Assembly (NCBI RefSeq): GCF_000691865.1
Contig: NZ_JMIO01000014.1
Location: 1-59,611 of the forward strand
Origin: Methanoculleus sp. MH98A
GTDB lineage: Archaea > Halobacteriota > Methanomicrobia > Methanomicrobiales > Methanoculleaceae
Direction: 5' to 3'
Length of the DNA stretch: 59,611 bases
The stretch's first letter is position 1, and each line of letters opens with the position of its first letter. The notes under the pieces are model-generated. The model searched no databases, was not told where the DNA came from, and saw only the letters and a list, made by a program, of their open reading frames with translations. Positions 1 through 59,611 of the stretch are shown here, in pieces. The translations under genes were made by a program, and so were the position numbers.

Positions 1-467
1 TCGGCCGTAGTCCTAACTATTCTTGATTTAAAGCCCGCCTCTGAAGTTGTTTTATTGAAGAGAATAGCTAACTCTTCGCATGCTCCCGTTTTATAGTATG
101 CTATGAAATGTGAGTTTTCATTAAATAGCATGCGGGATGGTCGGATATGGGGTCTAGCAGACATATTATTTGGAGAATCTCCATATATTGGAAACCTCAT
201 TAAACAAGGATTCAAATAAAATGTTGGCTTCACGTTATATGTTTGAAAGTAGTCTTTCACGACAAAATCCATGATCTTTTCAATTTTGTCCTGCGACGAA
301 CAATTCTGATCCAGTTCTCTAATAAATTCAGCAAGATCTGCATCACTTTGCTCTTTAATACTGGGGTATGCCAATATAACAAGCGCTTCGGGAAGGAGAA
401 TAAGAATGAGCACAAAGACAGTTACTATTAACCAATTCCATTTTATTTTCTTGGAATCATTTTTCAT
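1..467 (-). CDS. membrane-anchored transglutaminase-like protein, C-terminus cut by window edge
   Basis: About 155 codons are visible and the gene runs off the left edge. The start is an ATG at 467. An N-terminal hydrophobic segment (about residues 11-32) follows a lysine-rich start, which suggests a signal anchor with the rest outside the cell. Near the visible end, the motif GACEELAILF places a cysteine at residue 130, followed by an RIVRTTAE stretch. This arrangement matches the nucleophile region of the transglutaminase-like (papain-fold) superfamily; the His and Asp of the triad would lie beyond the edge. A TATA-like stretch at 490-500 lies about 25 bases upstream, so the message may be leaderless. 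The gene is much more AT-rich than the rest of the window, which suggests transfer. Substrate and role are unknown. Confidence 0.6.
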   Translation of the reverse strand, partial: MKNDSKKIKWNWLIVTVFVLILILLPEALVILAYPSIKEQSDADLAEFIRELDQNCSSQDKIEKIMDFVVKDYFQTYNVKPTFYLNPCLMRFPIYGDSPNNMSARPHIRPSRMLFNENSHFIAYYKTGACEELAILFNKTTSEAGFKSRIVRTTA

Positions 468-909
468 TGATCAACCATTCAAAGAACGTTTTATATATGT
501 CTGTCGCATCTTTTACTTGATATCGCACATGTTTATTTGGTATTGGGGCTCCAAATGCTGTTTTCACCTGCCTTGAGCTGTTTTACGCGGAAGGTTTCAT
601 GGTAAGCAGCGATGCGAGTGCAACGATACTGGCTGTGGGCAAGAGTGACTCTCTGGGATGGTCCTATGCTTCAGGTTTTCACAGTAAGCCTACAACAACC
701 CTATACAATGACCCCACCTAAGATCAAACTCACTCAAATTTCGCATTTCCCTCACTTCCGAACATCTGATTCTGAATCTCACGAATGCCCTACATCCGCA
801 TGCGAATCCGTTCGGCGGCAAAACGATCCCGCACGCGGTATTGACGGGCCTCCGAGCAGTAATGCGGCAGAGAGGTAATTTATTATACTTCTTTTATACA
901 TGTGGCACC
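468..909. other. AT-rich intergenic stretch without a supported gene
   Basis: No convincing gene is visible. It holds the probable TATA box of the leftward partial gene at 490-500 and T/A-rich DNA at 876-900 that probably serves as promoter for the next gene. An open frame at 521-721, with an ATG at 599, encodes a short unrecognised peptide and may be a remnant. Base composition is closer to the left-edge gene than to the GC-rich genes to the right. Confidence 0.4.
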
Positions 910-1293
910 ATGGATCCAACATACCGTGATGCAACCATCAACTCCGTCGAAGCGACTGCCACGGTCAGCGGCAGCACGGGCGGCGGCCGCGACGAGAAGG
1001 GCAACGTGTACTTCTTCCCGGACGTCTCGGTGAGCATCGGCTACTGGTTCGACAACGAAGGAGTTCCGTCTTCGGACTGGGATACGCACTTCAAGGCGCA
1101 GTTGTGGATCAACGGTGAACAGGTCGGCAAGAAACAGGACCTCTCCGCCGGCGGCCCGCAGACCTACACGTTCTTCGCGCACAAGTTCCCGGCAGCGGGG
1201 ACATATAAGGTGGAGGTTCGCGGGAAGAACTCGAAGTCGGTCGACGTTACAATCAAGAATCCGCCGGTGCAGGAGAAGAAGGCGGCGCAGTGA
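910..1293 (+). CDS. hypothetical Ig-like (CARDB-like) domain protein
   Basis: About 127 residues from the ATG at 910 (MDPTYRDATIN). An upstream in-frame ATG at 841 is less likely, because A/T-rich TATA-like sequence at 878-900 sits in between. There is no signal peptide or membrane segment. The body alternates hydrophobic and polar residues and ends in GTYKVEVRGKNSKSVDVTI, the usual last strands of CARDB/Ig-like beta-sandwich domains. A proline- and lysine-rich tail follows. Such domains usually bind other proteins or sit in surface proteins, but here no export signal is seen. It stands alone, with a hairpin and T-rich tract downstream at 1404-1440. Function is unknown. Confidence 0.6.
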   Translation: MDPTYRDATINSVEATATVSGSTGGGRDEKGNVYFFPDVSVSIGYWFDNEGVPSSDWDTHFKAQLWINGEQVGKKQDLSAGGPQTYTFFAHKFPAAGTYKVEVRGKNSKSVDVTIKNPPVQEKKAAQ

Positions 1294-1403
1294 CGGGGGG
1301 GGAGCGTCTAATTTTTCGCTAATCTATAACCGCCCTGTTCTGGATCTGTTGAGCACCGAGAACCACTTATGAGATTGTGCAATATGTGTACCTGTTATAC
1401 TCG

Positions 1404-1440
1404 CTACCGTTCCGTTGTGGGACGGTAGTTTGTTCTTTTG
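1404..1440 (+). terminator. hairpin with T-rich tail
   Basis: Arms at 1404-1413 and 1419-1428 pair over ten bases with one G-T pair and a five-base loop. T-rich DNA (tttgttcttttg) follows. It lies about 110 bases past the Ig-like gene. The rest of 1294-1565 shows no gene. Confidence 0.4.
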
Positions 1441-1565
1441 TTCACTCCCATGTCATGAGCAGGTTCAGGTAGCCCGGGCAACATCTCCCTCAAGGAGCCG
1501 GTTTTTCCCCTCGATTATGCCGGCGGCTCACCTGTCCCGGGGGATGGAGCATGCTTCGGTGAAGG

Positions 1566-1978
1566 TCATTCCAGTACCTCCCAGTGACCGCCCCGGGCAG
1601 GGCCGATGCGACGGAGCCGGCCATCTTCACGAAGTTTGGCGATCTGCTTTTCAACTGCTCTCTGCGTGATTTCCAGCCTCTCTGCGACTACTCTTGCTGC
1701 AAGGTCGGGTTCGGCCTTCAGGAGCGCGAGGATTTTCTCCGAACTTTTCTCCGAACTTTTCTCCCCCTTTCGGTGAACTGTGACGGTGAAGAGGCAGCCG
1801 TCCCGGTCGTCGGTAAAGTCGATCTCGGGCCAGTCTTCGAGTGCCCGTTTGATGCCGGAGCCGAGACCGCGGTACGGCAACAGCCCCTTTGCGACGTACG
1901 ATGCAAGAATCGGGTTTCTGATATTGGAGTTGCCAGCCCGAATCTTTTCCACCGTCAGGTTGTTCGGGAGGTGACCGG
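1566..1978 (-). pseudogene. 3' remnant of a Schlafen-AAA/RecG-like ATP-binding regulator
   Basis: The frame reads SPGHLPNNLTVEKIRAG, then NIRNPILASYVAKG and GLGSGIKRALEDWPEI. This is the characteristic C-terminal half of proteins annotated as AlbA_2/AAA_4 or RecG-like transcriptional regulators. A winged-helix tail follows (ILALLKAEPDLAARVVAE and on). Family members carry several hundred more N-terminal residues. Here similarity stops near 1978, and an in-frame stop lies about 30 bases further upstream, so the N-terminal ATPase half is missing. A GTG at 1952 could start a 128-residue product, but it would lack the nucleotide-binding part. A short KSSEKSSEK repeat links the two domains. It adjoins a toxin-antitoxin pair, consistent with an eroded accessory region. 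Confidence 0.7.
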
Positions 1979-2056
1979 GGCTGCTGCTCCTACGAAGAAC
2001 AATAGATTAAAGCAACCCGCGAGCGTAAGAGGAGATACAGCAGGAGCGTTGCGCAG

Positions 2057-2350
2057 ATGAAAACCCGCACCGAAGTCCTCGAGGTTCTTCGCTCCCTGAA
2101 GGGCGAACTCAGAGAGCGTTATCACGTCGAGAGCATCGCCCTCTTCGGGTCGTATGCCCGTGAAGAACAGGGGGAGGGCAGCGATATCGACATACTCGTC
2201 GAGTTCGGTTCCGGTGCGGATCTCTTCGATTTTGTCGGGCTGTCACAGTACCTCGAAGAAAAACTCGGGTCCGGCGTGGACGTCGTGCCGAAGGCGGCAC
2301 TTCGCCCGGAGATCCAGAGATCGGTTACCCGGGACCTCCTTGTCGCATGA
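2057..2350 (+). CDS. mntA: MntA-type nucleotidyltransferase (antitoxin)
   Basis: A 97-residue minimal nucleotidyltransferase. The GSX10DXD signature is complete: Gly31-Ser32 and Asp43-x-Asp45 in [20 protein letters not shown]. In characterised MntA/HepT (type VII) systems this protein transfers AMP groups onto a tyrosine of HepT and so silences the toxin. Its stop overlaps the start of the next gene by four bases (ATGA), as expected for a coupled antitoxin-toxin operon. Size and motif leave little doubt about the family. The antitoxin role is inferred from the pairing. Confidence 0.88.
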
Positions 2351-2691
2351 GATCGCATACTCTCTATCTCTCGGACCTTGCTGCTGCGCTTGAGAGGATT
2401 GAGGAGTTTACCGCAGGCATGACCTATGATCAGTTCCTGCACGACGACAGGACGCAGAGCGCCGTCATCAGGAAGTTTGAGATCATCGGCGAGGCGGCAA
2501 AAAGGATTCCGCTGCCCGTCCAGGAGAAGTATCCCGCCGTTCCCTGGCGTGAGATGGCGGGGATGCGGGATAAACTGATTCACACGTATTTCGGCGTCGA
2601 CACGCAACTTGTCTGGCGTACCGTCGTCAATCGCGTTCCGGAGCTCCGGCAGGAGCTCCGCCGCATCCTCAAGCAGGAGCGCGGGTGGTAA
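2347..2691 (+). CDS. hepT: HepT-type ribonuclease toxin (DUF86)
   Basis: 114 residues, all-helical by composition. The HepT active-site motif is present as [10 protein letters not shown]: Arg74, His79 and Tyr81 fit RX4HXY, where Arg and His catalyse RNA cleavage and Tyr is the residue modified by MntA. The conserved early segment [11 protein letters not shown] (residues 45-55) is also typical. It overlaps mntA by four bases. The pair probably acts as a toxin-antitoxin or defence module in the cytoplasm. Nothing looks broken, so the module should be active. Confidence 0.88.
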
Positions 2692-2817
2692 CTTCGGGAT
2701 GGCGCTGTCTGACACGCGAATGACATGATACCCGTTCGCCGCCGCATTCCGAACCCACGGCACTCCTATTGATAAACATATCAACCTCTCCCTCCATATT
2801 CGCTATGGAGAGATTCG

Positions 2818-3852
2818 ATGCCCGCGATACGAATAAGCGAAGGAAGCGAGCTGGCTCAGCAGCCGGACCCCTTCAAGAATGAATATGAACTGCAGGAGAT
2901 CCTCGCCGGGCACCCGGTGCTCCTCGTCGACCGGGACGATTCCGCGCTCGTCACGATCAGCCGCGAGTTTCCGCTTGAGGGCGGGTTCGCCGATATCGTT
3001 CTCATCGACAACAACGGACTGCCGGTCATCGTCGAGGTGAAACTGGCCCGGAACGAAGAGTCGCGGCACGAGGTTGTCGGTCGGTTATGCGACTCTCTTT
3101 CAGCAATGCGCAACCTTACGCCTGATGCGGTGAACGAGCGATCCGGGGGCCTTCTCGAAGAGACATTTCACTCTATGGCCGGTGCCGAGGGGGAAGAGAA
3201 CCCCGGAGAACGGCTCGCCCTGCTGAAGAGCAACTTCGCCTCGTACCTGAGAGCCGGGCAGATAAGGGGCATCATCGTCCTCGACGCTGCCCCGGATGAC
3301 CTTATCCGGGAGTTCAGCTACCTCAACGAACACAGCGATCTCGATCTGCGGCTGCTGGTGGTCGAGCGCTACCGGCTCGGCAGGCACGAGTACTTCTACC
3401 ATTCGCGTTTCCTGGTATCGGGAGAGGCGGATCCGGAGATAAAGCGGCAGAGGTTACGGTTTCGCCTGATCGTCGAGAAGTTCTCGAAGATGAAGCCGCC
3501 CGTATTCTCAACGCACGCGACCAAAGAGAGCGTCCGCGTATACCGCGAAGGGTGGCCGGCAGCGGTGCACTACGAGTTCGGCGACCGGGTGGATTCCATC
3601 AGCATCGAGATACAGGTCAACCACAAAGAGTACCCGACGATCGCAGGCTTCCTCCCCAGACTCCGCGAGCACCTCGCCACGGCCATCCCGGAGACGCAGA
3701 GGGTCGAGCTCGTTACCGACCCGTCCGGATGGACGAGGCTTCAGTTCTTCTTCGGGGAAGAGATCGACCCGTACCGGATCGCACAATCGATGGTGCGCCT
3801 CTGCAGAACCGAGAAAGACATCTCCACCCTGCTGCAGGAAGGGAGCGGATAG
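2818..3852 (+). CDS. NucS/PD-(D/E)XK-fold nuclease-like protein
   Basis: 344 residues from the ATG at 2818, with a GGAGAG-like ribosome site and an A/T-rich promoter region near 2768-2780. Residues 20-115 carry a PD-(D/E)XK nuclease core: FADIVLIDNNGLPVIVEVKLAR gives Asp59, Glu73 and Lys75, followed by a helix (SRHEVVGRLCDSL) as in the C-terminal domain of NucS. The N-terminal DNA-binding domain of NucS is absent. Instead a long C-terminal region of about 220 residues, unknown to me, follows. The family suggests cleavage of branched or mismatched DNA or a restriction-like role. Nearby toxin-antitoxin genes fit a defence setting, but this gene stands alone. Confidence 0.7.
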   Translation: MPAIRISEGSELAQQPDPFKNEYELQEILAGHPVLLVDRDDSALVTISREFPLEGGFADIVLIDNNGLPVIVEVKLARNEESRHEVVGRLCDSLSAMRNLTPDAVNERSGGLLEETFHSMAGAEGEENPGERLALLKSNFASYLRAGQIRGIIVLDAAPDDLIREFSYLNEHSDLDLRLLVVERYRLGRHEYFYHSRFLVSGEADPEIKRQRLRFRLIVEKFSKMKPPVFSTHATKESVRVYREGWPAAVHYEFGDRVDSISIEIQVNHKEYPTIAGFLPRLREHLATAIPETQRVELVTDPSGWTRLQFFFGEEIDPYRIAQSMVRLCRTEKDISTLLQEGSG

Positions 3853-3997
3853 AGACCGAACGCCATCCGCCGATTCGTCCGGCTCCACGGAGGCGCCCGC
3901 CTGGACGCCGGAACCGCCGCCCTCCTCCAAAGGTATACGTATCGGTGCATCGAACACCTCATATGGATGCTCCGGCCTCGACGGGCAGGAAGAGGTC

Positions 3998-4471
3998 ATG
4001 AACGGCGGCACGATGATCCTGGCTCTCGTTTTTGCATGCGGTCTCCTTGCGGGATTCGGCATCTACGCGATCATAGCCCCCCCGCCCGATCCGGAAAGGA
4101 TCGCTCTCTACACGGATGACGCGCCGGAGCCCATCGGGCCGTACAGCCAGGCCGTGCAGTCCGGGGACTACCTCTTCATCTCGGGGCAGATCGGTCTCGA
4201 CCCGGTCACCGGCAACCTCTCCGGCACCGCCGCCGGCGAGGCGAGGCAGGCGATGGAGAACCTGCGGGCCATACTCGCCGAAGGCGGCCTCGACTTCCCG
4301 GACGTCGTTCAGACCCGGATTTATCTCACGGACCTCGCGGACTTCGATGCGGTCAACGCCGTCTACGCCGAGTATTTCAACGAGCCCTACCCCGCACGGG
4401 CGACGATGCAGGTCGCCGCCCTCCCGAAAGGATCGAGGGTCGAGATCGAGATGATCGCAAACGTGCGGTGA
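3998..4471 (+). CDS. RidA-family protein with N-terminal membrane anchor
   Basis: 157 residues. Residues about 30-157 are a full RidA/YjgF/UK114 domain: APEPIGPYSQAVQSGDYLFISGQIG, then RAILAEGGLDFPDVV, and a terminal PKGSRVEIEMIAN. RidA enzymes hydrolyse reactive enamine/imine intermediates, such as 2-aminoacrylate from pyridoxal-phosphate enzymes; the usual catalytic Arg corresponds to the Arg of PYPARATMQVA. Unusually, a hydrophobic segment (residues about 6-26, MILALVFACGLLAGFGIYAII) precedes it, which would anchor or export the domain. Start choice lies between ATGs at 3998 and 4013, and both keep the segment. RidA proteins are normally cytosolic and about 125 residues long. Confidence 0.82.
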   Translation: MNGGTMILALVFACGLLAGFGIYAIIAPPPDPERIALYTDDAPEPIGPYSQAVQSGDYLFISGQIGLDPVTGNLSGTAAGEARQAMENLRAILAEGGLDFPDVVQTRIYLTDLADFDAVNAVYAEYFNEPYPARATMQVAALPKGSRVEIEMIANVR

Positions 4472-4623
4472 CCCGGGCGACCTGAAGGAGGCGCCGTGCT
4501 CACGCGGGAGAGATTGCATTCTCCCTTCTGTGGGAATACCGGCCCCCGTTAGATCGAAATCTTTCCTTAATCCCGCACAATACGATAAAATGCCTCTATA
4601 TTGCCCTGACAATTGGAAATGTT

Positions 4624-4657
4624 TTTTATACTCGTTCTCTCTCATTTAGATATAGTG
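4624..4657 (+). promoter_or_regulatory. TATA box and leaderless GTG start of the receiver-PAS kinase
   Basis: A tttttatac box at 4623-4631 lies about 26 bases before the GTG at 4655. The frame could also open at an ATG at 4613, but that start would be upstream of the predicted transcript, so GTG 4655 is preferred. Confidence 0.5.
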
Positions 4658-6127
4658 CATCCCCTCACGAACCCGGATCACATCCTCTACGTGGACGACG
4701 AAGAGGCGCTGCTCGAGATCGGTCGGGCCTTCCTCGAGCGAGCGGGCAGCATCATCGTCGATACGACCTCGAACCCGCTGGAGGCATGCGAAACAATCAT
4801 GGCCGGGCGGTACGATGCGGTCGTCTCGGACTACATGATGCCGGGGATGGATGGGATTGCTCTCTTAAAGCATGTCCGGGAGGCAGGGTCCCGGGTACCC
4901 TTCATCATCTTCACCGGCAGGGGACGCGAGGAGGTGGCAATCGAGGCGCTGAACAGCGGTGCCGACTTCTACCTCCAGAAAGGCGGCGACCCGAGAGCGC
5001 AGTTTGCCGATCTCGCCAATGCGGTCCGGCAACTGGCCGGGAAGCAGAGGGCGGAAGCGGCGTTGCGCAGGAGCGAAGATATGCTGCACAGGGCGGAGAG
5101 CATCTTCCGCACCGCCCCCACCGGTATAGGAATGGCTGTGGACGGGGTCGTCACGGAGGTCAACGAACGGCTCTGCGATCTTCTCGGCTACACCCGCGAC
5201 GAACTCGTCGGTCAGTCCATGCGGCTGCTTTATCCGGGCGACGCGGAGTATGAATCCGCCCTGCAGCAGATGGACGTCCAGATCCGGAAGGCCGGAACGT
5301 GCACGCTTGAGACCCGTTGTCTGCGCAAGGACGGAGCGACTCTCGACGTGCAGTTCTCCGGCACACCCCTCGATCCGGCGGACTCCTCACGTGGCGTGAC
5401 GTTTACGATTCTGGACATCAGCGAGCACACGGCGCTGGAGCGGGAGATCGCGTATCACGCCGAGGAACTTGTCCGGCAGACGAACAGCCTGGCTGTTGCG
5501 AACAGGAAACTCAACCTGATGAGCAGCATCACCCGGCACGATATCCTGAACCAGCTGACGATCCTTCTCGGCAACCTCTGGATGGTGGAGGAGGCCGAAC
5601 CGGGCGAGGATATCTCGGAGAACCTTGCCCGCGTGAAGAGTTCGGCCGACCGGATACGCCGCCAGATCGAGTTCACCCGGGATTACACGGATCTCGGTGT
5701 CCGGTCGCCGGAATGGCAGCAGGTCTCCGATGCGCTCGGGACCGAGGCGCTTCACGGGCTGCCGGTCGAGAACGAGGCCGGCGATCTTGCCGTTTACGCC
5801 GATCCGATGCTTGCAACGGTCTTTTCCAACCTGATGGACAACACACTCCGGCACGGGGGGTCGGTGACCCGGGTCTGCGTCCGGTATCATCCGGGAGAGA
5901 ACGGAGATCTCACCCTCATCTGGGAAGACGACGGTGCCGGAGTCCCCGCGGAGGAGAAGGAGCGGATCTTTCACCGGGGCGTCGGGAAGAACACGGGGCT
6001 CGGCCTCTTCCTGATCCGGGAGATTCTCGGGATCACCGGGATCAGAATCACCGAGACGGGCGAGCCCGGGAATGGGGCACGATTCGAGATGCTCGTGCCC
6101 CGCGGGATGTATCGGGTTGAAGGATGA
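4655..6127 (+). CDS. response regulator-PAS-histidine kinase hybrid
   Basis: About 490 residues from the GTG at 4655. Domain order: receiver domain (about 8-125) with the acidic pair YVDDEE, phospho-acceptor Asp59 in SDYMMPGMDG and Lys in QKGG; PAS domain (about 145-265) ending in TFTILDISEHTALE; a dimerisation segment with the archaeal H-box SSITRHDILNQLT; then a HATPase domain with an N-box (FSNLMDNTLRHGG), DDGAGVP and GLGLFLIREIL. This receiver-first layout is common in methanogens. The kinase probably relays a PAS-sensed signal without a linked DNA-binding partner. No transmembrane segment remains from this start, so it should be cytosolic. Confidence 0.85.
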   Translation: MHPLTNPDHILYVDDEEALLEIGRAFLERAGSIIVDTTSNPLEACETIMAGRYDAVVSDYMMPGMDGIALLKHVREAGSRVPFIIFTGRGREEVAIEALNSGADFYLQKGGDPRAQFADLANAVRQLAGKQRAEAALRRSEDMLHRAESIFRTAPTGIGMAVDGVVTEVNERLCDLLGYTRDELVGQSMRLLYPGDAEYESALQQMDVQIRKAGTCTLETRCLRKDGATLDVQFSGTPLDPADSSRGVTFTILDISEHTALEREIAYHAEELVRQTNSLAVANRKLNLMSSITRHDILNQLTILLGNLWMVEEAEPGEDISENLARVKSSADRIRRQIEFTRDYTDLGVRSPEWQQVSDALGTEALHGLPVENEAGDLAVYADPMLATVFSNLMDNTLRHGGSVTRVCVRYHPGENGDLTLIWEDDGAGVPAEEKERIFHRGVGKNTGLGLFLIREILGITGIRITETGEPGNGARFEMLVPRGMYRVEG

Positions 6128-6226
6128 GGGAGTTTTGTGCCGGGAGGCGGTCTCCTGTATCGCCGTCCCTCCGGCTCCCCGCGACCCGACCCCTACCTTA
6201 ATCTCCCCTTAATCCGACGTCACTCT

Positions 6227-6673
6227 ATGAATTTCCCCTGGATCCCACTCCTCGCCGTCCTGCTCATCCTCGCCGCGGCCGCTGCATGCGGGTGCATGGC
6301 CCCGGAGACCGTGGTCTCAGACGACGTGAAGGCAGAGGTGCTCGCATACGCGGACCCGATCGCCGACAACCTCATGCAGGGCTTCAACGAGGGCAACTAC
6401 ACGATCTACTCCCGCGGCTTCAGCCCGGAGATGAGGCAGGCTCTCGACGAGGGCGCGTTCGAGCAGAACCGCGAACACGTCACGTCCCGGATCGGGCTTT
6501 ATGAATCCAGGAGCGATCCCGTCGTCACCGAGACCGGCGAGCATATTGCCGTCAACTACAAAGCAAAGTTCGAGCGGGAGGACGGGGTGGCTCTCCGGTT
6601 CGTCTTTAAAAAGGACGATCCGTCGCACCGGCTCCACGGGCTCTGGTTCAACTCACCGAAGTTGCGCAGTTAA
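6227..6673 (+). CDS. lipoprotein with DUF3887-like domain
   Basis: 148 residues from the ATG at 6227, placed about 25 bases after a cttaatctcc TATA-like box near 6198-6206. The N-terminus is a signal peptide (IPLLAVLLILAAAAACGCM) with a cysteine suited to lipid attachment. The mature part (DDVKAEVLAYADPIADNLMQ ... LYESRSDPVVT ... FVFKKDDPSHRLHGLWF) resembles DUF3887/NTF2-like small extracellular domains, which are cone-shaped folds of unknown ligand. It faces the catalase gene across a bidirectional terminator. Function is unknown. Confidence 0.65.
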   Translation: MNFPWIPLLAVLLILAAAAACGCMAPETVVSDDVKAEVLAYADPIADNLMQGFNEGNYTIYSRGFSPEMRQALDEGAFEQNREHVTSRIGLYESRSDPVVTETGEHIAVNYKAKFEREDGVALRFVFKKDDPSHRLHGLWFNSPKLRS

Positions 6674-6691
6674 CGTGTTCCATCAGAATTT

Positions 6692-6730
6692 TAAAAAAGA
6701 ACCTCCGGGGAGGTTCTCCCCGGCTCTTTT
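6692..6730. terminator. bidirectional hairpin terminator between convergent genes
   Basis: GAACCTCC (6699-6706) pairs with GGAGGTTC (6709-6716) over eight bases with a two-base gap. It is flanked by an A run (6693-6698) on the left and a T run (6727-6731) on the right. It serves both the lipoprotein gene and the catalase gene. Confidence 0.65.
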
Positions 6731-6744
6731 TGCAACGATCCGCC

Positions 6745-8868
6745 TCAGGCCGGCACCTGCTCCTTCTTCTCCCGGTCCCAGTGGCGGTGCCGGCCGATGG
6801 CCGTCTTGAACTGCTCGACAAACGAGTTCACGTCCCCCCGGCTCCCGCAGGTCACGACCCCCATCTCGGAGACGGCCTCCTCTCCTGAGCCGGCGTCGGC
6901 GAAGGCCACGCCCTTGATGTCGGAGGCCTTTAAGTGTTCGATTCCCTCTCCCATCGCCCCGATCGGCTTGCAGTGCTTGAAGGCCTCGTTGATGAAGTGG
7001 ATCGCGTAGCCCTGGTTCTTCAGGGTCTCCGCGTGCCTCCCGCCCGGAATATACACGGCGTCGTATACGACGGAGGTGGTTGTGACGTAGCTCTTGTCCA
7101 CCTCCATCTCTTTGCCGTCGGCGGATTTGACCGTGCCGTGGAACTGGGAGACGATCTGCGGATGGGCTCCGGCATCTTTGAGCGCCTGCTTCACCTGCAT
7201 CACCTCATCGTGGTTGTAGCCCTCCATCGCGAGGATCGCGACCTTCCTGCTCCTGACGGTGTCCATGACGGTCCTCTCCTGGCTGAGGTTCGGGGACTTC
7301 TTCGTGCCGGAGGACGCGCCCTTCTCCGCCGGGGGCGGCACCCCGATCCCTTCCGCAATTCGTATGGCAAGATCGCCGTCGACGTTGTTGATGAGGTCGA
7401 CCACCCTTTTGCGGGCCCCGGAGTCCGAGACCTTCCCGAGCTCGAAGTGGAAGGCCTTGACGATATGCTCCTTCTCCGCGTCCGACATGCTGTTCCAGAA
7501 GAGCTTCGCCTGGCTGAAGTGGTCGTTGAACTTCTCGCTCCGTGCACGGATCTTCTTGCCCTCGATCTTCTCCTGGTAGTGGACGAAGCCGCCCTCCTTC
7601 GCCGTTGCCGGCCGGGGTTTGTTCCCGCCGAGCGCGTTCGGGAAGTAGCTGCTCTCACCCATGTTGATCGTCATCCGGTTGTAGCCCTCCCGCTGGTTGT
7701 TCGCGGCGGGCGCGAGCGTCCGGTTGATCGGGATCTCCTGGAAGTTCGGGCCGCCGAGGCGTATCAGCTGGGTGTCCAGGTACGAGAAGAGCCGGCCCTG
7801 GAGGAGCGGGTCGTTCGAGAGGTCGATCCCCGGCACGACGTTCGCCGGGCAGAAGGCGACCTGCTCGGTCTCCGCGAAGAAGTTGTCCGGGTTTTTGTTC
7901 AGGGTCATCTTCCCGATCCACCGGATCGGCACCTCCTCCTCGGGCCAGATCTTCGTCGCGTCCAGGATATCGAAGTCGAAGTTGTGCTCGTCCGCCTCTT
8001 CGATCAGCTGCACCCCGAACTCGAACTCCGGGTAGTCCCCCATCTCGATCGCCTCCCAGAGGTCGCGGCGATTGAAGTCCGGGTCTTTTCCGGCAATCTT
8101 CTGCGTCTCGTCCCAGACGAGCGAGTGGACGCCGAGCAGCGGCCGCCAGTGGAACTTGACGAACCGCGCCTTCCCTTCAGCGTTGACGAACCGGAAGGTG
8201 TTGACCCCGAACCCCTCCATCATCCGGTAACTCCTCGGGAGCGCACGGTCAGAGAGGACCCACATGATCATGTGCGTGATCTCGGGCAGGTTCCCGACAA
8301 AGTCCCAGAAGGTGTCGTGGGCGGCGGAGGCCTGCGGCATCTGGTGATGCTGCTCCGGTTTGATGGCGTGAACGAGATCGGGGAACTTGATGGCGTCCAC
8401 GATGAAGAAGACCGGCATGTTGTTGCCGACGAGGTCGTAGTTCCCCTCCTCCGTGTAGAACTTCGTCGCGAACCCCCGGACGTCCCTGACCGTATCGGCA
8501 GACCCGCGGAACCCGACGACCGTCGAGAACCGGACGAAGACCGGCGTCTTCTTTGCAGGGTCCTGGAGGAACGCCGCTCGCGTGTACTCGGTCATCGGTT
8601 CGTAGACCTGAAAGTAGCCGTGAGCGCCCGAACCCCTGGCGTGGACGACCCGCTCGGGGATCCGCTCGTGGTCGAAATGCGTCAGTTTCTCGCGGAAGTG
8701 GAAATCCTCAAGGAGCGTCGGCCCCCGCTCCCCCGCTTTTAACGAGTCGTCGGTATGGCTTACCCGGACCCCCTGGTTCGTCGTCAGGAACTCCTGCTCC
8801 GGGTCCTGGCGGAATTCGTCGAGTTGCTCCTGCTTGCTCTTCTCATCTACCTTTCTCTTCTGATCCAT
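6745..8868 (-). CDS. katE: large-subunit (HPII-type) heme catalase
   Basis: 707 residues from the ATG at 8868, which has a GGTGA ribosome site six bases upstream. It converts hydrogen peroxide to water and oxygen in the cytoplasm. The distal heme motif FDHERIPERVVHARG (catalytic His about residue 76) and the proximal Tyr motif RLFSYLDTQLIRLG are both present. After the catalase core (about residues 25-500) comes a flavodoxin/DJ-1-like C-terminal domain (about 550-695), which marks the large clade-2 HPII form. An actttTATgg box at 8954-8964 suggests its own promoter. It lies immediately downstream of the heme-synthesis operon on the same strand, so the cofactor supply and the consumer are linked. 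Confidence 0.95.
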   Translation of the reverse strand: MDQKRKVDEKSKQEQLDEFRQDPEQEFLTTNQGVRVSHTDDSLKAGERGPTLLEDFHFREKLTHFDHERIPERVVHARGSGAHGYFQVYEPMTEYTRAAFLQDPAKKTPVFVRFSTVVGFRGSADTVRDVRGFATKFYTEEGNYDLVGNNMPVFFIVDAIKFPDLVHAIKPEQHHQMPQASAAHDTFWDFVGNLPEITHMIMWVLSDRALPRSYRMMEGFGVNTFRFVNAEGKARFVKFHWRPLLGVHSLVWDETQKIAGKDPDFNRRDLWEAIEMGDYPEFEFGVQLIEEADEHNFDFDILDATKIWPEEEVPIRWIGKMTLNKNPDNFFAETEQVAFCPANVVPGIDLSNDPLLQGRLFSYLDTQLIRLGGPNFQEIPINRTLAPAANNQREGYNRMTINMGESSYFPNALGGNKPRPATAKEGGFVHYQEKIEGKKIRARSEKFNDHFSQAKLFWNSMSDAEKEHIVKAFHFELGKVSDSGARKRVVDLINNVDGDLAIRIAEGIGVPPPAEKGASSGTKKSPNLSQERTVMDTVRSRKVAILAMEGYNHDEVMQVKQALKDAGAHPQIVSQFHGTVKSADGKEMEVDKSYVTTTSVVYDAVYIPGGRHAETLKNQGYAIHFINEAFKHCKPIGAMGEGIEHLKASDIKGVAFADAGSGEEAVSEMGVVTCGSRGDVNSFVEQFKTAIGRHRHWDREKKEQVPA

Positions 8869-9071
8869 ACTCACTCACCTGCACCCCTCTTATCCCGGCC
8901 GGCCATACACCGCTGCTCTCCCCGGCGGGCGTGCCCCCACATTCCGGCCACCCACCATAAAAGTAACTGCACGCTGGAAACGGATGTTCAGAACGGCCTT
9001 TGTAGCCAGGGGTGCCTGCAAAATGGGTTGATGGAGGAAACCAGGTTCTTCCACCTATCAGACGTTTCCGG

Positions 9072-10268
9072 TCACGCCCCGTCCCGGGGTTCCTCGCGGC
9101 GGACGGGGCAGAGCGGGTCTTCCGCCCAGAGGTCGCCGGTATCGGCAAACGCCCGGATCCTGCATCCTCCTCCGCAACGGTCGCGGTAGGAGCATCGTCT
9201 GCAGGACCCTCCGACCAGGTCCTTCTTCCTCCTGAAGTCGGCGAGGATCCGGTTCTCCGGATCGTTCCAGATGGCGCTGAACGGCTTCTCCCTGATGTTC
9301 CCGACCTTGAGTTCGTCCATCTGGGCGAACTGGCAGGGGTAGACGGAACCGGAGGGATCGATGTTTGCGATGCGGTCCCCCGCGCTGCATCCGACGCCGG
9401 AGCGTGCGAGGAGCGTGCACATGCTCTCGTATGCCGGCAGATCATCCTTCTCCAGTTTCTCAAGAAGGTATACGGCGTCCTGGGGCGCGTCGACCGTGAG
9501 GAACTCCATGGCCGCCGGATCGACGTCGCGTGCCTTCTCGATGAGCAGGTCAAGGAGGCCGGCAATCTCGTAGGATCGAAGTTGAAGGCCATCGTATCCC
9601 TCGCCTCCCCGGCCGCTCGGTACCAGCCAGTAGACGCAGAACCGTTCCGCCCCGACGTCCAGGGAGAGGTCGATGAGGGCGGGGATCTCGGTGTAGTTCT
9701 CCCGCGTCGCCGTCACCCGGACGCCGCACTTCAGCCCGGCCGACCTGCAGTTCTCGAGCGCCGAGACGGCCCTCTGGAAGCTCCCCGGGACGTTTCGCAT
9801 ACTGTCGTGCGTCTCTGCGGTCGCCCCGTCGAGCGAGATTCCCGCGTACTCCACGCCCGCATCGCGGAGCCGCCGTGCAGCGGCGGGCGTGATCAGCGTG
9901 CCGTTGGTGCTCAGGGCGGTGGTGAGGCCGCGCTCCTTCGCGTGCCCGGCGAGCTCCCAGAAGTCCTCCCGGACCAACGGCTCCCCCCCGGAGAAGAGCA
10001 GGAGGGGGACCCGCATCGCTGCAAGGTCGTCGATCAGGCCGAACGCCTCCTCAGTCGTCAGCTCGTCTTCCCGCTGCTCTCCCGGTCCTGCGCGGATGTA
10101 GCAGTGGGAGCAGAACAGGTTGCACCGGTTCGTGATGTTCCAGAAGACGACCGGCCGGCGGATATCGGAGAATGCGAGCATTCCGCTTGGTGTCCTCTCG
10201 CCGGCACGGTGCCGGAGCACCTCACTGACCGTGCCGGTTGCATGGATGTATCTCGTAATCCGGTTCAT
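9072..10268 (-). CDS. ahbC: radical SAM/SPASM heme-pathway enzyme AhbC
   Basis: 398 residues. The radical SAM motif is CNLFCSHC (CxxxCxxC) and a SPASM-type cysteine cluster closes the protein (CSAG ... YPCQFA ... CRRCSYRDRCGGGC). By family and position it should be AhbC, which turns 12,18-didecarboxysiroheme into Fe-coproporphyrin III by removing two acetate side chains, the third step of the siroheme-to-heme route. It starts at ATG 10268, overlapping the ahbB stop by four bases, so the genes are co-translated. The assignment of C versus D between the two radical SAM genes rests on overall similarity and gene order; the wider function is firm. Confidence 0.82.
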   Translation of the reverse strand: MNRITRYIHATGTVSEVLRHRAGERTPSGMLAFSDIRRPVVFWNITNRCNLFCSHCYIRAGPGEQREDELTTEEAFGLIDDLAAMRVPLLLFSGGEPLVREDFWELAGHAKERGLTTALSTNGTLITPAAARRLRDAGVEYAGISLDGATAETHDSMRNVPGSFQRAVSALENCRSAGLKCGVRVTATRENYTEIPALIDLSLDVGAERFCVYWLVPSGRGGEGYDGLQLRSYEIAGLLDLLIEKARDVDPAAMEFLTVDAPQDAVYLLEKLEKDDLPAYESMCTLLARSGVGCSAGDRIANIDPSGSVYPCQFAQMDELKVGNIREKPFSAIWNDPENRILADFRRKKDLVGGSCRRCSYRDRCGGGCRIRAFADTGDLWAEDPLCPVRREEPRDGA

Positions 10269-10768
10269 TGCCCACGCCCCGGCCCTGCCGCAGGCTCGAT
10301 CCGGCCGCTCGGTTCCCGCTTGAACTCCTCGGTGCTGAAGAGAATCCGGTAGTCGGCGGCACCGGTCGCCCGGGAGAGGGCCGCGACCCTGCGGAGCGCG
10401 TCCTCGCGGTCACGGCAGTGGAGCACGGTATAGAGATTGTACTCCCAGCGTCCGGGGACGGTGCGGCGCTCGTAGCAGTGGGTCACGTCGGGGCTCTCCG
10501 CCATGGCCGCTCCGACCTCGGCGACGCAGTTCTCGGGAACGCTCCAGACCACCATGGCGTTCGCCATGAGATCGGCCTTCCGGGGGTTGATTCTCGTCCC
10601 GAACCGGCGGACTACACCGGTCAGCCTGAGCCTATGCAGTCTGGCGACGACTTCCTCCTCGCTGATCCGAAGCCTCCTTGCCGCATGCAGAAACGGCCTC
10701 TCCTCAAGCCCGATGCCGTCCTGCGTCAGCCGCAGAATCTCCCTATCGATCTCGTCCATCATCGTCAT
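10265..10768 (-). CDS. ahbB: siroheme decarboxylase subunit, AhbB-like
   Basis: 167 residues, Lrp/AsnC-like: an N-terminal winged helix (DEIDREILRLTQDGIGLEERPF) and an alpha-beta sensor-like domain. The ending ILFSTEEFKREP fits the AhbB branch. AhbA and AhbB together remove two carboxyl groups from siroheme to give 12,18-didecarboxysiroheme; the DNA-binding fold has been repurposed, although a regulatory role remains possible. The His of DVTHCYERR matches the active-site region of the family. It overlaps ahbA upstream by 26 bases and ahbC downstream by 4. ATGs at 10762 and 10759 are alternative starts. Confidence 0.82.
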   Translation of the reverse strand: MTMMDEIDREILRLTQDGIGLEERPFLHAARRLRISEEEVVARLHRLRLTGVVRRFGTRINPRKADLMANAMVVWSVPENCVAEVGAAMAESPDVTHCYERRTVPGRWEYNLYTVLHCRDREDALRRVAALSRATGAADYRILFSTEEFKREPSGRIEPAAGPGRGQ

Positions 10769-11237
10769 CCTCCGCGAGAAACCGGAACCGGACGTCGAGT
10801 TTGAACCTCTGTGCTATCGGGAGGTTCAGGACGTCCCCCGGAGGGATCATCGAACGCCGCACGATCTCCTCGAGCGTATCGAGCAGTTCCTCCTCGCCCG
10901 CAGCGGCGATGGTGAACCAGAGGTTGTAGTCGCCGTCGCGGCGGTAGTTGTGGGACACGCCGTCGTACTCGTTCACGATCGCCGCGACCTCGTGCATCCG
11001 CTCTTCCGGCACCCGCATCGCGACGAGCGTGGAGGAGCGGATGCCGAGACGTCCGGGCTCGAGGATCGGCGCGATATGCCTGATCACCCCGCGGCGGGAG
11101 AGCCTGGCGAGCCGTTCCATCACCTCCCGCTCCGGCATCCCGAGCGCGTCGCCGAGAACCCGGTACGGCCGGGGGTCGAGCGGGAAATCGTCCTGCACCT
11201 GCCGGAGGATCTCCCGGTCGAGTGGGTCGAGGTGCAC
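10743..11237 (-). CDS. ahbA: siroheme decarboxylase subunit, AhbA-like
   Basis: 164 residues with the same Lrp-like fold as its neighbour (DPLDREILRQVQDDFPLDPRPY, then GVSHNYRRDGDYNLWFTI). The C-terminal LPIAQRFKLDVRFRF is typical of the AhbA branch. It starts with GTG at 11237, immediately after the ahbD stop (TGA then GTG). It pairs with AhbB to decarboxylate siroheme. The aspartate-rich tail (EDDDDGRDR) lies in the overlap with ahbB and may be dispensable. Confidence 0.82.
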   Translation of the reverse strand: MHLDPLDREILRQVQDDFPLDPRPYRVLGDALGMPEREVMERLARLSRRGVIRHIAPILEPGRLGIRSSTLVAMRVPEERMHEVAAIVNEYDGVSHNYRRDGDYNLWFTIAAAGEEELLDTLEEIVRRSMIPPGDVLNLPIAQRFKLDVRFRFLAEDDDDGRDR

Positions 11238-12292
11238 TCACCGCACCCCCGATCCCGGCTCGTAGAGGCACCAGGGGTCTTCTGCCAGGTAATCGCCGGC
11301 CTGCGAACTCTCTTCCGTAAGCCCGTATGCCCGGGCACGGCACCCCCCGCAGGCGAAACGGTACTCACATATGCCGCATTTACCTTTCAGGGCCTCGCCG
11401 GAGCGGAGGGCTGCAAAGATCTCCGACCCCCTCCAGATCTCCGCAAACGAAGTTTCCCGGATGTTCCCAAGACCCAGCGGAAGGTAGGGACAGGGGGTAA
11501 CCTCTCCTTTCGGGTCTATCCTGCAGTAGCGGATGCCCGCGATGCACCCCCGCTCCCCCTCTGCCACAGGTAATCCCATCTCGGATGCAATCCGCACGTG
11601 CTGCGGGGCGCACGTCGGGCGGATGGATAAACCCCGATCAGCCTCAGACGGAGGATCCGCCGTATCAGGGTCTCGTACATCCCGGGAGAGATATCGACGA
11701 GGCTCCTCCCTCTTCCCGTGGGAACGAGGAAGAAGAACTGGAAGTCGTGCACCCCGAGGCTCTCCCCGAATTCCGCGATCCTCTCCAGATCGCGATGGTT
11801 CTGCGGGGTCACCGTCGTGTGCACCTGAACGGGAATACCGGCCTCCCTGCAGGCCTCGATGCCCGCGACGGCACGCTCCCACGCGCCCGTTACCCCCCTG
11901 AACCGGTCGTGAACCCCCGGATCCGCAGAGTCGAGACTTATCGCCGCTTTCCGGATCCCCGCCCCGGCGAGCCGCACCGCGGTGCGGTCGTCGATCAGGG
12001 TTCCGTTCGTCCCGATGACCATCCGAAGCCCCCGCTGCGTCCCGTATTCGGCAATCTCGAAGAGGTCGTCCCGCAGCAGGGGCTCTCCGCCGCTGAGGAT
12101 CATCACCGGGGAGCCTACCTGCGCAACCTGGTCGATGAGCAGCTTTGCTTCATCGGTGGAGAGTTCCGGAGCCCCTCCTCCGTCCCCGGCATCCATGTAG
12201 CAGTGGGCGCACCGCAGATTGCACCGGTAGGTGACGTTCCATGATATGAGGGTGGGTCCGCTCTTCCCGCTGTCTCCGATACTGTCCAGCAT
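11238..12292 (-). CDS. ahbD: radical SAM heme synthase AhbD, split by one frameshift
   Basis: About 350 residues if one base is restored. The N-terminal part from ATG 12292 (GGTGA site upstream) has CNLRCAHC and the GGEPLLR motif. The C-terminal part has TCAPQHVRIA, CIAGIRYCRIDPKGEVTPCPY and CGICEYRFACGGCRARAYG, the auxiliary-cluster cysteines. The frame changes near 11641-11650, where the coding strand reads CTGAGGCTGATCGG. Reading AGGG instead of AGG restores RLRADRGLSIRPTCAPQ. AhbD oxidatively decarboxylates Fe-coproporphyrin III to protoheme. It is first in the operon; a TTGATATAGG box near 12352-12361 is a candidate promoter. If the frameshift were real, heme synthesis would be lost despite the intact catalase. 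Confidence 0.82.
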
Positions 12293-12499
12293 CAACCGAT
12301 CACCAATCTCGTACGCTCCCCCGAAGAGAGGCGTGGGTATACCCGGACGACCCTATATCAATGTATCGCAAATCCCAGGAAAATGAAGAGCATTCTGGTT
12401 ATCTTGCCCGTGGCGGCATCTTTCCCTTCCCTTCCCGCGTTCGTTCGCGTCGCCGGAACGGTTAACTGTCCCGCCGTTCGTCGTGAGCGTGGAAGGCGC

Positions 12500-13765
12500 A
12501 TGGCAACGACCCCTCGCGGTGGAGTCAGGGCAAGCAGGCTCTCAAGAAGGCTGTCTACGGTGGATGCCGTCTTCATCGGGCTCGGCTCCATGATCGGGGC
12601 CGGCATCTTCACGGCTCTTGCCCCGGCCGCGGCCGCGGCCGGGGCCGGGCTGCTCTTCGGCCTCGCGATTGCTGCCGCTGTTGCCTACTGCAACGCCAGT
12701 TCGTCGGCCCAGCTCGCCCGCCTCTACCCGGCATCGGGCGGCACCTACGTCTACGCGCGAGAACGGTTGAACGAGTTCTGGGCCTGGATTGCGGGTTGGG
12801 GTTTTGTGGTCGGGAAACTCGCCAGTTGCGCTGCCGTCGCGCTCACCTTCGGCTACTACCTAGTTCCGGAGTATGCACGGTTCCTTGCCGCGGGGGCGGT
12901 GATCGCGTTCACGGTGCTGAACTACCACGGGATCGAGAAGACCGCCCGTGCGACGAAGGCCATCGTCGTGGTGGTCCTGCTCTCTCTTGCCGCGGTTGTC
13001 GCCCTCCTCTTCGTCGGCGAGCCGGATATCGACAACATAAGCCCGATCGTTGGGCCGAACGGCCTCTACGGTATCCTGCAATCGGCGGGGATCTGGTTCT
13101 TCGCGTTTGCGGGGTATTCGAGGCTCGCCACCCTTGCAGAAGAGGTCGAAGACCCGGAGACGGCCATCCCCCGGGCGATCGTGCTGGGTCTCGGTATCAC
13201 GCTCCTCGTCTACGCTGCCGTCGTCGTCTCGGCGCTCCTCCTCGTCGGGCCTGCCCTGCTCGCGGAGTCCAGCGCCCCCCTGGTGACGGCGCTCGCCGGG
13301 GCGGGTTTTCAATCGTGGCAGTGGAGCATCAGGGTCGGTTCGACGTTTGCGACCCTCGGGGTGCTGCTCTCCCTGATGACGGGCATCAGCCGGATGCTCT
13401 TTGCCATGGCGGTGGATCGTAAAATGCCTTCATATCTGGCCCGGGTCCACCCGGTGCACAGGGTTCCGCACCTCGCCGAACTGGCGGTCGGCATCATCCT
13501 GGTCGCGGTGGTGCTGCTCGCTGACCTTCGCACGGCGATAGGGTTCAGTTCCTTCACCGTGCTGCTGTACTACGCGGTCACGAACCTCTCTGCATACACG
13601 TTATCGGGGCAGGAGAGGCTGTACAGCAGAAATTTTGCGCTACTGGGTCTTCTGGGATGCCTGCTGCTTGCTTTCATGCTGCCGGCAACAGCCGTCGGCA
13701 TCGGGAGCGCGGTCATGCTGGCGGGCATACCGGTTTACCTCGTCCAGAGGCGGCGCAGTTTATGA
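12500..13765 (+). CDS. APC-family amino acid permease
   Basis: About 421 residues from the ATG at 12500. An in-frame ATG at 12383 would add 39 unconvincing residues, though a tatatc box at 12353-12360 lies 26 bases before it, so that start cannot be excluded. The protein has about twelve hydrophobic segments. The first helix has the APC signature GLGSMIGAGIF, where broken-helix glycines bind the amino acid backbone. It should import amino acids or polyamines by proton coupling in the cell membrane. It is divergent from the heme operon and shares a short promoter region with it. Substrate is unknown. Confidence 0.8.
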   Translation: MATTPRGGVRASRLSRRLSTVDAVFIGLGSMIGAGIFTALAPAAAAAGAGLLFGLAIAAAVAYCNASSSAQLARLYPASGGTYVYARERLNEFWAWIAGWGFVVGKLASCAAVALTFGYYLVPEYARFLAAGAVIAFTVLNYHGIEKTARATKAIVVVVLLSLAAVVALLFVGEPDIDNISPIVGPNGLYGILQSAGIWFFAFAGYSRLATLAEEVEDPETAIPRAIVLGLGITLLVYAAVVVSALLLVGPALLAESSAPLVTALAGAGFQSWQWSIRVGSTFATLGVLLSLMTGISRMLFAMAVDRKMPSYLARVHPVHRVPHLAELAVGIILVAVVLLADLRTAIGFSSFTVLLYYAVTNLSAYTLSGQERLYSRNFALLGLLGCLLLAFMLPATAVGIGSAVMLAGIPVYLVQRRRSL

Positions 13766-13777
13766 TAGAGTAGACCG

Positions 13778-14089
13778 TCAGCCCCAGATCGGGTCGTCGC
13801 CGAACCGGTCCATCCAGTAATCGGCGGGGCTCTGCGCCAGGTCTTTTTCGAGGTCATCGAGCCTGAACGAGACCGGACGGTTCATGCAGTAGTCGACCAG
13901 GAGGTCGTAAGCCTCTTTTAAGCGTATCGTCATCTCGTGGGACTCCGCCGGGTCTTTTCGTGACACGTCGGGATGCCAGTCCTTGATCTTCTCGGAGTAG
14001 CGCACGCGAATCTCGTTGAGGCTTGCCCGGTCCCGGATGCCGAGCAGCTCAGCCGCCTCCCTCACCCGCCCGGCGGTTATTTCGGCCAT
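13778..14089 (-). CDS. small J-domain protein
   Basis: 104 residues from the ATG at 14089 (MAEITAGRV). A longer frame to 14173 lacks support. The J domain occupies about residues 12-70 with AAELLGIRDRASLNEIR and the diagnostic HPD in DWHPDVSRKDP. J domains stimulate Hsp70 (DnaK) ATPase. The glycine-rich and zinc-finger regions of full DnaJ are missing. The C-terminal 30 residues (FRLDDLEKDLAQSPADYWMD) are not recognised. It is convergent with the permease and divergent from a cysteine desulfurase, a setting reminiscent of J-proteins in Fe-S assembly, but this is only suggestive. Confidence 0.75.
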   Translation of the reverse strand: MAEITAGRVREAAELLGIRDRASLNEIRVRYSEKIKDWHPDVSRKDPAESHEMTIRLKEAYDLLVDYCMNRPVSFRLDDLEKDLAQSPADYWMDRFGDDPIWG

Positions 14090-14187
14090 TGAAGATGCGT
14101 GTACAGCGCCCGCAGGATAAGCGTTGCGAAGTGCCCAAAGCGATCTCTTTTTGGTCGCAGACGATAGATTCACTGAAAACGAGTCTT

Positions 14188-15354
14188 ATGGCAGATAAAC
14201 CGCCGATCATCTACTTAAACAACGCCGCCACGACCTGGCCGAAACCCCCGGAGGTGCTCGAGGCTGTCAGGCAATCGCTTGCGCTCCCGGTCTTCGGGTC
14301 GGGAAGGACCACCGGCAGCCAGGGCGAGGACTACATCACGCTGGCACGGGAGGCACTCTCGGGCCTCCTCACCGCAGATCCGCCGGAGCACGTGATCTTC
14401 ACCCAGAACGCGACCGATTCCTTAAATGTCCTCATCCAGGGATTTCTTGCCGGAGAGACCGGGTGCCACGTCATCACGACCGAGCTCGACCACAATTCGG
14501 TTTTGCGGCCGCTTCACGAACTCGAGCGGCAGGGCCGCATCCGGCTGACCGTCCTCCCCTTCGAGAACGGCTCCGTCAGCCCCGATGCCGTTCGCGCGGC
14601 CATCACGCCCGATACCCGGCTGATGGTCACGGCCCACGGGAGCAACGTGCTCGGCTCCGTACAGGACGTTGCCCGGATCGGGGAAACCCTGCACGATCAC
14701 GGGGTCTATTTTGTCGTCGACGGAGCGCAGACCGCCGGCCACATCCCCGTCGATCTTGGAAACCTCCCGGTAGACGCCTACGTCTTCACCGGCCATAAGG
14801 GCCTCCTCGGTATCCCGGGCACCGGCGGATTCTACCTGCGGGACCCGGAATCGATCGCACCCCTCCGTTACGGGGGGACCGGGACGGACTCCTTCTCGCT
14901 CTTCCAGCCCCGGGAGATGCCGGAGCGGTTCGAGGTCGGGACCCATAACTATCCCGGCCTTGCGGCCCTCGCCGCCGGGGTGAACTACATCGCCTCTATC
15001 GGGGTAGAGGCCGTCGCAGAGAAAGCGGAGCGCCAGACTGCGTTCCTTATCGGGGAGTTGAAGGAAGAGCCCAACATCACGGTCTACAACGAGTCGCCCG
15101 TCCTTCCCATCGTCTCCTTTAACATCCGGGGGATGGAGAACGATGATGTGGGGTTCATCCTCGCCCGGGCCTACGGGATCGTCGCCCGCACGGGGCTCCA
15201 TTGTGCGCCGCTCGTACACCGGGCGATCGACGAGGGGCGAGGTTCCGTGCGGCTCAGCCTCTCCTGGTTCACCACGGACAAAGAGTGCCGGACCGCCGCA
15301 AAAGCAGTAAAGGAGATTGCACGAAATGCGAATTGTTCGCTCGGTTCGCCATAA
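14188..15354 (+). CDS. class V aminotransferase, cysteine desulfurase family
   Basis: 388 residues from the ATG at 14188 (MADKPPIIYLNNAATTW); the frame further upstream reads through the J-protein region on the other strand. The PLP lysine is Lys204 in FTGHKGLLGIPG. The sulfur-accepting cysteine is Cys339 in RTGLHCAPLVHR, a motif of the cysteine desulfurase-like family TIGR01977. The enzyme should take sulfur from cysteine (or selenium from selenocysteine) as a protein persulfide for Fe-S clusters or other thio-cofactors. A small unknown gene overlaps its 3' end by 29 bases and is likely co-translated. Confidence 0.85.
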   Translation: MADKPPIIYLNNAATTWPKPPEVLEAVRQSLALPVFGSGRTTGSQGEDYITLAREALSGLLTADPPEHVIFTQNATDSLNVLIQGFLAGETGCHVITTELDHNSVLRPLHELERQGRIRLTVLPFENGSVSPDAVRAAITPDTRLMVTAHGSNVLGSVQDVARIGETLHDHGVYFVVDGAQTAGHIPVDLGNLPVDAYVFTGHKGLLGIPGTGGFYLRDPESIAPLRYGGTGTDSFSLFQPREMPERFEVGTHNYPGLAALAAGVNYIASIGVEAVAEKAERQTAFLIGELKEEPNITVYNESPVLPIVSFNIRGMENDDVGFILARAYGIVARTGLHCAPLVHRAIDEGRGSVRLSLSWFTTDKECRTAAKAVKEIARNANCSLGSP

Positions 15355-15697
15355 ATCCTGTGCCGACGGCACGTTCATGAAGGAGTTCCTCCTGAGTGCC
15401 CCGCTACCGGCGGGGTTCTTTGCCTACCTGGGGAACTTCGGGGAGGTTGAAGCGCTCCCCAACCTCGGCGAGGGGTTCTACAAGTTCGAGAAGCCCGACT
15501 GGTTCTCCATCAAAGGCCTTGCCGGGGACACCACCGTCGAGGTCAGGTTCAGGAAAGAGGTCATGCACCTGACGGTGGATTTCCTCTACCTCCTCTTCTC
15601 CTCCTATCGGGAGGGACCGGTGGATCTCTCGGTGCTGAAGCAGAGGGAGCAGGGGGTCGGGAAACGGGTGAGAGAACACCTGTATGGGCGTGACTGA
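15326..15697 (+). CDS. conserved-looking hypothetical protein linked to cysteine desulfurase
   Basis: About 123 residues from the ATG at 15326; AAGGAG lies ten bases before it, inside the desulfurase gene. I do not recognise the family. It has no membrane segment, one cysteine (CADGTF), and a middle part rich in aromatic residues (GEGFYKFEKPDWFSIKG) followed by a helical, basic tail (LKQREQGVGKRVREHLYG). The 29-base overlap with the desulfurase gene suggests translational coupling. A methyltransferase gene follows directly. It may be a partner or sulfur acceptor, but that is an inference from position only. Confidence 0.6.
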   Translation: MRIVRSVRHKSCADGTFMKEFLLSAPLPAGFFAYLGNFGEVEALPNLGEGFYKFEKPDWFSIKGLAGDTTVEVRFRKEVMHLTVDFLYLLFSSYREGPVDLSVLKQREQGVGKRVREHLYGRD

Positions 15698-15707
15698 TGG
15701 GGGCAGG

Positions 15708-16283
15708 ATGCCCGGGGACGTATTCGAGCAGTTTGCTGAAGATTACGATCGCTGGTTCGAGGAGCACCGCGCCGAGTACCATGCGGAACTCGCCCGGATC
15801 CGGCGTCTCCTCCCCCGCCCGGACTCCCGTGCCCTCGAGGTGGGGGTCGGGTCCGGGCGGTTTGCCGCGCCCCTTGGGATCCCGCTCGGGATAGAGCCCT
15901 CGCGCGCCCTCGGCCGGATGGCGCGAGGGCGGGGGATTGAGGTGATCCGCGGGCGGGCGGAATCGATCCCGATCAGGGACGGGTCGTGTTCGTCCGCGCT
16001 CATGGTGACGGTCATCTGTTTCCTGGACGACCCGGTTCTGGCATTCGAGGAGATCCACCGGGTCCTCGTCCCCGGGGGAACGCTCGTCCTCGGGTTCCTC
16101 GAACGCGAAGGAGAGGTTGCCCGGAAATACCTGCACGAGAGAGAAAAACACCGGTTCCTCTCCCGCGCCCGGTTTTACTCATCGGATGAAGTCCGTCAAC
16201 TCCTCGGACGCACCGGGTTTCGCGTGGCGGAGGTCGACTCGAGGGCCGGGTTCTCGGTTATCGCCGCGAGGAAAGGCCGGTAG
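15708..16283 (+). CDS. class I SAM-dependent methyltransferase
   Basis: 191 residues from the ATG at 15708; an ATG at 15684 overlapping the previous gene is an alternative. The SAM-binding glycine motif is ALEVGVGSGRFAAPL, followed by an acidic residue after strand 2 (LGIEPSRALG) and the motif IRDGSCSSALMVTVICFLDDP. The sequence fits UbiE/Methyltransf_11 proteins. The methyl acceptor is unknown. It is third in a run with the desulfurase and the hypothetical gene, so a role in a thio-compound or cofactor pathway is possible but unproven. Confidence 0.75.
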   Translation: MPGDVFEQFAEDYDRWFEEHRAEYHAELARIRRLLPRPDSRALEVGVGSGRFAAPLGIPLGIEPSRALGRMARGRGIEVIRGRAESIPIRDGSCSSALMVTVICFLDDPVLAFEEIHRVLVPGGTLVLGFLEREGEVARKYLHEREKHRFLSRARFYSSDEVRQLLGRTGFRVAEVDSRAGFSVIAARKGR

Positions 16284-16370
16284 GACACTCACCACTTCCG
16301 CTTCATCCCGGTGCCTTCGGTCGGGTATGCTGCCGTGCCCCGACTCCGCGGCTGCGCTCCGCCTTTCTTC

Positions 16371-18792
16371 TCATGCCTTCTTCAGGGTAAACCGGAACGC
16401 CGCTCCTTTCCCGGGGCGGCCCGGTACCCGGTCATCGGCCCAGACCCGTCCTCCGTAGCGCTCGATGAGGATCTGCACGAGGTAGAGTCCGAGACCTTCG
16501 CCGACGCCGCGCTTTCGCTGCTCGTAGCGGTGGAAGATTGCCTCCTTGTCCTCATCCGGCACGCCCCGGCCTGTATCCTCGACCGTCACCAGCACTTCGT
16601 CGCCCTGCTCTTCAACCCGGACCGCGACTTCGACGTCAGGACCGCCGTGCTTGACGGCATTGCCGATGAGGTTGTTGAAGACCACGGGGAGCAGGTCGTC
16701 TGCCAGGACCAGGTGGCAGGCCCCGTTATAGTGGATGGCGCTGGTGGGGAACCCCTCGATCGCTCCCTGGATTGCCCTGTTGAGATCGGTCTGTTTGAGA
16801 TCCGGTGAAGCCTGATAAATCCGGCGGATGGTTGAGACGGTGCCAGAATCTCGATGCTCTTCTGGACGCTGCTCTGCAGTTTCTTAATATATTCAGCTGC
16901 TTCCCCCTCCAGGGACTCGATGAGCAGTTCGGCGTAGAGGTTCGAGACGTTCTCGGTGTTGCCGATATCGTGGGTGAGGATGTCCAGGTAGAGGTTCGCC
17001 TCCCGATTCGCGGCCTCCAATTCGCGATGAAGCCGGGTGAGTTCTTCAGTATGGCGTATGAGCGCTTCTTCTGCACGTTTGCGCCCGGTGATATCCGTGA
17101 GGATGGCAATGGCTCCGACGATAGTACCGCCGGCATCGCGGATAGGGGCTGCCGACGTGTCTACCCAGAGCGGTTCCCGGTTCAGGCGGGTAACCATCAC
17201 CTCTTCTCCCTGCACGGTCTCTCCGTGCAACGCCCGGTAGTATGGGGTCGCCTCGAGGGAGAGCGGCGTCCCATCCGGCCGCAGAACCCCAAAACCCGTC
17301 TGGCGCTCCTCGAAACGGACTGGATCAAGGGACATCGACGTTCTGCCGATCATCTTACGCACCGCTTCGTTCACCCGAACAATAGCCCCGGTAGTATCGT
17401 AGATGATGACGCCCGATGCGATCGAGGCAAGTGTCGCATCCAGTTCGGTGGCTCTCAAATGCTCTCTTTCCATGACGGCGCGAAGTTTCGCCTCAACCTG
17501 CTTGCGCTCGGCGATATCCCGGAAAACAACCATGATAGAAGGCTGGCCCTGGTAGAGTATGGGGGTCGCCGTGATGTCGACCTGAATCGTCCGGCCGTCG
17601 AGGGTCCTGAGTTCCTGTTCGGCTAACGGGGTAGGTGTGCCTTCCTGTTCCATCCGCCGGATATGCCCGGCGATGACCTCGCGGTATTCGGGGGAGACGA
17701 AGAGACCCAGCGGTTTGCCCACGAGGTCTTCGGGGCTCTTTGCGCCCGCAATCCGGACGCAGGCAGGATTCACGTAGACGATGATGCCGTCCCGGTGTAC
17801 GACCACGGCATCCGGCATGAGCTCGACGAGGGAACGGTACCGCTCCTCGCTCTCCCGGAGGCATTCTCCATCTGCTTTCTCCCGGTGATGTCCCGCATGA
17901 TCACCTGGACGACGGGGGTGCCGGCAATGTAGGTCATGACTCCTTTCCCCTCCACCCAGAAGGGGGTTCCATCCAGCCGGAGGAGCTGGAGCTGGGTGGT
18001 TGGCGAAGGTTCGCCCATAAGATCCATTGCAGCGTTCTCTTGGATGCGGTCGCGGAAGTCGGGATGAACGATCTCGAGGAAGTTCCTGCCGAGGATCTCG
18101 TTCGGACTGGATGCGCCGAGAAGGTTCACCCCGGTTGGATTGATGTAGAGGATCTTCTCACTGTCGTGAATGAGGACTATGTCGAGGGCGGTCTCCACCA
18201 GGGTTCGGTACTTGGCCTCGCTCTCCCGCAGGGCTTCTTCCGCCTGCTTCTGCTCGGTGATGTCGGTGAAACTCTCGAGAACATGTGTTACCCGGCCGGA
18301 TGCATCTTTCACCGGCTGGGCAACGATATTCATCCAGCGCCCACGGCGCGAGACGCACTTCTCTACTCTTGTAACCTCGCCCGTTGCAAAGACACGCCGT
18401 GCTGCACACACTTCGCACGGTTCGTTCAGGCTTTCGAAATAGCGGTAACACTTCTGGCCGACGGGTTCCTGTTCGGGAAGTATGTCACGGGCCTCCTGGT
18501 TGACCCACACGATCGTCATATCCGGGTCGACAAGGGACTGCCCCGTATCGAGGGCGGAGAGAATGGCACCCACCCTATCCTTCTCCCGGCGCAGCGCCTC
18601 TTCGTCTCTCCTGCGTTTGGTATCGGCCTGCCTGAGTTCTTCATTCTCCCGGCGAAGGGTATCAATCTCTACCTGGAGTTCACTGATCCGCTCTTCGACG
18701 AGCCGTTCGGTTTCTGCAGGGTTCTCCTGTGGAACCTCATCCCGCCCGGCAGGATCAGGCTTCCTCCGTGGAGTTTCTGGGGGCGCTGGCAT
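16371..18792 (-). CDS. multi-PAS histidine kinase, split by two frameshifts
   Basis: About 807 residues when two single bases are restored. Layout: coiled coil (25-75), a cysteine-bearing PAS (Cys115, Cys126, Cys129 in KCYRYFESLNEPCEVC), at least three further PAS domains ending in DITEQKQAEE, DITGRKQ, DIAERKQ and DITGRKRAEE, an H-box YLDILTHDIGN, and a HATPase domain (NNLIGNAVKHGG, DTGRGVP, GLGLYLV). The frame breaks near 17862-17870 (one G restores EECLRESEERYRSLVELMPD) and near 16840-16846 (one G restores EILGTVSTIRRIYQ). No membrane helices are present, so it senses inside the cell. The ATG at 18792 lies about 26 bases after a tgtttaatagg box. It resembles the kinase at 38933-41431. Confidence 0.82.
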
Positions 18793-19152
18793 CTGGTGTA
18801 GAGACTCCTATTAAACAGCAGGTACAGTCAGTTTCACATTAGCAGTATTAACGGTAGCGCTCCCGGGCTACGCAGGTTCTCCTGGAGTACTGTGGGAAAA
18901 TGCCTTTATGTCAACATTTGGACGGGGGATATGAAACAACGTTAACCGGGAAGCGTCATGCGAGATGACGGAGCGGGCTGGGTCGGCGAGTGGCACGAGA
19001 ACCCGGTTGATTCGGGACACCTGTTCCCCACTGCCGGAACAGGTCCTCACCCTGCCTCTTCCCCGAACAGCCGTATCGTCACCGTGGTGCCGGGAACTCC
19101 GATATTTCTTTTCGGCCCGCCGATTAGGTTCGTTCCGGCGCCTTCTCGTATA
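18793..19152. other. intergenic stretch without a supported gene
   Basis: It holds the promoter of the leftward kinase (tgtttaatagg near 18813-18823). A hairpin with TGTTCC/GGAACA arms lies near 19020-19040. No reading frame here has a recognisable protein. Confidence 0.4.
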
Positions 19153-19671
19153 CTACTTCCCCGAGACCTTTGCAATCACGCGATCCAGATGCTGCCGGTA
19201 GAGTTCCTGCGGGTCGAGTTCCCCGAGCCCTTCCGGTGTCCTGACCACCACCCTGCCGATGCCGGCGTTCACCAGCATCTTCGAGCACATCAGGCAGGGG
19301 GGGTCGTAGGAAGGCGCTCCCGTCAGGCGCTCGAACCCGGCCAGGTACATCGTACAGCCGGCGGCGGCCCGTCCCGCCTGCAGGAGCGCGTTCATCTCCG
19401 CGTGCACCGAGCGGCAGAACTCGTAGCGCTCGCCGGAGGGGATATTGTACTGCTTGCGGATGCAGGTGTTCAGCTCATCGCAGTGGGCCTCCCCCCGCGG
19501 CGCACCGTTGTGCCCGGTGGAGACGATCTCCCCTGCCGAGTTTACCACGACCGCCCCGTAGCACCGCCGGATGCAGGTCGACCGCCGGGCGGTCTCGACC
19601 GCGATACCCATGTACCATTCGGTTCGCGAGGCCCGGGGCGGTACGGGCGGTGCGTCATGCCGATCCGTCAT
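19153..19671 (-). CDS. dCMP deaminase
   Basis: 172 residues. The zinc-binding deaminase motifs are complete: SVHAEMNAL (zinc His and catalytic Glu) and PPCLMCSKMLV (two zinc cysteines), with the N-terminal TARRSTCIRRCYGAVVV typical of the dCMP deaminase family. Extra Cys and His residues (EAHCDELNTC) match the second zinc or allosteric region of such enzymes. It makes dUMP from dCMP for thymidylate synthesis in the cytoplasm. GGAGG precedes the ATG at 19671. A 17-codon frame overlaps its start and may couple translation. Confidence 0.88.
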   Translation of the reverse strand: MTDRHDAPPVPPRASRTEWYMGIAVETARRSTCIRRCYGAVVVNSAGEIVSTGHNGAPRGEAHCDELNTCIRKQYNIPSGERYEFCRSVHAEMNALLQAGRAAAGCTMYLAGFERLTGAPSYDPPCLMCSKMLVNAGIGRVVVRTPEGLGELDPQELYRQHLDRVIAKVSGK

Positions 19672-19721
19672 GGCCGCCTCTCCTCCGGCAGTGGGTTACG
19701 GCCGCTCAGGTTTTTGCTCAT
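19668..19721 (-). CDS. 17-residue leader ORF overlapping the dCMP deaminase start
   Basis: ATG at 19721, stop TGA at 19668-19670 overlapping the ATG of the deaminase (ccATGA). The peptide reads MSKNLSGRNPLPEERRP. A tttttaatcc box near 19748-19757 lies about 26 bases before the ATG, so the transcript could begin at this ORF and deliver ribosomes to the deaminase. It is too short to judge by coding statistics, and no conserved motif is recognised. Confidence 0.35.
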   Translation of the reverse strand: MSKNLSGRNPLPEERRP

Positions 19722-19796
19722 GATAGATCTTCCACGGTGCGGGATTAAAAAGAGGCGTTTTTGTGCTCCCCCGGACCACCGATGATCGGCGGGGCG

Positions 19797-20639
19797 TCAG
19801 TACACGCCCTCGCCCATCACGAGGACGCCCCTCACCGGATAGGTGCCGTTGCATGGGCCCGTGAACTCGTGGCGTAATCGCTCGTGGTACGCGTTCGACT
19901 GCCAGCCGAGAATCCACCACTGGTTCGCTCCCTGAAAGTCGGCCGAGACGGTGAGAACGTTATCGTCGGCGGTGTCGTACGAGAGGATGAACGGCACCTC
20001 GACGACATACCCGGACGATCCCGGGCCCACGTAGTAATCGTCGACGGATCCGCCGGAATCGCTGAGGTTGCCGACGATCCGGTAGGGCGCAAGCAGGGGT
20101 TCGGCCCCGATCGGCGTTCTGGTCTCGATCTCGCGTTCGGGATTGGTATCAAGCATATACAGTTTCATATCGACGAGCACCGGCGTCTCTTCCGAGTACT
20201 GGTCGGAGTAGATGTGAGTCGGTTTTGGAAGTTCCGACTCGTTCTGGCCCGGCATGATCGGAATCGGCGTGATGCGGTTCTTGTAGATGGGGTCGATCCG
20301 GTCGGCCGAGATGTTCAGCATGGGATCGCCGTCGACGTGCTCGATCCTTACCAATATATTGCTGTCGAAGTTGCTGAGACTTGCCCGGGAGAGGTCGACG
20401 GGAGTGACGTTCGTTCCGGTCTCCGGGTCGTACCGGGAAGGAAGGGGGATCAGGAGGACCGCGTCTTCGATGGGGCCGGACGTCGAGATCGTCAGTTCGT
20501 AGTGGTACGTCGACCTGAAACTCTCGGACGCGGACTGGCCCAGATTTGCCGCGATCAGCACGACAACTACGAAGAGGATTGCAGCGATGATGCCTGCGAC
20601 GATGAGCAGGTTCCTGAGAACTTTTGCGTGTTTCGCCAT
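19797..20639 (-). CDS. secreted or membrane-anchored hypothetical protein
   Basis: 280 residues. A lysine/arginine-rich start precedes one strong membrane helix (residues about 11-32, LIVAGIIAAILFVVVVLIA). The rest is polar with many N-x-S/T sites and an aromatic-rich end (NQWWILGWQSNAYHERL), so it is likely exported and anchored. I recognise no family. It starts a few bases after the stop of the M24 peptidase gene on the same strand, so both probably form one operon. It could be a surface protein handled with peptides, but there is no direct evidence for this. Confidence 0.6.
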   Translation of the reverse strand: MAKHAKVLRNLLIVAGIIAAILFVVVVLIAANLGQSASESFRSTYHYELTISTSGPIEDAVLLIPLPSRYDPETGTNVTPVDLSRASLSNFDSNILVRIEHVDGDPMLNISADRIDPIYKNRITPIPIMPGQNESELPKPTHIYSDQYSEETPVLVDMKLYMLDTNPEREIETRTPIGAEPLLAPYRIVGNLSDSGGSVDDYYVGPGSSGYVVEVPFILSYDTADDNVLTVSADFQGANQWWILGWQSNAYHERLRHEFTGPCNGTYPVRGVLVMGEGVY

Positions 20640-20642
20640 AAC

Positions 20643-21836
20643 TCAGTATACCGGGATCAGCCCGGCGTTCGTTCCGGTGATGCACCGGCCGCCCCCGCGG
20701 TTGACCACGAAGGTGTTCTCGATCCCGACCATTCCGACGCCTGCAATCCCCTTCTTGGGCTCGAGAGCGATCACCATCCCCTCTTCGAGCGGCTCGTCGA
20801 AACCGCGGGCGATCACCGGCATCTCGTCCACCTGCAGGCCGACGCCGTGGCCCAGGAACTGCACCCGCCGCTTCCCGTAGCCCATGAAGTTCTCGAGGAA
20901 TGCAGGGTCCAGACCATCGATTATCGTCGCGTAGATCTCCGAGGGCGCAGTCCCCGGCCGCAGCATGGACGCCGTCTCGTCCTGGACCTCCACGCACCGA
21001 TGATGCGCCTCGATCACCTCTTCGGGGAGCGACCCCTTGAAGACACAGGTCACCGTCTTGTCGGTGTGGTAACCCCGCACCCCGCACGCACAGTCGACGA
21101 AGACTAAATCTCCGGCTCCGAGTTTCCGGTCATGGCTGCCGAGCACCGGTGCGCCGGGAGCCGCTCCGAGGCACCCGCCTGGCCCGTCGAAACCGGTCGG
21201 GTAGATGGTGCTCTCCCCGAACCCGAGCTGCCCGAGGATCATCTCCGTCCCGAACATCCCGAACCGGGCAATCCCGTGGTGCCCTTCCCGGACCAGGCGT
21301 GAGAAGACCTCGCCCCCGAGTTCCGCCTCGCTCATCCCCTCGCGGAGCATCGCAGGAACGCAGTCTTCGAGCACGTGGCGGTGAATCCTCCCGGCCTCCT
21401 CCAGGATCGCGAGTTCGTAAGCGTTCTTGACCGATCTGACTTTCGCTGCCTGTGCGTCGAGCGGTTTTACCTCGCGGAAGGGGAAGTGCTTCCGGAACCT
21501 CTCAAGCAGCGCGAGGGGCACCGTCTCCGCTTCCACGTGAACCGTCTCCGGGCATGCGCCCATCCCGGCAGCCGCGTCGCGGAAACTCTTCATCGGCCGG
21601 ATCTCGGGGAAGTGCGACTCGTCGAGCGCCCTCTCAATGCTCCGGCGCACCCAGAGCACGCCCTCGCCGTCGCGGGGGATGAGGAGGACCCCGTCCTGCA
21701 TCGTCCCGGTGAAGTAGAACTGGTTTGTCCGCCCGAAGATCGCGGCGAACTCCCACGAAGGGTTCTCGGCATCCATGCGGAGCCGGAACCGCTCCATACG
21801 GTTCCGGAGCTCCGGGATGGGGGTCTTATGCTCCAT
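20643..21836 (-). CDS. M24 metallopeptidase, Xaa-Pro aminopeptidase-like
   Basis: 398 residues from the ATG at 21836, about 25 bases after a ctaaatacc box near 21857-21865; ATG 21842 adds two residues. The N-terminal creatinase-like domain (to about 170) is followed by the pita-bread domain with all five metal ligands: the two Asp of [16 protein letters not shown], His in [14 protein letters not shown], Glu in ALEPKKG and Glu in GIENTFVV. It removes N-terminal residues before proline or acts as a related dipeptidase in the cytoplasm. Cysteines beside the first metal Asp are unusual. A methyltransferase gene diverges from it. Confidence 0.85.
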
Positions 21837-21978
21837 ACGCATGATTGGGTGGCGATGGTATTTAGCTCTGGCGGGGCAACCTCGCGTATAACTCCGGGTT
21901 CGGCACGGGCGGTTTCCCGCGATGAACGGGGGCAATTCCGACCGCATGGGTTATAGAGCCGCACGACGCATCACTGTC

Positions 21979-22728
21979 ATGGAAACCCCTTTCATCTTTA
22001 CCATGCACGAGGGCCTGCCCCGCCAGGGGCCGGGAAGCAACGCCTGCACGAGGAAGGCCTTCTCGATGCTCGCCGATCTTCCCGCCCGGCCGGAGATCCT
22101 GGATATCGGGTGCGGGGCCGGGATGCAGACGGTCGAACTTGCCCGGATCTGCCCGGGCTGCCGTATCACCGCCGTCGACGTCCACCAGCCGTTCCTCGAC
22201 GACCTCGCCCGACGGGCGGCGTCGGCAGGGGTGGACGATCGGATCACCACCGTCCGTGCCTCGATGGACGACCTGCCGTTCCCCGATGCGTCGTTCGACG
22301 TCCTCTGGGCGGAGGGCTCGATCTTTATCGTGGGGTTCGAGAAGGGGCTCGCCTCATGGAGGAGGCTGCTACGGCCGGGGGGCTACCTCTGCCTCACCGA
22401 ATCCGTCTGGTTCACCGAAGATCCCTCGCCGGAGGCGGCGGCGTTCTGGAACGACTGCTACCCGGCGATAACGACGGTCCGGGAGACCTGCGCGATCGCA
22501 GAAGCTGCCGGTTACGAGGTCGTCGCGACCTTCCCGCTCCCGAAGTCAGCGTGGTGGGAGAATTACTATATGCCGGTCCTCAAGCGGGTAGAAGACCTGC
22601 GGCCGAAAGTCGCCGGCAATCCCGAGGCAGAGGCGCAGATTGAGTTCGCCGAGCGGGAAACCGCCGTTTACCGGGAGCATGCCGACGAGTACGGCTACGA
22701 GTTCTTCATTCTGCAGAAGAAGGGGTGA
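21979..22728 (+). CDS. class I SAM-dependent methyltransferase
   Basis: 249 residues from the ATG at 21979, which lies about 26 bases after a ggttatagag box (21949-21958); upstream in-frame ATGs are inside that promoter. The SAM-binding motifs are ILDIGCGAGMQTVELA, ITAVDVHQPFLDDLA and FDVLWAEGSIFIVGFE. The C-terminal half (PKSAWWENYYMPVLKRVE) is typical of small-molecule methyltransferases in methanogens. The substrate is unknown. A second methyltransferase with the same opening logic lies 1.3 kb downstream, beyond rsgA. Confidence 0.78.
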   Translation: METPFIFTMHEGLPRQGPGSNACTRKAFSMLADLPARPEILDIGCGAGMQTVELARICPGCRITAVDVHQPFLDDLARRAASAGVDDRITTVRASMDDLPFPDASFDVLWAEGSIFIVGFEKGLASWRRLLRPGGYLCLTESVWFTEDPSPEAAAFWNDCYPAITTVRETCAIAEAAGYEVVATFPLPKSAWWENYYMPVLKRVEDLRPKVAGNPEAEAQIEFAERETAVYREHADEYGYEFFILQKKG

Positions 22729-22731
22729 CCG

Positions 22732-23826
22732 TTACCTCCCCTTTGTCTTCCCGATATCCCTCTGGATTTTGCCGATCGCTTTCCAGCGCTTCTTCTCGAG
22801 TCTCACAAACCCGATCTCCGCTTTATCCCGTTCGAATGCGAGTTCCTGCACGAGTCTCCGGAAACTCTCCAGCCGTGCCGCAGAGAGGGTCCCGTCCGCG
22901 ACGGCCGCCCGGACCGCACAGCCCGGCTCCTCCTCGTGCCGGCAGTCCGAGAACCTGCAGCCCTCCGCGAGTTCGAGGATATCGGGGAACGTATCGGCAA
23001 TGCCGGCGGATGCCGCACCGATGCCGACCTCCCGCAGACCGGGGTTGTCGATCATGAGCGCCCCGCCGTTGAGGACGAAGAGCTGGCGGACGGTCGTGGT
23101 GTGCCGCCCTTTATCGTCATAGTCGCGGGTATGCGAGGTCTCCTGCACCGGACGGCCCATGAGCCGGTTGATCAGGGTGGACTTGCCGACACCCGACGAG
23201 CCGATGAGGGCGATCGTCGTTCGCGGCGGGAGGTACGGGTCGAGCCGGTCGACACCCTCCCCGCTCACGGCGCCGATCGGGATGACCGGTATGCCGGAAG
23301 AGGCAGAGGCGATCTCGTCGGCGAGCGTTGCGGGATCGTCCGCGAGGTCGGACTTGTTGATGACGATCACGGGGCAGGCGCCGGATGCATGGGCGATCGC
23401 GAGAAAACGTTCGATCCGGCGGGCGTTGAGATCGTGGCCGGCGGCCGTGACGATGAAGACCGTGTCGATATTCGCCGCGATGACCTGATCGATTCCGCCG
23501 CGTCCCGTGCTTCCTCGCGCGAACCGGGTTTTCTGTGGGAGGATGTCGACGATCATCGAGGTTCCTGCCTCCGGTTGATGGAGTAATACGACAAAGTCCC
23601 CCACCGCCGGGAACCGGCCGAGTTTCCGCAGGGCTCCGGAGATCCCGGCCGTGACGGATCCGCCGTCGATGAGTATATCCCACACCGTCTTCTGCCGGCA
23701 GGCCACGCGGCCGGGGAGATACGGGCCGGCGTATTTCGAGAATGCTTTCTCGTGCTCGTCCGTCCATCCGAGGTCTTCGAGCGTATAGGGATGCTTTTCT
23801 CCGCATCGGGGAGTGGATTGGTTCAT
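22732..23826 (-). CDS. rsgA: ribosome small-subunit-dependent GTPase RsgA
   Basis: 364 residues from the ATG at 23826, placed about 24 bases after a caatttacag box. The G motifs come in the circularly permuted order of RsgA: NKSD (G4) first, then SAVSGEG-like GAVSGEG (G5), GSSGVGKSTL (G1) and DNPGLRE (G3). The C-terminal zinc knuckle is GCRFSDCRHEEEPGC. An OB domain precedes them. RsgA checks late 30S assembly in bacteria. It is not universal in archaea, so the gene was probably acquired. The stop lies four bases from the convergent methyltransferase stop. Confidence 0.88.
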   Translation of the reverse strand: MNQSTPRCGEKHPYTLEDLGWTDEHEKAFSKYAGPYLPGRVACRQKTVWDILIDGGSVTAGISGALRKLGRFPAVGDFVVLLHQPEAGTSMIVDILPQKTRFARGSTGRGGIDQVIAANIDTVFIVTAAGHDLNARRIERFLAIAHASGACPVIVINKSDLADDPATLADEIASASSGIPVIPIGAVSGEGVDRLDPYLPPRTTIALIGSSGVGKSTLINRLMGRPVQETSHTRDYDDKGRHTTTVRQLFVLNGGALMIDNPGLREVGIGAASAGIADTFPDILELAEGCRFSDCRHEEEPGCAVRAAVADGTLSAARLESFRRLVQELAFERDKAEIGFVRLEKKRWKAIGKIQRDIGKTKGR

Positions 23827-23987
23827 AACGTGGCCAAACCTCTGTAAATTGGATGGCATGCAAGGGGACAAGTGCTTTGTGGTCGCGGTTCACGGCGCCG
23901 ACGGCTTGGACCTCGTCGTCCTGAGCATGATGCTTTAAACCGGGGCGGTTGACTCTATATTCTGCAGACGCACAATAGAGGAACCGG

Positions 23988-24794
23988 ATGAGCGGCAAAA
24001 AATACATCCACGGCTACACGGAGCGGGAAGCGGAGCGGTTGAGCGACCAGGCACAGACCCTGACCGGGCTCCTCCACGACGACACCCGCTACCCGGCAGG
24101 CTCGCGAGTGCTCGAGGCCGGGTGCGGCACCGGCGCCCAGACGGTGATCCTGGCGCGGAACAGCCCGGAGGCGCGGATCACGTCGGTAGATATCTCCGAT
24201 ATCTCGCTCGATGCGGCAAAGAAGCGTGTAGAGGTCGAAGGCATCACGAACGTCACGTTCGAGACCGGCGATATCTTCGACCTCCGCTACGAGCAGGGGA
24301 GCTTCGACCACATCTTCCTCTGCTTCGTCCTCGAACACCTGGCGGAACCGCGCCGTGCGCTCGAACGCCTTCGCCCGCTCCTCCGGGAGGGCGGCTCAAT
24401 CACGGTGATCGAGGGGGATCACGGTTCGGCGTACTTCCACCCGGACAGTCCCTATGCCCGCCGGGCGATCGGGTGCCTCGTCGACCTCCAGCGGGAGATG
24501 GGCGGCAACGCGCTTATCGGGAGGGAACTCTACCCGCTCGTCGCCGGTGCCGGGTACAGCGACGTCAGCGTCTCCCCGCGGATGGTCTACGTGGATGGAT
24601 CCCGGCCGGACCTTGTCCGCGGGTTCACGAGACTGACCTTCACCGCCATGGTCGAGGGCGTCGGGGACGACGCGGTGAACCGGGGGATGATGAGCCGGGA
24701 GGACTGGGAGCGGGGGATACGCGACCTCTACCGCACCTCTGAACCGGACGGGGTCTTCTGCTACACGTTTTTCAAGGCGACGGGAAGGAAGTAG
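23988..24794 (+). CDS. class I SAM-dependent methyltransferase
   Basis: 268 residues, with a tctatattc box near 23955-23963. Motifs: VLEAGCGTGAQTVILA, ITSVDISDISLDAAKKR, FDHIFLCFVLEHLAEP and LREGGSITVIEGDHGS. The C-terminal part (YFHPDSPYARRAIGCLVDLQREMGGNALIG) resembles proteins grouped with UbiE/arsenite or small-molecule methyltransferases. The acceptor is unknown. It stands alone between rsgA (divergent) and a radical SAM gene (convergent). Confidence 0.8.
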   Translation: MSGKKYIHGYTEREAERLSDQAQTLTGLLHDDTRYPAGSRVLEAGCGTGAQTVILARNSPEARITSVDISDISLDAAKKRVEVEGITNVTFETGDIFDLRYEQGSFDHIFLCFVLEHLAEPRRALERLRPLLREGGSITVIEGDHGSAYFHPDSPYARRAIGCLVDLQREMGGNALIGRELYPLVAGAGYSDVSVSPRMVYVDGSRPDLVRGFTRLTFTAMVEGVGDDAVNRGMMSREDWERGIRDLYRTSEPDGVFCYTFFKATGRK

Positions 24795-24886
24795 CCACCG
24801 GCGGTATTGAGATGGTTTGCAGCCTTCGTAGCGTGCCCGGATTGCCGTTAACGGCGTTAACGTGATCGGGGAGCAACACCGGGCGC

Positions 24887-26044
24887 CTACTTCGTCGCCA
24901 TCGCGCGCAGGATCGCCATGATCCCCGGTTTTGCCGTTCTCTGGAGTGGCGAGCCGAACTCTTCCATTTCCATATCACCGGAGCCGAACATCTCCTCGTT
25001 CAACCGGTTGGTGATCTCGTCGAATATCCGCTTATACGCGACGCAGTGGGGATCGACGCCCCGGATCTCGCCGTCTGTCGGTGTTATCGCGTTGTAGGGG
25101 CACCCTCCCCGGCAGTACCTGATGTGGGGACACCCTGCGCATTCGCGGTTGACGAACTCCTTGAACGCGTGCATGAGTTTCCAGGCGTCTGATTGGGCGA
25201 GGTCTTCGGCTGTGGGATGGTCGTAGACGTTCCCCATCGCGTACTCCGGCATCCCGACGAAGCGGTAACAGGGGTATATGCTCCCGTCCGGCCCGAAGGC
25301 AAGGGTGGTTCCCATGCAGTCCACGAACGTGCAGACGGTGCCGTGCCGGGTAAAGATGCACCTGCAGAGGTCGTTGATGTTCATGACCTCGATTTTGCCC
25401 AGGTTCTCCAGGTACTTATCGAGGAGGTAGACCAGCAGTTCCCCGTAGGCCTCCGGCTCGAGCGCCCACTCTTTCGGGTCCTCGCTCCGCAGAGACGGCA
25501 ACGCCGGGTGCAGTTTGAGGGGAAAGCCGTTCTCAAGGAAGAAGTTGAAGATCTCCTCCTTACGCTCGACCGACCGGCAGGTGAACGTGCAGATGAACCT
25601 GACCTCAAGTCCGTTCGCCCGTGCTGTCTCGTAGCCCCGCATGGTCTTTTTGAAATAGCCCTTCCCTCTCTGCGTGTCGTTGATCTCCTCGGGGCCGTCG
25701 ATGCTGGAGCCGATGGGAATATTGTATTCTGCGAAAATCCGGGCCATCTCCGGGGTGAGCAGCCAGAGGTTGCTCTGCAGGGCGAACGTCGGTTCGAGAT
25801 GGGCGAGGCCTTCGGAGAGGGTGGGGAGGGCCTGCCGGTAAAAGTCCGCGCCTGCAAGAAGGGGCTCTCCCCCGTGGAAGGTGATGGTGACCTGGTTGGA
25901 CTGGTAGTCCTTGAGCCATTCCGCGATCTCCCGGACGGTCTCGATACTCATCACGGGAGACCGTTCATCGGAACTCCAGCAGTAATGGCATTTCGACGGA
26001 CAACCGAGCGTGGGGATGATCATGACGTGAAATGGGCTCTTCAT
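24887..26044 (-). CDS. radical SAM/SPASM enzyme, putative peptide-modifying type of methanogens
   Basis: 385 residues. The radical SAM cluster motif is GCPSKCHYCW (CxxxCxxC) near the start, followed by FHGGEPLLAG. The SPASM part has CRCIFTRHGTVC, CMGTTLAFGPDGSIYPCYRF, CAGCPHIRYCRGGCPYN and a final CVAY. The layout is that of anaerobic sulfatase-maturase and peptide-modifying enzymes; I recall a methanogen family named after Mhun_1560 (TIGR04083) with this appearance. A strong gtataaatagg box near 26070-26080 lies about 26 bases before the ATG, so the message is probably leaderless. No small cysteine-rich precursor is visible on either side, so the substrate is unknown. Confidence 0.78.
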   Translation of the reverse strand: MKSPFHVMIIPTLGCPSKCHYCWSSDERSPVMSIETVREIAEWLKDYQSNQVTITFHGGEPLLAGADFYRQALPTLSEGLAHLEPTFALQSNLWLLTPEMARIFAEYNIPIGSSIDGPEEINDTQRGKGYFKKTMRGYETARANGLEVRFICTFTCRSVERKEEIFNFFLENGFPLKLHPALPSLRSEDPKEWALEPEAYGELLVYLLDKYLENLGKIEVMNINDLCRCIFTRHGTVCTFVDCMGTTLAFGPDGSIYPCYRFVGMPEYAMGNVYDHPTAEDLAQSDAWKLMHAFKEFVNRECAGCPHIRYCRGGCPYNAITPTDGEIRGVDPHCVAYKRIFDEITNRLNEEMFGSGDMEMEEFGSPLQRTAKPGIMAILRAMATK

Positions 26045-26190
26045 CGTACCGAGTTCTCTTTGAAGACTTTAATACCTATTTATACGGGCGCCGGAACCGC
26101 GGATCCGGGCGGAGTTCCTGTCCGATTCCGCCCGGGGGTTCCCGGAAACATTTTGTACTTCCTCTCCGTATTGATGGATGAGGAAGGAAA

Positions 26191-26619
26191 ATGGACTTTT
26201 CCGACTGCGTGAAATTCGCAAACGAAAACCCTGTGACCTACATCGCGACAATGGACGGCGACCAGCCCCGGGTCCGGGCGTTTGCCATGTGGTTTGCCGA
26301 TGCGACCGGGTTCTACTACCACACCGGAACACCGAAGAGCGTCTGGCAGCAGCTTACGAAGAACCCGAAGGTCGAGCTCTGCTTCTACAATCCCGAGGGT
26401 AAAGGAATGATGATGCGGATTGCGGGAGCGGTCGAGTTCCTCGATGACCCGGCCCTGAAAGAGCGGCTCGTCAAAGAGCGGCCGTGGCTCCTCCAGATCG
26501 GGGTCTCGGGCGCGGACGACCCGAAACTCGCCGTCTTCCGCGTGGCCCACGGCGAGGCATACTTCTGGACGCTGGAACAGAACATGCGGGAAGCCGAGGC
26601 GCCCCGGGTCAGGTTCTGA
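26191..26619 (+). CDS. pyridoxamine 5'-phosphate oxidase-like flavin-binding protein
   Basis: 142 residues from the ATG at 26191, with GAGGAAGG before it. The split-barrel pattern is clear: NENPVTYIATMDGDQPRVRAFAM, FYYHTGTPKSVWQQLTKNPKVELCFYNPEG and MRIAGAVEFLDDP. Members bind FMN, F420 or heme and reduce or bind small molecules. No specific substrate can be named. A second split-barrel protein lies at 49202-49621. It is divergent from the radical SAM enzyme, with a 146-base region between. Confidence 0.82.
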   Translation: MDFSDCVKFANENPVTYIATMDGDQPRVRAFAMWFADATGFYYHTGTPKSVWQQLTKNPKVELCFYNPEGKGMMMRIAGAVEFLDDPALKERLVKERPWLLQIGVSGADDPKLAVFRVAHGEAYFWTLEQNMREAEAPRVRF

Positions 26620-26631
26620 GTCCGCCGCCTC

Positions 26632-27345
26632 TCACCAGTCCTTTTTCATCGCCTCGGCCTTCAGGTCTTTCGGCATCAGTTCGATCGCGTACCGGAGCGC
26701 CGTCCGGGGCATCTCCCGCTTCTTCGCCATGACGTAGGAGAAGACCTCGTCCGTGTGCTTCCGGCTCGCCTCCTTGAGGAGCCATCCGTAGCCTTTCTGC
26801 ACCAGGTCGTCCTCATCGGTCAGGAGGAGGTCGGCGATTGCAAGGGCCTCGTCGAGGAACTCACCGCGTTTTGCGGGCACGACGAGCGAGACCGCCGCCG
26901 CCCGGCGCATCCAGCGGTTCTCAGACTGCGTCCAGCGTTTCAGTTCCTCGATATGTTCTGGATACCGGACGATGAAGTCCCCGACGGCATGGGTGCAGAG
27001 GCCGTCGCAGGTGGCCCAGTTGGTAATATAGGTCTCAATCCAGTGCCGGAAGACGGCGATATCGCCGGGTTCGTAGCGGCCGGCGAGCTGCTGGGCCCAC
27101 CGGGAGACGACGAACGCCTCCTCCATCATCCCCGACGAATAGAGTTCCTCGCAGAGGGAGAGGATCTCCTGCTTCTCGCGGGTTTTGACCTCTTTCCAGT
27201 ATTTTTTCGCGATCGCGACTGCGGTTGCCGTCTTCATCCCGTAGCACCGGACCTCCTCCTTGAAGAACCGCTGGCTTTTCTCCCGGAGTTCAGGGTCCGC
27301 GTGTGCCGCAAACTCCTGCCGTATCGCCTCGACGACGGGGTCCAT
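26632..27345 (-). CDS. AlkD-like DNA alkylation repair protein
   Basis: 237 residues from the ATG at 27345, about 25 bases after a gcttatctcc box; an upstream extension to 27435 is unsupported. It consists of helical HEAT-like repeats with hallmark segments VRCYGMKTATAVAIAKKYWKE, SRWAQQLAGRY, NWATCDGLCTHAVGDFI and RWMRRAAAVSLVVPAKRG. AlkD-type glycosylases remove bulky or positively charged alkylated bases without base flipping; the Trp and Asp of NWATCD match the catalytic cleft region. It is cytosolic. A phosphoesterase gene lies upstream on the same strand, 38 bases away. Confidence 0.85.
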   Translation of the reverse strand: MDPVVEAIRQEFAAHADPELREKSQRFFKEEVRCYGMKTATAVAIAKKYWKEVKTREKQEILSLCEELYSSGMMEEAFVVSRWAQQLAGRYEPGDIAVFRHWIETYITNWATCDGLCTHAVGDFIVRYPEHIEELKRWTQSENRWMRRAAAVSLVVPAKRGEFLDEALAIADLLLTDEDDLVQKGYGWLLKEASRKHTDEVFSYVMAKKREMPRTALRYAIELMPKDLKAEAMKKDW

Positions 27346-27382
27346 ATGAGATGATACGGGGGGCCGGGAGATAAGCGATGCG

Positions 27383-28261
27383 CTACCGTGCCCGGCGGCC
27401 CGGCAACCCCCGCCTCCCGAGATACCGCTCGACATGCGTCTTTTTGATCCCCATCCTGAGCAGGTGTTCGAAGACCTCTTCCCGCCCTTCGATCGCGATC
27501 TCCCGCTTTGCCCGCCGTAGCGCCGCGACCTCGTCAGGGTAGGGGAGCGTCCCGCGCCCCTCCGTCAGGCGCCGGAGTTCGGCCGGATCGCAGCCGGTCG
27601 CGGCGACCCCCTCCCCCGGACGCAGATCGATCCGGCACGTCCCGGCGACGTACTCGATCCGCTGCCACCCCTCCTCCCGGTCGATCACCGCGTAGGAGGC
27701 CGGGGAGCAGTCGAGTGCGACGTAGGCCTTCCCGGCGACCACGGCCGCCATCATCCCGTAGTGGCCGGTGACGATGCACGCCGCGGGGAGGTCGAAGAGC
27801 CATACCCGGTTCGCGAGAGGCGCGTGAGCCACCACGATATCGACCGGCCCTTCGGCCGAGCGGGCCATCCTCCTCTCCTTCCCGGTGGGGACGCCGAGGA
27901 AGCGTATGCCGCAAACGTTCTGCACCTCCCCCGTTATTTCGTGGATGTAAGGATTCGCTTCCGCCGCCTCCCGGACGCGGCCGTAGGTGCCCATCGTGTC
28001 GTCGTTGTTCCCCTCCACGACGACGCAGTGCCGGCCCGCCGCTGCGATCTCGCGGAGGAGGCCGATGAAGAGTTCCGTCTCGTCGAGTTTTGAGCGCGAG
28101 CACCGGTCGTAGGCGGCATCGCCGGCGAAGACGACGATTTCCGGGTCCGTCTCCTCGACCGCCCGGAGGAATGAGCCGATCCCGACCCGGCCGCCGGACG
28201 GCCCCTTCTCCCCTGTCCCCCATGCGAGATCGCTGAATGCGAGTATCCTCGTCCGCGGCAT
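27383..28261 (-). CDS. calcineurin-like metallophosphoesterase with altered metal motifs
   Basis: 292 residues. The order of motifs is that of the family: FSDLAWG, VFAGDAAYD, VEGNNDDTMG, VVAHAPLAN and VTGHYGMM. Two positions deviate: DxH reads D-L-A and GNH(D/E) reads GNND, so one metal ligand and the usual catalytic His are missing. The last 90 residues (RRAKREIAIEGREEVFEHLLRMGIKKTHVERYLGRRGL) form a basic helical tail that could bind nucleic acid. It precedes the AlkD-like gene on the same strand, so a link to DNA metabolism is possible. Activity may be altered or lost. Confidence 0.7.
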   Translation of the reverse strand: MPRTRILAFSDLAWGTGEKGPSGGRVGIGSFLRAVEETDPEIVVFAGDAAYDRCSRSKLDETELFIGLLREIAAAGRHCVVVEGNNDDTMGTYGRVREAAEANPYIHEITGEVQNVCGIRFLGVPTGKERRMARSAEGPVDIVVAHAPLANRVWLFDLPAACIVTGHYGMMAAVVAGKAYVALDCSPASYAVIDREEGWQRIEYVAGTCRIDLRPGEGVAATGCDPAELRRLTEGRGTLPYPDEVAALRRAKREIAIEGREEVFEHLLRMGIKKTHVERYLGRRGLPGRRAR

Positions 28262-28328
28262 GACCCGGAGATACTACCGCAGGAGATGATAGGTTTCGCG
28301 GTCTGTTCGGCAATCCAGCACCTTCGCC

Positions 28329-29633
28329 TCACGGCAGATACCCGTCCACGTACTCGAGGAACCGCTCCACGACGGCCGTCGAGTAGGGCCCTTCCTCATA
28401 CGCTGTCGCGAGGGTCAGGCGGTCGCGGAAGGTGAAGGTGATCAGCAAAAACCCGTACGGCCAGCAGGTGCAGGGGTGGTACTGGACGTCCAGGAGATCG
28501 AGCGTCGCACCGTCCTTTCCGGGGATGGGGAGGTAATCGCCGGGGTCGAAGACCCCGAGGTTCGAGAAGACCGGGTTCTTCTGGCCGGACGTACGGTAGC
28601 GCTCGATCATATCGTCGAAGAACGCCCGCACCGCCGCCATCCCGCCTGCCATGAGTTCCTCGTAGAAGAGGATGGCCGCAACGCCGAGGCTCCCTGCCTT
28701 CCGGCGGGCCGTTATCGCCGTCACCCGGCCGATGATATCCTCGAGCCGCGCCCCCTCCCCGGAGGAGAGGGTGACCTCGTAGGCGATGGAGAGGTTCGTG
28801 AGCGGGCAGTCCTCGTAGAGGCCGGGATACCTCCTCCGCAGATCGGCCGAGGTCAGGAGCGACCGGGGCTCCTCCCGGTCAGCGGGCTCGTCCCGGATCT
28901 TCTGGAACGCAAGGAAGAACGCAGCGATAAGGACGTCGTTCACCGTAGCACCGTGCTCTCTCCCGAACGCCTTTATGCGCCCGAGCCGTTCGGGGGAGAG
29001 CGTCCGGCGGGCGATACGCGGCGTCCCCCTCCCGGTTTGCTCGCTTGGGAAGCGCCACCGGTCGATGAACTGTTCCTCCTCCGCGAGCGCCTGCTGCCGT
29101 TCTTCGCCGGAGTAGAGCGCAAGGATTCTGTCCGTGCTCCGCTCGTAAGGCTCGCGGGGCGGCGGCCGGAAACCGGGGTCGTCCGCGATCCGCCGGTAGG
29201 CCGCAAAGAGGACCCGGGCAAGGGTGAGGGCGCCGGTGGCGTCGCAGAAGCCGTGGTGACAGGAGACCGTCACCAGATCCCCCTCCTTCCTCCGGTAGAG
29301 GCCGACCCGCACCTGCGGCCCGGAACGGACGTCGAGCGGCGGCGGGGGCGTGTGGAGGGGCTCGTCCCCACCTGCCCCGGCGAGGACAAACGCTTCCTCC
29401 CACTGTTCCTCCGGGATCTCCTCCCAGACCGGCCGGCCGTCAACCTCCGCGAACCTCGACCGGAGGTAGGGGTCGGACGCAACGACCCTCATCGTCGCCG
29501 CTCTCATGGCCCCTTCGTCGACTTCGCCGTCGAGTGCGAAGACGACGTGCATCGTCGGATCGTAGATCCGTTCGAAATAGACGTTGAAGATGTCGAAGGC
29601 CGGTGCGGGATGGCGGATTGGCGGGGAAGACAT
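28329..29633 (-). CDS. condensation-domain-like acyltransferase (PapA/alcohol acyltransferase type)
   Basis: 434 residues from the ATG at 29633; an earlier frame opening at 29735 overlaps the TetR gene and is less likely. The catalytic HHxxxD motif is CHHGFCDATGAL (His126, His127, Asp131). Further family features are EEQWEEAF, GATVNDVLIAAFFLAF, and a late LPIPGKDGATLDLLDVQYHPCTCWPYGF. The fold is the two-lobed condensation/chloramphenicol-acetyltransferase type. Relatives transfer acyl groups from CoA or carrier proteins to alcohols or amines, including the mycobacterial PapA enzymes that finish lipids exported by MmpL pumps. It sits just after a TetR gene and opposite an RND exporter, so an acylated lipid or small product is the likely target. 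Confidence 0.72.
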   Translation of the reverse strand: MSSPPIRHPAPAFDIFNVYFERIYDPTMHVVFALDGEVDEGAMRAATMRVVASDPYLRSRFAEVDGRPVWEEIPEEQWEEAFVLAGAGGDEPLHTPPPPLDVRSGPQVRVGLYRRKEGDLVTVSCHHGFCDATGALTLARVLFAAYRRIADDPGFRPPPREPYERSTDRILALYSGEERQQALAEEEQFIDRWRFPSEQTGRGTPRIARRTLSPERLGRIKAFGREHGATVNDVLIAAFFLAFQKIRDEPADREEPRSLLTSADLRRRYPGLYEDCPLTNLSIAYEVTLSSGEGARLEDIIGRVTAITARRKAGSLGVAAILFYEELMAGGMAAVRAFFDDMIERYRTSGQKNPVFSNLGVFDPGDYLPIPGKDGATLDLLDVQYHPCTCWPYGFLLITFTFRDRLTLATAYEEGPYSTAVVERFLEYVDGYLP

Positions 29634-29701
29634 TGTCTCAATCATCTCCTTGCTGCGGGATAACTTCTTGTTCGGCACGCCTTCGTCAAGAAAAGACCGT
29701 T

Positions 29702-30283
29702 CTACTCCAGTATCCTCCGGACGGCGGCCTTCCAAACCCGGTGTGCCTCGTCCCGTTCGAGCCCGACCGCCGATCCCATTCTGATCCCGAGAGCGACCGA
29801 TACGACGATCCTTGTGGAGAGGTCCGTATCGAGGTCGCCCGGGAGACGTCCCGCGGCCTTTTGCTCTTCAAGAGCCCCGGCAATCAGATCGTGTATGGCC
29901 CGGTAATTCTTCCCGACGGCTTCACGGAGGGAGTCGTCCCGCACGGCGCTTGCAAACAGTTCGATGACTGCATTCATCCCCGTTCCGCCTTCGGGGTAGA
30001 TGACGTTATCGAAGATCGCAGAGAGTGTGCCCTCGAGGGTATCCCTGGAGCAGGCATCCCGCAGGCTCTCCGAGAGCCGGGACCGGATATAGGCGAGGGC
30101 GGAAGTGATAAGTTCGTCCTTGCTCTTGACGTAGAGGTAGAGCGTCGCGCGGGAGATGCCGAGCCGGGTTGCGACGTCCTCCATCTTCAGGTTGGAAAAA
30201 CCCTTCTCGTCCGCCTCGGCTATCGCGGCCTCGATGATCCTGCGTCTCGCTTCGTCTTTATACCCGGGCACGACCTTCGGCAT
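29702..30283 (-). CDS. TetR/AcrR-family transcriptional regulator
   Basis: 193 residues. The N-terminal HTH is clear (RRRIIEAAIAEADEKGFSNLKMEDVATRLGISRATLYLYVKSKDELI, residues 14-58), followed by an all-helical ligand-binding domain. TetR repressors leave DNA when they bind a small molecule, often the substrate of a nearby pump. A near-palindrome TAACACATGTGTCA lies six bases before its start and a second, TGACACTGGTGTCA, overlaps the start of the divergent operon, so it probably represses itself, the acyltransferase gene downstream and the exporter. Confidence 0.9.
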   Translation of the reverse strand: MPKVVPGYKDEARRRIIEAAIAEADEKGFSNLKMEDVATRLGISRATLYLYVKSKDELITSALAYIRSRLSESLRDACSRDTLEGTLSAIFDNVIYPEGGTGMNAVIELFASAVRDDSLREAVGKNYRAIHDLIAGALEEQKAAGRLPGDLDTDLSTRIVVSVALGIRMGSAVGLERDEAHRVWKAAVRRILE

Positions 30284-30288
30284 TATAC

Positions 30289-30373
30289 TAACACATGTGT
30301 CAGTAATCTTATATACGATCGATCCGTACTCTGAATAGTGACACTGGTGTCAAACATAATTACTATAGTGTCA
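30289..30373. promoter_or_regulatory. TetR operator pair and divergent promoter
   Basis: Two palindromes share the pattern T(G/A)ACAC-N2-GTGTCA: 30289-30302 and 30339-30352, centred 50 bases apart. A third right-hand half site GTGTCA is at 30368-30373. Between them lies cttatatacg (30309-30318), a near-symmetric TATA region. A rightward transcript would begin near 30339, inside the second palindrome, so a bound repressor would block it. Confidence 0.7.
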
Positions 30374-30625
30374 GAATACGGGGGCCCGCGGCAGGACCCG
30401 GATGCCCGTCGTAAGGAGTCTTCAGAAGAGGAAGATCATCTCGTGCTCTTCGAGGCCCTGGTCCGGGAATACTGCGGGATAGGGTTCTTCGAGTGCCTCG
30501 TCTCTCCGGAGAACGATTACCTGACCTCGGCCGTATGGGAGGAGAGCGGCGGCAGGCCGCCCGCGCTCCTGTGCGCCGTCGTCGAACTGTTGCACCGGGC
30601 GTTTGAGCAGGCGGACGAGCGATGA
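30338..30625 (+). CDS. small acidic hypothetical protein
   Basis: 95 residues from a GTG at 30338, about 25 bases after the TATA region; a GTG at 30368 is an alternative. It is rich in Asp and Glu (RRKESSEEEDHLVLFEALVREY) and contains a compact aromatic/cysteine part (YCGIGFFECLVSPENDYLTS). There is no signal or membrane segment. Its stop overlaps the exporter start by four bases (ATGA), so they are co-translated. I recognise no family. It may be an accessory or regulatory subunit of the exporter. Confidence 0.6.
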   Translation: MTLVSNIITIVSEYGGPRQDPDARRKESSEEEDHLVLFEALVREYCGIGFFECLVSPENDYLTSAVWEESGGRPPALLCAVVELLHRAFEQADER

Positions 30626-32934
30626 AGGCGGTGTTCTCGCATCTCGGCAGATTCATCGCCGCCCGCCCGTATCTTGTCGCCGGCCTGGTCATCTCGCTTC
30701 TGGTCTTCTCGGCGTACGGTGCTTCTTCGATCGCGATGGAGACGGGTATCGAGACATTCGTCGACGCCGGCTCCCCCGAGGGGGTTCTGCTCGACCGTTA
30801 CACCCGGACATTCGGGACGGATCTGGTCTTCCTGGTCGTCGAGTCGGACAACGTACGGGACCCCGCTCTTCTACGTTACGTCGACCGCCTCGGTGCGGAC
30901 ATCGCCGACGAACGCTACGTGGCCGGGATAAGGTCGCTTCCGGCGGCGATACGATCGGTGAACGGCGGTTGTATCCCCGGGACGGAGGTTGAAGTCGTCG
31001 AAACGATCTCCCGCCTCCCGCGGGAGGCCCGGGCACGTTGCGTGCCTTCGGGGACGATGACGCTCCTCTTCGTCACCCTCGAGCCCGACCTCTCCGACGA
31101 CGCAAAAGACCGGGTTCTCGACACCCTTGAAACCATCGTCTCGATCTCGTCCCCGCCGCCCGGGGTGAGCGTCTCAATCTCCGGCGATCCTGTGTTCGAC
31201 AGAGAGATGCAGGAGGCCATGAGCCGGGAGATAGGCATGCTGATAGGAATTGCCCTCGCCCTGATGGTCGCGGCAATCGGACTGCTTTTCAACCATGTCC
31301 GCCACCGCTTCCTTCCCGTGGGGATCATCCTCTGCGGGGTGTTCCTGACGTTCGGCACTCTCGGGTTCTTCGATCTCCGGGTGACTTCGCCGGTCATCGG
31401 ATCGTTTCCCGTGATCATCGGTCTCGGGATCGATTACGGGGTGCAACTCCAGTCGCGACTCCACGAAGAGATCCGGGACAGAAGCCTGCACGACGCAATC
31501 GTCGCCACGCTCTCTCACGCCGGTTCCGTCCACCTGGTCGCGATGTGCACGACTGCTCTCGGGTTCGTGGCCCTCCTCTTCTCTCCGGTCCCGATGATCC
31601 GGGACTTCGGGACCGCCTGCCTGATCGGCGTCGTCTCATGCTTCCTGCTCGCGGTCATCATCGTTCCTGCCTTCTTTGCCATCTTCGGCTACGGGAAGCG
31701 GGCAGAGGGCCGGCAGGGGCCGGCGGACGCCGCGGAAACGGGAGCACTCGCGGGCTACAGCCGGTTTCTCGGCGATCTGGCTGTCAGGGTGGCAAAACAT
31801 CCGGTTCCTGTCATTCTCCTCTTTGCGCTCGTCGCCGTTGCCGGCATGCAGTACGACGACAGGATTGGAATCAACGTCGACCAGCAGTCCTTTGTACCCG
31901 AGACCATGCCTGCACGGGTCAGCCTCGAGAAGGTGGAGCGGGCGATCGGGGGGACGTCCACCGTGCCGGTGATGATCAGAGGCGGCGATATCCTCGATCC
32001 TGAGGTTCTCGAATGGATCGACGCGTTCGGAACGTATGAAGCGGAGCGCCGGGACGAGATCACCGCCCATACCGGCATCGCCACCCTTATCCGGGAGTAT
32101 AACGGCGGGTCGCTCCCCGGATCCGCACATGAGATCGACGCGGTCGTCGCGCGTATCCCCGCCGAAGTCCGTGATGCACACCTCTCAGGCAATTCGGAGA
32201 CGGTGATCGAGTTCGCGACGGTCGATATGGAGATGGATGCGGTGAGCGCCCTCATCGACCGGCTCAGGAGCGACGTTGTCTGGCTCGAACCGCCGGCAGG
32301 ACTGGATATTCAGCCCACGGGTAGATCGACGGTATACGGCGACCTCTACGACGGGATCGTCCTCTCAAAGAACCGGATGACCGTCCTCGGCCTCCTCCTG
32401 ATCGCCATCTTCATGGTCGTCGTATACCGCCGGTTCGACTCCCTGGCGCCGATCCTGCCCGTCGTCATGATCATCGGGTGGAACAACCTGATCATGTATG
32501 CCCTCGATATCGCGTATACCCCGCTCACGGCGTGTCTCGGTTCGATGACCATCGGCCTTGCGATGGACTATACAATCCTGATCCTTGAGCGGTGCAGGGA
32601 GGAGATGGGGAGAGGCCTGGAACTCTATGAGGCCATACGCGAAGGTGTGACGAGGATCGGGATCCCCATCACCATATCCGGGCTGACGACGATATTCGGG
32701 TTCTCGTCCATGCTCGCGTCTTCGTTCTCTATCGTCTCGGGGTTCGGGCAGACGACCGTGATCACGATATTCTTCTCGCTCGTCGGCGGCATCATCGTCA
32801 TGCCCGCGGTCGTCGCCTGGTGCTGCGCAGGGCTCCGGAGCCTTCCGGGCACCGGAGCGGGGCCGCGGCCGAAACATAGCCCGGCCCGCCTCCCATCCCC
32901 CGGCTGCAAATCTTTTTGGTTGGTCGGCGGCTAG
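30622..32934 (+). CDS. RND/MMPL superfamily exporter, HAE3-like
   Basis: 770 residues with about twelve membrane helices in the RND 1+5+1+5 arrangement: helix 1 (14-35), large outer loop (40-200), five helices (203-365), helix 7 (about 390-410), second outer loop (410-580), five helices (580-745). Each half carries the intramembrane Asp of the MMPL type: Asp271 in IGLGIDYGVQ and Asp649 in IGLAMDYTIL, the proton-relay residues. The family fits the largely archaeal hydrophobe/amphiphile efflux-3 group (TIGR00921). It should export lipids or amphiphiles using a proton gradient. The neighbouring acyltransferase and TetR operators suggest the substrate is acylated or toxic. Confidence 0.9.
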   Translation: MKAVFSHLGRFIAARPYLVAGLVISLLVFSAYGASSIAMETGIETFVDAGSPEGVLLDRYTRTFGTDLVFLVVESDNVRDPALLRYVDRLGADIADERYVAGIRSLPAAIRSVNGGCIPGTEVEVVETISRLPREARARCVPSGTMTLLFVTLEPDLSDDAKDRVLDTLETIVSISSPPPGVSVSISGDPVFDREMQEAMSREIGMLIGIALALMVAAIGLLFNHVRHRFLPVGIILCGVFLTFGTLGFFDLRVTSPVIGSFPVIIGLGIDYGVQLQSRLHEEIRDRSLHDAIVATLSHAGSVHLVAMCTTALGFVALLFSPVPMIRDFGTACLIGVVSCFLLAVIIVPAFFAIFGYGKRAEGRQGPADAAETGALAGYSRFLGDLAVRVAKHPVPVILLFALVAVAGMQYDDRIGINVDQQSFVPETMPARVSLEKVERAIGGTSTVPVMIRGGDILDPEVLEWIDAFGTYEAERRDEITAHTGIATLIREYNGGSLPGSAHEIDAVVARIPAEVRDAHLSGNSETVIEFATVDMEMDAVSALIDRLRSDVVWLEPPAGLDIQPTGRSTVYGDLYDGIVLSKNRMTVLGLLLIAIFMVVVYRRFDSLAPILPVVMIIGWNNLIMYALDIAYTPLTACLGSMTIGLAMDYTILILERCREEMGRGLELYEAIREGVTRIGIPITISGLTTIFGFSSMLASSFSIVSGFGQTTVITIFFSLVGGIIVMPAVVAWCCAGLRSLPGTGAGPRPKHSPARLPSPGCKSFWLVGG

Positions 32935-32957
32935 AAGACGGGCGTGGGAGGCCCCGG

Positions 32958-33902
32958 ATGAAGAGAAAGATCATCGATATCGACGAGGAGAAATGCACCG
33001 GGTGCGGGCTCTGCATCCCCGACTGCCCGGAAGGTGCGCTCCAGATCATCGACGGGAAGGCGCGGCTCGTGAGCGACCTCTTCTGCGACGGGCTCGGTGC
33101 CTGTATCGGGACGTGCCCGGAGGGGGCGATCTGCGTCGTCGAACGGGAGGCCGGGCCGTATGACGAGCGGGCGGTGATAGAAAAGATCGTGCCCCAGGGA
33201 GAAGGGGTCATCAGGGCGCACCTCGAGCATCTCCTCGGCCACGGGGAGGAGGGGCTGTACCGCGAGGCCGTCGAGTACCTGAACGAGAATGCTGTCCCGG
33301 TTCCACAGCACGAGACCGCGGTCGGTGGTGCGGCGTGCCCGGGTTCCGCTGCGGTGAGCCTTCCGCGAGGGGAGACTGCGGGGGCTGACCGTGCCGGGCG
33401 GATAGAGTCGGAACTGCGGCAGTGGCCGGTCCAGTTGCAACTCCTGAACCCCGCAGCCTCCTACTTCGACGATGCGGATCTCCTCGTCTCCGGCGACTGT
33501 GTCCCCTTTGCATACGCGGATTTCCATCGTGACTTTCTCCGCGATAAGATCGTGATCCTCTTCTGCCCGAAACTGGATTCGGACGTCGAGGGCTACGTCA
33601 CGAAACTCGCGGAGATATTCTCGCTGCATGCGATCCGCTCCATCACCGTCCTGCATATGGAGGTTCCCTGCTGCAGCGGGGTGCGGTACGTCGTGGATCG
33701 GGCGCTGGAACGCTCGGGAAAGGAGATCCCGGTAAAAGAGCACACCATCCTGATCAGCGGGAGGGTCGCGGAGGAGGGTGAGGGGACGATTCAGCGCCGG
33801 GGTTCCGGGATGGGCCGGGGCCACGGGCCCGGCCTTACCGCCGCGAGACGTACCGGCTCCCCTTCAGGTAAAACCGGAGAGGGAGGTCCGCCGCTTTCGT
33901 GA
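32958..33902 (+). CDS. ferredoxin-like 4Fe-4S protein with C-terminal domain
   Basis: 314 residues from the ATG at 32958, 23 bases after the exporter stop. The N-terminal 65 residues bind one classic cluster (CTGCGLCIPDCPEG) and probably a second with unusual spacing (CDGLGACIGTCPEG). The rest includes HLEHLLGHGEEGLYREA, LLNPAASYFDDADLLVSGDCVPFAYADFH, DKIVILFCPKLD and HMEVPCCSGV, conserved-looking and cysteine-rich but of unknown role. Similar proteins are common in methanogens. It probably carries electrons. The last 22 codons overlap the convergent glycosylase gene and read as low-complexity, so the native end may be earlier. Confidence 0.78.
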   Translation: MKRKIIDIDEEKCTGCGLCIPDCPEGALQIIDGKARLVSDLFCDGLGACIGTCPEGAICVVEREAGPYDERAVIEKIVPQGEGVIRAHLEHLLGHGEEGLYREAVEYLNENAVPVPQHETAVGGAACPGSAAVSLPRGETAGADRAGRIESELRQWPVQLQLLNPAASYFDDADLLVSGDCVPFAYADFHRDFLRDKIVILFCPKLDSDVEGYVTKLAEIFSLHAIRSITVLHMEVPCCSGVRYVVDRALERSGKEIPVKEHTILISGRVAEEGEGTIQRRGSGMGRGHGPGLTAARRTGSPSGKTGEGGPPLS

Positions 33903-34413
33903 TCCCGATCCGGGTCGTCTGCACGATATCCTCCGGCCGGAACTCCGGCGGGTTCGCGGACGATCTGACCTGGAGCGGGCCGTCGCGAAGGGAGGTTCCG
34001 TTCAGGTCCATGGTGATGCCGAGGGCCTGCGCCAGTTTGCCCGGCCCGCTCGCGAGCGAGAGGGGGTCGTCCGTTCCCCGCCGCGCCTGCATGAGGTCGA
34101 GCCCGACAACCGGCTCGAGAGCCCGGACGAGGACCGCCTCCCCCGTGCCCTCCGTCCCCGTCACGACGTTGACGCAGGTGTGCAGGCCGTAGATCCGGTA
34201 GACGTAAGCGTGGCCGGCCGGGCCGAACATGGCCCGGTTCCGCTTCGTCTCTCCCCGGTAAGAGTGGGCCGCCGGGTCTCCCCGGAGGTAGGCCTCGACC
34301 TCGACGATCCGGCCTGCCGTTGTTGTCTCTTCGCAGTGGACGAGCAGGCATCCCAGCAGGTTTTGTGCGACGGTTACGGTATCCCGTTCGTAGAATGCAG
34401 CAGGAAGGGTCAT
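33835..34413 (-). CDS. 3-methyladenine DNA glycosylase (AAG/Mpg family)
   Basis: 192 residues from the ATG at 34413 (MTLPAAFYERDTVTVAQNLLGC). Family motifs are complete: GRIVEVEAYLRGDPAAHSYRG (catalytic Glu and the adjacent Tyr), TKRNRAMFGPAGHAYVYRIYG and LASGPGKLAQALGI. It excises alkylated and deaminated purines in the cytoplasm. Its 3' end overlaps the ferredoxin-like gene. A perfect palindrome GGTGACGGTCACC at 34466-34478 lies about 53 bases upstream and could be an operator. Confidence 0.9.
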   Translation of the reverse strand: MTLPAAFYERDTVTVAQNLLGCLLVHCEETTTAGRIVEVEAYLRGDPAAHSYRGETKRNRAMFGPAGHAYVYRIYGLHTCVNVVTGTEGTGEAVLVRALEPVVGLDLMQARRGTDDPLSLASGPGKLAQALGITMDLNGTSLRDGPLQVRSSANPPEFRPEDIVQTTRIGITKAADLPLRFYLKGSRYVSRR

Positions 34414-34759
34414 GGAGGTTCTCTTCTCCCTGCAAGGTCTCTTTCGCCAGCGCATCAAGGTTCCGGGTGACGGTCACCGGCGTTGGTATCCCCGGGTCAA
34501 GGGGGGTAGGGGTTCCGCGATCAGGAACCCGCCGGCGGCCAACCTCGGCAGCGAACCGGAGCAGGGCAAACGTGTGAATCCGGTGCACTACAAACAGAAC
34601 AGTCAAAATCGTCGAATAAAGGAGCCATTGTCATCCGCTGAGGGTTGCCCGGGGGTCGTTTCATAAATGATCCCCTGAGGACCTAACGGTTAAATATCGG
34701 GGGCACCACAAGAACTACTGTTACTACCCTACAGCAATCCTCATCAGGAGGTTTTTGAT
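34414..34759. other. divergent promoter region without a gene
   Basis: It contains the palindrome at 34466-34478 near the glycosylase, a ggttaaatatc TATA box at 34689-34699 for the cupin gene, and AGGAGG at 34747-34752. No coding frame is convincing. Confidence 0.45.
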
Positions 34760-35161
34760 ATGAAGAAAGGATTTGCAATAGATATCGAAACCGAGACAGT
34801 AAAGAACACCGAATTCCGCAGGGTCCTTTATACGAGCAATTTCAGCCAGCTCGTGCTGATGCGGCTGAAGCCCGGTGAGGAGATCGGTGCGGAAGTGCAT
34901 GACGACATCGACCAGTTCTTCCGGTTCGAGGAAGGCGAAGGGGTTGTCGTGATCGACGGCACGGAGCACGCCGTCAAGGACGGCAGCGCCGTGATCGTGC
35001 CGAACGGCGCGAACCACAACGTGATAAACACCTCAAAGACCGCCGATCTCAAACTCTACACGATCTACTCCCCGCCGGAGCACCGGGACAAGGTCGTGCA
35101 CAAGACCCGCGAAGAGGCCGTGGCTGACGACGAGCACTTCGACGGGAAGACGACCGAGTGA
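34760..35161 (+). CDS. cupin-domain protein
   Basis: 133 residues, with a very strong AGGAGG site eight bases before the ATG and a TATA box about 65 bases upstream, so expression may be high. The single cupin barrel shows both motifs: PGEEIGAEVHDDIDQFFRFEEGEG and PNGANHNVINTS, with His/Glu metal ligands. Such stand-alone cupins range from sugar isomerases to dioxygenases and binding proteins, and no substrate can be named. It ends in an acidic, charged tail (REEAVADDEHFDGKTTE). A T-run terminator follows. Confidence 0.85.
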   Translation: MKKGFAIDIETETVKNTEFRRVLYTSNFSQLVLMRLKPGEEIGAEVHDDIDQFFRFEEGEGVVVIDGTEHAVKDGSAVIVPNGANHNVINTSKTADLKLYTIYSPPEHRDKVVHKTREEAVADDEHFDGKTTE

Positions 35162-35176
35162 TTCTTCCGGAATCGC

Positions 35177-35200
35177 CCTAAAATCGTATCTTTTTTTTAT
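35177..35200 (+). terminator. poly-T terminator after the cupin gene
   Basis: Eight T residues (about 35191-35198) follow ctaaaatcgtatc without a strong hairpin, the usual form of archaeal termination. Confidence 0.5.
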
Positions 35201-35226
35201 CGTTACGGTTAAAGGCCGGGACGCCT

Positions 35227-35493
35227 TCAGTCTTCCCGCTCGATCTCGCCGCCCGCCTCCCGGATCGTTGCCTCGATATGCTCCAGGAGAGCGGTGTCGT
35301 GTGTGGCGAAGTCCAGCAGGGGAAAGCCCGCCACGAGGGGGATGGGCTTGAAGACCGCAAGCGGCGCTTTTCCGTCTCTCTCCGGGTTCTCGCCCGGGGC
35401 GATGACGGCGGTCGTCCCGTCGCTCCAGACCGCGAGGTTCCCGTAGCCCTGTGCATCCCATAGTTTCTGGACGATCTCACGTGTGTGCAACAT
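35227..35493 (-). CDS. small hypothetical protein
   Basis: 88 residues from the ATG at 35493 (MLHTREIVQKLWDAQGYGN); the frame extends upstream to 35550 without support. The sequence has a short helical start, a beta-rich middle (LAVWSDGTTAVIAPGENPERDG) and an acidic end (ATIREAGGEIERED). There is no signal peptide or membrane segment. I do not recognise the family. It lies downstream of the AI-2E-type membrane gene on the same strand but 88 bases apart, so an operon is possible. Confidence 0.6.
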   Translation of the reverse strand: MLHTREIVQKLWDAQGYGNLAVWSDGTTAVIAPGENPERDGKAPLAVFKPIPLVAGFPLLDFATHDTALLEHIEATIREAGGEIERED

Positions 35494-35580
35494 TATCTGT
35501 TCCCAGAAGAGAAGGTGCGCGAAGAGGGCATCAAACCTCCGGCATGGCATCGGAGAAAAATATGAGCTGGTGTTCTTCCC

Positions 35581-36666
35581 CTACCTCACCGATGGCGCGT
35601 CGGTTTCCCTGGCCTCCGCAGGAGGCGCTCGTTCTCCCGTAAAGAGGTGGTCGACGCCGAGGATCGTGTTCACCCAGGCCCAGTCGTCGCTCGATTGAGC
35701 GACCATAAGGACGATGAGGGTGAGCGGGACGGCGAAGATCATCCCGGCAACACCGAGCGCCCATCCCCAGAAGATGACCGAGAGGACGACCACGAGGGCG
35801 GGGATCTCGAAGCGCCTCGATGCAAAGTGCGCGAAGATTGGGTTCTCCACGAGCGCGTTCAGGATCGCGACGACCACAATCACCGCGATCGCGCCCCATA
35901 TCCCGAACTGGAGCCAGGCAAAGAAGATCGCCGGGAGCGCCGCGATGACGAGCCCGATGTAGGGGATATACGAGAGCAGGAACGTCATCACCCCCCAGAG
36001 GACGGCCGCGTGCACCCCCATGACCCATAGGAACGTACCGAAGAGGAAGCCGTGGATGAGGTTTACCTCGGTCCTGACGATGACGAAGTTGGCCAGGAAT
36101 TTGCTCATGCGGGAGAACGACTCGGCGGCCTCGTCGTTCTTCATCACTTTCCTCACCCGTTCGGGCATCCGCGGCGCTTCAAAGAGCATGAAGATCGTCG
36201 TCACCGCTATGAAGAAGAGGTAGAGGAGAAGATCAGCGATACTGATGGCTGACGAAGAGATAAATCCCATGAATCCCTGCAGGTTTATCGAAGAAGGTGA
36301 GAGCGAACCCGTTTCAATCCCATATCTGTCCAGGAGGGTGAGGATCTCCGACAGTCTGGCGGTCAGTTCCTGCTGGTAGAGAGGAAGATCTGCGACCAGC
36401 GTCTCGAACGAGAAGAAGACGAGATAGCAGATCAGCAGGACGGCAAAGCAGGCGACGGCGGCGACCACGCCGACGGCGACGCTCTCAGGGAGTCCCCTCG
36501 TTCGAAGGGCTTTCGTTGGGGGATATATGATCATGGCGAGGATCACCGATACGGCGATGATGGTGACGAGGTATCCGATCGCCTCGATTCCGATAATGAG
36601 GAACACCAGTGCCGTCAACAGGAGTATGGTGCTCACGCGCCTTGGGAAAATCGGGGTTTCTGTCAT
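35581..36666 (-). CDS. AI-2E family membrane transporter
   Basis: 361 residues with about eight membrane helices. Typical features: an N-terminal helix pair, a long soluble stretch (residues about 105-145, LPLYQQELTARLSEILTLLDRYG), then helices with VRTEVNLIHGFLFGTFLWVMGV, LSYIPYIGLVIAALPA and ILNALVENPIFAHFASRR. The family includes autoinducer-2 exporters and sodium/proton antiporters; no substrate can be chosen here. The ATG at 36666 lies about 26 bases after ttgatatagt, so the transcript may be leaderless. It diverges from a K+/H+ antiporter gene, which suggests an ion-related role. Confidence 0.83.
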   Translation of the reverse strand: MTETPIFPRRVSTILLLTALVFLIIGIEAIGYLVTIIAVSVILAMIIYPPTKALRTRGLPESVAVGVVAAVACFAVLLICYLVFFSFETLVADLPLYQQELTARLSEILTLLDRYGIETGSLSPSSINLQGFMGFISSSAISIADLLLYLFFIAVTTIFMLFEAPRMPERVRKVMKNDEAAESFSRMSKFLANFVIVRTEVNLIHGFLFGTFLWVMGVHAAVLWGVMTFLLSYIPYIGLVIAALPAIFFAWLQFGIWGAIAVIVVVAILNALVENPIFAHFASRRFEIPALVVVLSVIFWGWALGVAGMIFAVPLTLIVLMVAQSSDDWAWVNTILGVDHLFTGERAPPAEARETDAPSVR

Positions 36667-36910
36667 CCTGACTGAGATCTTCTTACGGATACTATATCAA
36701 CCCCGCGATACGCTGCGGAACCGACGAGGCCGAGAGATCTGTTCGGCGCGCCCGGCCCCCTCGCTCCGGTCTCGACGGGCTTTGGGGTTCTGCCGGGTGC
36801 CGATGATCGCGAAACGATCGGCGCCGGGTTGGTATCCGCCCGGAGGACTATCCGATCGAAAGAGTGGGTAGGCAATTTTTAAGCAGAGTACCCGCGAATA
36901 ATATCCATAA

Positions 36911-38404
36911 ATGGTCCTCACCCTCGAACTCGTATTTATCGGAATAGCGGTGCTCTTTCTGATAAGCATCATAGCAAATAAGTTCTCGGAGAGGCTCGGT
37001 GTTCCTGCGCTCCTCATCTTCCTCATCGTCGGGATGCTCGCAGGCTCGGAGGGGCCGGGCGGTATCCCGTTCGACGACCCCACGCTTGCGCAGCTCATCG
37101 GGATTATAGCACTTGCATATATCCTCTTCTCGGGCGGTCTTGATACCCGGTGGGAAGAGATCCAGCCTGTTCTCTGGCAGGGGATCGCCCTCTCCACGAT
37201 CGGCGTCGTCCTGACCGCAGTCCTGCTCGGCGCGTTCGCCGTCCTGGTCCTCGGATTCTCTCCGCTCACGGGCCTACTCCTTGGCGCGGTCGTCTCGTCC
37301 ACCGATGCGGCGGCAGTCTTCTCGATCCTGCGAACGGCACGGGCCCGCCTGAAGGGAAACCTGCGGCCGTTCCTTGAGTTCGAGTCGGGGAGCAACGACC
37401 CCATGGCGATTCTTCTCACCACCGGCATCATCGGTCTGATCCTTACCCCGAGTTCGTCGATATTCGATCTCGTCCCGACGTTCGCGCAGCAGATGGCGGT
37501 TGGCGGCCTCATGGGCTATGCGCTCGGCAGGTTCACGGTCTGGTTCATCAACCGTATCAAACTGGAGACCGAGGGGCTGTACCCGGTGCTCACTCTCGCG
37601 ATGGTGCTGCTGGTCTACGGGCTGACTACCGTCGTCGGCGGAAACGGGTTCATCGCGGTCTACCTCGCTGGCCTTATCATTGGTAACAGCGTCATCGTTC
37701 ACAAAAAGAGCCTGATCCGGTTCTACGACGGGATCGCGTGGTTGATGCAGATCGTGATGTTCCTTGCGCTCGGGCTGCTCGTCTTCCCCTCGCAGCTTGC
37801 CTCGGCGTTCGTCCCCGGCCTTCTCGCCGCTCTCTTCCTGATATTCATCGCGCGGCCGGTCTCCGTCCTGCTCACGCTGCTCCCCTGGAAGATGCCGATG
37901 AACGAGAAGGCCCTGGTGTCGTGGGTGGGGCTCCGGGGGGCCGTCCCGATCATCCTCGCGACCTATCCCCTCGTCGCGGGGGTGCCTGATGCGAATGTGA
38001 TATTCAATATCGTCTTCTTCATCGTCATCTTCTCGGCGCTCGTGCACGGGACATCGATCCCCTCAGTCGCCCGCTGGCTCGGTCTCGCCGGCCCGCTCGA
38101 GGAGACGGGCCAACTCTCCCGTGAGTTCGATGTGAACCCCGACACCCCGAGTGAACTGCTCGAACTGGTCATCCCCCCGGACGCCTCGGCGGTGGGCAAG
38201 CAGGTCGTCGACCTCGGGTTGCCGACGGGCACACTCATCATCCTGATGCAGAAGGGAGACGAACGCTTCGTCCCGGTCGGCAGCACGGTCATCGAGGCCG
38301 GAGATACGCTTCTCTTCCTGACGACCGGCGACCTGGCGGATGCCGTCCGCACCAGGCTTCTTTGCAGAGAGGAGCCGGAGGACGGCCCCGGCACCGATAC
38401 GTGA
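36911..38404 (+). CDS. potassium/proton antiporter (CPA1, NhaP2/CvrA-like)
   Basis: 497 residues. About twelve helices form a CPA1 exchanger, with the ion-site motifs LGAVVSSTDAAAVFSIL and FESGSNDPMAILLTT (Asp of ND). From about residue 395 a cytosolic TrkA-C (RCK C-terminal) domain follows: PDTPSELLELVIPPDASAVGKQVVDLGLPTG. That domain is diagnostic for K+/H+ rather than Na+/H+ members. It would expel potassium in exchange for protons at the cell membrane. A tttttaagc box at 36876-36884 precedes the ATG by about 28 bases. Confidence 0.88.
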   Translation: MVLTLELVFIGIAVLFLISIIANKFSERLGVPALLIFLIVGMLAGSEGPGGIPFDDPTLAQLIGIIALAYILFSGGLDTRWEEIQPVLWQGIALSTIGVVLTAVLLGAFAVLVLGFSPLTGLLLGAVVSSTDAAAVFSILRTARARLKGNLRPFLEFESGSNDPMAILLTTGIIGLILTPSSSIFDLVPTFAQQMAVGGLMGYALGRFTVWFINRIKLETEGLYPVLTLAMVLLVYGLTTVVGGNGFIAVYLAGLIIGNSVIVHKKSLIRFYDGIAWLMQIVMFLALGLLVFPSQLASAFVPGLLAALFLIFIARPVSVLLTLLPWKMPMNEKALVSWVGLRGAVPIILATYPLVAGVPDANVIFNIVFFIVIFSALVHGTSIPSVARWLGLAGPLEETGQLSREFDVNPDTPSELLELVIPPDASAVGKQVVDLGLPTGTLIILMQKGDERFVPVGSTVIEAGDTLLFLTTGDLADAVRTRLLCREEPEDGPGTDT

Positions 38405-38438
38405 CGTATGGGGGGTGAAATCCGTCGGTCTCTGCGCC

Positions 38439-38873
38439 TCACTCCTTCAGCCGCAGCGGGCAGCATCTGTTGCCGCACCCCGGGCAGACACGGCGAAGGA
38501 TCAGGAAGGTGCCTGTGCCGGCAAGCACCCAGAAGAGTGCGAAGAGCGGAACCTGCGAGAGCAGCCAGTACTGGGGAATAGCGAGGATAAGGAGGAGTGC
38601 AACCACGACTACAGCGACCTCGACGGCCGTATACTCCCCCCTCCGGGCTGGAAGAAGCGCGGCGAGCCTGCCGGGAAGGACGTGGAGGCATTTCTCCCCC
38701 CTGAGCGGGCATTTCGTGCAGAAGGCCGCGATGACCGTCCCGACGAGGAGGGCGGCGACGGCGAGGTACACCAGGGCGTAGAGCGGTTCGGCAAGGCCTA
38801 TTGCGGCTGCTCCCGCCATGACTGCCCCTGTAAGCAGCGTGAGGGAAAAGACGCCGACAGCGACGGTGTTCAT
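38439..38873 (-). CDS. four-helix membrane protein with two cysteine clusters
   Basis: 144 residues, four hydrophobic helices (about 5-27, 30-50, 83-100, 104-125). Between helices 2 and 3 lies CTKCPLRGEKCLHVLPG and at the C-terminus CPGCGNRCCPLRL, so seven cysteines lie outside the membrane on probably the same side. This looks like a metal or Fe-S binding site, or a thiol-redox protein, but I recognise no family. It is convergent with the antiporter (35 bases) and close to the start-distal end of the PAS kinase gene. No partner is evident. Confidence 0.65.
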   Translation of the reverse strand: MNTVAVGVFSLTLLTGAVMAGAAAIGLAEPLYALVYLAVAALLVGTVIAAFCTKCPLRGEKCLHVLPGRLAALLPARRGEYTAVEVAVVVVALLLILAIPQYWLLSQVPLFALFWVLAGTGTFLILRRVCPGCGNRCCPLRLKE

Positions 38874-38932
38874 GCACAGGGTGTCGCTCTCGTGGGTGAT
38901 CTAGTTATCCCCACGGCGACACATCCTTCTGC

Positions 38933-41431
38933 TCACGAGACGGGATCCCGATCCTGCTTTGCCGGTTTGAGCGTGAACCTGAATGCCGCCCCTTCTTCCG
39001 GACGGCCTGACACGCGGTCCTCGATCCAGATCCTCCCCCCGTAGCGCTCGATGACGGTCCTGCAGATGAAAAGCCCGAGCCCGTCGCCTCTCCCCCGGGC
39101 TTTCCCCCGCTCGAACCGGTGGAAGAGTTTCTCCTTTACGTCGTCGGGCACGCCTGGCCCGTTGTCCTCGACCGTCACCAGCACCTCGCCGTCCCGCTCC
39201 TCCGCCCGGACGACGATCTCCACGTCAGGTCCGCCGAACTTGACACTGTTGCCGATGAGGTTCATGAAGACCGTGGAGAGGAGGTTGTCCGCCTGGACCT
39301 CGAGCGGCGGGATCTCCCGGTGTACCGATGCGCCGCGGAAGTTTCCCGCCTCCTCGTTGACGACCGCGTTGAGGTCGACCGGCGAGAATCCCGTCGAGCT
39401 GGTGTGAATACGCCTGATCGTCGAGACGTTCATGAGGATCTCGGTGCTCCGCGAGATGCTGTCGCGGAGTTTCCGGGCGTAGGTTCTCTCGGCGCCTTCG
39501 AGCAGTTCGAGCATGAGGTCGGCGTAGATACTCGAGACGTTGTTTGCATTCCTGATGTCGTGGGTGATGATGTCCAGGTAGAGGTTCGCCTCCCGGTGCG
39601 CCTCCTCGAGACCGGTGATCAGCCTATTGCGCTCCTCCTCGGCATGTTTCCGGTCGGTAATGTCGCGTGCGTTCACGATGAATCGCCGCTCGCTCCCTTC
39701 CCGGATCAGGTTCGCACCCGTAACATCGAGGATGATCCACCGGCCGGCAGCATCCCTGACCCTGACCTCGAACGTGAGTCTCGTAGATGGCCGGAGTACT
39801 CCGGTTCTCACGGCTTCCAGGGCCTTTGGTGCGTCTTCGGGGTGTATGAGGTCGAGCACGTCCGTGCCGATGAGGTTGTCGGGCTCATAGCCCCCGATCT
39901 GATTCACCGAAGGACTCGCGTAGGTGATGCGCCCCTGCATATCGAGGAGGAGGATGATATCGGATGCGTTCTCGATGAGAGAACGGAAGTGCTCCTCGCT
40001 CTCCTGCAGGGCACGGTTGAGAAGCGCCAGTTCTTCGGTCTTCTCCTGCAACTGCTCGGTGGTGCACTGCAGTTCTTCGTTCTGGACCTCCATCTCTTCG
40101 GCCGACTGTTGCAGTTGTTCCAGGAGTTTCTGCCTCTGTGCTTCAACCCGCTTCAGTTCTGTTATCTCCGTTCCGACGGCGATGGCTCCGGTGACGTCGC
40201 CCTGCAGATTCCGGAGGGGGGTCTTGGTCGAGTAGTAGATCCGGTTCTCGATCTCTTCCTCGAAGGTCTCGGTGATCCCGGTCTCCATAACGCGCTGCTC
40301 ATTGGCTACGACGGGTCCGCCGACCTCCGGGCCGAGGAGTTCGGCCTTCGACTTCCCGAGCACTTCGGGGTGCGATCTGCCGAGTGTCCTGAGCACAGCG
40401 GGGTTGCACATCACAAGACGGCTCCGCCTATCGGTGACGTAGATGGGTGCCGGCGTATTCTCGCAGATGGCGTTGAGGATGGCGTTGGCCTTCGCAAGTT
40501 CGTCCGTGCGTTCGGCTACGCGCTCCTCAAGCGTCTCGTTCAGCCGTTGCAGCGCCTCCTCGGCACGCTTGCGCTTGGTGATATCGATACCCACCTCCAG
40601 GATGTGGAGGGAGCCGTCCGCCTCGGTGAAGGGGAAGTCGAAGATATCGTAATCGTGGCCGTCAGGGCCGGTCCATTCCCAGTGGTGTGGCGCTCCCGTC
40701 TTCAGGACATTGTAGGACTCGCAGTTCTCGCAGGGCTCCGTCAGTCCGAAGAGGTACTCGAAGCAGCGCCGACCACCGGACTCGCCGAAACGCTCCCTGA
40801 AGAAGCGGTTCGCGAAGGGCACGTGATAGTCCGGCGAGAGGAGTATCACGTATACCGGCAGCATCTCGAGGACGTCGTAGAGCCGTTTTCGCTCGGCCTT
40901 CACCGCCTCCTCGGCCCGGATACGTTCGGCAATCTCGGCCTGCAGGGCCTCGTTCGCCTCCCGGAGTTTGAGGGTGCGCTCCAGAACGCGCGTCTCCAGT
41001 TCGTCGTGCGCCCTCTGCAACGCCTCTTCGGCCTGTTTGCGCCCGGTGATGTCGTGGCCCTGGGCGATGACCGAGGAGACCGTTTTCCGGTCGTCTTCGT
41101 ACACGGCGGCGGAGTTCCAGAGTACCGTCCTGATCCTGCCGTCCGCCGTGAGTATGGGGATCTCGACGGTCTCCCATCGCTCCCCGGCCGTCGTCTCCCG
41201 AATGAGTTCCATCAGTTCTTCCCGCCGGTTCTCGGGGAAGAGGATCTCCGGCGACCGGCCGACGACCTCGTCCGCGGCCCGTCCCGTCAACCGTTCGAAG
41301 GCGTTGTTGAACCTGGTGATCCTGAGACTCGCATCCCAGACGATGATGGGGGCGTTGGCGTATGTGATCAGGTTCTCCAGGTACTGGGTCGTTTCGGCCA
41401 TCTTCTCGAGTGCTTCGTAATCGCGTGTCAA
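38933..41431 (-). CDS. cytosolic multi-PAS histidine kinase
   Basis: 832 residues. The start is TTG at 41431 with GGAGG eight bases upstream. Layout: PAS1 (20-135), PAS2 (180-285) with Cys223, Cys234 and Cys237 in RCFEYLFGLTEPCENC, PAS3 (315-425), coiled coil (425-480), PAS4 (480-595), dimerisation segment with H-box His624 (DIITHDIRNANN), and HATPase (N-box FMNLIGNSVKFGG, DNGPGVP, GDGLGLF). No membrane helix is seen. It autophosphorylates on His624 in response to signals sensed by the PAS domains. It shares the Cys-x10-CxxC PAS and the same C-terminal half with the kinase at 16371-18792, so the two are paralogues. No response regulator adjoins it. Confidence 0.88.
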   Translation of the reverse strand: MTRDYEALEKMAETTQYLENLITYANAPIIVWDASLRITRFNNAFERLTGRAADEVVGRSPEILFPENRREELMELIRETTAGERWETVEIPILTADGRIRTVLWNSAAVYEDDRKTVSSVIAQGHDITGRKQAEEALQRAHDELETRVLERTLKLREANEALQAEIAERIRAEEAVKAERKRLYDVLEMLPVYVILLSPDYHVPFANRFFRERFGESGGRRCFEYLFGLTEPCENCESYNVLKTGAPHHWEWTGPDGHDYDIFDFPFTEADGSLHILEVGIDITKRKRAEEALQRLNETLEERVAERTDELAKANAILNAICENTPAPIYVTDRRSRLVMCNPAVLRTLGRSHPEVLGKSKAELLGPEVGGPVVANEQRVMETGITETFEEEIENRIYYSTKTPLRNLQGDVTGAIAVGTEITELKRVEAQRQKLLEQLQQSAEEMEVQNEELQCTTEQLQEKTEELALLNRALQESEEHFRSLIENASDIILLLDMQGRITYASPSVNQIGGYEPDNLIGTDVLDLIHPEDAPKALEAVRTGVLRPSTRLTFEVRVRDAAGRWIILDVTGANLIREGSERRFIVNARDITDRKHAEEERNRLITGLEEAHREANLYLDIITHDIRNANNVSSIYADLMLELLEGAERTYARKLRDSISRSTEILMNVSTIRRIHTSSTGFSPVDLNAVVNEEAGNFRGASVHREIPPLEVQADNLLSTVFMNLIGNSVKFGGPDVEIVVRAEERDGEVLVTVEDNGPGVPDDVKEKLFHRFERGKARGRGDGLGLFICRTVIERYGGRIWIEDRVSGRPEEGAAFRFTLKPAKQDRDPVS

Positions 41432-41878
41432 AATTCGTTCCTCCTTCGGAAGACGTGTCGTCGAGCGAACCGGTGCCGCGGGGAGCTTGCGTCGGCGGCC
41501 CGGAGCGGTTTTCCTTCTCTATCGCTCCCGGTGCCGGCCTTTATGGGAGGCTGCTCCGGCGATGTTCTGAGTAGAATGCTTGAATGGAACTGGATTCTGT
41601 CCGTAGGACAGTTTTGGGATACGTTTGCAATTAACGTTTGGCATTGAGTACACGCAAAGACGCACGAAGGGCGCGTCAGGATCATTTCGGCCTCTTAACA
41701 CTCTTAATCCATTACCGTGTCCTCGTAAACTGCCGGTCGTAATCGTCCGTTCGAGAACAGGCGCCGGGAGGGTTGCAGGTGAAGAACATTGAATCGGGGT
41801 GATCGTTTTTTCCGGAAGCGGCACCGGATACGGCGATAAATTCGCTATGTTTTTTAACCCGGGTTGCCTTTTTCCTTC
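41432..41878. other. divergent intergenic region between kinase and dipeptidase
   Basis: It contains a cccataaagg box near 41536-41545 that could drive the kinase with a leader of about 85 bases, a CTGTCC/GGACAG hairpin near 41597-41611, and a gttttttaac box at 41849-41858 for the dipeptidase. No coding frame is convincing. Confidence 0.4.
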
Positions 41879-43696
41879 ATGCGAAAGCGTATCGGTATGA
41901 CTCGTTTTCTACAAAGTTGCTTCTGCCTGCTTGCCGTGCTCCTGCTGGTATCGAATGCAGCGGCATGCACCGTCTTTGCGATAACGCCGGGCGCATCCGA
42001 AGACGGATCGATGTATGTCGGGCATACGAACGACGGTGTCGGGAAAGACTGGAGAAACATCGACGACATCAGCATACTCTACGTCCCCGCGGCGAACCAT
42101 GCGCCCGGAGAGAAGAGGGCGGTCGTCTTCGATCCCGACAGCGGTTCGGATGCGGCGGGAGGCGAGGGCAGCGATGATTCGCGCTTGATTCTCGGGTATA
42201 TCGACCCGGTGCCGCACACCTACGCCTACTACACCGGTTCGTACGGTATGATGAACGAACACCAGCTCCTCTCCGCCGAGTGCACCGACTACGCGAAGGT
42301 GGAACTCAACGCAGCCGAAGGAAAGCGGATCTTCTACTCCTCCGAGCTCTCGAACGTGGCGCTCGAGCGGTGCACGAAAGCACGGGAAGCGGTCGAGCTG
42401 GTCGGCGGGCTGATCGACACCTATGGGTATTACGGAACCGGCGAGACGCTCGTCTTCGCCGACCCGGAGGAGGCGTGGGTCATCGAGATGTGCTCGAGCC
42501 TCGATGAGGCGGACGGCGGTGGCCTCTGGGTCGCGCAGAAGATCTCCGACGGAGAGGTCTTCGTCGCGGCAAACGAGTTCAGGATCCGTGAGGTCGTTCC
42601 CGGAAACCCCGACCAGATCTACTCAAGCGATCTCTTCGCGAAGCTCGAAAAGGCCGGCGTGTGGTCCCCTGCGGACGGCACCCTCGACTGGCTCGAGGCT
42701 GTCAGCTACGGCGAGTATGCGCATCCCTACTACTCGCTGATGCGGGTCTGGCGCATCCAGGACCGGCTCGCCCCGTCGCTCAACCTGAGCTCGTACGTCG
42801 AGAATTCGTACACGAAGGCGTACCCGTTCACCGTTGCGCCCGACGAGAAGGTCAACCTGACCGGGGCGTTCTCGCTCTTCCGGGACCACTACGAGGGAAC
42901 CGGGTTCGACCTCTCGAACGGCGAGGCCGCTGGGCCGTTCGGGAACCCGTACCGCTACTTAGGGCCCGACGACGCCCACACGGATTTCCAGAACGCGTCG
43001 TACATGGAGGTCCGTGCCGGGGCGAATCCGCGGCCGGTCTCGGCGGTCTTCTGCAGTTACAGTTACGTCGCCCAGGCACGCTCCTCCCTCCCCGACCCGG
43101 TGGGAGGCGTGCTCTGGTTCGGCCCGGCGGTCACGTACGAGACGGTCTACGCGCCGTTCTACGCGGGCTCGACGAACGTATCCGTCGCGTATGCGACCGG
43201 CGACCGGTTAACATATGATAGCAGTACCGCCTACTGGACCTTCGACCTTGTAACGAACTGGGCCATGCTTCGCTACGACGCGATGATCGACGAAATCATC
43301 GCGAAGCAGGGGGACCTTGAAGCGGAGTCGATAGCCCTCGTGCAGGAGACCGACAGAGAGGCGGCCGACCTCATCGCTGCCGGCGACAATGAAGGGGCGG
43401 CGCGTCTCCTCACGGACTTCACGGTCACGCGGGGCGATGAGATCATCGATGAGTGGCACGCCCTCACGGGCACGCTGATCGTCACGTACTCGAACGGCCT
43501 CATCACCGACCCGATGACGGAGGCGGTCGAGGAGCCCGGGTATCCGGCGTGGTGGCTGAACGAGACCGGGTACCAGTACGGGCCGCGGGTCTATCAGGTT
43601 GAGGAACTCCGCGCCACCGACGGGCTGAACTATACCGGCAACACCGTCCGGGCTCCGTTGAACGCGACGTTTGCGGATATCCGGGAACTCCTCTGA
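41879..43696 (+). CDS. secreted C69-family dipeptidase
   Basis: 605 residues from the ATG at 41879, about 25 bases after the TATA box; a TTG at 41864 is less likely. A signal peptide (residues about 5-29) ends in AAA just before Cys30 (CTVFAITPGASEDG), which would become the N-terminal nucleophile after cleavage, as in peptidase family C69/U34. Conserved blocks follow: VGHTNDG, YGMMNEHQLLSAECTD, YGYYGTGETLVFADPEEAWVIEM and VAANEFRIREV. It should cut dipeptides outside the cell. The length matches the larger archaeal and bacterial members. A T run (43702-43707) and hairpins follow. Confidence 0.9.
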   Translation: MRKRIGMTRFLQSCFCLLAVLLLVSNAAACTVFAITPGASEDGSMYVGHTNDGVGKDWRNIDDISILYVPAANHAPGEKRAVVFDPDSGSDAAGGEGSDDSRLILGYIDPVPHTYAYYTGSYGMMNEHQLLSAECTDYAKVELNAAEGKRIFYSSELSNVALERCTKAREAVELVGGLIDTYGYYGTGETLVFADPEEAWVIEMCSSLDEADGGGLWVAQKISDGEVFVAANEFRIREVVPGNPDQIYSSDLFAKLEKAGVWSPADGTLDWLEAVSYGEYAHPYYSLMRVWRIQDRLAPSLNLSSYVENSYTKAYPFTVAPDEKVNLTGAFSLFRDHYEGTGFDLSNGEAAGPFGNPYRYLGPDDAHTDFQNASYMEVRAGANPRPVSAVFCSYSYVAQARSSLPDPVGGVLWFGPAVTYETVYAPFYAGSTNVSVAYATGDRLTYDSSTAYWTFDLVTNWAMLRYDAMIDEIIAKQGDLEAESIALVQETDREAADLIAAGDNEGAARLLTDFTVTRGDEIIDEWHALTGTLIVTYSNGLITDPMTEAVEEPGYPAWWLNETGYQYGPRVYQVEELRATDGLNYTGNTVRAPLNATFADIRELL

Positions 43697-43700
43697 TCAT

Positions 43701-43777
43701 CTTTTTTCCCCTAACACCGGTCGCCAGTCGAAAATGCTTCGCATTTTCTCCAGCTCCTGCTGGGCGCTTATGCGCCC
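43701..43777. repeat. T run plus three tandem mini-hairpins between convergent genes
   Basis: After a T run come three perfect hairpins in a row: GAAAATGC/GCATTTTC (43730-43748, loop TTC), CCAGC/GCTGG (43750-43763) and GGGCGC/GCGCCC (43762-43777, loop TTAT). The third overlaps the last codons and stop of the DUF169 gene. The cluster probably ends transcription from both sides and looks like the mini-hairpin DNA at the right edge of the window. Confidence 0.65.
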
Positions 43778-44541
43778 ACCAGTCGCGGGTTACTCCGGTC
43801 TATCTTCTTCATCACCTTCTCCCAGGTGCCCGTGATGAGGAAACTCTCCTCCATGAAGCCGACCATCTTCGTAAACTTCTTCATGGGAAAAGCCATCGTC
43901 AGGACGTCCGGCGGGACGCAGGGGCGTGCCGAGGGGTCGAACATCCCGAGGACCGCTCGTGGGTTCTCGTTCTGCTGCTCGAGCCACGGGAAGTAAAAGA
44001 CCGAGCTGCACCCGGCGCCGAAGGGAGCGATGACGCCGTTCGGGTCGGCCCGGTCGAAGTTTGCAAGCGTGAAGAGACCGGAGAGCACCTCCGGCCGGGC
44101 GAAGAAGACGACGGCGTCCGGGTTGTCGGCCTCCGTGAGGTTGTCCCAGCGCTTGAAGACGATCTCCTTGCCCTTCGTCGGAATCCGGGTGGTCCCCCGG
44201 TCGAGTTTGTCGACGATCTCCGGCGTCTGCTTGTAGCGCTCCCCCTCCATCTCGCCGGGCTTTCCGTAGGAGAGGAAGTAGCGGAAGTCGGGGAACCGTT
44301 CGGCGTCGTAGCCGAGGTAGAACCTTCCCCCGCGGCACCCGATGGAGTCTTCGGAGAAGGCGAGGCTTTTGCCGTTCCGTACCTTCGTAAGGTCGCAGAC
44401 GAAGCACCTCCAGCCTTTCGGGGCGGGGGCCTTCTCCACACCGTCGGTCGGACCCCCGACCTCGAAGGCGATCGGGAGGTCCGTCCCCGGGAAGTAGTTC
44501 TCGTGGAGCCGGATGTAGGCGTCGCGCAGTGCTGTGTCCAT
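43768..44541 (-). CDS. DUF169 family protein
   Basis: 257 residues, ATG at 44541 about 26 bases after a tattaatccc box. The protein has the hallmarks of DUF169: an N-terminal IRLHENYFPGTDLPIAFEV, a cysteine-bearing segment (KGWRCFVCDLTKVRNGKSLAFSEDSIGCRGG), PDAVVFFARPEVLSGL, APFGAGCSSVFYFPW and a terminal MAFPMKKFTKMV. Conserved cysteines suggest a metal or cofactor site. The role of the family is unknown, though members are frequent in methanogens and other anaerobes. It is cytosolic. Its stop lies inside the mini-hairpin cluster. Confidence 0.85.
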   Translation of the reverse strand: MDTALRDAYIRLHENYFPGTDLPIAFEVGGPTDGVEKAPAPKGWRCFVCDLTKVRNGKSLAFSEDSIGCRGGRFYLGYDAERFPDFRYFLSYGKPGEMEGERYKQTPEIVDKLDRGTTRIPTKGKEIVFKRWDNLTEADNPDAVVFFARPEVLSGLFTLANFDRADPNGVIAPFGAGCSSVFYFPWLEQQNENPRAVLGMFDPSARPCVPPDVLTMAFPMKKFTKMVGFMEESFLITGTWEKVMKKIDRSNPRLVGA

Positions 44542-44710
44542 ATGGCCCTGTTCCGGGGCACCGGGGATTAATATTCTGATCCGTCTCCCGGTCGGGGAGC
44601 ATACAGCCGGCGGCCTGTCACCATCCGGTCAGGGAAGTGCGGTGTGGCCAGGGCACTATCCGGCTGCGGGGAACCGCACACGAGCCGGATCGGCGGGAAA
44701 GATCGAAATG

Positions 44711-44738
44711 TATATATTGTCAACCTTTGACTGTTGAC
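44711..44738 (+). promoter_or_regulatory. TATA box and inverted repeat before the HTH operon
   Basis: A tatatatt box (44710-44718) precedes the ATG at 44741 by about 26 bases, so the transcript is probably leaderless. GTCAAC (44719-44724) and GTTGAC (44733-44738) form an inverted repeat spanning the predicted start of transcription; a shorter GTCAA-N3-TTGAC is nested in it. It is a candidate operator for the HTH protein it precedes. Confidence 0.5.
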
Positions 44739-44740
44739 GC

Positions 44741-45187
44741 ATGCCTCTCCCCTTAAACGACAGGCAGTTTGCGTTCTGGAAACTCCGCCGCGGCGGTCTT
44801 GTAAACATCCAGATCGCGGACCGCTTCCGCATATCCCGCCAGGCGGTCTCGAAGGCGCTGCTTGCCATGGACCGCAAGGTCGAGGAGACGCTTCTCGAGA
44901 TGGCGCAGGCGAACCAGATCGAGGTCGAGCGCCTGAATGCTGAGATCGGCGTTCTCTTCGGGCGCTCCGTCCCCTTCAATGCGGCTGCGATCGTCTTCGT
45001 CTCGGCGGATCACGGGGTGCAGGTCTGGTACGAGCACGAGGGCGACTGCGGCACATGCCCCCGGTACGCCCGGTGCATCGAGCTCCTCTGGGGCTACGCG
45101 GACGAACTGGGGATCACGCTTGAAAAGACCGACGATCCGACACGGTTGGCCGACGAACTCTTTGCGAAACTCCGGGAGATGATATGA
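44741..45187 (+). CDS. HTH regulator with C-terminal cysteine motif
   Basis: 148 residues. Residues 5-45 form a helix-turn-helix (LNDRQFAFWKLRRGGLVNIQIADRFRISRQAVSKAL), similar in style to Tfx/LuxR-type domains of methanogens. The C-terminal half contains CGTCPRYARCIELLWGYADELG, a cysteine trio that may bind metal. It is probably an autoregulator acting at the inverted repeat 44719-44738. Its stop overlaps the start of a DUF1673-like gene, so regulator and membrane proteins are made together. Confidence 0.75.
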   Translation: MPLPLNDRQFAFWKLRRGGLVNIQIADRFRISRQAVSKALLAMDRKVEETLLEMAQANQIEVERLNAEIGVLFGRSVPFNAAAIVFVSADHGVQVWYEHEGDCGTCPRYARCIELLWGYADELGITLEKTDDPTRLADELFAKLREMI

Positions 45188-45789
45188 TGCCTCTTATGGA
45201 GACGATACGGGCGTATCTCGGATGGTGCCCCCTGCAGGCGTCGATGCGGACGGATCTCAAGGTGCATCCGTCGACGGCCGTAGCGGCGGGCGGGCGTGAC
45301 TGCGTCCCCCGGACCGAACCCGGGTGGTGGAGCCGCCACCACAACCAGCTGCTCGTCGCGGCAATAGCCTTCTCCGCGGCGGCAGCGGCGCTCTTTATCC
45401 TGTTCGAGGATGCTTCAGGGCACCTCGCCATGTGGACGGGTCTTGCCGTCGGGGTAGGGGCGCTCCTCGGCTCTCTGCTCAGTTACCGCTCCCGGTATGC
45501 GCGGGTTGCCGCCGGCGAGTTCCACAGGGACAACATGACCCGGAGACAGCGCATTGTTCAGTACCTGAGAGCGCCGGTGATCTCCGTTCTCGTCGTCGCC
45601 GGTATGGCGTATCTTGTTCTGGGCGGGATGTTCGACCGGATTCTCGGGCTCATGCTGGGCATGTGTCTCATCTGCTGGACCTGGTACGGCCTCACGATCC
45701 TCTGGGAGCGCCGGCACCGGGCGATCATGATCGCGGAGTGGGGGTCGGTGTATACCGTGGATGCGGCAACAGAGGGTGAACGCGTATGA
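45184..45789 (+). CDS. DUF1673-like membrane protein
   Basis: 201 residues. The opening ETIRAYLGWCPL matches the start of the methanogen family DUF1673. Two pairs of hydrophobic segments follow (about 55-73 and 80-97; 130-147 and 150-170), separated by a basic stretch (SRYARVAAGEFHRDNMTRRQRIVQYLR). The end is cytosolic and acidic. Function is unknown. It overlaps both the HTH gene upstream and its paralogue downstream by a few bases, so all three form one operon. Confidence 0.68.
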   Translation: MMPLMETIRAYLGWCPLQASMRTDLKVHPSTAVAAGGRDCVPRTEPGWWSRHHNQLLVAAIAFSAAAAALFILFEDASGHLAMWTGLAVGVGALLGSLLSYRSRYARVAAGEFHRDNMTRRQRIVQYLRAPVISVLVVAGMAYLVLGGMFDRILGLMLGMCLICWTWYGLTILWERRHRAIMIAEWGSVYTVDAATEGERV

Positions 45790-46529
45790 TGAAGTTCTCC
45801 GAGACGATACGGAGATGGATGGGCTGGTGCCCGAACGCCGCCGCTGCCGGAGCCTGCCGGCGGCGGTATGCCGCGCCGGACGATGAGATTGGGCTCGGGA
45901 CGGCGGCAGACGACAGCCGGGAGGTGGTGGAGGACGTGTTCGTGGAGTATACCAGTCCTCGCTTCTTTGTGCTGATGCCGTTTGCCGTCCTCGTTTTCCT
46001 CCTCCTCTTCGTGATATCCGTCCTGATCCCCTCCCTGTGGCCGGGGCTCATCTTTACCTTCATGGCTGTTTCCCTTCTGGCGTGGGCCGCATGGCGCATC
46101 TACTTCGATCCCTATCGAGCCGTGATAAAATTCTCCGGGAACTCCGTCATCGTCCGGAGACCGCGTTCCCGGCCCCTCGTCTTTGGAAAAGATACGGTAA
46201 GGTCGGTCGAGGTGAAACGACCCTACCTCTCTATACCCCGCTGGGCGTCCGCACTGCTCCTGGTACTCATGACTGCAGCGATATTCTTTGCCGGCGTAGG
46301 GAACTGGTTGATGCGCTATTTCGGCGACCAGGCCTTCAACCCCTATTTCGGCTTTCAGATTCTCCTGGCGGTCGGCTGGATGGCATTCATGCTGGAGTTG
46401 CTCTATCGTGGCCTGGTCAGCCTGCGGTATCCCGGCCGCGTCTGGGTGAGGCTGGAGCCCGCCGGGTTCCTCAACATCTACGCGGACGACCCGGAGAGGG
46501 TTGCCGCGCTGCTCGGTTCCCCGCAATGA
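45786..46529 (+). CDS. DUF1673-like membrane protein, paralogue
   Basis: 247 residues, start ATG at 45786 overlapping the previous stop. It opens with SETIRRWMGWCPNA, the same signature as its neighbour, followed by a cysteine-containing linker. Two helix pairs (about 62-80 and 85-102; 156-176 and 192-215) flank a soluble beta-rich stretch (YRAVIKFSGNSVIVRRPRSRPLVFGKDTVRSVEVKRPYL), which resembles a PH-like fold and is missing from the shorter paralogue. Probably a membrane partner of it; function unknown. Confidence 0.68.
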   Translation: MMKFSETIRRWMGWCPNAAAAGACRRRYAAPDDEIGLGTAADDSREVVEDVFVEYTSPRFFVLMPFAVLVFLLLFVISVLIPSLWPGLIFTFMAVSLLAWAAWRIYFDPYRAVIKFSGNSVIVRRPRSRPLVFGKDTVRSVEVKRPYLSIPRWASALLLVLMTAAIFFAGVGNWLMRYFGDQAFNPYFGFQILLAVGWMAFMLELLYRGLVSLRYPGRVWVRLEPAGFLNIYADDPERVAALLGSPQ

Positions 46530-46631
46530 TGGTGCATACCTTTTGACGAGAACCGTCCAACATACAGAGCGACATCCAATGAAGTCCTCTGTACCGAACA
46601 CCCTCCTGCAACCCCCGACGGAGCAGCCGGC

Positions 46632-47450
46632 ATGACCGATAGTTCCGCCGGCGCTCACCCACCTTCCCCGCCGCTCGTCGAGTTCCGAAACGTCAGCGTC
46701 GTCCGGGACGGCCACAGACTCCTCGACTCTGTATCGCTCACGATCCGCGAGGGGGAGCATATCGCCATCCTCGGCCCGAACGGTGCCGGGAAGTCGTCGC
46801 TCATCCGCGCGATCACCCGCGAGTACTACCCCTCCTCGCCGGGCCCGGACGTCACGTTCCGGTTCCGGGGGCGGGAGACCTGGGACGCCTTCGATCTTCG
46901 GTCGCACATCGGGCTTGTCTCCGGCGACCTCCAGCACACCTTCACCCGGAGCATATCGGGCCGCGAGGTCGTGCTCTCGGGGTTCTTCTCGAGCGTCGGG
47001 CTCTTCCTCTCCCACGAAGTCACCTCTGCGATGGAGCACAAGACCGACGAGATCCTCGAGTTCCTCGAGGTCGCCCACCTCGCCGACCGCCCGATGACGG
47101 AGATCTCCTCTGGCGAGGCACGCAGGCTCCTGATCGGGCGGGCGCTTGTCCACGACCCCGGCACCCTCGTCCTCGACGAGCCCACGAACAGCCTTGATTT
47201 GCACGCGCTCCACACCTTCCGTAAGACGCTCCGAAAGATCGCACGATCGGGCACCGGCATTATCCTGGTGACCCACAACCTCCACGACATCATCCCCGAG
47301 ATCTCCCGCGTCGTCCTGATGCGGGACGGCGCCGTCAGGATGGACGGCAAGAAGGCGGAAGTCCTGACCGATGGGGCCGTCGGTGACCTCTTCCGCGTCC
47401 CGGTCCGCGTCCGGGAGGAGGACGGCTACTACTACGCAACGGGATACTGA
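46632..47450 (+). CDS. ABC transporter ATP-binding protein without adjacent permease
   Basis: 272 residues. Walker A GPNGAGKSS, signature EISSGEARRL (an altered LSGGQ), Walker B TLVLDEPTN and the switch His in LVTHNLHD are all present. The overall form recalls ModF/YnjD-like ATPases. No membrane or binding-protein gene adjoins, so it is an orphan subunit or acts on a non-transport target. It lies about 100 bases after the DUF1673 operon on the same strand; a functional link with those membrane proteins is possible but unsupported. Confidence 0.85.
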   Translation: MTDSSAGAHPPSPPLVEFRNVSVVRDGHRLLDSVSLTIREGEHIAILGPNGAGKSSLIRAITREYYPSSPGPDVTFRFRGRETWDAFDLRSHIGLVSGDLQHTFTRSISGREVVLSGFFSSVGLFLSHEVTSAMEHKTDEILEFLEVAHLADRPMTEISSGEARRLLIGRALVHDPGTLVLDEPTNSLDLHALHTFRKTLRKIARSGTGIILVTHNLHDIIPEISRVVLMRDGAVRMDGKKAEVLTDGAVGDLFRVPVRVREEDGYYYATGY

Positions 47451-47573
47451 AAGACCCCCTGAAACCTCATTTTCCAATCGACACAACGCTTAAGACCGGT
47501 GACGATCTCTCCCGCCGCCTATACCCCGGCACCTCCGTGCAGGGAACGGGGAACCTGAGAGGGGAGAGAAATC

Positions 47574-48590
47574 ATGGTCGAGATTGGCTACAAACTTTTC
47601 ACCGAGTCGCACAGTGCGCCTGAACTGGTGAACTACGCAAGACTGGCCGAGGATGCCGGCTTCTCGTTTCTGAGCATCAGCGATCATTACCTCCCGTGGA
47701 TCTCGAACCACGGGCGCGCCGGGTTCGCCTGGTGCACCATCGGCGGGGTATCGCAGGCCACCTCGCGGGTCAGGGTCTCCACCGGCGTGACCTGCCCGCT
47801 GATACGTTACCACCCGGCGATCGTCGCGCAGGCCGCCGCAACCGCCGCCACGATGATGCCGGGAAGATTCGAACTCGGGCTCGGGACGGGCGAGAGCCTG
47901 AACGAACACGTCGTCAGCGGCGTCTTTCCGACATCCGAGCCGGTGCGGCTCGATATGCTCCGCGAGGCGGTGAACATCATCCGGCTGCTCTGGAGGGGCG
48001 GGATGCAGGACTACTCCGGCGTCTACTACACCCTCGATAACGCGCAGATCTACGAACTGCCGCGGGAGCTCCCGCAGATCCGCATCTCGGCACAAGGCCC
48101 GATCTCGGCGGAGGTTGCCGGCGAGATCGGCGACGCGCTCATCCACTTCGAGCAGAAGCCGGAGGAGGTCATCGAGACGTTCCGCGCTTCGGGCGGCGAG
48201 GGCAAGTCGTGCATGATCGAGACCGTGGTCTGCTACGGCCGAAGCGTTGAGGAGGCGAAGCGCACGGCATACGAGTGGTTCCCCGTGGCAGCGAACAAGG
48301 GGGAGTTGAACTGGATCGTTCCCACCCCGACGCAGTTTGAGCAGTTGCAGCAGATGGTGACGCCGGACGATGTTGCAAAGAACGTCCTCTGCGGCCCCGA
48401 CCCGCAGAAGATCATCGAGAAGGTGGGCAAATTCGTCGATATGGGCTATGACAGCGTCCTGCTGCACCAGGTCGGCCCGGAACAGAAGGAGTTCATCAAC
48501 CTCGCGCACGACGTCATCCTGCCGGAGTTCGGGATCAAGCCTCCCCGGCCCGAGTCGGGGGGCAGGATGGTCCCCGGCCCCGCACGGTGA
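47574..48590 (+). CDS. F420-dependent oxidoreductase, G6PDH-family (TIGR03557-like)
   Basis: 338 residues, a luciferase-like TIM-barrel. It begins with VEIGYKLFTESHSAPELVNYARLAEDAGFSF, contains SISDHYLPWIS, TGVTCPLIRYHPAIVAQAAATAATMMPGRFELGLGTGESLNEHV and ends with KVGKFVDMGYDSVLLHQVGPEQ. These are the marks of the family named after F420-dependent glucose-6-phosphate dehydrogenase, which uses deazaflavin F420, a cofactor methanogens make. The true substrate in methanogens is unknown. A GGGGAGAG site precedes the ATG. T runs downstream (48609-48614) suggest termination. Confidence 0.88.
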   Translation: MVEIGYKLFTESHSAPELVNYARLAEDAGFSFLSISDHYLPWISNHGRAGFAWCTIGGVSQATSRVRVSTGVTCPLIRYHPAIVAQAAATAATMMPGRFELGLGTGESLNEHVVSGVFPTSEPVRLDMLREAVNIIRLLWRGGMQDYSGVYYTLDNAQIYELPRELPQIRISAQGPISAEVAGEIGDALIHFEQKPEEVIETFRASGGEGKSCMIETVVCYGRSVEEAKRTAYEWFPVAANKGELNWIVPTPTQFEQLQQMVTPDDVAKNVLCGPDPQKIIEKVGKFVDMGYDSVLLHQVGPEQKEFINLAHDVILPEFGIKPPRPESGGRMVPGPAR

Positions 48591-48646
48591 GACGGAGGCC
48601 GGTGAATCTTTTTTACGGTCGCTGCCACGCCCCGGGCCTGGCAGTG

Positions 48647-48796
48647 CTACCGGCGTGTCCTTTTTCCGAAGTACCACCCGATGATCGCACCGACTGCGGT
48701 TCCCGCAACCACGCCGGGCAGCCCGGCGAGCACCAGTCCCGCGATCATCCCGAGCGCCGCTCCGACTCCGGCATACCCGCCTGCAACATCTGGCAT
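48647..48796 (-). CDS. small glycine-zipper membrane protein
   Basis: 49 residues from the ATG at 48796, about 26 bases after a gttacttacgg box; a longer start at 48847 would put the promoter inside the gene. It is almost entirely hydrophobic with glycine at regular spacing (GVGAALGMIAGLVLAGLPGVVAGTAVGAIIGWYFG) and ends in KRTRR. Two helices with a loop are likely. Such glycine-zipper peptides often form membrane oligomers. The role is unknown. Confidence 0.55.
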   Translation of the reverse strand: MPDVAGGYAGVGAALGMIAGLVLAGLPGVVAGTAVGAIIGWYFGKRTRR

Positions 48797-48876
48797 TCCT
48801 ATCCGGTCTGCCCCTCCGCCGTAAGTAACCGCCGGGACAGCACTCAAGAAGCCGGCGCAGCATCCCGTTTGCCAGG

Positions 48877-49125
48877 ATGACGGAGGATGCCAGCACCATG
48901 TTCGTCCGGGGCCACATGACGGAGTTCGCCGGCCTGACCGGGCTTGATCTGCGGCGCTACCTCTGGACGGACGCTCTCATGCGGTACGTGCCGCTCGCGA
49001 AGACGATCGAGCAATTCTGGATGGACGATACCAACCGGAAAGCCGGCACCTGGGTGCAGAATGCGGAAATCAACATGGTGATGCTCGCGACCAGCCTGGC
49101 TCCCGGGGAGTTCCCGGCGGTTTGA
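48877..49125 (+). CDS. small hypothetical protein
   Basis: 82 residues from the ATG at 48877; the ATG at 48898 is an alternative with GGAGG before it. Third codon positions are mostly G or C, which supports coding. It contains several tryptophans and methionines (YLWTDALMRYVPLAKTIEQFWMDD) but no known motif. There is no signal peptide or membrane helix. It precedes a split-barrel protein gene by 76 bases. Function is unknown. Confidence 0.5.
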   Translation: MTEDASTMFVRGHMTEFAGLTGLDLRRYLWTDALMRYVPLAKTIEQFWMDDTNRKAGTWVQNAEINMVMLATSLAPGEFPAV

Positions 49126-49201
49126 GGGTATGGAAGAATCCCGTCACCCATACCCTTTTAAGCAGAAGGGATAATTCCGGGATCGACTGGAGGAGAGAAC
49201 C

Positions 49202-49621
49202 ATGCCATCCAGATTGGTGGATTACTTCAACAAACAGCCCAGGATCGGCCTTCTCAGCAGCGCAAACAAAGAGGGGAAGGTCGATGCGGCAATCTTCGGC
49301 TCGCCGATGATGCTCGACGAGAAGACCGTCGTCATGGGGCTCGGGGAGAACCGCACGTTTGAATACCTGCAGGAGAACCCGAACGCCGTCTACACGATCG
49401 TGGAGCAGGGAGAGACGATCATGGACTGGAAGGGGCTCCGGGTCTACCTGAAGATGAAGGAGTATGCAACTTCCGGGGAGACGCTGGAGACCTACAAGAA
49501 ACAGGTCGCCAAGGTCGCGGGCGAGGATGCGGCGGCGATGATCCACGCCTCGGTGACGTTCGAGGTCACTGAAATCCGCCCCCTCATTGATATGGGCCAG
49601 GGCTGGGAGAAGTCTATCTGA
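49202..49621 (+). CDS. pyridoxamine 5'-phosphate oxidase-like split-barrel protein
   Basis: 139 residues from the ATG at 49202, with GGAGGAGAG upstream. Segments PRIGLLSSANKEGKVDAAIFGSPMM, VVMGLGENRTFEYLQENPNAVYTIV and ITFEV-like VTFEVTEIRPL show the FMN/F420-binding split barrel. Residues 75-110 insert a helical region (RVYLKMKEYATSGETLETYKKQVAKVAGEDAAAMI) typical of methanogen members. It is cytosolic, and its ligand is unknown. A CGTGTC/GACACG hairpin about 55 bases past the stop could end transcription. Confidence 0.82.
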   Translation: MPSRLVDYFNKQPRIGLLSSANKEGKVDAAIFGSPMMLDEKTVVMGLGENRTFEYLQENPNAVYTIVEQGETIMDWKGLRVYLKMKEYATSGETLETYKKQVAKVAGEDAAAMIHASVTFEVTEIRPLIDMGQGWEKSI

Positions 49622-49673
49622 CCTCTCTGCCGGGGGGCCGTGCCCCTCCGTTCCTGCCGTCAGGCAATCGCTA

Positions 49674-49691
49674 ACCGTGTCTTCCGACACG
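49674..49691 (+). terminator. hairpin after the split-barrel gene
   Basis: CGTGTC and GACACG (about 49676-49691) form a six-base stem with loop TTCC. No strong T run follows. The rest of 49622-49909 shows no gene. Confidence 0.3.
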
Positions 49692-49909
49692 ATACCCGAC
49701 CGCTTACTGACCCGGTTATCGTGCTCCGCCCGGGAACAGGGGCAGGAACCCCTCACGCTCCCCGGCGGGAGAACGGGCCGGGTGGTGCGTCTCAAGCGAC
49801 TTCACAGCATGGGTCAGATCGCACGGCGAAGAGAGGCATCCGGGGAACCTGGAGAGGGTCCCCCGGATCCAACGATTCGCCCGAAGGCCCTGCCCGGGGC
49901 CGTGGACGA

Positions 49910-50659
49910 CTATACTGCAGTGTACCCGCCGTCGACGAGCAGGCTGGTTCCGGTTATGTTCGAAGCGTCATCGCTCGCCAGGAACGTGACGGCCTTCGCG
50001 ACCTCCATCGGCCGGCCCAGGCGCCCGATCGGGTGCAGTTTTTTCAGTTCCTCGTAGGCTTCCCGCGGAAGGGCCGCGAGCAGAGGCGTGTCTATATACC
50101 CGGGTGCAACAAAATTCGCACGGATCCCCTGCGCCGCGTAACTGGTGCCGAGCGTCCGGGTCAGCATCGCGACGCCCCCTTTGGCGGCGCCGTACGCTGT
50201 GACGCCCTGCTTGGCGACAAAACTATGTATGGATCCGGTATTCACGATGGCTCCTCCCTGGCCCTGTTTCAGCATCTGCTGGACGGCGTACTTGTCACAG
50301 AGGAAGATTCCCTTCAGGTTCACGTCGAGAACCCTGTCCCATTCTTCCGTCTCTACTTCGTGAGGGTCGCCCAGGCTCCCGACGCCGGAGTTGGCGACGA
50401 AGACGTCCAGTCTCCCGAAGGCCTCGACGGTCTTCGCGACGAGGTTCTTGACATCGTCTTCGACGGTGACGTCCGCCCGGATGAAGATCGCCTCTCCACC
50501 CGCTTCTTTTATCTCGTTAACGATCCTGGCGCCCTCTTTCTCGTTCCGGCCGGAGACAACGACCTTGCCGCCCTCGGCTGCCATGTCCTTCGCGCAGGCT
50601 TCACCGATACCGCTGGTGGATCCGGTGATAACACAGACTTTGTTTTCCATTCTTCCCAT
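49910..50659 (-). CDS. short-chain dehydrogenase/reductase
   Basis: 249 residues from the ATG at 50659, with AAGGAG upstream. The Rossmann glycine motif is TGSTSGIG, the NNAG-like motif reads VANSGVG, and the catalytic Ser (NTGSIHSF) and YxxxK (YGAAKGG) are present. The end LLVDGGYTAV is typical of 3-oxoacyl-ACP-reductase-like SDRs. It uses NAD(P)H on a small carbonyl or alcohol in the cytosol; the substrate cannot be predicted. A small, probably frameshifted gene lies directly upstream and may share its promoter. Confidence 0.85.
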   Translation of the reverse strand: MGRMENKVCVITGSTSGIGEACAKDMAAEGGKVVVSGRNEKEGARIVNEIKEAGGEAIFIRADVTVEDDVKNLVAKTVEAFGRLDVFVANSGVGSLGDPHEVETEEWDRVLDVNLKGIFLCDKYAVQQMLKQGQGGAIVNTGSIHSFVAKQGVTAYGAAKGGVAMLTRTLGTSYAAQGIRANFVAPGYIDTPLLAALPREAYEELKKLHPIGRLGRPMEVAKAVTFLASDDASNITGTSLLVDGGYTAV

Positions 50660-50839
50660 AATGGTTTCTCCTTGACGTTCTGTTCGAATGACGGTGCTGG
50701 CAGACGCGCTCCTGATCCTTGTCGAGGTAGGCGATCCGGATGCCACCGAAATGGCGCTTGTTCCTGATGTTAAGGTCGATTAAGAGCGGGGCGATCTTCT
50801 CGATGATGCTCGCGCGTTCGAGCGCGCCATGGCTACCAT
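50601..50839 (-). CDS. possible small gene hidden by one frameshift
   Basis: A TATA box (catataaat, 50851-50859) points to a transcript starting near 50830, at ATGs at 50839 and 50830. The frame from these ATGs stops after a few codons. One extra G in ATGGCG would join them to a 70-codon frame reading GALERASIIEKIAPLLIDLNIRN, then KRHFGGIRIAYLDKDQERVC. Its third positions are almost all G or C until the overlap with the short-chain dehydrogenase start. I do not recognise the family, and the last 20 codons may not be real. Confidence 0.4.
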
Positions 50840-50915
50840 CCCCCTCAACAATTTATATGATAATCGATCCGTCTGCCGCCCCATCCACCCCGGGGTTCGG
50901 GCAGCGTCTGCTCCC

Positions 50916-51887
50916 CTACTCCGAGAGGAACGGGAATATCCGCCGCAGGTCCTTATCGAGCGGTTTCTTTTTCTGCCAGGTTTCCTCAAGCGGAGTGTAC
51001 GTGAGGTTCCCGCCGATCTCTCCCACCATGCACCCGCTCCGGCCCTCCATCAGCGCCTCGACAGCGGCAAAACCGAGGAGGCTCCCGAGCACCCGGTCAC
51101 GCAGCGTCGGCGGCCCGCCCCGCTGGAGGTGGCCGAGGACGACGACGCGGGATTCGAAGTTGAGGCGCTCGCCGACCTCCCGTGCGATCGAAAAAGAGAT
51201 TCCCGGCGTCTTTCCCTCCGCCACCACCACGATCGCGCTCTTTTTGCCGATGGTAAACCCCCTCTCGATGCGATCGCTGATCCGGGCGACCGAGACCTCT
51301 TCTTCCGGGATGACCAGTTCCTCGGCGCCGCCGGCGATGCCGCTCTCGAGCGCCAGGAACCCGGCCGTCCGCCCCATCACCTCGATGAAGAAGAGGCGGT
51401 CGTGCGACCGGGCGGTATCGCGGATGCGGTCGATCGCCTCGACCGCACAGTTCGCCGCCGTATCGAACCCGATGCAGTAGTCGGTCCCGTAAACGTCGTT
51501 ATCGATGCTTGCCGGGACCCCCACGAGCGCCGCCGTATCCGCATCCGCAGCAAGCAGGCTTGCGCCGTGAAACGTTCCCTCGCCGCCGATCAGGACGATG
51601 CCGTCAAGCCCCATCCGGTCGATGGCCGCGGCCGCCCGAAGCCGGCCTTCCCGGGTGTAAAAGTCCCGGTTCCGGGAGGTCTCGAGGATGGTGCCGCCCA
51701 GGTGGATGGTGTTACGGATCGCCGAGCGGTCGAGCGGCACCGTGTCGCCGGCAATGAGCCCGGTATACCCCCGGCGTATCCCGACGACGGCAAGGTCGTT
51801 CGCGAGCGCGGTGCGCACCGCCGCCCGGATGCAGGCGTTCATTCCGGGAGCATCGCCCCCGCTTGTCAGGATACCGATGCGCTTCAT
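50916..51887 (-). CDS. pfkA: 6-phosphofructokinase, PfkA type
   Basis: 323 residues, the length of bacterial PfkA. It should phosphorylate fructose 6-phosphate. Motifs: GILTSGGDAPGMN, GGEGTFHGA (101-109), PASIDNDVYGTDYCIGFDTA with catalytic Asp129, EVMGRTAGFLAL and HLQRGG. Gly104 points to ATP rather than pyrophosphate as donor. Position 103 is Glu where bacterial enzymes usually have Asp, a ligand region for magnesium. Methanogens more often use ADP-dependent or no PFK, so bacterial origin is likely. The start overlaps pgk by four bases (ATGA). Confidence 0.9.
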   Translation of the reverse strand: MKRIGILTSGGDAPGMNACIRAAVRTALANDLAVVGIRRGYTGLIAGDTVPLDRSAIRNTIHLGGTILETSRNRDFYTREGRLRAAAAIDRMGLDGIVLIGGEGTFHGASLLAADADTAALVGVPASIDNDVYGTDYCIGFDTAANCAVEAIDRIRDTARSHDRLFFIEVMGRTAGFLALESGIAGGAEELVIPEEEVSVARISDRIERGFTIGKKSAIVVVAEGKTPGISFSIAREVGERLNFESRVVVLGHLQRGGPPTLRDRVLGSLLGFAAVEALMEGRSGCMVGEIGGNLTYTPLEETWQKKKPLDKDLRRIFPFLSE

Positions 51888-53095
51888 GGTGTCCCTGCAT
51901 CGTCGAGCGCCTCAAAACCCGGGAGCGGCTTACCCGCAAGCATGGCGAGGGCGGCTCCCCCGCCCGTCGAGACGTGGGTCATCTCGTCGGCAAGTCCGAA
52001 CCGTTGCACCGCATCCGTGGTCGAACCGCCGCCGATGACCGTGGTGCCGCGAAGGTTGGCGAGGGCCGCGGCGACCCGGCGGGTCCCTTCCGCAAACTCC
52101 GGGACCTCGAAGACCCCCATGGGGCCGTTCCAGACGACGGTTCGCGCACCGCCGAGTTCCCGGGTGAACTCGTCGGCAGCCTCCGGCCCGATATCGGCGA
52201 TGACCCTGCCGTCCGGGACCTCCGTCGCGGGCACAACCCGGGTCGGGGCGCCCGCTTCCAGCCTCTCCGTAACGACGAGGTCCCGGGGCAGGATGAGGCG
52301 GACGCCGCGTCTTGCGGCATTCTCCTCGACCCTTCTGACGTCGTTCAGGCGGTCGATCTCGACGTGCGACGCCCCGGTCCGGCAGCCCCGGCTCGCAAGG
52401 AACGTCGCCGCCATGCCTCCCCCGATGAGAAGGAGATCCACCCGTGAGATGACGTTATCGAGGACCTCCAGTTTGTCGCTCACCTTTGCCCCCCCGATCA
52501 CCGCGGCAAACGGCCGTTCGGGATCCTGCAGGATGCGCGTAAACGCGCTGACCTCTCGCTCCAGGAGGAGCCCGGCCACCGCCGGCAGGTGCTGTGGGAC
52601 GCCCACGACCGATGCGTGGGACCGGTGAGAGGCCCCGAAGGCGTCGTTGACGTAGACCTCGGCAAGATCGGCGAGTTTTTCTGAAAAAGAGGGGTCGTCA
52701 GCCCGCTCCTCCGGGTGGAACCTGAGGTTCTCGAGGAGAACGATATCCCCGTCGCTCATCGCCGCGACCGCGCTCTCCACCTCCGGCCCGATGCAGTCCC
52801 GGAGCGCGACGACCGGCCGGCCGAGCAGCTCTGAGAGCCGGTTTGCCACGAGGGCGAGGCGTAACCGCCCCTCGACCCGGCCTTTCGGCCGGCCCAGGTG
52901 GGAGCAGAGGATGACCCGTGCCTCCCGCTCGCAGAGGTAATTTATCGTCGGCAGGCTGGCCCGAATACGGGTATCGTCGGCGATTGCTCCTTCTTCATCG
53001 AGCGGCACGTTGAAGTCGGCACGGACGAGCACCCGTCTGCCCCTCACGTCGATCTCCCTGACTGTCTTCTTCCGTCTTGGTATCACGTTCTGCAT
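51884..53095 (-). CDS. pgk: phosphoglycerate kinase, bacterial type
   Basis: 403 residues. Motifs are complete: VLVRADFNVPL, DDTRIRASLPTI, SHLGRPKG, VLLENLRFHPEE, VNDAFGASHRSHAS, IGGAKVSDK, VVWNGPMGVFE and IGGGSTTDAVQRFG. It interconverts 1,3-bisphosphoglycerate and 3-phosphoglycerate with ADP/ATP in the cytosol. Sequence style and length resemble bacterial enzymes more than the usual methanogen Pgk, so it may be a second, acquired copy. It is first in a two-gene operon with pfkA. Confidence 0.93.
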   Translation of the reverse strand: MQNVIPRRKKTVREIDVRGRRVLVRADFNVPLDEEGAIADDTRIRASLPTINYLCEREARVILCSHLGRPKGRVEGRLRLALVANRLSELLGRPVVALRDCIGPEVESAVAAMSDGDIVLLENLRFHPEERADDPSFSEKLADLAEVYVNDAFGASHRSHASVVGVPQHLPAVAGLLLEREVSAFTRILQDPERPFAAVIGGAKVSDKLEVLDNVISRVDLLLIGGGMAATFLASRGCRTGASHVEIDRLNDVRRVEENAARRGVRLILPRDLVVTERLEAGAPTRVVPATEVPDGRVIADIGPEAADEFTRELGGARTVVWNGPMGVFEVPEFAEGTRRVAAALANLRGTTVIGGGSTTDAVQRFGLADEMTHVSTGGGAALAMLAGKPLPGFEALDDAGTP

Positions 53096-53200
53096 ACCGG
53101 CATACCCCCGGAGCAGCGGAGAACGTGAGGGTTTCCATGTCGCGTGTGCGGGCGGCCGCGCCTCCCTCCGGCTCCCTCCTGTCTTTCGTTCTCCGCCGGA

Positions 53201-53332
53201 TTACGGTTCGCAGTGCATGCGTGCCCTGGCATATATAGTGTTCGCAGCGTCACCCGCAACGCGGGCCCGTGCGGCAAAGGCGACGATGTCGATCAATCCG
53301 CCACGAAAAGTGTCGCCGGCCCCGGCTCCCGG
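53201..53332 (-). pseudogene. C-terminal remnant of a PfkB/ribokinase-family sugar kinase
   Basis: The frame reads PGAGAGDTFRGGLIDIVAFAAR and then VAGDAANTIYARAR, ending at a TAA at 53201. GAGDTFRGGL is the second PfkB family signature (anion hole and catalytic Asp), and the following alanine-rich helix with AN is also typical. Upstream of 53332 the similarity ends, so about 85 percent of a kinase gene is gone. It sits about 100 bases before the pgk start on the same strand, so the locus may once have held a third sugar kinase. Confidence 0.5.
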
Positions 53333-53375
53333 TAAGGGCCGGCGTTTGGTCGAATCCCCGATCTTTTCAGCGGGT

Positions 53376-53810
53376 TCACCGCTCCATGCGGCGCTCCCAG
53401 TAGGGCGTGTAGCCGTAGTGGCTGTACATCCCGGTGAGCCAGGTGCGTTCGGCGGTCGTCGGCCAGTTGTCCTTGTCGAAGCCCGGCGCATTCTCCAGCC
53501 GCTCTTTTGGCACGTCAAGGACGAAGGTGTCGTCGGTCGCGCTGTACTGCAGGGCCTCCCAGGGGACGGCGAAGAGTTTGTCGCCGAGCCCCATGAGCCC
53601 CCCGAACGAGAGGGCGGCATAGGCGATGCAGCCTTCGCCTGTATCGATCACGACGTCCTTGATTGTCCCGAGATCTTCGCCCTGCGGGTTCCTGACCGAG
53701 TAATCCGCAATATCTTTTCCCCGGATAATGCTCCGTGTCTGCATCTCTGTAGCAGTTCCTCTCATCTGTATCACGTCTCCATAATTGTGGAACGTCCTGT
53801 CCCACGACAA
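53376..53810 (-). CDS. PRC-barrel domain protein
   Basis: 144 residues from the ATG at 53810, about 26 bases after a ttaaatatcc box. The PRC-barrel occupies about residues 24-105: RSIIRGKDIADYSVRNPQGEDLGTIKDVVIDTGEG, then AYAALSFGGLMGLGDKLFAVPWEAL. An aromatic C-terminal segment follows (TWLTGMYSHYGYTPYWERR). PRC-barrels bind proteins or RNA and occur in stress-linked archaeal proteins and photosynthetic reaction centres. It is cytosolic. Function is unknown. Confidence 0.85.
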   Translation of the reverse strand: MSWDRTFHNYGDVIQMRGTATEMQTRSIIRGKDIADYSVRNPQGEDLGTIKDVVIDTGEGCIAYAALSFGGLMGLGDKLFAVPWEALQYSATDDTFVLDVPKERLENAPGFDKDNWPTTAERTWLTGMYSHYGYTPYWERRMER

Positions 53811-53930
53811 GAGGGTGAATACAGGCCGGGGATATTTAATTCTTATTGAAATATAATAGTGGGCGGATATGTGGTGCCGCAGGAGCGTTTTCCAGGGCAG
53901 GCCCGGAGACAGCGTTGCCCGGAGCGCGAC

Positions 53931-54179
53931 CTAATGCTTCGACTCCTCTTTTTGTCGCCATTCACCGCCCGGCCCCTTCTCGTAGACGTGCTCCACCGCC
54001 GCCCAGGCGACCTTGTGGGCAACCTCCTCGCGTGACGTTTCCGGGTTTCGCCGCTCCGAGGGATCGGCGTACTGCTCCCAGGCGCTGTTGAACGCTTCGC
54101 GGTAGATATCCCGGCCGTGCTCGGGAAGCGCCTCTCTCACCGGTAGCGGCAGGTCTTCGTTCCGTCCGTACTTCGGCAT
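53931..54179 (-). CDS. ChaB family protein
   Basis: 82 residues. The ChaB core is easily seen: LPLPVREALPEHGRDIYREAFNSAWEQY and then EEVAHKVAWAAVEHVYEKG. ChaB is a small helical protein first tied to cation (Na+/Ca2+)-proton transport regulation in Escherichia coli; in archaea and other bacteria its role is unclear. The PRC-barrel gene lies downstream on the same strand, 120 bases away. Confidence 0.87.
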   Translation of the reverse strand: MPKYGRNEDLPLPVREALPEHGRDIYREAFNSAWEQYADPSERRNPETSREEVAHKVAWAAVEHVYEKGPGGEWRQKEESKH

Positions 54180-54353
54180 CGCACCTCACCAGCCGTTCTG
54201 CTCCGTCTCTCCCATCCTCACGATAAACGTATCGGCCCGGCAGGTCGTCACCTTAATCCCGTGCCCGGAGAGACTGTTAGGATACATGCCGTGCAGGCGG
54301 AATCGCCGGGAAAACCCGGTGAACGCACGCCGCACGGCCGGAATGCTGCAGTC

Positions 54354-55462
54354 ATGAAAATCTACTGGCGACACATCCCCCAGGCGAACAACTCCTTCGC
54401 CGCGCTTGCCGCAGCGTGCGAGGTGCACGGATACGACCTCGAGGCGACGGACGGGCCGCTCCCCGACGTCACCATCTACAGCCTGAACTCCATCAACGAG
54501 CGTATCTACCGCGACGAGATCGCGGGAGCCAACTCTATAACGATCGTCGGCGGCCCCCACGCCTCCGCCTGCTACCGCGAGGTGGCGGAGTATGCCGACT
54601 ACGTCGTCGTCGGGGAAGGCGAGTACACCCTCCCGGCGCTTCTCTCCGCCATCGAGGAAGGGAGAGATCCGCCTCCCGGTGTCGCCACCGCCGCCGGCTA
54701 CACGCCCGCCCGCCACACCGTTCTCCTCGACGGCTACCCGCCGTTCTCCCGGATCAAGGCTTCGTCGAGATCACCCGGGGATGCCCGTTCTCCTGCGGCT
54801 ACTGCCAGACGCCGCGCCTCTTCGGGCGGTGCATGCGTCACCGCTCCGTCGACGAGATCGTCCGTTACGCCTCGCGCTACCGGGATATCCGGTTCGTCAC
54901 CCCGAACGCGTTCGCCTACGGCTCCGACGGCGTTCATCTCCGTCTCGACAAAGTCGAGCGTCTCCTCCGGAGCCTCAAAGGCCGGGTCTACTTCGGCACC
55001 TTCCCCGGCGAGGTGCGCCCGGAGTGCGTCTCGCGCCGGTCGGTCGAACTCGTCGTCGAGACGTGCGCCAACACCCGCCTGCACTTCGGGGCGCAGTCGG
55101 GAAGCGATCGTGTGCTACACCGCCTGCACCGCGGGCATACCGTCGAGGACGTCGTTCGCGCCTTCGATCTCTGCCGGGAGCACGGTCTCGTCCCGGTCGT
55201 CGACTTCATCCTCGGGCTGCCGTTCGAGAGCGACGACGATCAGCGCGCGACGCTCGACCTCGTGAAGATGGTTGCCCGGGGCGGGAAGGTGCACATCCAC
55301 TACTTCATGCCGCTGCCCGGGACTCCTCTCCAGAATGCACGCCCCCGTCCGCTCCTTCCCGAGACGGAAAATGTTCTCGGGAAACTGGCGCTCGACGGCA
55401 GAATAACCGGCTCGTGGATGGATCATGAGATAAGGTTTTTTAGACGCACTTCTCATCTATAG
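54354..55462 (+). CDS. B12-binding/radical SAM protein (MJ_1487-like), split by one frameshift
   Basis: About 370 residues when one base is restored. From ATG 54354 the N-terminal B12-binding-like domain reads IYWRHIPQANNSFAALAAA ... TIVGGPHASACYREVAEYADYVVVGEGEYTLPAL. The radical SAM part has FVEITRGCPFSCGYCQTPRLFGR (CxxxCxxC), FGTFPGEVRPE, LHFGAQSGSDRVL and VVDFILGLPFE. The frame changes near 54755-54760, where AAGGC should read AAGGGC. I recall a methanogen family TIGR04013 of this design. It probably performs a cobalamin-dependent methylation or ring modification; the substrate is unknown. A phosphoesterase gene follows three bases later. Confidence 0.8.
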
Positions 55463-55465
55463 AGC

Positions 55466-56107
55466 ATGACGGATGTGCTACTCTTAGCAGATCTGCACGG
55501 TAACTACGGAAAGCTTGACGCTTTTCTCAGCTACGACTACGATGCAGTCATCATTGCAGGCGACATCACCAATTTCGGTCCACTTGAGCCTGTAGATTCG
55601 GTACTCTCCAACTTCGAGGTGCCGTGTTTCGCAATCCCCGGCAACTGCGATCCCCGCGAGATCATCGACGTGCTCGAACGCTCGGATGCGGTCTGCCTGC
55701 ACAACTCGTGGATCGCGCTCGGCAAGATCACGCTCGCGGGTCTTGGCGGTTCGAACAAGACTCCGTTCGACACGCCGTTCGAGTTGACGGAGGAGGAGAT
55801 CGATAAAGAACTCACCCGGATAACCAATCACATGGACAAAAACGTCCACAACGTCCTGCTCTGCCACGCCCCGCCGTACGAGGCGCTGGATACCGTCGAG
55901 GATAACCACGTCGGCAGCCAGAGCATCCGCAAGCACATGGCCCGGTTCGATCTGGTCTGCTGTGCCCACATCCACGAGGCACGGGGCGTCACCGAGATCG
56001 ACGGCGTCAAGGTCGTCAACCCCGGACCCGCTTCAGAAGGCTACGGCGCTATCATCCGTTTCGGGAAGGAGCCTAAAGATATCCATATAGAACTCATCGC
56101 TGTTTAG
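55466..56107 (+). CDS. calcineurin-like metallophosphoesterase
   Basis: 213 residues. Metal motifs: LLADLHGNYGK (DxH), IIAGDITNFG (GD), IPGNCDPREI (GNCD in place of GNHD), LLCHAPPYEA and CCAHIHEARG (the GHxH region). This variant matches YfcE-like archaeal phosphodiesterases. It probably cleaves phosphodiesters such as cyclic nucleotides or nucleotide derivatives in the cytosol. It follows the radical SAM gene closely, and its 3' end overlaps the convergent CYTH gene by 14 bases. Confidence 0.87.
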   Translation: MTDVLLLADLHGNYGKLDAFLSYDYDAVIIAGDITNFGPLEPVDSVLSNFEVPCFAIPGNCDPREIIDVLERSDAVCLHNSWIALGKITLAGLGGSNKTPFDTPFELTEEEIDKELTRITNHMDKNVHNVLLCHAPPYEALDTVEDNHVGSQSIRKHMARFDLVCCAHIHEARGVTEIDGVKVVNPGPASEGYGAIIRFGKEPKDIHIELIAV

Positions 56108-56624
56108 ATAGCAGCATCTCCAGATACGAGGTGTAGATCGGTGGACCGTCTACACCCAATTCTTTTGCAATCGCCCCGATCCGGCCGGCGGCGTCCTCTT
56201 TGTCCTCTTCTGTCAGGATCTCGATCTCGGCGAACGTCCCGAGCCCCTCGACGTCGTCGAGCGTAACCGTCACGTCCCCCATCTCGTAGAACTCCCGCAT
56301 CTTCGAGACCGTGGCGGCACGCCGGAAACCGAGACGGGAGAGGATCCCTTCAAGCGTCTCCCCGTCGGCGACCGCGAGGTTGAACTCCTCGCGGGCCTTC
56401 GCGCTCCCGACCCGGATCTTCGGGCCTTTGTAGGTCACGGTGACCCCGGTATCGTCGTACCTGACCCTCAACGCCTCGTCCGTCTCTCCGAAATCGCGGT
56501 GGGGGGCGTTGTAGTAGACGTCGCGTTCCTGCTGCCTTCTCCCCATCCGCACTCCCTTCCGGTCGAGCCCGGCCCTGACGCTCTCCAGGTCTCCGACCGC
56601 ATATTTTGCTTCTACTTCGAGCAT
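56094..56624 (-). CDS. cyaB: class IV adenylate cyclase / CYTH-domain protein
   Basis: 176 residues covering a complete CYTH barrel: MLEVEAKYAVGDLESVRAGL (the ExExK opening), RQQERDVYYNAPHRDF, EALRVRYDDTGVTVTYKGPKI, REEFNLAV and VTVTLDDVEGLGTFAEIEI. Triphosphate-binding Arg, Lys and Glu residues are conserved. Family members make cAMP or hydrolyse thiamine or inorganic triphosphate, and in archaea the physiological reaction is not settled. Its 3' end overlaps a phosphoesterase gene, so a cyclic nucleotide or polyphosphate pair is conceivable. Confidence 0.85.
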   Translation of the reverse strand: MLEVEAKYAVGDLESVRAGLDRKGVRMGRRQQERDVYYNAPHRDFGETDEALRVRYDDTGVTVTYKGPKIRVGSAKAREEFNLAVADGETLEGILSRLGFRRAATVSKMREFYEMGDVTVTLDDVEGLGTFAEIEILTEEDKEDAAGRIGAIAKELGVDGPPIYTSYLEMLLSKQR

Positions 56625-56664
56625 GCCTGGTCTCAGATCGTCTCTCGGGAACGACGATAAACCC

Positions 56665-58170
56665 TCACCGTCCGGCCGTGAGCGGGCCGGAGACTTTCTG
56701 CCGGATCAGGTCTCTCTGCCGCTCTGCGGCGGCCCGGAGATCATCGTCCCCGAGACGCTCCGCGGAGACGACCGCCCGCTCCGTCAGCATCAGGGCGGTA
56801 TCGTGATCCTCGCGATGGTGGAACCGGAGCCCGATCTCAAGGTTCAGGTCGGCGGCTTTCCCGTATTCGCGCGCGTCAAAGAGGTGGCCGGCAAGCGAGA
56901 GGAGGACGTGCAGCCTGCCGGGGAGGCGGTGCATGGAACGCTCGAAGCAGTCCGCCGCACGGGCGTTGAGCGCAACCTGTGCGTCTTCAGGGAGTTCCCG
57001 CCCGCAGCACTCCTGCAGGAGGGGGTGCGCGAAGGCATACTCGCCGCCGGGGAGCCTGCGGAACACGCCGCTCTCCTGCAGCCGGTTTGCCATCAGCGTC
57101 ACGTCCGCCCCCTGGAGGTCGAGCATGCAGGCCATGACCGGCACGGGGAACGGGGGGTTTAAGACACAGAGTTCCTCCGTCCATGCCTTCATGGCTTCGG
57201 GAAGCACGGAAAAGGCAAGGCCCGCCGGATCTTTTGCCCCGGCGATGACGTCCGCGATGTTTTCCCGGGACGGCGCAAGTCCCCGGTTGCGCAGGGCGTT
57301 GAAGCAGGCTATTAGACGGAACGGGTCGCCCGCACTCTCTTCGAGGAGGCCGGCGGCGGCATCGTCGATGGAGAAGTGAAACCGCCTCTCCCCGAGTTCC
57401 CGGATCTCGTGCCGCCGCATCCCGGATAACTGCACTTCGTGGATGCCGAGATCCCGGATCTCCTCCTGCATCGTCGCGTACCCGGAACCGGCGCCATCTT
57501 CCGTCCGGCAGGTGAAGGCGAGGAGGATGCCGTGCGGGAGGTCGTGCACAACGTCCCGGAGGAGACGCCGGTCGTGGTTCGAGGCGAGATGAACGTCGTC
57601 CAGGAGAACCGCCGCAACGTGGCCGGCCATACGCATCTGTCTCCCGAGCTCCCCGAGCAGTTCCTCGAACGCCTGGTAGACGCGGCCGTATCCGACCTCG
57701 GGCGACCGGGCGAAGACGCCGACGATCTCCTCGCCGGCCTTCGGGAGCAGGCCGACCGGCTCCACCGGAGCGGCATATTTTTCGAAGACGTCGTCGGCGT
57801 ACCGGGTAGCCTCTTTCATGCTCTCGGCATCAAAGAGGGCCCCAAACCTTGCGGATGCCGAGGATCGCCGAAGATCGTTCAACAACTCGCGGAACGCAGA
57901 GAAGATCATCCCCGGGAGGTCGAAGACCTCCGCCCTGAGGACAGGAGACTGCTGTCCGCCGGGGCGTTCCTGCACCTCGTATGCGAGCCTGTTCAGGAGC
58001 GAACTCTTCCCGATGCCCGGCGGTCCGGAGATCATCACCGTCTGCCCGTGCTCGCCCATCGCCGAGAGAACGGCGGAAATCCGCTCAAGTTCCTCCCGTC
58101 TGCCGCAGAACTCCTCCGGAGGAGAGGGGGCGTACGAGACCCCGCCGGCCTGCTGCTGTATCTCGTCCAT
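56665..58170 (-). CDS. large AAA-type ATPase (ORC/MalT-like, AAA_16)
   Basis: 501 residues from the ATG at 58170, about 26 bases after a gtatttatactg box. A short linker leads into Walker A (SGPPGIGKSS, about residues 48-57), Walker B (VLLDDVHLAS) and a sensor Arg region (LLAFTCRTEDG). A winged-helix-like region and C-terminal helical repeats follow (ALNARAADCFERSMHRLP, RLHVLLSLAGHLFDAREYGKAADLNLEIG), as in STAND-type signal ATPases. It may be a regulator or defence-like switch, but no DNA-binding or effector domain is recognised. It diverges from an FKBP gene. Confidence 0.72.
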   Translation of the reverse strand: MDEIQQQAGGVSYAPSPPEEFCGRREELERISAVLSAMGEHGQTVMISGPPGIGKSSLLNRLAYEVQERPGGQQSPVLRAEVFDLPGMIFSAFRELLNDLRRSSASARFGALFDAESMKEATRYADDVFEKYAAPVEPVGLLPKAGEEIVGVFARSPEVGYGRVYQAFEELLGELGRQMRMAGHVAAVLLDDVHLASNHDRRLLRDVVHDLPHGILLAFTCRTEDGAGSGYATMQEEIRDLGIHEVQLSGMRRHEIRELGERRFHFSIDDAAAGLLEESAGDPFRLIACFNALRNRGLAPSRENIADVIAGAKDPAGLAFSVLPEAMKAWTEELCVLNPPFPVPVMACMLDLQGADVTLMANRLQESGVFRRLPGGEYAFAHPLLQECCGRELPEDAQVALNARAADCFERSMHRLPGRLHVLLSLAGHLFDAREYGKAADLNLEIGLRFHHREDHDTALMLTERAVVSAERLGDDDLRAAAERQRDLIRQKVSGPLTAGR

Positions 58171-58196
58171 GATCCTGCCGGGGTGTTCCGGTAGAC

Positions 58197-58230
58197 AGTA
58201 TAAATACCATTCCATCCAAATAAAATGGAA
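58197..58230. promoter_or_regulatory. divergent promoter with inverted repeat between ATPase and FKBP genes
   Basis: agtataaatacc (58196-58207) is a TATA box readable in both directions. TTCCAT (58210-58215) and ATGGAA (58225-58230) form an inverted repeat with a nine-base AT-rich spacer, a candidate site for a shared regulator. Confidence 0.45.
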
Positions 58231-58310
58231 CAACAAGACGCAGGCATGCGGCGGGCAGGTGCGGGAGGCGTACCGCGTCCGCAACGCACCCGCTATTCAA
58301 GGTGAATGGA

Positions 58311-59060
58311 ATGGCACTTCAGGAAGGAGATTTTATCAGGCTCAGGTACACCGGCCGTGTCGGTGAGAGTATCTTCGATACCACGGATGAGGAGAACGCA
58401 AAGGAAGAGGGGATCTACAACCCGCGGGCGGAGTACGGTCCTGTCACCGTCCGCCTGGGGAGCCACCACATCATCGTCGGCCTTGAGGACGAGCTGATTG
58501 GTAAAGAGGTAGGCGCCGAGGGCGAGGTCGACGTCCCGCCCGAGAAAGGGTTCGGGGCGCACGAGGATGGGGCCGTAAAGTCCGTCCCGGTCACGCAGTT
58601 CCGCGAGAAGCCGCAGAGGGGGATGCGGATCGAGGTCGAGGGCCGCGAGGGCGTCGTCGTCGACGTCATCGGAAGGCGTGCGGTCGTCGACTTCAACCAC
58701 CCGCTTGCCGGCAAGACCCTGAACTACTCCTATGCGATCCTCGAGAAGGTCGAGGAGCCGGTGGAGCAGATCAAGGGTCTCATCAAGCTCTTCTCGGCCA
58801 GAGCCGATATCGGCGTCACCATCGCCGACGGCACGGCCGAGCTGGAGCTCCCTCCCGCGATCACCTACGACCGGCGCTGGATGGTCTGGCGGGGCACCCT
58901 CGTTCGCGAGATATTCGAGAACTACTCCGACGTCAACGATGTCGTCATGAAGGAGACGATCTCCCGCCCGGCCGAGCCGGAGGCGGCGCCTGAGGTCGTT
59001 GAGGCCGAAGAGCCCGCCGAACCCGCCGAGACCGAAGAGACGAAAGAGTCCGAGGAGTAA
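58311..59060 (+). CDS. long-type FKBP peptidyl-prolyl isomerase
   Basis: 249 residues from the ATG at 58311, with GGTGA five bases upstream; a GTG at 58302 is an alternative. FKBP features: GDFIRLRYTGRVGESIFDTT, GLEDELIGKEVGAEGEVDVPPEKGFG and VVDFNHPLAGKTLNYSYAIL. Between the two halves lies an insert-in-flap segment, as in SlyD and archaeal FKBPs. Residues about 150-235 form the extra domain of the long archaeal type (MTFKBP28-like), and an acidic tail ends it. It speeds proline isomerisation and acts as a chaperone in the cytosol. Confidence 0.92.
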   Translation: MALQEGDFIRLRYTGRVGESIFDTTDEENAKEEGIYNPRAEYGPVTVRLGSHHIIVGLEDELIGKEVGAEGEVDVPPEKGFGAHEDGAVKSVPVTQFREKPQRGMRIEVEGREGVVVDVIGRRAVVDFNHPLAGKTLNYSYAILEKVEEPVEQIKGLIKLFSARADIGVTIADGTAELELPPAITYDRRWMVWRGTLVREIFENYSDVNDVVMKETISRPAEPEAAPEVVEAEEPAEPAETEETKESEE

Positions 59061-59068
59061 TTCTCCTC

Positions 59069-59093
59069 CGCTCTTGCGGTTTTGCTTTTTTTT
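59069..59093 (+). terminator. terminator after the FKBP gene
   Basis: A short CCGC/GCGG hairpin is followed by ttttgctttttttt, with the last T run at about 59086-59093. Confidence 0.6.
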
Positions 59094-59218
59094 GAAGACT
59101 TTTCTACGCCTGTAGATGCTCCCTGAGTGCGAGGTGTCATGGGCTGTCGGGCACCCCTGTCTGGGATGCTTGTTTATGACCGACGGCAGCATGAAATGAG
59201 TTCTCATATCTGCGTTTC

Positions 59219-59410
59219 ACGCTTATAGCACTCACCAGGGGTTTGAGCACCTGGAAGCGAGGGTAAAACCCCGTACACTGGACCGTGGGGGTATCGCCCT
59301 AAGGGGGGAACGACTGCCGGAACGGCAGGAGTTCGAGAAACCCGAAGGGTTTCGCTGTGGGGACAGGGGAGGGGGGATGCTCCCCCCTCGAAGACCAAAG
59401 GTCTTCTCAT
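59219..59410 (+). ncRNA. possible structured RNA downstream of a TATA box
   Basis: A cgcttatagcac TATA-like box lies near 59219-59230. About 26 bases later begins DNA that holds many perfect hairpins: CTGCC/GGCAG (about 59313-59327), GAAACCC/GGGTTTC (59337-59353), GGGGGGA/TCCCCCC (about 59371-59387) and GAAGACC/GGTCTTC (59389-59405). No coding frame is convincing and no known RNA family was recognised; it is not a tRNA or rRNA. The hairpins may instead belong to the repeat DNA that follows. Confidence 0.3.
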
Positions 59411-59423
59411 GCTCACTTCGTTC

Positions 59424-59611
59424 GCACCTCGCACCTAACGGTGCTCAAGCTCGCTTCGCTCGCACCTCGAAGCCTAACGGCTTCTCGTGCTCCGTTCCTG
59501 TCGGAACATCGCACCTCGCACCTAACGGTGCTCAAGCTCGCTTCGCTCGCACCTCGAAGCCTAACGGCTTCTCGTGCTCCGTTCCTGTCGGAACATCGCA
59601 CCTCGCACCTC
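59424..59611. repeat. 87-bp perfect tandem repeat made of mini-hairpins
   Basis: Two identical 87-base units (59424-59510 and 59511-59597) and the first bases of a third (59598-59611) are visible; the array runs off the right edge. Each unit contains three four-base-loop hairpins: GCACC-TAAC-GGTGC, GAAGCC-TAAC-GGCTTC and GTTCC-TGTC-GGAAC. There are no spacers of varying sequence, so it is not a CRISPR array. A reading frame through it is a by-product of the period, which is a multiple of three. Confidence 0.9.

Follow-up and report, generated by a model that had tools for sequence, protein, structure and literature searches.

The MGWCP motif of the archaeal protein family DUF1673 (arCOG06827) and the expansion of this family in Methanosarcina were recorded in 2014 (PMC4158269, Table 2), and a DUF1673/arCOG06827 supercluster has been recorded as well (PMC4390880). 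The accessible portions of these two papers name no regulator, operator or operon for DUF1673, and family and motif have so far been unexplained ‘dark matter’ of archaeal genomes. Two described regulatory systems come close to the locus presented here. In Bacillus subtilis, SdpI sequesters the autorepressor SdpR at the membrane (PMC1626106). EnfR, of the Tfx/EnfR family of regulators (TIGR00721; PDB 8hno, 8hnp), forms a dimer, recognizes a pseudo-palindrome near a start codon and has been described as a putative repressor (PMC10570040).

In this study we analyzed a locus of Methanoculleus sp. MH98A in which a helix-turn-helix (HTH) regulator gene is followed by two membrane protein genes, A and B. 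Both belong to the DUF1673/arCOG06827 ‘MGWCP motif’ membrane proteins; here, however, the motif is a tag that also occurs on non-DUF1673 bodies and is tied to one regulator. As in the SdpR/SdpI system, a putative HTH autorepressor shares its operon with polytopic membrane proteins, and 17 tagged bodies are SdpI-like. At loci such as L082 the HTH regulator gene is indeed followed by an SdpI-family protein, but at 44741-46529 the bodies are DUF1673. Unlike SdpR/SdpI, our regulator is Tfx-like with a His-Cys3 motif, there are many bodies with a common tag, sequestration is a prediction and no toxin gene was identified here. With Tfx/EnfR the regulator, as modelled, shares an HTH, a long helix and an alpha+beta C-terminal domain, with weak similarity over residues 5-98, but it has a His-Cys3 motif of its own and scores far below the TIGR00721 cut-off. 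From sequence and by analogy we slightly favour a self-regulated operon whose autorepressor would be held at the membrane by the tagged proteins, as SdpI does with SdpR. While the MGWCP motif and the DUF1673 expansion were already known, the DUF1673-linked regulator, its operator, the modular tag and their co-variation are apparently new: in the accessible portions of the open-licence literature we found no earlier report of them.

The operon in Methanoculleus sp. MH98A

The window, by which we mean the whole stretch of 59,611 nucleotides that was analyzed, holds the following features of the operon:

44711..44717, + strand: TATA box TATATAT of the operon promoter (from sequence; a TATA-like element lies at the same place in the consensus)
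44719..44738, no strand: palindromic operator GTCAAC-CTTTGACT-GTTGAC, directly 3' of the TATA box and 2 nt before the HTH start codon
44741..45187, + strand: HTH regulator gene, 148 aa (ORF call), distant relative of Tfx/EnfR
44831..44857, + strand: recognition helix ISRQAVSKA (residues 31-39), which reads ITRQGVSQA in the clade with the other operator
45035..45076, + strand: H99-x3-C103-x2-C106-x5-C112, probable metal or Fe-S site (from conservation)
45174..45182, + strand: Shine-Dalgarno-like GGGAGATGA upstream of gene A (sequence, by eye)
45184..45789, + strand: gene A, tagged membrane protein, DUF1673, about 4 TM segments (PF07895 E 6e-12; hydropathy)
45184..45231, + strand: N-terminal tag of gene A, MMPLMETIRAYLGWCP, common to array proteins
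45772..45779, + strand: Shine-Dalgarno-like GAGGGTGA upstream of gene B (sequence, by eye)
45786..46529, + strand: gene B, tagged membrane protein, DUF1673-like, about 4 TM segments (PF07895 E 2.5e-8; hydropathy)
45786..45836, + strand: N-terminal tag of gene B, MMKFSETIRRWMGWCPN, sole MGWCPN coding match in the assembly

The first-pass annotation, made from the sequence alone, had read the HTH gene and the two membrane genes as one operon, and in our analysis the three ORFs proved to be real and to overlap start to stop. It had called the membrane proteins paralogous; gene A (46.3 bits) and gene B (34.5 bits) both lie above the Pfam gathering cut-off for DUF1673 (PF07895, 30.4 bits), and both open with ETIR..(L/M)GWCP. 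The middle segment of gene B looks beta-rich, and gene B was grouped, via its close relatives, with the gene-B type body cluster described below. The array is flanked by a divergent DUF169 gene upstream (43768-44541) and an ABC ATPase gene downstream (46632-47450). This pair flanks the array in most Methanoculleus-type loci, which looks like genus-level synteny, and because it hardly recurs outside such loci we did not count the two genes as parts of the system.

Linkage of the regulator and DUF1673 across genomes

The system is found in Methanomicrobiales, Methanosarcinales and ANME-2/Methanoperedens. In a sample of 150 genomes at the level of the order, the regulator was present in 59 and DUF1673 in 47; in a sample of 393 genomes at the level of the phylum the numbers were 72 and 56. 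The latter divides into 54 genomes with both, 2 with DUF1673 only, 18 with the regulator only and 319 with neither (Fisher p = 5e-48, a descriptive value and not a test, as the genomes are related). Linkage of the regulator and the membrane genes elsewhere had been chosen beforehand as the point on which the first-pass reading could fail, and it held: of 150 DUF1673 matches taken from the 393-genome sample, 148 have a regulator gene less than 5 kb upstream in the same orientation. One of the other two is in G442, a genome in which we found no regulator; the second, in G251, has an internal stop. The earlier reading is thus supported. Its two DUF1673 proteins are members of a larger modular array, and the three-gene operon is a short version of the system. 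One regulator locus, L252, lies on a contig labelled Caldiserica bacterium UBA646; its regulator groups with ANME-2 sequences, and the label is probably a binning error. The regulator loci were pooled and exact duplicates removed, giving 155 distinct loci.

The regulator protein

The regulator carries an almost invariant H-x3-C-x2-C-x5-C motif, with all cysteines at 155/155 loci and the histidine at 153/155. A CxxC-x4-C-like motif had been proposed for it; a cysteine motif is present, but its spacing is C-x2-C-x5-C (C103, C106, C112), with H99 ahead of it. The site might bind zinc or an Fe-S cluster. The Pfam scan placed the regulator in no family above its cut-off, and the best matches at the His-Cys3 region, far below the cut-off, were Fe-S domains of NuoG (E 0.08) and FeFe hydrogenase (E 0.21). 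Both the invariance of the motif and these faint matches would suit a cytoplasmic redox or metal sensor that releases itself from the DNA via His-Cys3, with the membrane proteins as downstream effectors outside the signalling. However, such a sensor leaves unexplained why unrelated bodies carry a common, regulator-matched tag with a conserved cysteine (see below), and we consider it quite improbable.

With an alignment of 50 sequences, AlphaFold2 modelled the regulator at a mean pLDDT of 88 (without an alignment the model was poor, pLDDT 47); the predicted fold is an HTH, a long helix and then an alpha+beta C-terminal domain. Against the Tfx family the regulator scored 16.6 bits (E 0.0053) with a cut-off of 60.25 bits, and we therefore did not file it as a Tfx member. 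Profile-profile comparison with bona fide Tfx by hhalign gave E 1.3e-4 and a probability of 53% over residues 5-98. A Foldseek search of the model against the PDB returned no significant match; for EnfR (8hno/8hnp) the probability was 0.75-0.89, but the TM-score was 0.29-0.39 and E > 0.1. True Tfx proteins are present elsewhere in the same genomes.

Promoter and operator

An inverted repeat right before the HTH gene had been noted and taken for the operon's own palindromic operator. The palindrome at 44719-44738, 2 nt upstream of the start, is that repeat, and its conservation bears the idea out. GTCAAC-N8-GTTGAC has one perfect copy in the whole 2.54 Mb assembly. Over the 155 loci the consensus is GT(C/A)AA(C/T)-N8-(G/A)TT(G/T)AC, with the regulator starting 2-3 nt after it; the degenerate palindrome was found at 154/155 regulator loci, in 148/155 with exactly 2 nt between it and the start codon. 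It is not a chance occurrence, as it precedes 150/154 HTH starts versus 0/434 internal array gene starts (counted over related loci). The consensus of 133 lineage-1 and 13 lineage-2 loci has a TATA-like element in the corresponding position (for the lineages see below). The palindrome thus stands between TATA box and start codon, keeps a fixed distance and is specific to the regulator gene. This position supports autorepression well, because the operator would sit over the expected transcription start. As no Shine-Dalgarno sequence is visible before the regulator gene at this locus, its mRNA is probably leaderless.

Membrane protein arrays and their tag

Behind the regulator lie between 1 and 12 tandem membrane genes, and our script called 440 tagged proteins at the 155 loci. 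At 13 of these loci it called none, the causes being, where discernible, contig ends, degraded genes or tag variants. The array proteins have only the N-terminal tag in common, which ends in GWCP (402 of 440) or a variant of it (GLCR 18, GLCP 8, the remainder other variants). Since the script demands the cysteine and is thus circular for this residue, we also ran a body-first search without the cysteine rule, and found a Cys tag upstream in 565 of 598 ORFs with a body homologue. Many of the other 33 look frameshifted, truncated or like untagged relatives; Cys or tag has been lost, for example, in body ORFs at L258 (GWFP) and at L161/L232, which counts against our preferred reading of the tag as a docking peptide. 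In 11 whole genomes 28/28 MGWCPN coding matches lie at arrays, one of them in a degraded gene about 130 nt past the called array end, and there were 0 control matches.

The tagged bodies form 18 clusters of two or more members, with names based on the Pfam matches of one or two scanned members per cluster: DUF1673 proper (157 proteins), gene-B type (92), DUF6159/GPDPase-membrane type (46), SdpI type (17; the single scanned member matched PF13630 at 8e-17 and PF07853 at 1e-12), Yip1 type (2), two clusters with weak AglB-core matches (9 and 3) and others that are unnamed. By sequence, the bodies behind the tag are otherwise unrelated and the tag is separable from the body.

Tandem arrays of 1-12 genes, unrelated bodies behind one opening and the Gly-rich linkers of some bodies might also suggest that the tag is a by-product of array growth, that is, a 5' recombination or gene-conversion segment for the capture of bodies, without a protein function. 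However, synonymous sites in the tag vary (Gly codons GGC/GGA/GGG/GGT = 126/65/32/19), so that it is conserved as protein. As G, W, C and P are nevertheless retained in several archaeal families, selection on the tag at the protein level is needed, which makes a by-product very hard to believe.

A protein function other than docking to the regulator must be weighed as well. Every array member is a membrane protein, and most arrays carry several different bodies. The tag resembles a short amphipathic helix with GWCP behind it and lies well ahead of the first TM segment (start at residue 61, median). Hence it might be an assembly or membrane-targeting motif that joins the bodies in a common complex, each regulator lineage having its own complex and the regulator just controlling the operon. 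Against this, the tag is kept in single-gene arrays (44/155 loci, some of them cut by contig ends), its type tracks the regulator type across several body families, and the regulator residues that change with it surround the regulator's Cys site, as detailed in the next section. We regard a motif of this kind as rather unlikely, and infer docking of the tag to the regulator.

Some further peculiarities of the arrays were observed. A 127-nt gap follows the first 6-TM tagged gene in L064, L066, L068, L071, L076, L077 and L078. The regulators at L169 and L178 are distant ones (~40% identity), and the membrane proteins behind them begin with FCRIPPDG or LCKIPPDG, which may be a third type of tag. 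We decided against interpreting the tag as a heme-regulatory (Cys-Pro) motif, since Cys-Arg is found in 18 of the 26 lineage-2 tags.

Co-variation of regulator, operator and tag

The lineage-2 regulators, from 13 loci, form one clade (support 100/99), in which the recognition helix reads ITRQGVSQA as opposed to (I/V)S(R/K)QAVS elsewhere. All 13 of their operators are of the form GTAAAT/ATTTAC or GTAAAC/ATTTAC, and their array proteins carry a GLC or VLC tag in 26/26 cases, with W-C or R-C in 413/414 lineage-1 tags. Because this clade arose once, the co-variation of operator and recognition helix amounts to one event only, and the link between tag and regulator is the stronger of the two by sequence comparison. 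In the DUF6159/GPDPase-membrane family the body tree requires at least three switches of array type, and the tag matches the type of the regulator (24/24 and 22/22) and not the body. Two further body families, each represented by a single protein in lineage-2 arrays, show GLC there as well. Such matching of tag and array could also come about by recombination that inserts new bodies behind the resident tag. The regulator residues by which the lineages differ are mostly located in the recognition helix (32, 35, 38) and in the surroundings of the Cys site (84, 108, 115, 116), and R108 is replaced by E108 alongside basic residues after the cysteine of the tag. This switch and the placement of the residues suggest a contact between regulator and tag.

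Proposed mechanism

Comparison of sequences establishes the linkage, the operator, the tag, its modularity and the co-variation, and on this basis we propose the following mechanism. A Tfx-like, cysteine-bearing HTH repressor would bind the palindrome between TATA box and start codon and shut off its own operon, which consists of the repressor and one or more tagged membrane proteins. The tag, predicted to be cytoplasmic from its net positive charge only, would be a docking peptide for the C-terminal domain of the repressor, near the His-Cys3 site. Upon a membrane signal, which might be redox, an antimicrobial peptide or stress on lipids or the envelope, the bodies would expose the tag; the repressor would then be retained there, and synthesis of the tagged membrane proteins would rise. 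The logic would be that of SdpR/SdpI, to which the SdpI-type bodies point, with interchangeable receptor bodies. More tentatively, and with less than even confidence, we suggest that one repressor reads many unrelated membrane receptors via a repressor-specific plug-in docking tag, and that new bodies join by acquiring this tag. The pattern suggests that membrane sensing or protection works here on a plug-in principle, with the tag linking every membrane protein to its switch, possibly a natural case of receptors made interchangeable by a short peptide. Now that it is tied to a single regulator, operator and tag, DUF1673 has a testable function, and the family is expanded in Methanosarcina, where genetic tools exist.

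Operator sites in other contexts

An asymmetric form of the operator, GTCAAC-N6-ATGTTTAC, has 15 matches in 12 Methanosarcinales genomes. Twelve of these are at the regulator start, one per genome (including the regulator of G324, which has an internal stop), 2 are at remnants of a second regulator and 1 is unexplained. The palindrome is also present ahead of untagged Yip1-like (PF04893) and DUF4013 (PF13197) membrane genes in four Methanoregula-type genomes, so that not every operator-bearing gene has the tag, which likewise counts against the preferred reading; judging from these sites, the regulon may be wider than the tagged arrays. Untagged membrane genes with the operator palindrome were seen at loci L200, L202, L203, L205 and L201. 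In a Methanosarcinales genome, an operator-like palindrome lies at G418:C2:1633425-1633444, away from any regulator found.
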